Shown: piece by piece, positions 1 to 20,765 of the stretch | Numbering within the stretch: the first letter of the stretch is position 1 | Layout of the letters: the number at the start of each line of letters is the position of its first letter | From: a virus | DNA: 20,765 bases | Reading direction: 5' to 3' (one strand) | IMG/VR virus record: IMGVR_UViG_3300023116_004362 | Location: 1 to 20,765 of that record | Notes under the pieces: generated by a model | Told to the model about the DNA's origin: nothing | What the model saw: only the letters and a program-made list of their open reading frames with translations | Databases searched by the model: none | Made by a program: the position numbers and the translations under genes

Positions 1-2979
1 TAATCTATCCACATCTCTTGATTGACCTAAAAATCTATTTACCCATTTAGATGTTTCGGCACTTGAAATTAAATCAGCACCAAATCTAGCTTTTGCCTCT
101 AATATCCATCTTTCAACTTGTAAATGGCCATTACTTTCAGCAAGATTAAGCCAGGCTCTTGGTGCAAACTCTACGGCAGTTTTAATTGGCTTAACAAGAA
201 AGGATCCAAATCTTTCGCCTTGCCAAAATGAACTGTTACGAATTTGGTATTGAATTTTTTTACCCACAGAGGCGTATGGTATATGCCTCATCATACCAGC
301 TAACTCCTCAGAAGTAGAAATATCAATAGCCTTTTGTAATTCTTTATTTAATAATTTTTCTTTTTTGGCCATAAGTTTTTGTTGAAGTTCTAAATCAGTC
401 ATGGCTCTTTGTGCTTCATCTGGGTGTAATGACCAATATTCCTCTATTGGCCTATTTAAATTTCTTTCTGGAAATCTACTTTCAATATATTCATCAATAG
501 CCTCAATTTCTTTTAAAGTATTTACATCAATATCCTCAATTTCATTAGCGGCATTTAATCTTTTATAATTCTTAACATGGTTATTTGATTGAGCGGCATC
601 CTCAAATTTATTATAAAAATCCACATGACTATTCATATTTGATTGGCTAACTTTTTTAGCGGCATTGACATGAGATTTTACTAAGTCCATTTCCATACGA
701 ATATTATTTAATTCAAACATAACTTCGCCTGGTATTCCTCTAACAGACCTTGGCATTTTTAATCCCATGACTGCAAGTAAAACTTCGGCTTTTGCATTTG
801 TACCTTTAGCCTTTGATAACATATCAGCAATTTTATCTCCACCAGTTACGCCTTTGAAAAAATATTTGTAGATTTCATCAGCACCCATTGGTTTATTTGA
901 AGCCCTACCTATACCAGCAGATTTTTTACCTTCCATTACTTCGATTGCATTTTTAATTCTTGGGTGATTAATAAGTTGGTCCATCAATCCTGTACTACCA
1001 TATTCGCCTTGCATAACAATATTAGCCATCATGTTTTCAGATATTGCAGTATTTGGTCCACCATCTGCCTCATAAGCGGCTAAGATTTTTTCATTTGATT
1101 TTCTTGCCTCAGTTAAATCTTCAAATAGTCTTGGTGATTTTACACCTTTGTTTGTCCAAAATGCCATAGGTGCATTTGCACTTGCAGGAAATTCATGTGG
1201 TGAGTATACATCTTTTTTCACAATATTGGCTTTATCGATTTTTGATACATCAGTAATTAACCAACCACCATCGGCGTCCCAGCGTGGTATCATAACTGGT
1301 AGACCCGTTGGGTCTAACTCTATGACCACACTTGGATTATCTAAATCAAAGTTACCTAAACTTGCCTCTACTTTTGTGTTTGCTTTTCTCCAATCTGCAT
1401 CTGCTCTTGCGGCTCCAAGTGCCTCATCTTTGTTAAAGAAAATAACTTTGCCTTGTTCATTTGGATTTAATTCTTTTTTATTTGCGGCCGCAAGTCTTGA
1501 AGTAAAAGTACTAGAGCCAGGATATGCCTCATCAAGTTTTCTTAAAAATAATTCGGTCACAATTTCTTTGGCTCTTGTTTCACTTAAATTATAAAATTTG
1601 CCAAGATAAGGATTTCTGCCTACTTCACCTTTTATACTTCTTGTGGGAGCGCCAACTTCTTTTGCTAATTCACCCCATCTACCTCTTAAAACTTCGGATC
1701 CTTTCCATGAACCAGCAGATACAGTTTCACCATAAATAGACCATTGTTCATCAATAATTTTATACATGAGTTTAAGGTCATTTGCATTTGGTAGTTTTGG
1801 ATTTTCTGGGTTTAATACCCATCTTAATTTATTTACACCTTTGTATTCTGTACCTTGTTGTTCTAAAAAGAAATCAAATAATTCTCTTGACTTTGCGGTA
1901 CCAACATCTTTGTTTTTACTAATGTCAATGTAATGGTAAACATCAGAAGTCTGGTCCCATTGTAATACTGGTGAGTCCGAAGGTAATCTTTTCTTTGCCT
2001 CTGATAATATTGCATTTGCTCTTGGTGTTATAGGTGATACATCATTAACTACACCTTCTGCATTTCTTAAATTTAAATCTGCACTATCGTCCCATAGACC
2101 AGCGGCTCTTGCCTCATCTGCGTCCATAATGATATATGCGTTTTCACCTTTCTTTAATGCGGGTCCAAGTTCGGCGTCAAATGCTCTTGTTTGATTTTCA
2201 ATTTCATCAAGGCCCATTAATTTTCTACCAATTTTTCTTTCAATTTTATTTTTGGCTTTACCGTATACTCTTTCAACGCCTATAAAATGACCTCGTGTTT
2301 CTCCATACTTTTTAGCACCTTTGCCGCCTACAACTAAAGGGTCAAATACCCATCGTTGCACACCATCAGTTACACCTGTAGCAAATATATAACCACTAGA
2401 GTTTTTTATTTCTTGTTGTTTTTCAAGTGGTAGTTCTGCCATGTTAAGAACATTATCGACAAGCATTTGGCCAGGAGATTTATAATCTGATTGTTGCCAC
2501 TTACCTTTTATATCTGTAATTTCTGCAAGTGGATTTTCACCTTGTCTTGCATTTCCAATTACTCCACCTACAGTTCCGCCAGCAACGCCTAATGCTTTTG
2601 ACATTGACACTTCGCCAGGGTCTATATCTGTACCTAAACCTTTATTTAAAATATCAAAAACAACAGGATTTTTTTCCTGTTCTTTTTGGTATTCATGATT
2701 CCACAAAAGTTCTGCCTCATCAAAAGTTGTTCTGATTGTATCGGCAAGAAATGGAGTTTTGTTATATAAATATTTTAAACCAGTAGCACCAGCAATATCA
2801 CTTAAGCCTTGTATACCTTGATAGCCTCTTTGACCAAAAGCAGTTTGTAAATCTTGGCCAGATATACCATCTTCTTTTCTACTTGCAGCCCACAAGTCAG
2901 CAATTAAACCAACTGGTGCAGTTCCTAAATTAGCTACACCGCTTACGAACTCATCGAGTTTGTCTTTCAAAAATCCCAA
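1..2979 (-). CDS. Large virion-associated protein, C-terminus beyond the window
   Basis: This is an open frame of 993 codons without a stop that continues past the left edge. I place the start at a TTG at 2979-2977 because a GAGGAG Shine-Dalgarno sequence lies 8 nt upstream (plus strand 2988-2993), inside the end of the preceding gene; no earlier ATG is in frame. The protein is largely hydrophilic and rich in Lys, Glu, Asn and Ala. It has Gly-rich stretches near residues 125-145 and several predicted amphipathic helices, but no signal peptide and no catalytic motif I recognise. Being last in a terminase-portal transcription unit points to a virion role. Proteins this large near portal genes are often internal, DNA-ejection or polyvalent proteins. 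That is inference from context; the family is not recognised. Tail-fibre identity seems unlikely because no repeats are seen. Confidence 0.8.
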   Translation of the reverse strand, partial: MGFLKDKLDEFVSGVANLGTAPVGLIADLWAASRKEDGISGQDLQTAFGQRGYQGIQGLSDIAGATGLKYLYNKTPFLADTIRTTFDEAELLWNHEYQKEQEKNPVVFDILNKGLGTDIDPGEVSMSKALGVAGGTVGGVIGNARQGENPLAEITDIKGKWQQSDYKSPGQMLVDNVLNMAELPLEKQQEIKNSSGYIFATGVTDGVQRWVFDPLVVGGKGAKKYGETRGHFIGVERVYGKAKNKIERKIGRKLMGLDEIENQTRAFDAELGPALKKGENAYIIMDADEARAAGLWDDSADLNLRNAEGVVNDVSPITPRANAILSEAKKRLPSDSPVLQWDQTSDVYHYIDISKNKDVGTAKSRELFDFFLEQQGTEYKGVNKLRWVLNPENPKLPNANDLKLMYKIIDEQWSIYGETVSAGSWKGSEVLRGRWGELAKEVGAPTRSIKGEVGRNPYLGKFYNLSETRAKEIVTELFLRKLDEAYPGSSTFTSRLAAANKKELNPNEQGKVIFFNKDEALGAARADADWRKANTKVEASLGNFDLDNPSVVIELDPTGLPVMIPRWDADGGWLITDVSKIDKANIVKKDVYSPHEFPASANAPMAFWTNKGVKSPRLFEDLTEARKSNEKILAAYEADGGPNTAISENMMANIVMQGEYGSTGLMDQLINHPRIKNAIEVMEGKKSAGIGRASNKPMGADEIYKYFFKGVTGGDKIADMLSKAKGTNAKAEVLLAVMGLKMPRSVRGIPGEVMFELNNIRMEMDLVKSHVNAAKKVSQSNMNSHVDFYNKFEDAAQSNNHVKNYKRLNAANEIEDIDVNTLKEIEAIDEYIESRFPERNLNRPIEEYWSLHPDEAQRAMTDLELQQKLMAKKEKLLNKELQKAIDISTSEELAGMMRHIPYASVGKKIQYQIRNSSFWQGERFGSFLVKPIKTAVEFAPRAWLNLAESNGHLQVERWILEAKARFGADLISSAETSKWVNRFLGQSRDVDRL

Positions 2980-2981
2980 AG

Positions 2982-3473
2982 TTATAACTCCTCAGTTGGA
3001 ATTTGTGGCATTTCATAAGGTTGTAAAGGAGCATTTGCTCTCATACGCCTGAGAAAGGCTTTTGTTTGTGTACTTACTTGTCCTGTTTGTTGTAATCTCA
3101 TCATAAGAGGATAAAACTTTAAACTCTCTTGATATGCTTGTGAGTTGCTTGTATTTTCTGGTCCAGTTATCACACCTTCTGAGCCAATGCCCGGCCCTTG
3201 ACTTAAGCCAGCTTGTATTGGTTCTGGTGTAGAACTTGGTCCAAATAAATCTATTTCACCCGGTTTCGCAGTCGTGCTAGTAAGGGGTAATTGTTTAAGT
3301 GCATTTTTTGTTGTTTGTATATCGGGTTCGTTAAGGCTTGGTGGTAAAGGAGTGCCCGGTGTACCAGGTAACTCAGATAAATCAGTCCTTTGGTTAGCAC
3401 CAGTACCAAATATTCCTGTAGGCCTAGCGACCCCATCAGGTACTCTCGCACCTCCGCGAGTTTCTTCAGCCAT
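2982..3473 (-). CDS. Proline/threonine-rich 163-residue protein, probable structural accessory
   Basis: The ATG at 3473 directly follows the stop of the upstream 57-residue gene, so translation is probably coupled. The first ~115 residues are rich in Pro, Gly, Thr and Ser, including PGTPGTPLPP, and look disordered. The last ~45 residues are more helical and basic (KAFLRRMR). The stop overlaps the leader of the large downstream protein, and the GAGGAG encoding its last Glu-Glu pair also serves as that gene's Shine-Dalgarno sequence. A position after the portal would suit a scaffold, head-tail connector or linker, but no family is recognised and the role is inferred only from neighbours. Confidence 0.75.
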   Translation of the reverse strand: MAEETRGGARVPDGVARPTGIFGTGANQRTDLSELPGTPGTPLPPSLNEPDIQTTKNALKQLPLTSTTAKPGEIDLFGPSSTPEPIQAGLSQGPGIGSEGVITGPENTSNSQAYQESLKFYPLMMRLQQTGQVSTQTKAFLRRMRANAPLQPYEMPQIPTEEL

Positions 3474-3647
3474 TTACTTTTTACCGATACTAACATTTTT
3501 GCCGTGCTTGTTGTTTTTAACTGATTTCTTTCCAACTGCACTTGCAGGCGTACCTTCATTTTGTGGCATAATTTTAATATTACCTTGATTTGAAGGTATA
3601 CCTTTATTACCACCGTTATTAGGTGTATATCCCATTCCTTTTGGCAT
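3474..3647 (-). CDS. Small basic Gly/Asn-rich peptide (57 aa)
   Basis: The start ATG at 3647 comes immediately after the portal stop codon. A strong GGAGGA sits 6 nt upstream, encoded within the last portal codons. The stop is at 3474-3476, directly abutting the next gene's ATG. The product begins MPKGMGYTPNN, is rich in Gly, Asn and Lys, and ends in a cluster of Lys residues, so it should be unstructured and positively charged. Contiguous packing between two coding genes and a good ribosome-binding site argue that it is translated. Possible roles are a DNA-binding or head-packaging peptide; this is a guess, and no family is recognised. Confidence 0.65.
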   Translation of the reverse strand: MPKGMGYTPNNGGNKGIPSNQGNIKIMPQNEGTPASAVGKKSVKNNKHGKNVSIGKK

Positions 3648-5348
3648 TTATTGTCCTCCTAGTTGAGCGAGTATATTTTGTGGTGTCGGAGCAGATACTG
3701 GTCCACCTTGTGGTGGTTGGCCCATCATTTCAGGCCCCATCATTTGCTCTGGCATTTCTGGTTCAGGAGAAGGCAACGGATTTTCAGATAACCATTCCCA
3801 AGGGTCTGTACCTTTTTCTATTGCTTGTCTCCATTGAATTAAATGATTTGTAACTGGCGTTGGTTGACCTGCACCAGTCATTTCAAAAATAATTGTTTCT
3901 AATCTATCAACCATAATTTTTCTACGAGTATCTGAAACTGATTTTATCCATGGCATTTGTTCCATAACTGTTTGTTCATCGATAAGACCTTGAGCAGATA
4001 ATTGCATAAGTTCAACAAAGCCTTCTGCTCCACCTACACCAACTCCAAAGTCGATTGACACAGAGTGTTGGCCATCGATTGTTTTATTTGGTGTGTAAGT
4101 TGTTTCAAAAGTTTCACCTTTACTTCTACCAGTCATTGGCTTAGTAAGATTGCCGTATAATTTTTCGTCCATGATTAAAGCACTTGATTTTAAGTATTCA
4201 ATATCTGGTTTCATTTTTTGCCAGTATTCTTGAACTGTTGAGGACACATCTCGATTTAATTCTTGTAGTCCTCTACCAGTTGCAACAGATGATGGGCTTT
4301 CGCCTCTCATTGGTTCTGTATCATGGTTCATTACTCGAATAAGTTGGTCTAACATTTCAATATCTCTTTCTGCCTGTAATTCAGCAGGAGGTGATAAAAA
4401 TTCAGCGGCACCATCTCTATCCATAATTTCTATAACACGATTAGTCTGGTCTACATTTGCAAGACCTCTCATGACTAACCATGGCCATACTAAATTTTCA
4501 TTGTAAGTTAATTTTTGATTTAACACCTTCATAAACGAAAGTACAAGTCCGATGTTTTGTTCAAACATTGATTGACCACCTAATTGGTCTGGTATTGTCA
4601 TTGTTGTATATCTCATTGGCACAAAACCAAGTCCGTGTTCTACTTCATACAATTTTCTATTTTCAAAAACTACTGTCCAATGTTCTTTATCAAAATAAGT
4701 TATCATTTTGAACGGTGATGATAATGGGTCACCATCGCCACCGATTTCTTTAATTAAATCTACTTTATCTGGAAACATACCTTTTACCATAGATAGGTTT
4801 ACGCTTTCATTAATGATGACTGCCTCCATACTTTGTGCTTGAACAATTGGTGTAGCCAATGTTGAGTAAGCAGTAGAAGTGTAAGAGCCTGAGCCTGCAC
4901 CTGGAAATGGTAATACTGTTCTTGGATCCTTTACAACAAATCGTGGACCTTTTGAAACTGGGTCTGGCATAACGCCAATACAACTTGCACCAGTACCAAC
5001 TAAGAACCAAGCGTATGAATACATAACTTGAGCCATGTTAGAAACCGTGTCATAGTGTGCTAAAACTTTTTCTACCTCGTCCGCATTTTTTTGTTGCTTA
5101 CGAGAAAGGTTAGCTGGAGTAACATGATGAGTTGGAATTTTACCAATCATACGAGCATATCTATCCCATGCTACTTTTATCCAGTTTGCAATAACAGGAT
5201 TTTCACCACGCCTAAATGCCTCAGGATAAACTTTTTGATAGTTGCCATGGTACACATCAATGAGGTTATCAAATCTTTTTTGAGCTGGACCCCAATATGT
5301 TTCACCGTGTTGTTTTAATTCTAAAATTTCATCTACTGATTTTTTCAA
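3648..5348 (-). CDS. Phage portal protein
   Basis: At 566 residues this has the usual size of a portal subunit of the SPP1 gp6-like broad family. Portals form the dodecameric ring at one head vertex through which DNA is packaged and ejected. Supporting features are the N-terminal helical segment with a WGPAQKRFDNL-type motif, the central alpha/beta body, the long helix-rich region around residues 270-390 (FEQNIGLVLSFMKVLNQKLTYN), and a Met/Pro/Gln-rich flexible tail from about residue 530. It lies two genes downstream of the terminase, the classic packaging order. Its start overlaps the end of the preceding 100-residue gene by 4 nt. The identification rests on pattern and synteny, not on a search. 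Confidence 0.85.
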   Translation of the reverse strand: MKKSVDEILELKQHGETYWGPAQKRFDNLIDVYHGNYQKVYPEAFRRGENPVIANWIKVAWDRYARMIGKIPTHHVTPANLSRKQQKNADEVEKVLAHYDTVSNMAQVMYSYAWFLVGTGASCIGVMPDPVSKGPRFVVKDPRTVLPFPGAGSGSYTSTAYSTLATPIVQAQSMEAVIINESVNLSMVKGMFPDKVDLIKEIGGDGDPLSSPFKMITYFDKEHWTVVFENRKLYEVEHGLGFVPMRYTTMTIPDQLGGQSMFEQNIGLVLSFMKVLNQKLTYNENLVWPWLVMRGLANVDQTNRVIEIMDRDGAAEFLSPPAELQAERDIEMLDQLIRVMNHDTEPMRGESPSSVATGRGLQELNRDVSSTVQEYWQKMKPDIEYLKSSALIMDEKLYGNLTKPMTGRSKGETFETTYTPNKTIDGQHSVSIDFGVGVGGAEGFVELMQLSAQGLIDEQTVMEQMPWIKSVSDTRRKIMVDRLETIIFEMTGAGQPTPVTNHLIQWRQAIEKGTDPWEWLSENPLPSPEPEMPEQMMGPEMMGQPPQGGPVSAPTPQNILAQLGGQ

Positions 5349-5647
5349 TTCAATACTCTTCCTTTAACCAAGCATGTAATATGCGAATGGCTATTACTAA
5401 CTATACCATATAATCTATCATCTGTCTTTCCAGTTAATGATTTTGTATCATCATAAGAAAATTCAAGAACATCACCTGAGTCCAATGGATAACCTTGTTT
5501 TATATCATTTGTCGTAGACACAACATTACTGTCACCAATATAAACAGTACCACTGCCTGTATTTTGTAAAATAAAACCAGGATACTCGGTACCGATAATT
5601 GCAGTAGCCGTAGTTTCTATTTGAGTTGTGTAATGTCTATGAGCCAC
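5345..5647 (-). CDS. Small beta-rich protein between terminase and portal (100 aa)
   Basis: The start ATG at 5647 overlaps the terminase end by 11 nt and the stop overlaps the portal start by 4 nt, so the three genes are translationally linked. The sequence is predicted to be mostly beta strands. It has the pattern TGSGTVYIGDSNVVST followed by a SGDVLEFSYDD stretch, reminiscent of small immunoglobulin-like or beta-sandwich head proteins. That makes a decoration, collar or head-completion protein the most natural guess. There is no signal peptide or membrane segment. The family is not firmly recognised. Confidence 0.75.
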   Translation of the reverse strand: MAHRHYTTQIETTATAIIGTEYPGFILQNTGSGTVYIGDSNVVSTTNDIKQGYPLDSGDVLEFSYDDTKSLTGKTDDRLYGIVSNSHSHITCLVKGRVLN

Positions 5648-7832
5648 GAATAATTCTCATGTTATCAGGCATAGTGTCTCCGTATGGGTGTTGTAGTTCC
5701 CGTTTTATATTTTTACCAACCTTTAGAGATGATGGTAGCGAATATCTATTGAAATGCAAGAACCAATGTCCCATAACCATGTCAGATGTCAAACCATCTG
5801 GATATTCCATTAGCTCTGTTTTAAATTCATTTACCACAACTCTTGTTTTTAAATCTTGGTCTGTGTATGGCAAATTGACTAGACCTTGTTTATATCTTGG
5901 TCCTAATGTTTCAACGCCATATTCAACATCTGTTTTATTTCGTGAGGTTTCGTGACCTTTAATCAAAGTTTTGTGTTTCGCCATCCATTCTTTTATAAAT
6001 TTATATTGTAGCAAATATCTCTGAGCGCCGTTTTGTTCTACTATCCAAAGTGCAATTGGCCATCCCATCTCTACACTTCTTTTTTGCCAGTCTTCCATTA
6101 TACCACGATACTGAGAAGTTTGTTTATTCCATTCCAAAAAATTACCTGCAGATAATCGAATACGAAGTAGGTCAATTAAATAATCTTTATCCTCTTGTGC
6201 ATTATATATCCACCATTGTATTGACCACCAATTATTTGCAGACGGGTCCACAGTTACAATCGAGTAACACTCATCTTTTGAAACATTTGGTATTTGTAAT
6301 AATTTTCTTTCATAGTCAAAACAACCTGGCAATAAAAATCCATCGTTGTCCATACCACCTGTTAGCCATACTTCTTTTACAAGGCTTGACACAGTTTCAT
6401 CATCTAACTGCTGGTAAGTCAATGCAAACTTACGCGGATCCGAGGCTTGAACTTTTTGTATGTGTCGAAAGGTAAATCGTTGTGGGTCTAATACACATTT
6501 GATATGGTCCTCGTTTTTTAATGAGTTTGGCGATTTACATTTGTCCTCATCGTGTGCTGGAAATCTGGCGTATCGATATATCGCTTGGCTTTTTCTTTCT
6601 GACAATTCATAATCCTCACCATACTTGTCGGCCATCAATTTTAGCGCCTCATCTTTGGCGGCTTGTATTTGTTCTGGCGTCATGTTGGCTGATACATTTT
6701 TCATTATCATTTCGTCCAAGTCATCATCAGTTGAATACACCAATTCTTTACAATGGCGGTATAAATCGTATTTACCAAATCGTGTACCGATTAATGCAAC
6801 AATACCACCTGGCTCACATCTGGATTCTGCCTCTGCGTGCCACCACTCAGTTAGACCTTCTCTTTGTTCAGCAGTTCTTGAGTTTGACCTATCGCACAAG
6901 TCGTCCCATAAGTTTACTTCAAAACGGCCACCAAGAAAACCCATATCTTGTGAAAGTGCAGAACATGTTGGTTCTTTTTCACCTGTTACGAACACAGAGG
7001 ATAGGGCATTTAATATATCATGTATCTCATCATTTGGATCCTCAAGTCTTTTTAACACTTCAGGATTCTCGGGGTCAAATCCAGCCATTGCTAATTTATA
7101 ATGCAAACTTGCCTCATGGCCTTGCACACCATCAACAACAAAGGCGTCTTTTCTCCAGAGTTCTGGCTCAACTGGTTTAAATCGTCCAAACTCCATATTT
7201 AACAAAACATTTTTTTCTAATGTGGTTCTTGCTCGGCGAACATACTTTTCACTTTGGCCTGTAGTTCTTGAGCCTAGGCCAATACGAATATTACGGTTTC
7301 TACATATCAGCCAAATCACAAAGTCGTGTGTAATGGTTGTTGTCTTACCTCCACCTGGCGGTGTATTGATTATGCCTTTTATCACTTCAGGAATATCGGC
7401 TTCTTTTGAGGCTTGACCCTCTCTTATCCAGTCCATAAGAATATCGCACATCTCAACTTGCCAGCCAACATGGCGTCTATTGAAATACCTTTGTCGAAAA
7501 TATGCGAAATCATTATATGCCCGTTTCGCGGCGTCATTGAGTTGTGCGTATTCTTTTGGTTCTGGAAAATCATGTTCAGAAGTTGAAATCTCACCTTTGT
7601 TCATCATCTCAGCCACTTCAAGTGGTGTCGATGATTTATGCGGAGTCGTGGCTTTCATGTTATCAAGCAATCGTTTTACTAACGAACGGCCCATACCCAT
7701 TAGCTCACCAGCTTGGTATGGGTTCATACCTTGTCGTACCTTTTCGTAAAAGAACTCTTTTATCTCAGGTTCATTATCGATGTGTTTACCACTCTCATGT
7801 TGTGGATAACTATTCTTTGCTTTCTTAGCCAT
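5637..7832 (-). CDS. Terminase large subunit with N-terminal helix-turn-helix
   Basis: This is the ATP-driven DNA packaging motor and headful or cohesive-end nuclease (731 aa). Walker A is TPPGGGKT at residues 157-164. A hydrophobic strand ending in Asp310-Asp311 (VNLWDD) fits Walker B with its catalytic acid. The ALIGTRFGK segment near 347-354 fits the coupling motif. The C-terminal RNase H-like nuclease has candidate metal-binding acids Asp529 (VTVDPS), Glu599 (IVEQNG) and Asp684. Residues ~25-60 form a putative helix-turn-helix (NPYQAGELMGMGRSLVKRLL) like those of small terminase subunits. The protein is longer than common TerL proteins, with roughly 150 residues between Walker A and B. 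The ATG at 7832 has no convincing ribosome-binding site. Confidence 0.93.
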   Translation of the reverse strand: MAKKAKNSYPQHESGKHIDNEPEIKEFFYEKVRQGMNPYQAGELMGMGRSLVKRLLDNMKATTPHKSSTPLEVAEMMNKGEISTSEHDFPEPKEYAQLNDAAKRAYNDFAYFRQRYFNRRHVGWQVEMCDILMDWIREGQASKEADIPEVIKGIINTPPGGGKTTTITHDFVIWLICRNRNIRIGLGSRTTGQSEKYVRRARTTLEKNVLLNMEFGRFKPVEPELWRKDAFVVDGVQGHEASLHYKLAMAGFDPENPEVLKRLEDPNDEIHDILNALSSVFVTGEKEPTCSALSQDMGFLGGRFEVNLWDDLCDRSNSRTAEQREGLTEWWHAEAESRCEPGGIVALIGTRFGKYDLYRHCKELVYSTDDDLDEMIMKNVSANMTPEQIQAAKDEALKLMADKYGEDYELSERKSQAIYRYARFPAHDEDKCKSPNSLKNEDHIKCVLDPQRFTFRHIQKVQASDPRKFALTYQQLDDETVSSLVKEVWLTGGMDNDGFLLPGCFDYERKLLQIPNVSKDECYSIVTVDPSANNWWSIQWWIYNAQEDKDYLIDLLRIRLSAGNFLEWNKQTSQYRGIMEDWQKRSVEMGWPIALWIVEQNGAQRYLLQYKFIKEWMAKHKTLIKGHETSRNKTDVEYGVETLGPRYKQGLVNLPYTDQDLKTRVVVNEFKTELMEYPDGLTSDMVMGHWFLHFNRYSLPSSLKVGKNIKRELQHPYGDTMPDNMRIIRGS

Positions 7833-7844
7833 ATATGTTAATCT

Positions 7845-7873
7845 AGTCTAGTGAGCGTTTGATATTATTTCAA
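7845..7873 (-). promoter_or_regulatory. Candidate sigma70-type promoter for the terminase operon
   Basis: On the minus strand, TTGAAA (plus 7868-7873) and TAGACT (plus 7845-7850) are separated by exactly 17 nt. They match the -35 consensus at 5 of 6 and the -10 consensus at 4 of 6 positions. Transcription starting about 7 nt downstream would give a leader of only a few bases before the terminase ATG. That would explain why no Shine-Dalgarno sequence is seen there. Confidence 0.4.
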
Positions 7874-7879
7874 ATATCA
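7860..7879. repeat. Inverted repeat overlapping the candidate terminase -35 box
   Basis: TGATATT at 7860-7866 and AATATCA at 7873-7879 form a perfect 7-bp inverted repeat with a 6-nt spacer. It spans the putative -35 element, so it could be a repressor operator. A further short arm pair, CCTTG (7880-7884) and CAAGG (7897-7901), follows immediately. Confidence 0.5.
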
Positions 7880-7900
7880 CCTTGCCTAATATCAGACAAG

Positions 7901-7930
7901 GCCTACTATACTAGCAATAGCATAGTAGGC
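7901..7930. repeat. 9-bp inverted repeat upstream of the terminase promoter
   Basis: GCCTACTAT at 7901-7909 and ATAGTAGGC at 7922-7930 pair perfectly around a 12-nt loop. No T-run follows on either strand, so it does not look like a standard terminator. It is the third dyad within 70 bp and may be an operator. Confidence 0.55.
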
Positions 7931-8109
7931 TCTCACACTTTCTGCAAGTCAAAATCCAGGATACTCCCCGAGGCTGGTACAGTAGATGTGTGCTAAAAGA
8001 AATTTAAATGCTTAGTCAAAATGAATTTATCTACACTATTTTTTAGCTATAAATTAAAATTTTTTTTTCAAGCTCAATTCTTATCGAACTAAATTTATAA
8101 AAATAGTAC

Positions 8110-8136
8110 TTGCTTAGATTATGGAAATGATACAAT
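8110..8136 (+). promoter_or_regulatory. Candidate extended -10 promoter for the rightward early genes
   Basis: TGATACAAT at 8128-8136 fits an extended -10 element (TG-N-TANAAT). A partial -35 box, TTGCTT (8110-8115), lies 15 nt upstream. The same TG-N-TATAAT architecture recurs at 9432. Transcription would start near 8143, about 85 nt before the first small rightward gene. Confidence 0.45.
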
Positions 8137-8226
8137 TATATAAGAACACTTTTAGATAGTTAGATTTTAGCTAAATGTGTTCAGTATTTACTACGCTATA
8201 CTAAGCGAGAAAGGCAAGGTGATTTG

Positions 8227-8397
8227 ATGAGTAACTCATTAACTCCTAAGGTTTTAGCCGAGGAACTTCATGTTTCTCCTAAAACTCTACGAGCTTGGTT
8301 ACGAGCCAACGCTCCGCGTGAACTCGAGCAAAAATCTACTGCTTGGGCTATCACGCCAGCAGTGGCTAAAGCCGCTCGTAAACACTTCACACGATAA
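8227..8397 (+). CDS. Small helix-turn-helix DNA-binding protein (56 aa)
   Basis: The ATG at 8227 lies 9 nt after an AAAGGCAAGG Shine-Dalgarno region. The product is a single compact domain: an N-terminal TPKVLAEEL helix, the turn VSPKTL, the recognition-like helix RAWLRAN, and a C-terminal VAKAARKHFTR helix. In an ungapped alignment it matches the protein at 8987-9244 at 28 of 52 positions, so the two are paralogues. The pattern (L-R-x-W-x-R-x-N, then W-x-I/L-x, then V-x-K-A-A) faintly recalls the Lsr2 C-terminal DNA-binding domain, which I would not press. Its place at the head of the early region suits a regulator. It is too short to carry a dimerisation or effector domain. Confidence 0.75.
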   Translation: MSNSLTPKVLAEELHVSPKTLRAWLRANAPRELEQKSTAWAITPAVAKAARKHFTR

Positions 8398-8456
8398 ATA
8401 ATCAAGTCGTGTGTAATGTCCGTGTGTTTCTAACTACACTATGACAATAAACTATA

Positions 8457-8493
8457 GGTTAGAGTGTATCAAGTGTCGAGATACACTCTAACC
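8457..8493. repeat. Perfect 14-bp inverted repeat
   Basis: GGTTAGAGTGTATC at 8457-8470 is followed by a 9-nt loop and its exact reverse complement GATACACTCTAACC at 8480-8493. No T-tract follows; AGAAAGG, the next gene's Shine-Dalgarno sequence, comes 1-7 nt after the stem. It could be an operator, a recombination or replication site, or an RNA hairpin in the leader of the membrane peptide gene. Confidence 0.8.
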
Positions 8494-8506
8494 AGAAAGG
8501 TTAACT

Positions 8507-8587
8507 ATGTTTGAGTTAATCATGTGGAATATACTTATGTTCATACTAGGTGTTATAGTTGGCATACTCATATTCCGAGTTATATAA
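8507..8587 (+). CDS. 26-residue single-span membrane peptide
   Basis: The ATG at 8507 follows AGAAAGG with 6 nt spacing, a good ribosome-binding site. The product is almost entirely one hydrophobic helix (residues ~4-24, rich in Ile, Leu, Phe, Met and Val with a GVIVG stretch) ending in an Arg near the C-terminus. It is expected to insert into the inner membrane. Its position directly after a perfect 14-bp hairpin suggests regulated expression. Tiny phage membrane peptides can act in lysis timing, superinfection exclusion or host takeover. None of these can be assigned here, and the frame is short enough that chance remains possible. Confidence 0.5.
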   Translation: MFELIMWNILMFILGVIVGILIFRVI

Positions 8588-8600
8588 ATATAAATATGGG

Positions 8601-8795
8601 GGGCGGATCCTTGAGGGGGTCTGCTCTCCATTTTTTATTGCTTTATGCGGATCCTCAAGGTATTCACAATGCGGTTGGGGAATTAAGCGTTACGCGGTTC
8701 CTCATGGAATCAGTCTTGCGGTCGGGGCTACCCGGTTCCTCCAGGACCCCGCCATGCGGTTAATCCAAATCCCGAGCGTTTCCTAGAGGTTCCGC
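8601..8795. repeat. GC-rich GCGG repeat cluster with mini-hairpins (possible iterons or structured RNA)
   Basis: This stretch is far more GC-rich than its surroundings: 58 of 100 bases at 8661-8760 are G or C. GCGG (or CCGG) begins at 8603, 8647, 8671, 8694, 8718, 8732 and 8756, often 23-24 nt apart. A longer unit, GCGG(A/T)TCCT followed by a short loop and GG, occurs at 8603, 8647, 8694 and 8732, each able to form a tiny hairpin such as TTCC-TCAT-GGAA. CCTTGAGG (8609-8616) is complementary to CCTCAAGG (8653-8660). CGGGG at 8722-8726 pairs with CCCCG at 8747-8751. An inverted relative, GAGGTTCCGC, lies at 8786-8795. The two frames that cross it have no ribosome-binding sites. Origin iterons, a centromere-like site or a noncoding RNA are all possible. 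Confidence 0.6.
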
Positions 8796-8827
8796 CTAAG
8801 CACATCGGAGCTGCCATGTCAAATGAA

Positions 8828-8917
8828 AAAGCCACTATTTATATAGCCAATTTGACACAAATCAGCCATAATTTTTTGCACTCAATCCTGGAAAATACCA
8901 CACAAAATAGTGGCTTT
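8828..8917. repeat. 13-bp perfect inverted repeat flanking 64 nt
   Basis: AAAGCCACTATTT at 8828-8840 is repeated as its exact reverse complement at 8905-8917, with a 64-nt spacer holding TTGACA at 8852-8857. The arms lie upstream of the GTG start of the following DNA-binding protein, so this may be a paired operator site or the base of a long leader stem. Confidence 0.7.
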
Positions 8918-8986
8918 CCGAGTTGCATTGTGGATGCCAGTCTGTTTATAATGAAGTACCAAATAAATGAAAGCGAGGTGATATCC

Positions 8987-9244
8987 GTGAGTGCAAAGGC
9001 AGTAGCAGAGCCTAAAGTTCAGCCACAAGCTGAGCCAACAGGCGTTACACCTACAGACTTAGCCGAAATTCTAAGCGTAAGTCCTAAAAGTCTCCGTGCT
9101 TGGTTGCGTACCAATTACACAAGACCTTTAGACGCCAAAAATTCACGCTGGTATTTGCCTGATGATGTCGTAAAGGCAGCAACAGAGCATTATACCCGTA
9201 CCGTGAAAAAGAACGAAGGCAAAGCTAAAAAATCAGCCAAGTAG
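8987..9244 (+). CDS. Helix-turn-helix DNA-binding protein (85 aa), paralogue of the 8227 gene
   Basis: I place the start at the GTG at 8987 because GAGGTGAT ends 4 nt before it. The frame stays open upstream to an ATG at 8816, but that ATG lacks a ribosome-binding site and the extra 57 codons overlap an inverted repeat. The product has a variable Ala/Pro-rich N-terminus of ~25 residues, then a DNA-binding domain with VTPTDLAEIL, the turn VSPKSL, the helix RAWLRTN and the C-terminal helix DDVVKAATEHY, and a Lys-rich tail. It shares 28 of 52 aligned residues with the 56-residue protein. Together the pair bracket the 8457-8917 repeats, so they are the natural candidates for binding them. A terminator-like hairpin follows at once. 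Confidence 0.8.
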   Translation: MSAKAVAEPKVQPQAEPTGVTPTDLAEILSVSPKSLRAWLRTNYTRPLDAKNSRWYLPDDVVKAATEHYTRTVKKNEGKAKKSAK

Positions 9245-9250
9245 CTGATA

Positions 9251-9300
9251 GGCAAGAGGCAGACATCGACCGTAGCCCTGTTAAAGTCTGCCTCTTTGCC
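9251..9300 (+). terminator. Strong stem-loop after the second DNA-binding protein
   Basis: GGCAAGAGGCAGAC at 9251-9264 pairs with GTCTGCCTCTTTGCC at 9286-9300, about 14 bp with a single bulged T and a 21-nt loop. It starts 6 nt after the stop codon. There is no U-tract directly after the stem, although short T-runs occur 25 nt on. It may act as a terminator, a processing site or an attenuator. The remaining gap to 9431 holds no gene that I can see. Confidence 0.55.
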
Positions 9301-9431
9301 GCGGGCAGTATTGTGGTTCCAACTATTTTTACTTTTTTACGGTGGGCCCAAGGTAGGTCGAAGTAACTTATGCGGCCAGGCGTAATATCTCACCACTATT
9401 TTATTTATAGGTAGAAACCACATTTCCAGTC

Positions 9432-9440
9432 TGCTATAAT
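9432..9440 (+). promoter_or_regulatory. Extended -10 promoter for the small-gene operon
   Basis: TGCTATAAT at 9432-9440 is a perfect extended -10 element (TG-N-TATAAT). No good -35 box lies 17 nt upstream, as is usual for this class. Transcription would start near 9447, giving a leader of about 23 nt with the purine-rich GAGAGAGAAAG before the ATG at 9470. Confidence 0.6.
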
Positions 9441-9469
9441 GGTAGTATAAGAGAGAGAAAGTAGGCGTT

Positions 9470-9646
9470 ATGTCCGACCCTGATAACAAGTGCCCTCAAT
9501 GTAATGACGGCGAGTTATTTACCTTAGGCGTTTTCTCAAATGCCAAATCAAAAACAATGGTGATGGTGCATTGTCGCAGATGTACCTACGGTACTGTTCG
9601 TACCCAGCCAGTCAAGCCGAGAGTAAATTTCAGCCATGGCTCGTAG
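9470..9646 (+). CDS. Zinc-ribbon microprotein (58 aa)
   Basis: The ATG at 9470 is the first start after the extended -10 promoter and has a purine-rich GAGAGAAAG upstream. The product has two Cys pairs, CPQC near residue 8 and CRRC near residue 36, spaced as in a rubredoxin-like zinc ribbon, and a basic tail. Such ribbons bind nucleic acid or other proteins. The stop overlaps the next gene's start by 11 nt. The function is unknown, but a host-takeover or transcription-modifying role would be typical for this early position. Confidence 0.65.
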   Translation: MSDPDNKCPQCNDGELFTLGVFSNAKSKTMVMVHCRRCTYGTVRTQPVKPRVNFSHGS

Positions 9647-9842
9647 TTGCCGTTGTTTCACCTGTGATGTTTACCGAAAAACACCGGTACGACCTGCACA
9701 GGCAAGAAAGTTCATGAAAAGCCGTAAAGCGCCAAAAGATGAACACAAACAGAGGTTGCGGTACACAGATAAAACTGGGTTTGCCGCTATAAGAGCCTAT
9801 GAAAAACAGAAAAAGAAGGATAATTTGTGGCGAAGCATATAA
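9636..9842 (+). CDS. Basic Cys-containing early protein (68 aa)
   Basis: The ATG at 9636 overlaps the preceding gene by 11 nt in another frame. The N-terminus carries CRCFTC (residues 5-10), only half of a zinc site. The rest is strongly basic, with ~20 Lys/Arg and a helical, coiled-coil-like C-terminus (AIRAYEKQKKKDN). The charge suggests nucleic-acid binding, perhaps as a partner of the adjacent zinc-ribbon proteins. No family is recognised. Codon use and overlap with both neighbours support a real gene. Confidence 0.6.
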   Translation: MARSCRCFTCDVYRKTPVRPAQARKFMKSRKAPKDEHKQRLRYTDKTGFAAIRAYEKQKKKDNLWRSI

Positions 9843-9970
9843 ATCCCTACCTATGTAATCGATGTGGCGTAACAATAGTTAATCCATATCGGTTCGGTGT
9901 ATATGTACGATTATGCGATGGGTGCCAAGCGACACTGGCATCCATCAGCCACAAAATATCAGGAAAGTGA
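9827..9970 (+). CDS. Zinc-ribbon microprotein with GTG start (47 aa)
   Basis: The start is GTG at 9827, preceded by AAGAAGGA with 6 nt spacing and overlapping the previous gene by 16 nt. The product has CNRC near residue 10 and CDGC near residue 33, a complete four-Cys zinc ribbon in a very short chain, followed by a Ser/Lys tail. The role is unknown. Confidence 0.6.
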   Translation: MAKHINPYLCNRCGVTIVNPYRFGVYVRLCDGCQATLASISHKISGK

Positions 9971-9976
9971 GGTGAA

Positions 9977-10285
9977 ATGAGACCAAGTGAAAACAAGGTT
10001 ATATATAAAATGCCAAGCAACAAACATGGCGATGGCATTATTAAAAAATATAGCCGTATTCAGGTAGAACTTCATAGAGATATGGTTGGTAGTCTAGGTC
10101 TAGGTTTTGGTGATAAGATAAATAGCTTATCCATCCAAGACAAAGTAGAATTGGACAACCTTATTACTCTATTACAGATGGCAAGTAAAGCCTTAGATAG
10201 AGATGAGGTCAGAAACCTACAATACGGTGAGCAAATTGAGGTTGGACTTTTAAGAAAAACCCTTAGAAAGGAAAAATATGAGTGA
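9977..10285 (+). CDS. Helical early protein of unknown function (102 aa)
   Basis: The ATG at 9977 follows GAGGTGAA closely (SD AGGTG, about 4 nt spacing). The N-terminal third is basic (HGDGIIKKYSRIQVELHRD); the rest is predicted helical with a heptad-like pattern (VELDNLITLLQMASKAL) and a charged C-terminus. No metal site, P-loop or membrane segment is seen. The end overlaps the next start by 8 nt, so the two are co-translated. No family is recognised. Confidence 0.7.
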   Translation: MRPSENKVIYKMPSNKHGDGIIKKYSRIQVELHRDMVGSLGLGFGDKINSLSIQDKVELDNLITLLQMASKALDRDEVRNLQYGEQIEVGLLRKTLRKEKYE

Positions 10286-10667
10286 ATGGACACCTAGTAG
10301 CAATTTAGTTATCTCGGATCCACAAATGCACAGATTTAACACTCAGGCCGCGATGATGATAAACGAGGCTGATGGCTCAAATGATAAATTACGAGCTAAA
10401 GGCTGGAATGTTATACAAATGCCTGACCCAGGACAAGTGTTCCTATGTGATTTCTGTAATACCGAGATGGAAACAAGAGATGAACTTGGAGTGCCTATAT
10501 CAGTTCAATGTATAGGCAGTAGTAATGCCATTTGTGGCGAGTGCGTAGATAATATCAATGATGGTGAACATGGACCAATTGATAATCTATTCTTTTGTCC
10601 ATGTTGTACAGGCACAGACTACATTAACCATTATTTAGTGGAAATAAATGCTAGGTACAAAGCCTAG
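10278..10667 (+). CDS. Multi-cysteine zinc-finger protein (129 aa)
   Basis: The ATG at 10278 has AGAAAGGA upstream. The C-terminal two thirds hold three Cys clusters: CDFCNTE near residue 57, CGECVDN near residue 86 and CPCC near residue 108. Together these would form two zinc sites, similar to treble-clef or FYVE/RING-like folds. The N-terminal ~50 residues lack Cys and include RAKGWNVIQM. It may bind nucleic acid or act as a protein adaptor, but there is no named family. A GGATCC site lies in its 5' end (10316). Confidence 0.7.
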   Translation: MSEWTPSSNLVISDPQMHRFNTQAAMMINEADGSNDKLRAKGWNVIQMPDPGQVFLCDFCNTEMETRDELGVPISVQCIGSSNAICGECVDNINDGEHGPIDNLFFCPCCTGTDYINHYLVEINARYKA

Positions 10668-10679
10668 AGAAAGGAAAAA

Positions 10680-11003
10680 ATGAGTAAAGAGGAAGTACTA
10701 GATTGGATTGACAACACCAACAGTATAGATTCCTTAATCGAAATCAGCCAGGCCGTTCATGACAGAGCGGCTCTTATTGGCGAAAATGCGAAAGAGGAGT
10801 TGTCTGTTGGTGATTGGGTTAAAATTCAATTTAGGGATAGCGAAAGAGTTGGCAAGGTTGATAAAGTTAATCGTACTACCGTTACGGTTGCAAGAACGAC
10901 TGACGGCCATATTTTCTTTAATCCAATCAAGTTGAAACCTTACTTTTTGACCAAGCTGAGCGATAGCGAGGCCCAAAAAATGCTTAAGGTTTTTAGCGAT
11001 TGA
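10680..11003 (+). CDS. SH3/KOW-like small protein (107 aa)
   Basis: The ATG at 10680 has GAAAGGAAAAA upstream. Residues 1-40 form a helical module (EEVLDWI, then SLIEISQAVHDRAALI). Residues ~45-85 have a beta-barrel pattern, LSVGDWVKIQFRDSERVGKV then TVTVARTTDGHIFF, typical of SH3/KOW-like domains that bind nucleic acid or protein. The helical module resembles the 40-residue protein at 20243. No exact family is recognised. It is the last gene before a 272-nt structured non-coding gap. Confidence 0.7.
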   Translation: MSKEEVLDWIDNTNSIDSLIEISQAVHDRAALIGENAKEELSVGDWVKIQFRDSERVGKVDKVNRTTVTVARTTDGHIFFNPIKLKPYFLTKLSDSEAQKMLKVFSD

Positions 11004-11151
11004 TTTTAGTGGCTTTGGCATTTGAATCCAAGTGCCATTGCTAGTAAAATTATCCCAAGAGAGAACGAAAGCGAGGAGAACGATTTGGAAATAATTTTTA
11101 AGCATGGGTCTACCATACACCAAATGGGATCCCTTGTCAAGTTTTGTAAGC

Positions 11152-11237
11152 CACCAATTTCTTGTCGAGATATCGGCAGGGCAAAAGTATATATCCCTAT
11201 AGGGATATACTTTTCCCTACCGTTATCGAGATTGGTG
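11152..11237. repeat. Long imperfect hairpin in the leader of the 11276 gene
   Basis: The core AAAAGTATATATCCC / GGGATATACTTTT (11183-11214, loop TATA at 11198-11201) is extended by CGGCAGGGC / CCCTACCG, GATAT / TTATC, TCGA / TCGA and CACCAAT / ATTGGTG. Each arm is about 40 nt with few mismatches and a 4-5 nt bulge. It is the main feature of the 11004-11275 gap, which holds no gene. Attenuator, origin, RNase III target or remnant of a small inverted-repeat element are possible. Confidence 0.75.
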
Positions 11238-11256
11238 AATTTCCGAGATAAAATCT

Positions 11257-11275
11257 CAGTCGGGGTGACCGACTG
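11257..11275 (+). promoter_or_regulatory. Ribosome-binding site presented in a hairpin loop
   Basis: CAGTCGG (11257-11263) pairs perfectly with CCGACTG (11269-11275) around the loop GGTGA. The Shine-Dalgarno sequence GGGGTGA lies in and next to that loop, and the start codon ATG at 11276 begins directly after the stem. A second small stem, GAGAT/ATCTC (11245-11257), overlaps it by one base and could compete. This arrangement suggests translational control. Confidence 0.6.
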
Positions 11276-11599
11276 ATGGCGATGGAAATTATTCTCATGG
11301 TCAACGGGCGTAAAAAAGCAAGTTGGCGAGAATACTACCATGGCCAAAAATCTGCGATGGAATTTATGTTTTCAGAGGCATTTGATCCACGCAAAATCGA
11401 CAAAGAAACAGGCGTCTTTGCCCTAGAACCAGAAGTTCTTGAGCAGAGATTAAGGCCAGCTCTGTATTTCTTTCAACCGAAAGCCAGAGCGAAAACGAGA
11501 GAGGAGAAAATGGCTATTCAGGCATTAAAGCGTTTAGTTGCCGAATATCGCCTAGCGAAAACCGAGAAAAAGCCGGTTCGCCTGATGATATTCTACTAA
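11276..11599 (+). CDS. Charged early protein of unknown function (107 aa)
   Basis: The start ATG at 11276 follows GGGGTGA by 7 nt, inside the hairpin just described. The product begins with a hydrophobic strand (MEIILMVNG), then helical segments. It is basic overall, with a C-terminal region KMAIQALKRLVAEYRLAKTE likely to be one long helix. No motif is recognised. It follows a highly structured 272-nt leader, so its expression is probably controlled separately from the upstream small genes. Confidence 0.7.
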   Translation: MAMEIILMVNGRKKASWREYYHGQKSAMEFMFSEAFDPRKIDKETGVFALEPEVLEQRLRPALYFFQPKARAKTREEKMAIQALKRLVAEYRLAKTEKKPVRLMIFY

Positions 11600-11640
11600 C
11601 GCCGCTTGATTGCCGTTTGACCCCAGATAATAGGAGAAAT

Positions 11641-11880
11641 ATGAGAAGGTATGCAATTATCGCCTTGACCAATTGGTTCGATGGCGATATTAAAAGTACA
11701 GTGGTCGGTGAGTATGTAACTCTTGAGGCTGCTGAGGCAGAATGGGCAGCTTTTAAGGCTAACGCAAAAGCTAACCAATCCGAGTTCAACAGATTGTATG
11801 TATTTATGGACATACATAGCGGTAAAATGTTGGGCAGATTAAATAATAGGTTAGATTTAGACCTTGAAGTCGAAGTCTAA
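11641..11880 (+). CDS. Small acidic early protein (79 aa)
   Basis: I choose the ATG at 11641 because ATAGGAGAAAT precedes it; an in-frame TTG at 11617 has no ribosome-binding site. The product begins RRYAIIALTNWFDGD, suggesting a ferredoxin-like beta-alpha fold: strand, then helix (LEAAEAEWAAFKANAKANQ), then strand (RLYVFMDIHSG). The tail is acidic and leucine-rich. Such small alpha/beta proteins are common in phages and of unknown function. It overlaps the next frame's end-to-start junction by 17 nt. Confidence 0.65.
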   Translation: MRRYAIIALTNWFDGDIKSTVVGEYVTLEAAEAEWAAFKANAKANQSEFNRLYVFMDIHSGKMLGRLNNRLDLDLEVEV

Positions 11881-12328
11881 ACCAAAACTAACGATTGGCA
11901 AAGAGCAGGCATTAGCCCTGCTCAGCCAATCAAGTAAGGACGAATTTATCTTTGGCTCAGGCCACGATATATTCAATCTCAATGATTACCTTCGTTGGGG
12001 CAAAGTAGCAGGTGTTGAAAAGCACCATATTGAGCCTCTTAACCGCAAACATTACAGTGGTAGCGATTACAAATCAACCATATTTGTAAACGGCGAACCT
12101 GTAGAGTATCTCGAAGGTATTGATAACAAGGACTTACTAATGTGGTTTTCAGGTATAGTTGGTGCAGATATACTCCAATTTGGCTGGATATCCGGTAGAG
12201 GTACTTGGGCGAGAAATGTAGCCAGTGAAATCTATGAACGCCTAGCTGAGATTGCCGAAATCCCAGTTGAGCAAGCCATGGAGATGAAAAGAAAAGCCAA
12301 TGACATCAAAGCGGAAGACAACAGCTGA
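11864..12328 (+). CDS. Unknown early protein with probable TTG start (154 aa)
   Basis: No ATG is available near the start. A TTG at 11864 overlaps the upstream gene by 17 nt and is the best available start, although its ribosome-binding site is poor, so the exact start is uncertain. The N-terminus is Lys-rich (SKSKPKL). The middle contains GHDIFNLNDYLRWGKVAG, KHHIEPLNRKHYSG and FVNGEPVEYLEGIDNKDLL; the C-terminal half is helical. The H-H-I-E-P-x-N-R-K-H pattern looks superficially like an HNH/NUMOD-type segment, but the rest of the motif is missing. The function is unknown. Confidence 0.65.
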   Translation: MKSKSKPKLTIGKEQALALLSQSSKDEFIFGSGHDIFNLNDYLRWGKVAGVEKHHIEPLNRKHYSGSDYKSTIFVNGEPVEYLEGIDNKDLLMWFSGIVGADILQFGWISGRGTWARNVASEIYERLAEIAEIPVEQAMEMKRKANDIKAEDNS

Positions 12329-12485
12329 GTTCTTTGGCAAAGGTATTCATTGTCGTCACCATGCCAAGTATAGAAAGACTTGTGCATGGTGCGACTTTGA
12401 AACCTGGTGGCATTTCTGTATTCGGCACATAAATGGAAAAGAAAATTTTATGCGATGGCGTAAAATGATAGGTAAAAATTGGTAA
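12300..12485 (+). CDS. Cys/His-rich microprotein (61 aa)
   Basis: The frame overlaps the upstream gene by 29 nt. It contains CRHH, CAWC and a later Cys-His pair (HFCIRH), enough ligands for one zinc site, in a Trp- and Arg-rich chain. No clear Shine-Dalgarno sequence precedes the ATG. Coding status is supported by the gap it fills between two genes and by its protein-like composition, but it is less secure than its neighbours. Confidence 0.5.
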   Translation: MTSKRKTTAEFFGKGIHCRHHAKYRKTCAWCDFETWWHFCIRHINGKENFMRWRKMIGKNW

Positions 12486-12497
12486 GAGAGGAGAAAT

Positions 12498-12764
12498 ATG
12501 CAAGGCATATTTGTAAAAAATGATGAAGGCGCAATGGTGCGACCTAAATCTAAAAAGGAAGTCAAAGAAACAATTGCCAGCAATCCTTTAAGGGTATTAG
12601 CTGAGGCAACAAGTTACTTTGGTAATGAGTATGAAGGCCCAATAACTAAAACAGCCATAGAAATGTATGGTGATATACGATTTGTTGGACCTGATCCACA
12701 TACAAAAAGAAATTTTTATGGTGTAATTACCATAAATAAGAAAGGAGAACTGCATGTCAAGTAA
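12498..12764 (+). CDS. Unknown early protein (88 aa)
   Basis: The ATG at 12498 follows an excellent GAGAGGAGAAAT. The product has a basic N-terminal segment (MVRPKSKKEVKETIASN), a helical middle and a C-terminal beta hairpin (NFYGVITINKKGELHV). No motif is recognised. The end overlaps the next gene by 11 nt, and the AAAGGAG near its end is that gene's ribosome-binding site. The two are therefore co-translated. Confidence 0.7.
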   Translation: MQGIFVKNDEGAMVRPKSKKEVKETIASNPLRVLAEATSYFGNEYEGPITKTAIEMYGDIRFVGPDPHTKRNFYGVITINKKGELHVK

Positions 12765-12963
12765 ACCAGTTATACCAGATGCTATTCTGGACAGTTTAGA
12801 GGCAGTAAGAGATAGTGGCGTAACGAACATGGCCGATATAAAAACAGTAAAAGAATTTGTGCCAAGTTCAGTAGCCACATGGCTAGATGAAAACAAAGAT
12901 ACCTATATACAAGGTTTCTTTTATGGTTTCAAAAGAGAATCCGAGCTACACGATGGCGAGTGA
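12754..12963 (+). CDS. Small helical early protein (69 aa)
   Basis: The ATG at 12754 has AAAGGAGAACTGC upstream. The product is probably mostly helical (AILDSLEAVRDSG, then VKEFVPSSVATWLDEN) with an aromatic C-terminus (YIQGFFYGFKRE). It resembles no family I know. The stop overlaps the next start by 11 nt. Confidence 0.65.
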   Translation: MSSKPVIPDAILDSLEAVRDSGVTNMADIKTVKEFVPSSVATWLDENKDTYIQGFFYGFKRESELHDGE

Positions 12964-13180
12964 GGCTTTTACTGAACCAATGACAGTCATAAAATGTGGC
13001 CCTTGTATTGTTTGCCATAACTATTCTTTTGTTCCAGTTGATGAAAAAAAATGGCAAGAGTATAATTCAGGCAAACCTATTCAAGAAGTCTGGCCAGACA
13101 AAGACAAGAATTGGCGAGAGATGTTAATTACTGGCACTCACGCTAAATGTTGGAAAGAAATGTTTGGCGAGGAAGAGTGA
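12953..13180 (+). CDS. Zinc-binding microprotein (75 aa)
   Basis: I use the ATG at 12953, which overlaps the preceding stop by 11 nt. The in-frame ATG at 12887 would overlap it by 77 nt and has no ribosome-binding site. The product has CGPCIVC near residue 16 with a nearby His, and a further CWKEMF near the end (about 57 residues later), giving three or four possible zinc ligands. A Trp-rich middle (KWQEYN, VWPDKDKNW) is notable. The role is unknown. A strong terminator follows 6 nt after the stop. Confidence 0.65.
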   Translation: MASEAFTEPMTVIKCGPCIVCHNYSFVPVDEKKWQEYNSGKPIQEVWPDKDKNWREMLITGTHAKCWKEMFGEEE

Positions 13181-13186
13181 TATAGC

Positions 13187-13224
13187 ACATGGCCTGTAAT
13201 TTGTAAAGCAGGCCATGTTGTTTT
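13187..13224 (+). terminator. Rho-independent terminator
   Basis: ACATGGCCTG (13187-13196) and CAGGCCATGT (13209-13218) form a perfect 10-bp GC-rich stem with a 12-nt loop, followed by TGTTTT. It begins 6 nt after the stop of the preceding gene. The next gene starts only 10 nt after the T-tract, so it may be a partial terminator or attenuator within the unit. Confidence 0.75.
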
Positions 13225-13233
13225 AGTGGTTCA

Positions 13234-13590
13234 ATGATTATGAATAAACCGGATCCCTGCTACGATAAAGGTATGTCAGGATTAAAAGCAGAAATTACCA
13301 CAGACCGTTCAGATAAAGCGGTGTCAAGACAAGGCACAAATACAATGACGGTTTCGGTAGAGAATTGGAAATACGGTGTAGCCATGACCTTTACAAATGA
13401 GAGTGGTTTTACCATCGAATTGACCGATAAGCAAACATGCCAGACATTTCCAGTAATGAAAGCTGATGGATCCATGTTAGATTGGATTATTCACAATTTA
13501 GAACCAGAAGAAAGTTTAGAACCTTACAGTTTTGAGGATTTATTTCGTGACCTATTTGGTGATGAAAATGATGGCAAAGATTACTTGTAA
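13234..13590 (+). CDS. Unknown early protein (118 aa)
   Basis: The start is the ATG at 13234, or the in-frame ATG two codons later at 13240; neither has a good Shine-Dalgarno sequence. The N-terminal ~95 residues look beta-rich (TMTVSVENWKYGVAMTF, then FTIELTDKQTCQTF); the C-terminal 30 residues are acidic and aromatic (EPYSFEDLFRDLFGDEND). No family is recognised. It sits alone between a terminator and a group of three hairpins, so it may have its own regulation. It holds GGATCC sites at 13251 and 13468. Confidence 0.7.
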   Translation: MIMNKPDPCYDKGMSGLKAEITTDRSDKAVSRQGTNTMTVSVENWKYGVAMTFTNESGFTIELTDKQTCQTFPVMKADGSMLDWIIHNLEPEESLEPYSFEDLFRDLFGDENDGKDYL

Positions 13591-13678
13591 GGTTTAACCT
13601 TAGATGAGATAATTTTACATCTGATAATTCAGATGGCGCAGTAGAGCCTAAGTGTTATGAGAGCTTAGGCTTTCTGCT
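13589..13678 (+). terminator. Three consecutive stem-loops before the primase-helicase gene
   Basis: The short gap holds AAGGTT-T-AACCTT (13589-13601), CATCTGA-TAAT-TCAGATG (13618-13635) and AGCCTAAG / CTTAGGCT (13645-13652 / 13664-13671) with an outer GCAG/CTGC pair. The last ends in TTTCTGC, a weak U-tract. Together they look like an attenuator or processing region that sets primase-helicase expression. Confidence 0.6.
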
Positions 13679-13693
13679 ATAAGAGGAGAGTTT

Positions 13694-15601
13694 ATGGATA
13701 GCAAATTTTTAGACCGCGTAAGAGATACCGGTTCAGGCATTTCATTTTTACCATACATGAAAGACGGTGTATGGCATGAAAGAACTGCCGATGAGTTTTA
13801 TAGTAATCCGCCAGAAGGCGAATATGATTTGTATTTTTCCGTCTTAACATTTAAAACCAGCTCACGGAAAAGAGAAAACGCACTCCCAAATATGTGGTTG
13901 TGGGCAGACCTTGATGAAGTAAACCCTGCTGACATTGAGTTAAAGCCTACAATCGCATGGGAGAGCAGTAAAGGTAGATACCAATGTCTATGGCAATTAG
14001 AACATGGCGCCAGTGCTGAAACTTTAGAGCAGGCCAGTCGTGCATTAACATATAAAGTAGGTGCAGATAAAGGCGGTTGGTCTCGTACCAAAGTATTGCG
14101 TGTACCAGGCACCATGAATTACAAGTATGACCCACCACAACAAGTAAAATTATTGTGGGATAACGGCCCATTGTATATGATTGCAGATGTGTGGCAATTT
14201 ACTGGCCAGATTGATGAGAACAATAACCATGTTGAACCTGTCAATGATGAGATACCTACACCAGATGAAAACTATGACCAACTTTATGAGATAGCCTGGG
14301 ATTTACTTGATCCCCGCGGTCGTAGATTACTTAGCGCCAAAGAGGCATGGGGTGATAGGTCTGCAAGACTGTGGGAGCTTGAGTGTAGGTTACTTGAAAC
14401 AGGCTTAAGTAAGGAAAATGTATTTTTAATAGCCAAACAATCTGTGTGGAATAAACATGCAGATAAACCAAATGGAGATGAAGTTTTATGGCAAGAAATT
14501 GCAAAGGCAAGTTTGTCGGTATCAACTATGAACACTAGTGCCTCCAACAACGCAAGTGAAGTTGATACCGCACCTATTTATAGAAAAGTGAAACCAACGC
14601 TTGTTACTTATGGTGACTTGCTTGGCTCACAGATAGCAGAGCCACAATGGCTAATACAAGATTGGTGGACTATGGGTAGTCATGGCATTATTGCTGGTCT
14701 ACCGAAATCTTATAAGTCTTTGGTAACTACAGACATGGCGTTATCAGTGGCAACTGGTACACCATTTATGAATATGTACGAGGTCAATGAGAAGGGGATA
14801 GGTCCAACTCTGGTTGTTCAAGTCGAAAACTCTCCAGCCCTTCTCAAAGACCGAGTTGTAAAGATGGCATACAATAAAGGTTTATTACATGGAGCAAGTC
14901 ATATTGATGACGGTACTTTGTCAGTTACATTTCCAACTCAAGTACCTATGTTCTTTTACAATGATTTCGCCTTTGACATGACCGATGAGGCATGTAGACA
15001 GGCGATTGAAACGATAATAGTCCAAGAAGGCATACGCATGGTTGTGTTTGACCCATTATATTTGATGATGGGATCCGTAGATGAAAACTCTGCCCACGAA
15101 ATACGCCCGATACTTTCTTGGTTATTACAACTTAGGAACTACTACAACATAGCCGTAATAGTAGTTCACCACTGGGGCAAAGGCTCAAGTGATAGAAAAG
15201 GTAGAAAACAAGGCGGTGTAAAGTTGCTTGGTTCTACAACAATCTATGGTTGGTTAGAGAGTGCTTTGTATTTAGAGGCGTCTCCAAATACTGATGGCTC
15301 ATCAACTGTAGTGGTAGAGCGTGAATTTAGAGAGAGGTTAGCGCCTCCACCACAAGCCTTTAAACTCAGAATGGGTGATATAGGTGAGATTGATTATGCG
15401 TGGGAAGGTGAAGGTGTAGTCGGTACTGAGGCTAACATTTTCAACCTTCTTACGCAAAAGCCAATGTCAATGACCGAGTTACAAGCGGCAAGTGGCATGG
15501 GTGAAAAGAAAACAAGAGCCTTGCTTACCAAGTTGTTAGCCGATGGTGCTATCACAATGGAGCAAGAAGGCAAAAGCAAGGTATTTCGATTAGCTAAATG
15601 A
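13694..15601 (+). CDS. Primase-polymerase / RecA-like helicase fusion
   Basis: The ATG at 13694 follows AGAGGAGAGTTT. The 635-residue protein has three parts. Residues ~1-160 resemble a RepB-type archaeo-eukaryotic primase, with the catalytic acidic pair Asp72/Asp74 (WADLDEVNP), the SSKGRYQCLW strand (91-100) and GGWSRTKVLRVPGT (127-140). Residues ~300-560 form a RepA/DnaB-like RecA-fold ATPase with Walker A GLPKSYKS (335-342), Walker B ending in Asp453 (VVFDP) and a His492-His493 pair in VVHHWGKG. Residues ~575-635 form a winged helix (MTELQAASGMGEKKTRALLTKLL). It probably primes and unwinds phage DNA. The primase call rests on motifs only; the usual catalytic His position is Gln here. No partner DNA polymerase is in the window. 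Confidence 0.85.
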   Translation: MDSKFLDRVRDTGSGISFLPYMKDGVWHERTADEFYSNPPEGEYDLYFSVLTFKTSSRKRENALPNMWLWADLDEVNPADIELKPTIAWESSKGRYQCLWQLEHGASAETLEQASRALTYKVGADKGGWSRTKVLRVPGTMNYKYDPPQQVKLLWDNGPLYMIADVWQFTGQIDENNNHVEPVNDEIPTPDENYDQLYEIAWDLLDPRGRRLLSAKEAWGDRSARLWELECRLLETGLSKENVFLIAKQSVWNKHADKPNGDEVLWQEIAKASLSVSTMNTSASNNASEVDTAPIYRKVKPTLVTYGDLLGSQIAEPQWLIQDWWTMGSHGIIAGLPKSYKSLVTTDMALSVATGTPFMNMYEVNEKGIGPTLVVQVENSPALLKDRVVKMAYNKGLLHGASHIDDGTLSVTFPTQVPMFFYNDFAFDMTDEACRQAIETIIVQEGIRMVVFDPLYLMMGSVDENSAHEIRPILSWLLQLRNYYNIAVIVVHHWGKGSSDRKGRKQGGVKLLGSTTIYGWLESALYLEASPNTDGSSTVVVEREFRERLAPPPQAFKLRMGDIGEIDYAWEGEGVVGTEANIFNLLTQKPMSMTELQAASGMGEKKTRALLTKLLADGAITMEQEGKSKVFRLAK

Positions 15602-15614
15602 GAGGAGAATATAA

Positions 15615-15734
15615 ATGGCTAAAGATGAACTTGCCGAACAGTGGCAAGATGATAACCTTATTAATCAAAAGGCATTAGATGACCCTGAGATACTTGCCAA
15701 AGTGGCAAAGATATTAGGAGTAGATAATGGCTGA
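15615..15734 (+). CDS. Acidic microprotein (39 aa)
   Basis: The ATG at 15615 follows GAGAGGAGAATATAA closely. The product begins MAKDELAEQWQDD and is acidic and helical. Its end overlaps the next start by 8 nt. A strong ribosome-binding site and contiguous packing support translation. The function is unknown. Confidence 0.6.
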   Translation: MAKDELAEQWQDDNLINQKALDDPEILAKVAKILGVDNG

Positions 15735-15879
15735 AAGAAAAAAAGGCTCAGAGTATTTAAGTTGTGGTTGTGAAACCCACTTTTATTTTGAGCCATTTGA
15801 AATATACGAACAGGAACTTTGTGGGTATCATTTAAAAAAGAAAAACCAATACGAGAACGAGGAGTTATTAAATGGCTAA
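15727..15879 (+). CDS. Cys-containing microprotein (50 aa)
   Basis: The ATG at 15727 overlaps the previous gene by 8 nt; the TATTAGGAG just upstream is its ribosome-binding site. The product has a CGC with a following His (SCGCETH) and a later Cys near residue 32 followed by His (CGYH), fitting a single zinc site of Cys-Cys-Cys-His type. The C-terminus is Lys/Glu-rich. The next gene overlaps it by 8 nt. The role is unknown. Confidence 0.6.
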   Translation: MAERKKGSEYLSCGCETHFYFEPFEIYEQELCGYHLKKKNQYENEELLNG

Positions 15880-16363
15880 AGAAATTTATTCTCAGGATTT
15901 TCGATTTAGGTTTATCAGTTTAGATGAGGCTATATCCATAATTCAACAACTTGATAAGGTCTTTGACTATGACCTATTTGGTATATGTATTGTGGACGCT
16001 ACTAAAGTTGGCGTATCTACAGTTCTTGGCCAAGATGATGTAACAGAGTACCTTTTCCGAGAAAAGACAAATGACTTTTTCGGCCCACAAAAAACTTATG
16101 GTTATCGTGTAAGTAAACATACATGGTTGGGTAGTGAAATTGTCCACTTATATATTGGCAAACAAGCATACCAAAGAGTATTTGGTACACAAGAAAATCA
16201 CAAGTCTGGTTTACCATACGAGTGGCGAAATTCATATCGCCCTCACCCAGAATACTTATTGGTTAAATCATTAGAGATAGTAGCCAAGTTAATCTTGGCA
16301 TTAGATAGAAAGGGTCATTATGCCGTATCAAAACCAAGCAGACAAAACGAAACAGCCGTATAG
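15872..16363 (+). CDS. Unknown replication-region protein (163 aa)
   Basis: The ATG at 15872 is preceded by GAGGAGTTATTA (6 nt spacing). The product is a mixed alpha/beta protein, with FRFRFISLDEAISIIQQL near the start and aromatic-rich middle strands (KTYGYRVSKHTWLG, EIVHLYIGK). No catalytic motif is recognised. The end overlaps the next gene by 44 nt. A position between two helicase-like genes suggests a replication accessory role, which is only an inference from context. Confidence 0.75.
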   Translation: MAKEIYSQDFRFRFISLDEAISIIQQLDKVFDYDLFGICIVDATKVGVSTVLGQDDVTEYLFREKTNDFFGPQKTYGYRVSKHTWLGSEIVHLYIGKQAYQRVFGTQENHKSGLPYEWRNSYRPHPEYLLVKSLEIVAKLILALDRKGHYAVSKPSRQNETAV

Positions 16364-16790
16364 ATTATCAATCGGCGGAGCAACGCTATTCGCCTCATTT
16401 GAGTGGGATAGCACAGACACCCGATTAATCTTTCATACGGTTCTGAAAAAGTATGCAGAAAACGAGGACCAAAATGAACATTGGGCTAACAGTCGATTTT
16501 TATTTGGCTTTACTGAAAGTTTATTTCCTTGGTTTTCATATACACCAGGTGCGATGTGGGATTGTATGAAATGGTTAATACAAGACCTTAGCGAATACTA
16601 CCATCGATATGGTAAGAGCGGTCGTGTTGCCCACATAGAAATGAAAATAAACCAGATTTGTTTTCAAATGTGGTACGACATCTTGGTAAAAAACTGTGGC
16701 GATAAAGCCCAAACTGTAACCTATTTATTAGAGGAGTTTGAGAAGTATGGAATATCAATTCAAGACAACACCATACCAACATCAGAGTGA
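16320..16790 (+). CDS. Unknown replication-region protein (156 aa)
   Basis: The ATG at 16320 follows AGAAAGGGTCATT, a good Shine-Dalgarno sequence. The product is aromatic-rich: FASFEWDSTDTRLIFHTV near the start, a FTESLFPWFSY stretch in the middle and EMKINQICFQMWYDILV later. It overlaps its upstream neighbour and the following helicase by 44 nt each. No motif is recognised. The unusual length of both overlaps suggests tight co-translation with the helicase. Confidence 0.7.
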   Translation: MPYQNQADKTKQPYRLSIGGATLFASFEWDSTDTRLIFHTVLKKYAENEDQNEHWANSRFLFGFTESLFPWFSYTPGAMWDCMKWLIQDLSEYYHRYGKSGRVAHIEMKINQICFQMWYDILVKNCGDKAQTVTYLLEEFEKYGISIQDNTIPTSE

Positions 16791-18243
16791 GGCTCTAAAA
16801 AGAGTATTTAATTCGGACAAGGGTCATGCTCTTTTCATGGATCCAGGTACTGGCAAGACTAAAATTGCAGTGGACAGTATCGCGGCCTTTCAGTTATCTG
16901 GAAAAGTGAAAAGAGTATTGGTCCTTTGTCCAATAAATGCTCTTACAGTATGGCCAAAAGAATTAAACAATCACTCACCGGTGCCTTTCACCTCGTTTGT
17001 GCGGCCAGAAACAGGCACAATCGTAGATAAAGTAGAAGGTTTTAATGAGTGGATTGAAAGTTGTAGCGTACCATTTGAAATGCCATTACAAATAGCGGTG
17101 TTTAATTATGAAAGCCTTATTAGTAGAAACAATAAAGCACCATTATTTGATAGGCTAATGAAATGGAAACCCGACATGGTTATATTAGATGAAAGCCAGA
17201 AAATAAAATCAGCTACCGCAAAGAGAAGTAAGCAGGCCCACAAGATTTGTGCTACGGCTAAATATACTTTGCTGATGACTGGTACACCAGTCGGTAAAAA
17301 CTTATTAGATTTATATAGCCAGCTTAAATGTATCAATCCAGAAATATGGGATAACATAAGTTGGACAGATTTTAAATACAAGTATGGTATCTGGGGTGGC
17401 AGGTCAGGCTATGAACTTCAAGGTTATCGTATGGTTGATGACTTAGAGAGGCGTTATTCTCCCTATGTTTCTAGCGCCAGAAAAGAGGATTGCTTAGACT
17501 TGCCCCCAGTTACCGATATAAATGTAGATGTACGCTGGGATCCACAATCGTTTGCCAGTTACGAAAGATTTAGCAAAGATGGTATGGTAGTTCATAAACG
17601 CCACATGATTTATGCACCTATTGTGTTAACCAAGTTACTTCGGTTACAAGAGATGACTGGTTACCAAGTGCATGATGAAGAAGGTAATCCTGTGGTGTTC
17701 AATGAGAATAAACTTATCCATACTGTTGACCTTGTAGATAATTTAAGCGAGGCCGGCGAGCCCGTAATTATCTTTGCAAGGTTTAAAAGTGAAATTGCCG
17801 AATTACAAAAGGCATTTGCTACACCTTACTTAATTAAAGGTGGAGTAACTGCTAAACAACGAGGCGAACTCATTGACAAATGGCTAAAGAATAACGGTGA
17901 TAAACCATTTATAATTCAGATACAAAGTGCTGAGGCTTTAGATGGTTTACAGAGAATATGTTCCAAAGCTATATTCTATTCCACAGATTATAGTTGGATA
18001 AATTATTTTCAGGCTAGAGGTCGAATAGATAGAGAAGGACAAACTAAGCCAATTATATTTTACCACATGTGTATGACCGAGTCCATTGATTACTTAGTGC
18101 TTGAGGCATTAAAAGAAAAGAAGGACTTAGAGAAAATGGTAAAAGATAACCCGGCTTTGTTAGTTGTTTCACGAGCCAGTTATGATAAAATAAAAAAAGA
18201 CAAAAAAATAAAAGAGGAGGATAGTATAAATGATAATACTTGA
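16747..18243 (+). CDS. SNF2-family superfamily 2 DNA helicase/translocase
   Basis: I start at the ATG at 16747 (498 aa), 10 nt after GAGGAG; an in-frame TTG at 16738 has no spacing for a ribosome-binding site. The N-terminal YQHQ (residues 10-13) fits the Q/Ia position. Motif I is MDPGTGKT (31-38), motif II DESQ (148-151) and motif III TGTP (178-181). The C-terminal RecA lobe has VIIFARFK and motif VI QARGRIDREGQ (422-432), the SNF2 signature. Such phage helicases remodel DNA-protein complexes or aid replication and recombination. The C-terminal 30 residues are Lys-rich. The stop overlaps the kinase gene start by 14 nt. Confidence 0.92.
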   Translation: MEYQFKTTPYQHQSEALKRVFNSDKGHALFMDPGTGKTKIAVDSIAAFQLSGKVKRVLVLCPINALTVWPKELNNHSPVPFTSFVRPETGTIVDKVEGFNEWIESCSVPFEMPLQIAVFNYESLISRNNKAPLFDRLMKWKPDMVILDESQKIKSATAKRSKQAHKICATAKYTLLMTGTPVGKNLLDLYSQLKCINPEIWDNISWTDFKYKYGIWGGRSGYELQGYRMVDDLERRYSPYVSSARKEDCLDLPPVTDINVDVRWDPQSFASYERFSKDGMVVHKRHMIYAPIVLTKLLRLQEMTGYQVHDEEGNPVVFNENKLIHTVDLVDNLSEAGEPVIIFARFKSEIAELQKAFATPYLIKGGVTAKQRGELIDKWLKNNGDKPFIIQIQSAEALDGLQRICSKAIFYSTDYSWINYFQARGRIDREGQTKPIIFYHMCMTESIDYLVLEALKEKKDLEKMVKDNPALLVVSRASYDKIKKDKKIKEEDSINDNT

Positions 18244-18871
18244 AGGCCCTGATAACTCAGGCAAATCAACTCTTGCTAATGCCATACAAAATTGGCTTGG
18301 CGAGGATAGTTGTTATATCATTAAATCCCCTGCCAGCGTTTCAAAAGATTGGAACGAACACTGGTCATCTTGGGCAGTAGACCATTACTACGATGAAGAA
18401 CAAGATGGTAGATTATATATCCTAGATAGAACTCCAGAAATATCTGAGCCTATCTATGCGTCCATATATAGACAGGGCAAAATAAGAAATAGTGAGGACT
18501 TATTGAACTCATGGAAATCATTATCTGCACACATGGATTATACACAAATCCTATTTTGTATGCAGAACGGTGATGTTAAGAAAGGTGTAGAACTTACACC
18601 CGATGGCTCAGACACCGCATTAAAAAATGATATGTTGGTTATGTCCTATGCACTTATGTATAGGTTATTTGAGGCATTTTGTAATGCCAAAGATGATACC
18701 CACAATCAATTTAATGTAGCTCCATATAATTATAATGGTAGTAGTGCTGACTTTATCGAGGCGTATGTTAAACATCACCTTAACAGAAATAGAGATAGGT
18801 ACTTTAGTGTTGGTAAAATCACTATGCCATTTACTTGGCCAGATGATTTATCAATCAAAGGAGAAAAATAA
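18230..18871 (+). CDS. Deoxynucleoside monophosphate kinase-like P-loop protein
   Basis: The ATG at 18230 follows AGAGGAGGATAGTATAA, a near-ideal ribosome-binding site lying inside the upstream gene. The 213-residue protein opens with a P-loop EGPDNSGKST (residues 5-14) of the thymidylate-kinase type. A conserved D-R pair (LYILDRTPEISEP, Asp66-Arg67) matches the nucleotide-binding DR(Y/T) motif of dTMP and deoxynucleoside monophosphate kinases. The C-terminal region, including a GVELTPDGSD loop that would be the lid, is atypical. It probably phosphorylates dTMP, dUMP or a modified pyrimidine nucleotide. The next start directly abuts its stop, so the three nucleotide genes form one unit. Confidence 0.75.
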   Translation: MIILEGPDNSGKSTLANAIQNWLGEDSCYIIKSPASVSKDWNEHWSSWAVDHYYDEEQDGRLYILDRTPEISEPIYASIYRQGKIRNSEDLLNSWKSLSAHMDYTQILFCMQNGDVKKGVELTPDGSDTALKNDMLVMSYALMYRLFEAFCNAKDDTHNQFNVAPYNYNGSSADFIEAYVKHHLNRNRDRYFSVGKITMPFTWPDDLSIKGEK

Positions 18872-19321
18872 ATGGTCAATGTAAATGACTTCTCGGAGTT
18901 AGACTTAGAGGCTACGATTAAACACTATAGTGAGGGATCCGGTAATGTTCTCACCGCTATGTTTAATCGCCAAGCAGAACTCATGGCTAAGTACGAGGAA
19001 ATAGAAAAGAAAAATGGTGCTAATGTAATTGAGCCTAACCAATTTGGTGAACTCAATTTAAGAAATGTGCAAGCCAGATTAAAGGAGTGTGCATACCGTG
19101 TAGTCGAGGAATTATCTGAGGCAACTAATTGTTTGAAAAATAAACCCTGGAAACAGGACGCAGTTGCAACTGATGAGGTTCACTACAAGGAAGAGTTAGC
19201 AGACACTTTCCATTTCTTTTTGGAATTATTAATTGTATCTGGTTTTGACGCCAAAGAATTTGCCAGTTACTATTTCCGAAAAGCAGAAGTAAATAAATTC
19301 AGGCAGAATAGCGGGTACTAA
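18872..19321 (+). CDS. All-alpha NTP pyrophosphatase (dimeric dUTPase / MazG-like)
   Basis: The ATG at 18872 directly follows the previous stop, after AAAGGAGAAAAATAA. The 149-residue protein has the metal-binding pattern of the all-alpha NTP-PPase superfamily: EELSE (residues 79-83) and EELAD (107-111), plus KPWK (91-94) and the closing KAEVNKFRQNSGY. The spacing and the C-terminal N-x-x-R-Q segment fit the dimeric dUTPase branch (dUTPase_2). The reaction would be dUTP or dCTP to dNMP plus pyrophosphate. That supplies dUMP for thymidylate-type enzymes and keeps uracil out of DNA. A MazG-type housecleaning enzyme cannot be excluded. Confidence 0.8.
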   Translation: MVNVNDFSELDLEATIKHYSEGSGNVLTAMFNRQAELMAKYEEIEKKNGANVIEPNQFGELNLRNVQARLKECAYRVVEELSEATNCLKNKPWKQDAVATDEVHYKEELADTFHFFLELLIVSGFDAKEFASYYFRKAEVNKFRQNSGY

Positions 19322-19322
19322 A

Positions 19323-20171
19323 ATGCACATAGGGTCTAACAATAATGCTAAGACCATATATTTAACGGACGCAAGTCAGTTAATGGAAGTCGCAACTATG
19401 GCTCATATAGCCAGACCTACTGTTGAACATGATATGTCCATCGGTACAAATCTATATGATGTCCAGTTAATTTGTGATGGTTTACAAAATGAATTTGATA
19501 TAGGTAGAGATTTGTGGTTCACTCAAGCTAGATGGACAAACTTAATTCGTTCCTATTTAGACCCTGAACTCACCACAAGATTTATCAAAGCCAGTAGAGA
19601 AATCTATAATGGCAGAGGTAAAGATGGTGTAGTTACCGAAATGCAATTTAGAGCTAATAAACGGTCGGCTAAGAAACACAAATGGGGTAACTGTCTGTTG
19701 TCAGCCTCTTTTAGAGGTCAACCTGGCACACACATTAAACCTACCCTAGTGTTTCATAGCCGCGTTACTTACATGGGTTACATAGCTGGTCTTGATATAG
19801 GCGTAGCAAGTGTATTAGCCAAGTATATATCTGGTAGAGAAAGAGTATCAGACATAGGTTTAATCTGGAAAATAGATGTAAGCCAAGTTCATGCTTTTAA
19901 AACTCTACCATATCTATATGCCCATAGACAACTGTTGGATTATGTGCTAAGATTAGAAACACCTACTGCACAACGCCTACAAAAATGGCATGAGATGGTG
20001 TTGCGATACGAAAAACAAGGCAAGCCAATTGATGATGAATTATATGGCCCACTTCGTAGAGTAAGACAGATTTGGCACAACTCAAACAATGGTATTCTAC
20101 GACCTAGTAGTCAAATAAATGATTTGGACTTGTCTAAACTTATTGGCTTAGGAGTAGAATATGATATGTAA
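19323..20171 (+). CDS. Thymidylate synthase-fold protein, divergent (possible pyrimidine hydroxymethylase)
   Basis: The ATG at 19323 starts one base after the previous stop, with only a weak ribosome-binding site. The 282-residue protein has a segment that fits the thymidylate synthase active site: GNCLLSASF with Cys124, then FHSRVTYMGYIAGLDIG (144-160) matching the R-S and GLP-x-N-I regions, and ASVLAKYI. A later VHAFKTLPYL (His190) resembles the nucleotide-binding His segment. The usual PCH and Asn that recognises dUMP are not evident, so the substrate may differ (dUMP, dCMP or a hydroxymethylation). The upstream kinase and dUTPase-like genes support a nucleotide role. Family membership is moderately sure; the reaction is not. 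Confidence 0.6.
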   Translation: MHIGSNNNAKTIYLTDASQLMEVATMAHIARPTVEHDMSIGTNLYDVQLICDGLQNEFDIGRDLWFTQARWTNLIRSYLDPELTTRFIKASREIYNGRGKDGVVTEMQFRANKRSAKKHKWGNCLLSASFRGQPGTHIKPTLVFHSRVTYMGYIAGLDIGVASVLAKYISGRERVSDIGLIWKIDVSQVHAFKTLPYLYAHRQLLDYVLRLETPTAQRLQKWHEMVLRYEKQGKPIDDELYGPLRRVRQIWHNSNNGILRPSSQINDLDLSKLIGLGVEYDM

Positions 20172-20286
20172 CCAATGTTTAAATTATATAGGCGACTATA
20201 CATTAGAAGGTATATGCGCCGATTGTAAAAAGGTGGGAAAATATGAGAACGACTTACGAATGGCTAAAGGAAATAGACAAGGTTGA
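20161..20286 (+). CDS. Zinc-ribbon microprotein (41 aa)
   Basis: The ATG at 20161 overlaps the previous stop by 11 nt and has a TTAGGAGTAGAAT Shine-Dalgarno region inside that gene. The product has CNQC near the start and CADC near residue 19, a complete four-Cys ribbon, and a basic tail. The role is unknown. Confidence 0.6.
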   Translation: MICNQCLNYIGDYTLEGICADCKKVGKYENDLRMAKGNRQG

Positions 20287-20365
20287 TGATTTAGAACAAC
20301 TAACCGACATCCTAGTTTATACTGAGGCCAGAGTAATTAAATTAAAAAATGAGGAGGATAGATGA
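20243..20365 (+). CDS. Small acidic helical protein (40 aa)
   Basis: The ATG at 20243 has AAAAAGGTGGGAAAAT upstream, overlapping the previous gene by 44 nt. The product begins MRTTYEWLKEI and is predicted to be one or two helices rich in Glu, Asp and Leu. Its pattern (aromatic-Trp-x-x-x-I-D, then helix with Arg) resembles the first 40 residues of the protein at 10680. The stop overlaps the next start. Function unknown. Confidence 0.55.
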   Translation: MRTTYEWLKEIDKVDDLEQLTDILVYTEARVIKLKNEEDR

Positions 20366-20765
20366 GATACTACCACACATTGGAAGAGGCTAAGAACGAG
20401 ATTAGCCGAGACCTAAAAGAACTGGCAGTAGTCTATCAATCTAAATCCGTGCAAGATAAAGTTGTTGCACAGGATCCTGGGTATATGACCCATGAATTGA
20501 TGAACTACTCCTACAGTATAAGTAGTAAAACCTTGTATTCAGATACTTGGTTCTGGGGTACGAAAAATCTTAATGCCGATTACTTAAAAGAGGAATTGCA
20601 TGAGAGAATAAATAGTTCGGCCAACCCTGGCAACGCTTATAAACATGATGAGGAATACTGGTCACAGTTTATTCACAAAGATACTGGACAGTTTTCTTAT
20701 TCCTACCCTGAGAGATTACATGGTAATCTTGAGGCAGTAGTAAAACATATAATTAAGAACCGTGA
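20362..20765 (+). CDS. Unknown protein, cut by the right edge
   Basis: The ATG at 20362 overlaps the previous stop by 4 nt, with GAGGAGGATAG upstream. At least 134 residues are visible without a stop. The N-terminus is charged and helical (YYHTLEEAKNEISRDLKELA); the middle is aromatic (SDTWFWGTKN, EYWSQFIHKD). No motif is recognised. It contains a GGATCC site at 20472. A replication- or nucleotide-region accessory role is only suggested by position. Confidence 0.65.
   Translation, partial: MRYYHTLEEAKNEISRDLKELAVVYQSKSVQDKVVAQDPGYMTHELMNYSYSISSKTLYSDTWFWGTKNLNADYLKEELHERINSSANPGNAYKHDEEYWSQFIHKDTGQFSYSYPERLHGNLEAVVKHIIKNR

Follow-up and report, generated by a model that had tools for sequence, protein, structure and literature searches.

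A GC-rich locus between two paralogous MerR-like genes of an uncultured phage: a terminator and a repeat array that may be bound by protein

The window analysed here, called W below (20,765 bp, 38.6% GC), covers part of the genome of an uncultured dsDNA phage. The gene of the large terminase (TerL) and, behind it, that of the probable portal run leftward; the latter is assigned by its 566-aa length and its position, without a family match. Rightward, HTH1 is followed in order by a micropeptide, the region 8601-8795, HTH2, small ORFs and the replication genes (Table 1). The nearest of the long relatives, G001 (the same as L003, about 47.2–47.3 kb), encodes Pol A, Sak4 and an exonuclease. Its record is classed as linear; the contig ends (L037 start, L039 end) overlap by about 110 nt, so that G001 is probably a complete circular map. 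Among 50,697 records of named phages there is no DNA, TerL or HTH2 match to W, and the primase-helicase is the only W protein with relatives, which are distant. No relative of the W terminase was found in prokaryote genomes, and a tRNA/tmRNA search returned none. An integrase was matched neither in the window nor in near relatives including G001, only in the very distant G007, and no attachment site was recognised. Between TerL and HTH1, the word CCAGGATACTCCCCGAGGCTGGTACAGTA (7955-7985) is strongly conserved and still discernible in L005.

Table 1. Features of the locus and its surroundings, in window coordinates.
Feature	Position	Strand or direction	Remarks
Probable portal	3648-5348	leftward	behind TerL
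TerL (large terminase)	5637-7832	leftward	
HTH1	8227-8397	+	56–57 aa, DNA-binding domain only, MerR-like predicted fold
Intercistronic hairpin	8457-8494	+	perfect 14-bp stem, between HTH1 and micropeptide
Transmembrane-type micropeptide MFELIMWNILMFILGVIVGILIFRVI	8507-8587	+	26 aa, hydrophobic
P1, intrinsic terminator	8596-8637	+	16-bp stem and T-run, made of GGWWCC motif
GGWWCC-type core GGATCCTTGAGG	8605-8616		inside P1
P2, repeat array	8640-8801		three composite units of about 38–47 bp and a terminal site
Core GGATCCTCAAGG	8649-8660		P2
Core GGTTCCTCATGG	8696-8707		P2
Core GGTTCCTCCAGG	8734-8745		P2
Core GTTTCCTAGAGG of terminal site GTTTCCTAGAGGTTCCGCC	8778-8789		P2; from alignments
Inverted repeat AAAGCCACTATTT (8828-8840) / AAATAGTGGCTTT (8905-8917)	8828-8917		13-bp, perfect; from sequence
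HTH2 promoter, sigma70-type, TTGCAT-18-TATAAT	8923-8952	+	invariant TTGC...TATAAT columns in seven aligned sequences
HTH2	8987-9244	+	85 aa, paralogue of HTH1
Second, smaller element	9315-9396		after HTH2; shares words GGTTCC and ATGCGGCCAGGC; also contains TGGGCCCA
RepB-like primase-helicase	13694-15601		rightward side
SNF2-type helicase	16738-18243		rightward side

A reading made earlier from the sequence alone had placed the region between two DNA-binding genes. These are indeed paralogous HTH genes: the HTH2 of L003 is 53% identical to the HTH1 of W. Both products give weak MerR/HTH_17 matches (Pfam MerR for HTH1, E 4e-4), and the relatives conserve HTH1 as the gene with which the cassette begins. 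The AlphaFold2 model of HTH1 (pLDDT 80) has RacA, BldC, pSK1 Par, phage packaging proteins and Xis as nearest solved folds, all with E ≥ 0.1, and that of HTH2 (pLDDT 71) has RacA, pSK1 Par, BldC and Xis, with E ≥ 0.2. The match probabilities reach 0.99, with E-values of at least 0.1; the likeness suggested by the models is one of fold and no proof of homology. The DNA-binding domains nearest to both models are those of RacA (5i44, by its title a RacA-DNA complex) and pSK1 Par (8csh, likewise by its title a partition-protein domain on centromere DNA). Hydrophobic micropeptides of 23–29 aa also follow HTH1 in L007, L004, L010, L060 and the very distant L094. The micropeptide is lost in L003, and a longer charged ORF takes its place in G004. 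The hairpin upstream of the micropeptide forms again, from different sequence, as a perfect or near-perfect stem in L003, L005, L007 and L094; it is equally strong in L003, L005 and L094 and weaker in L007 and L010, a pattern that looks like compensatory change.

The region 8601-8795 is the richest in GC of the whole window (0.549 vs 0.386), and its best 180-nt stretch (0.56) is the window maximum (z 4.0); the value near 58% given in the sequence-only reading was too high. The seven GCGG or CCGG starts described there, several of them 23–24 nt apart, are present: six are GCGG (8603, 8647, 8671, 8694, 8718 and 8756) and one is CCGG (8732), with successive spacings of 44, 24, 23, 24, 14 and 24 nt. 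GCGG(A/T)TCCT, for which four copies had been counted, occurs exactly at 8603, 8647 and 8694, the fourth copy being CCGGTTCCT at 8732. These words are far more frequent than in dinucleotide shuffles: (G/C)CGG(A/T)TCCT is found 4 times vs 0.01 expected (0 of 5000 shuffles reached 4), GG(A/T)TCC 5 times vs 0.35 (0 of 5000 reached 5) and GCGG 6 times vs 1.5 (P 0.001). Each motif copy makes up one half of a quasi-palindrome, GGWWCC-TNNA-GG, hence the tiny hairpins that had been attributed to each copy; the first of them, however, is a 16-bp terminator stem with a T-run. The region, which had been viewed as a single element, thus cuts across two different ones, and its front is a terminator that had been missed.

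This first element, P1, is a rho-independent terminator which ends the HTH1/micropeptide operon and is conserved in relatives. Its stem of 16 bp, capped by a loop of 4 nt (8596-8631), leads into the tail TTTTTATTGC. P1 has the longest stem of the terminator-like sites between 7800 and 9500; the region holds six such sites, vs 1.3 in shuffles. As in intrinsic terminators generally, the GC-rich stem and T-run of P1 come behind the final gene of an operon. In L003, L007, L004 and L010, other sequences at the same position still pair and end in T-runs. The GGWWCC words that make up the arms of the stem are those of the array, too.

In the second element, P2, each unit has a GGWWCCTNNAGG site and then, at a distance of 22 bp from where its GGWTCC starts, TGCGGY: from the starts at 8649, 8696 and 8734, GCGG lies exactly 22 bp on, at 8671, 8718 and 8756. 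In L003, L007, L004 and L010, no block is better conserved than the core of the terminal site. Direct 6-mer repeats are enriched in 10 of 10 arrays (z 2.4–9.7), while the enrichment of inverted 6-mer repeats in the same arrays is inconsistent (z −1.6 to 4.5). The operator-like inverted repeat 8828-8917 lies between the array and the HTH2 promoter, upstream of the latter. The smaller element after HTH2 is conserved in L003, and a CGATACGGTGAGCC element occupies the equivalent place in L007, L004 and L010. A gene across the array was considered and rejected, as none of the frames stays consistently open among the relatives. When six frames were tested between W and L001, one had a slight excess of synonymous changes (P 0.016), which was not upheld elsewhere.

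The relatives were collected with TerL, HTH1 and HTH2 as probes. Lack of conservation in related phages had been among the observations that would speak against the sequence-only reading; the position of the element is in fact kept in at least nine lineages, L094 included. The array comes directly after HTH1 in nine further contigs from about eight lineages (TerL 48–88% identical) and in a tenth, much more distant phage. The full cassette, from HTH1 through the micropeptide (not always present), terminator, GC-rich array and promoter to HTH2, is found in L001, L013, L003/L011, L007, L004 and L010. HTH1 followed by the array is found in W, L003, L007, L004, L010, L027, G004/L032, G003/L034, L060 and L062; in L027, the sequence immediately behind the array gave no recognisable HTH2 homologue. 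L094 has HTH1, a micropeptide, a terminator, a shorter GC-rich repeat element and HTH2 in the same order, and the contig of L005 ends soon after HTH1, so that it is no evidence for absence of the array. Along the available sequence, GC content peaks at the array in W, G001, G003, G004, L007, L004, L010 and L011, with L027/G002 as the exception. Its motif differs between clades: the arrays further out (L027, G004/L032, G003/L034, L060 and L062) carry other words, for example ATGGCC in L027 and GGAGGTCCTCC and GGCGTCC in G004/L032. The sequence of the motif changes from clade to clade, and the architecture stays.

Between near-identical phages, the array is a hotspot of divergence. W aligns with L001 over 12.3 kb at 99.4% identity, yet 15 of the 162 positions of P2 differ. 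All 15 substitutions spare the four GGWWCCTNNAGG cores and the five GCGG words, which together take up 64 of the 162 nt (P 0.0003), and all 12 between L007 and L004 spare the GGWWCC words (P 0.048). Repetition and consensus served to define the cores, but this was done when the substitutions were already known, so both P values are only indicative. One change in L013 (8786) is inside the terminal core. Conversely, RCGGYNAG-type words differ in three of three cases between W and L001, while HTH1, and HTH2 over the stretch searched, are identical or nearly so. That half-unit is therefore probably not read by HTH1 or HTH2; CGGYNAG-type words, if they are read at all, are read by another factor or tolerate change. 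The other hotspot of difference between W and L001, at 8000-8250, has 15 differences, as P2 does, and both hotspots resemble an immunity or specificity region.

Autocorrelation summed over the arrays, a sum that includes L007 and L004, near relatives of each other, peaks at lags 11 and 10 and also at 21 and 31; lag 3 scores too. A finer scan of nine arrays has its maximum at 10.0–10.1 bp (combined z 4.9), about one DNA turn. Random windows of the same genomes give a period score of about 0 on average, with single windows up to 3.7. The period is carried by L027, L032, L034, L060 and L062 (best periods 9.7–10.2 bp) and is absent from the arrays of W (spacings 24, 23, 24 and 14), L003 and L010; this phasing thus belongs to the distant members of the group, not to the window.

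We propose that the region consists of a terminator followed by a DNA array, P2, that would serve as a multi-site platform for HTH1 and/or HTH2; we put the probability of this reading, in which the binding is what we infer, at roughly 0.45. Transcription from the HTH1 promoter would end at P1. In P2, quasi-palindromic GGWWCC-type sites alternate with TGCGGY sites. HTH1 and/or HTH2 would load cooperatively on the array and the adjoining sites and coat them head-to-tail, with occupancy tuned by the number and spacing of the sites. The bound protein might control, by feedback, both the divergent HTH1/TerL promoters and the HTH2 promoter, and the bound array might insulate the two early transcription units from each other. 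A further role of this complex might be to label the DNA of the phage for its replication or segregation.

A structured RNA had been one of the options of the sequence-only reading. It would consist of the P1 hairpin and a multibranched P2 closed by 8640-8660 / 8782-8801, made by rightward read-through from the HTH1 operon. The high GC content within an AT-rich genome is in its favour, as are the fold of the plus strand (−92 kcal/mol, z −3.7, 0 of 200 shuffles) and the substitutions between W and L001, all 15 of which together preserve this fold better than random ones do (P 0.043 for pairs, 0.001 for energy). For P2, the plus-strand z is also low in W (−3.2), L001 (−3.5), L013 (−3.3) and L007 (−3.2), but it is 0.3 in L003, −0.9 in L004, −1.7 in L010, −1.0 in L027, −2.3 in L032 and −2.0 in L034. 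The minus strand folds equally well or better in L004 (−2.4), L010 (−2.1), L027 (−1.9), L032 (−3.6) and L034 (−3.8), the other values being −1.9 in W, −2.5 in L001, −2.2 in L013, 0.3 in L003 and −2.6 in L007. Neither strand is consistently favoured, which fits repeat-rich DNA and not one RNA. RNAalifold found no covariation on either strand in what is a weak test, with about four W-type lineages (consensus about −7 kcal/mol, covariation term +0.25), and Rfam gave no match at the gathering threshold and only chance hits at relaxed E-values. Moreover, the array sits behind a strong terminator, with scarcely any space for a promoter between. The RNA option is thus weakened, and we regard it as unlikely. 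The other proposal made from the sequence, iterons or a partition site, fares better in that a protein-bound DNA array fits the direct repeats, the conserved cores and the phasing of about 10 bp in distant relatives. A classic ParABS system is not supported, because a ParA-type ATPase (PF13614) is absent from eight of eight records, several of them fragments, with positive controls. Single-protein partition systems such as pSK1 Par need no such ATPase.

As for iterons proper, the array would bind an initiator and the 21%-GC stretch 8001-8200 would unwind. This very AT-rich neighbour, the spacing of 24/23/24 and a minimum of the cumulative GC skew at about 8200-8400 are all as expected of an origin. 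The skew, suggested earlier as a check, is confounded with transcription direction: its switch coincides with divergent transcription, which is a sufficient explanation alone. No iteron-binding Rep initiator was found, and the RepB-like primase-helicase is encoded well away (Table 1), so that an origin here seems distinctly improbable. Much the same can be said of a packaging site of the pac or cosB type, for which HTH1 would be a minimal DNA-binding protein resembling a small terminase subunit. The gene next door, in divergent orientation, encodes TerL, the G001 families listed (the first 25 of 94) include no small terminase, a viral DNA-packaging protein domain (7lwr, 7lw0) is among the fold neighbours of HTH1, and some members give weak matches to small-terminase PHROGs. 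Sites of the cosB type are repeat arrays as well; lambda cosB, near the terminase genes, has repeat sites bound by gpNu1, a MerR-like wHTH protein. HTH1, however, is a bare 56-aa domain without an oligomerisation region or the rest of a terminase small subunit, and the operon it belongs to runs rightward and is probably early. Every contig continues across the array, and the overlapping ends through which G001 becomes circular lie elsewhere; a fixed, cos-type genome end at the array is thus improbable, whereas a headful pac site, whose start contigs do not map, is still compatible with this. An ordinary terminator followed by a drifting, non-functional spacer, with repeats born by slippage, would account for the fast divergence and for a unit of 20 nt that L004 has gained when compared with L007; it is poorly compatible with the constrained cores, the place and GC maximum kept across lineages and the phased periodicity, and we consider it distinctly improbable as well. 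It is a long shot, finally, that the cassette is a minimal, ATPase-free DNA-anchoring or segregation system of lytic phages, in which proteins would coat the array, the micropeptide would tie replicating DNA to the membrane and the fast-changing array would set specificity.

The array locus matches no family searched, and the platform proposed for HTH1 and/or HTH2 has its closest parallels in other proteins. BldC from Streptomyces, a MerR-like protein made of a DNA-binding domain only, lines up head-to-tail on 9-bp direct repeats whose number varies from site to site (PMC5859096). Its sites resemble those of P2 in that directional direct repeats, variable in number, would be read by a DNA-binding-domain-only protein, with about one protein per turn. 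They differ in that BldC sites are 9-bp AATTXXXX(C) repeats, whereas here the motif is GC-rich, its spacing in W is 23–24 bp and two paralogues flank a long array. P2 thus does not show the AATT(N4)C-type repeats of about 9 bp that characterise operators of BldC: its repeats are direct, but the period of about 10 bp is seen only in distant relatives. BldC resembles HTH1 and HTH2 at the level of the modelled fold only (E ≥ 0.2), and head-to-tail binding is a proposal here. HTH1 and HTH2 differ from RacA and pSK1 Par by being without a coiled-coil or anchoring domain. RdfS binds DNA as head-to-tail multimers of variable length (PMC11963761). Together with the Xis of phage Pukovnik, it provides an example of small phage or ICE wHTH proteins which coat DNA head-to-tail (PMC11963761); in contrast to these, W and its near relatives have no integrase match and no recognised attachment site. 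The SAS/ESAS of Cluster K mycobacteriophages and the stoperators of Cluster A are lineage-specific repeated motifs dispersed over the genome, with SAS at start codons (PMC3203893). Like them, the repeats described here are lineage-specific; unlike them, they form one dense array at a fixed place.

The locus is real and conserved in place, partly ordinary (the terminator) and partly unexplained (the array). A non-coding element that stays where it is and retains its architecture even as its sequence is replaced, across phages whose TerL proteins are only about half identical, marks a functional locus. Should bare MerR-like domains indeed use the array as a platform, array binding of the BldC, RacA and Par type would extend to apparently lytic phages, and this hotspot of divergence would lend itself to the study of protein-DNA specificity. 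The array is also a candidate early regulatory centre, or a candidate packaging or segregation site, of this group of uncultured phages.
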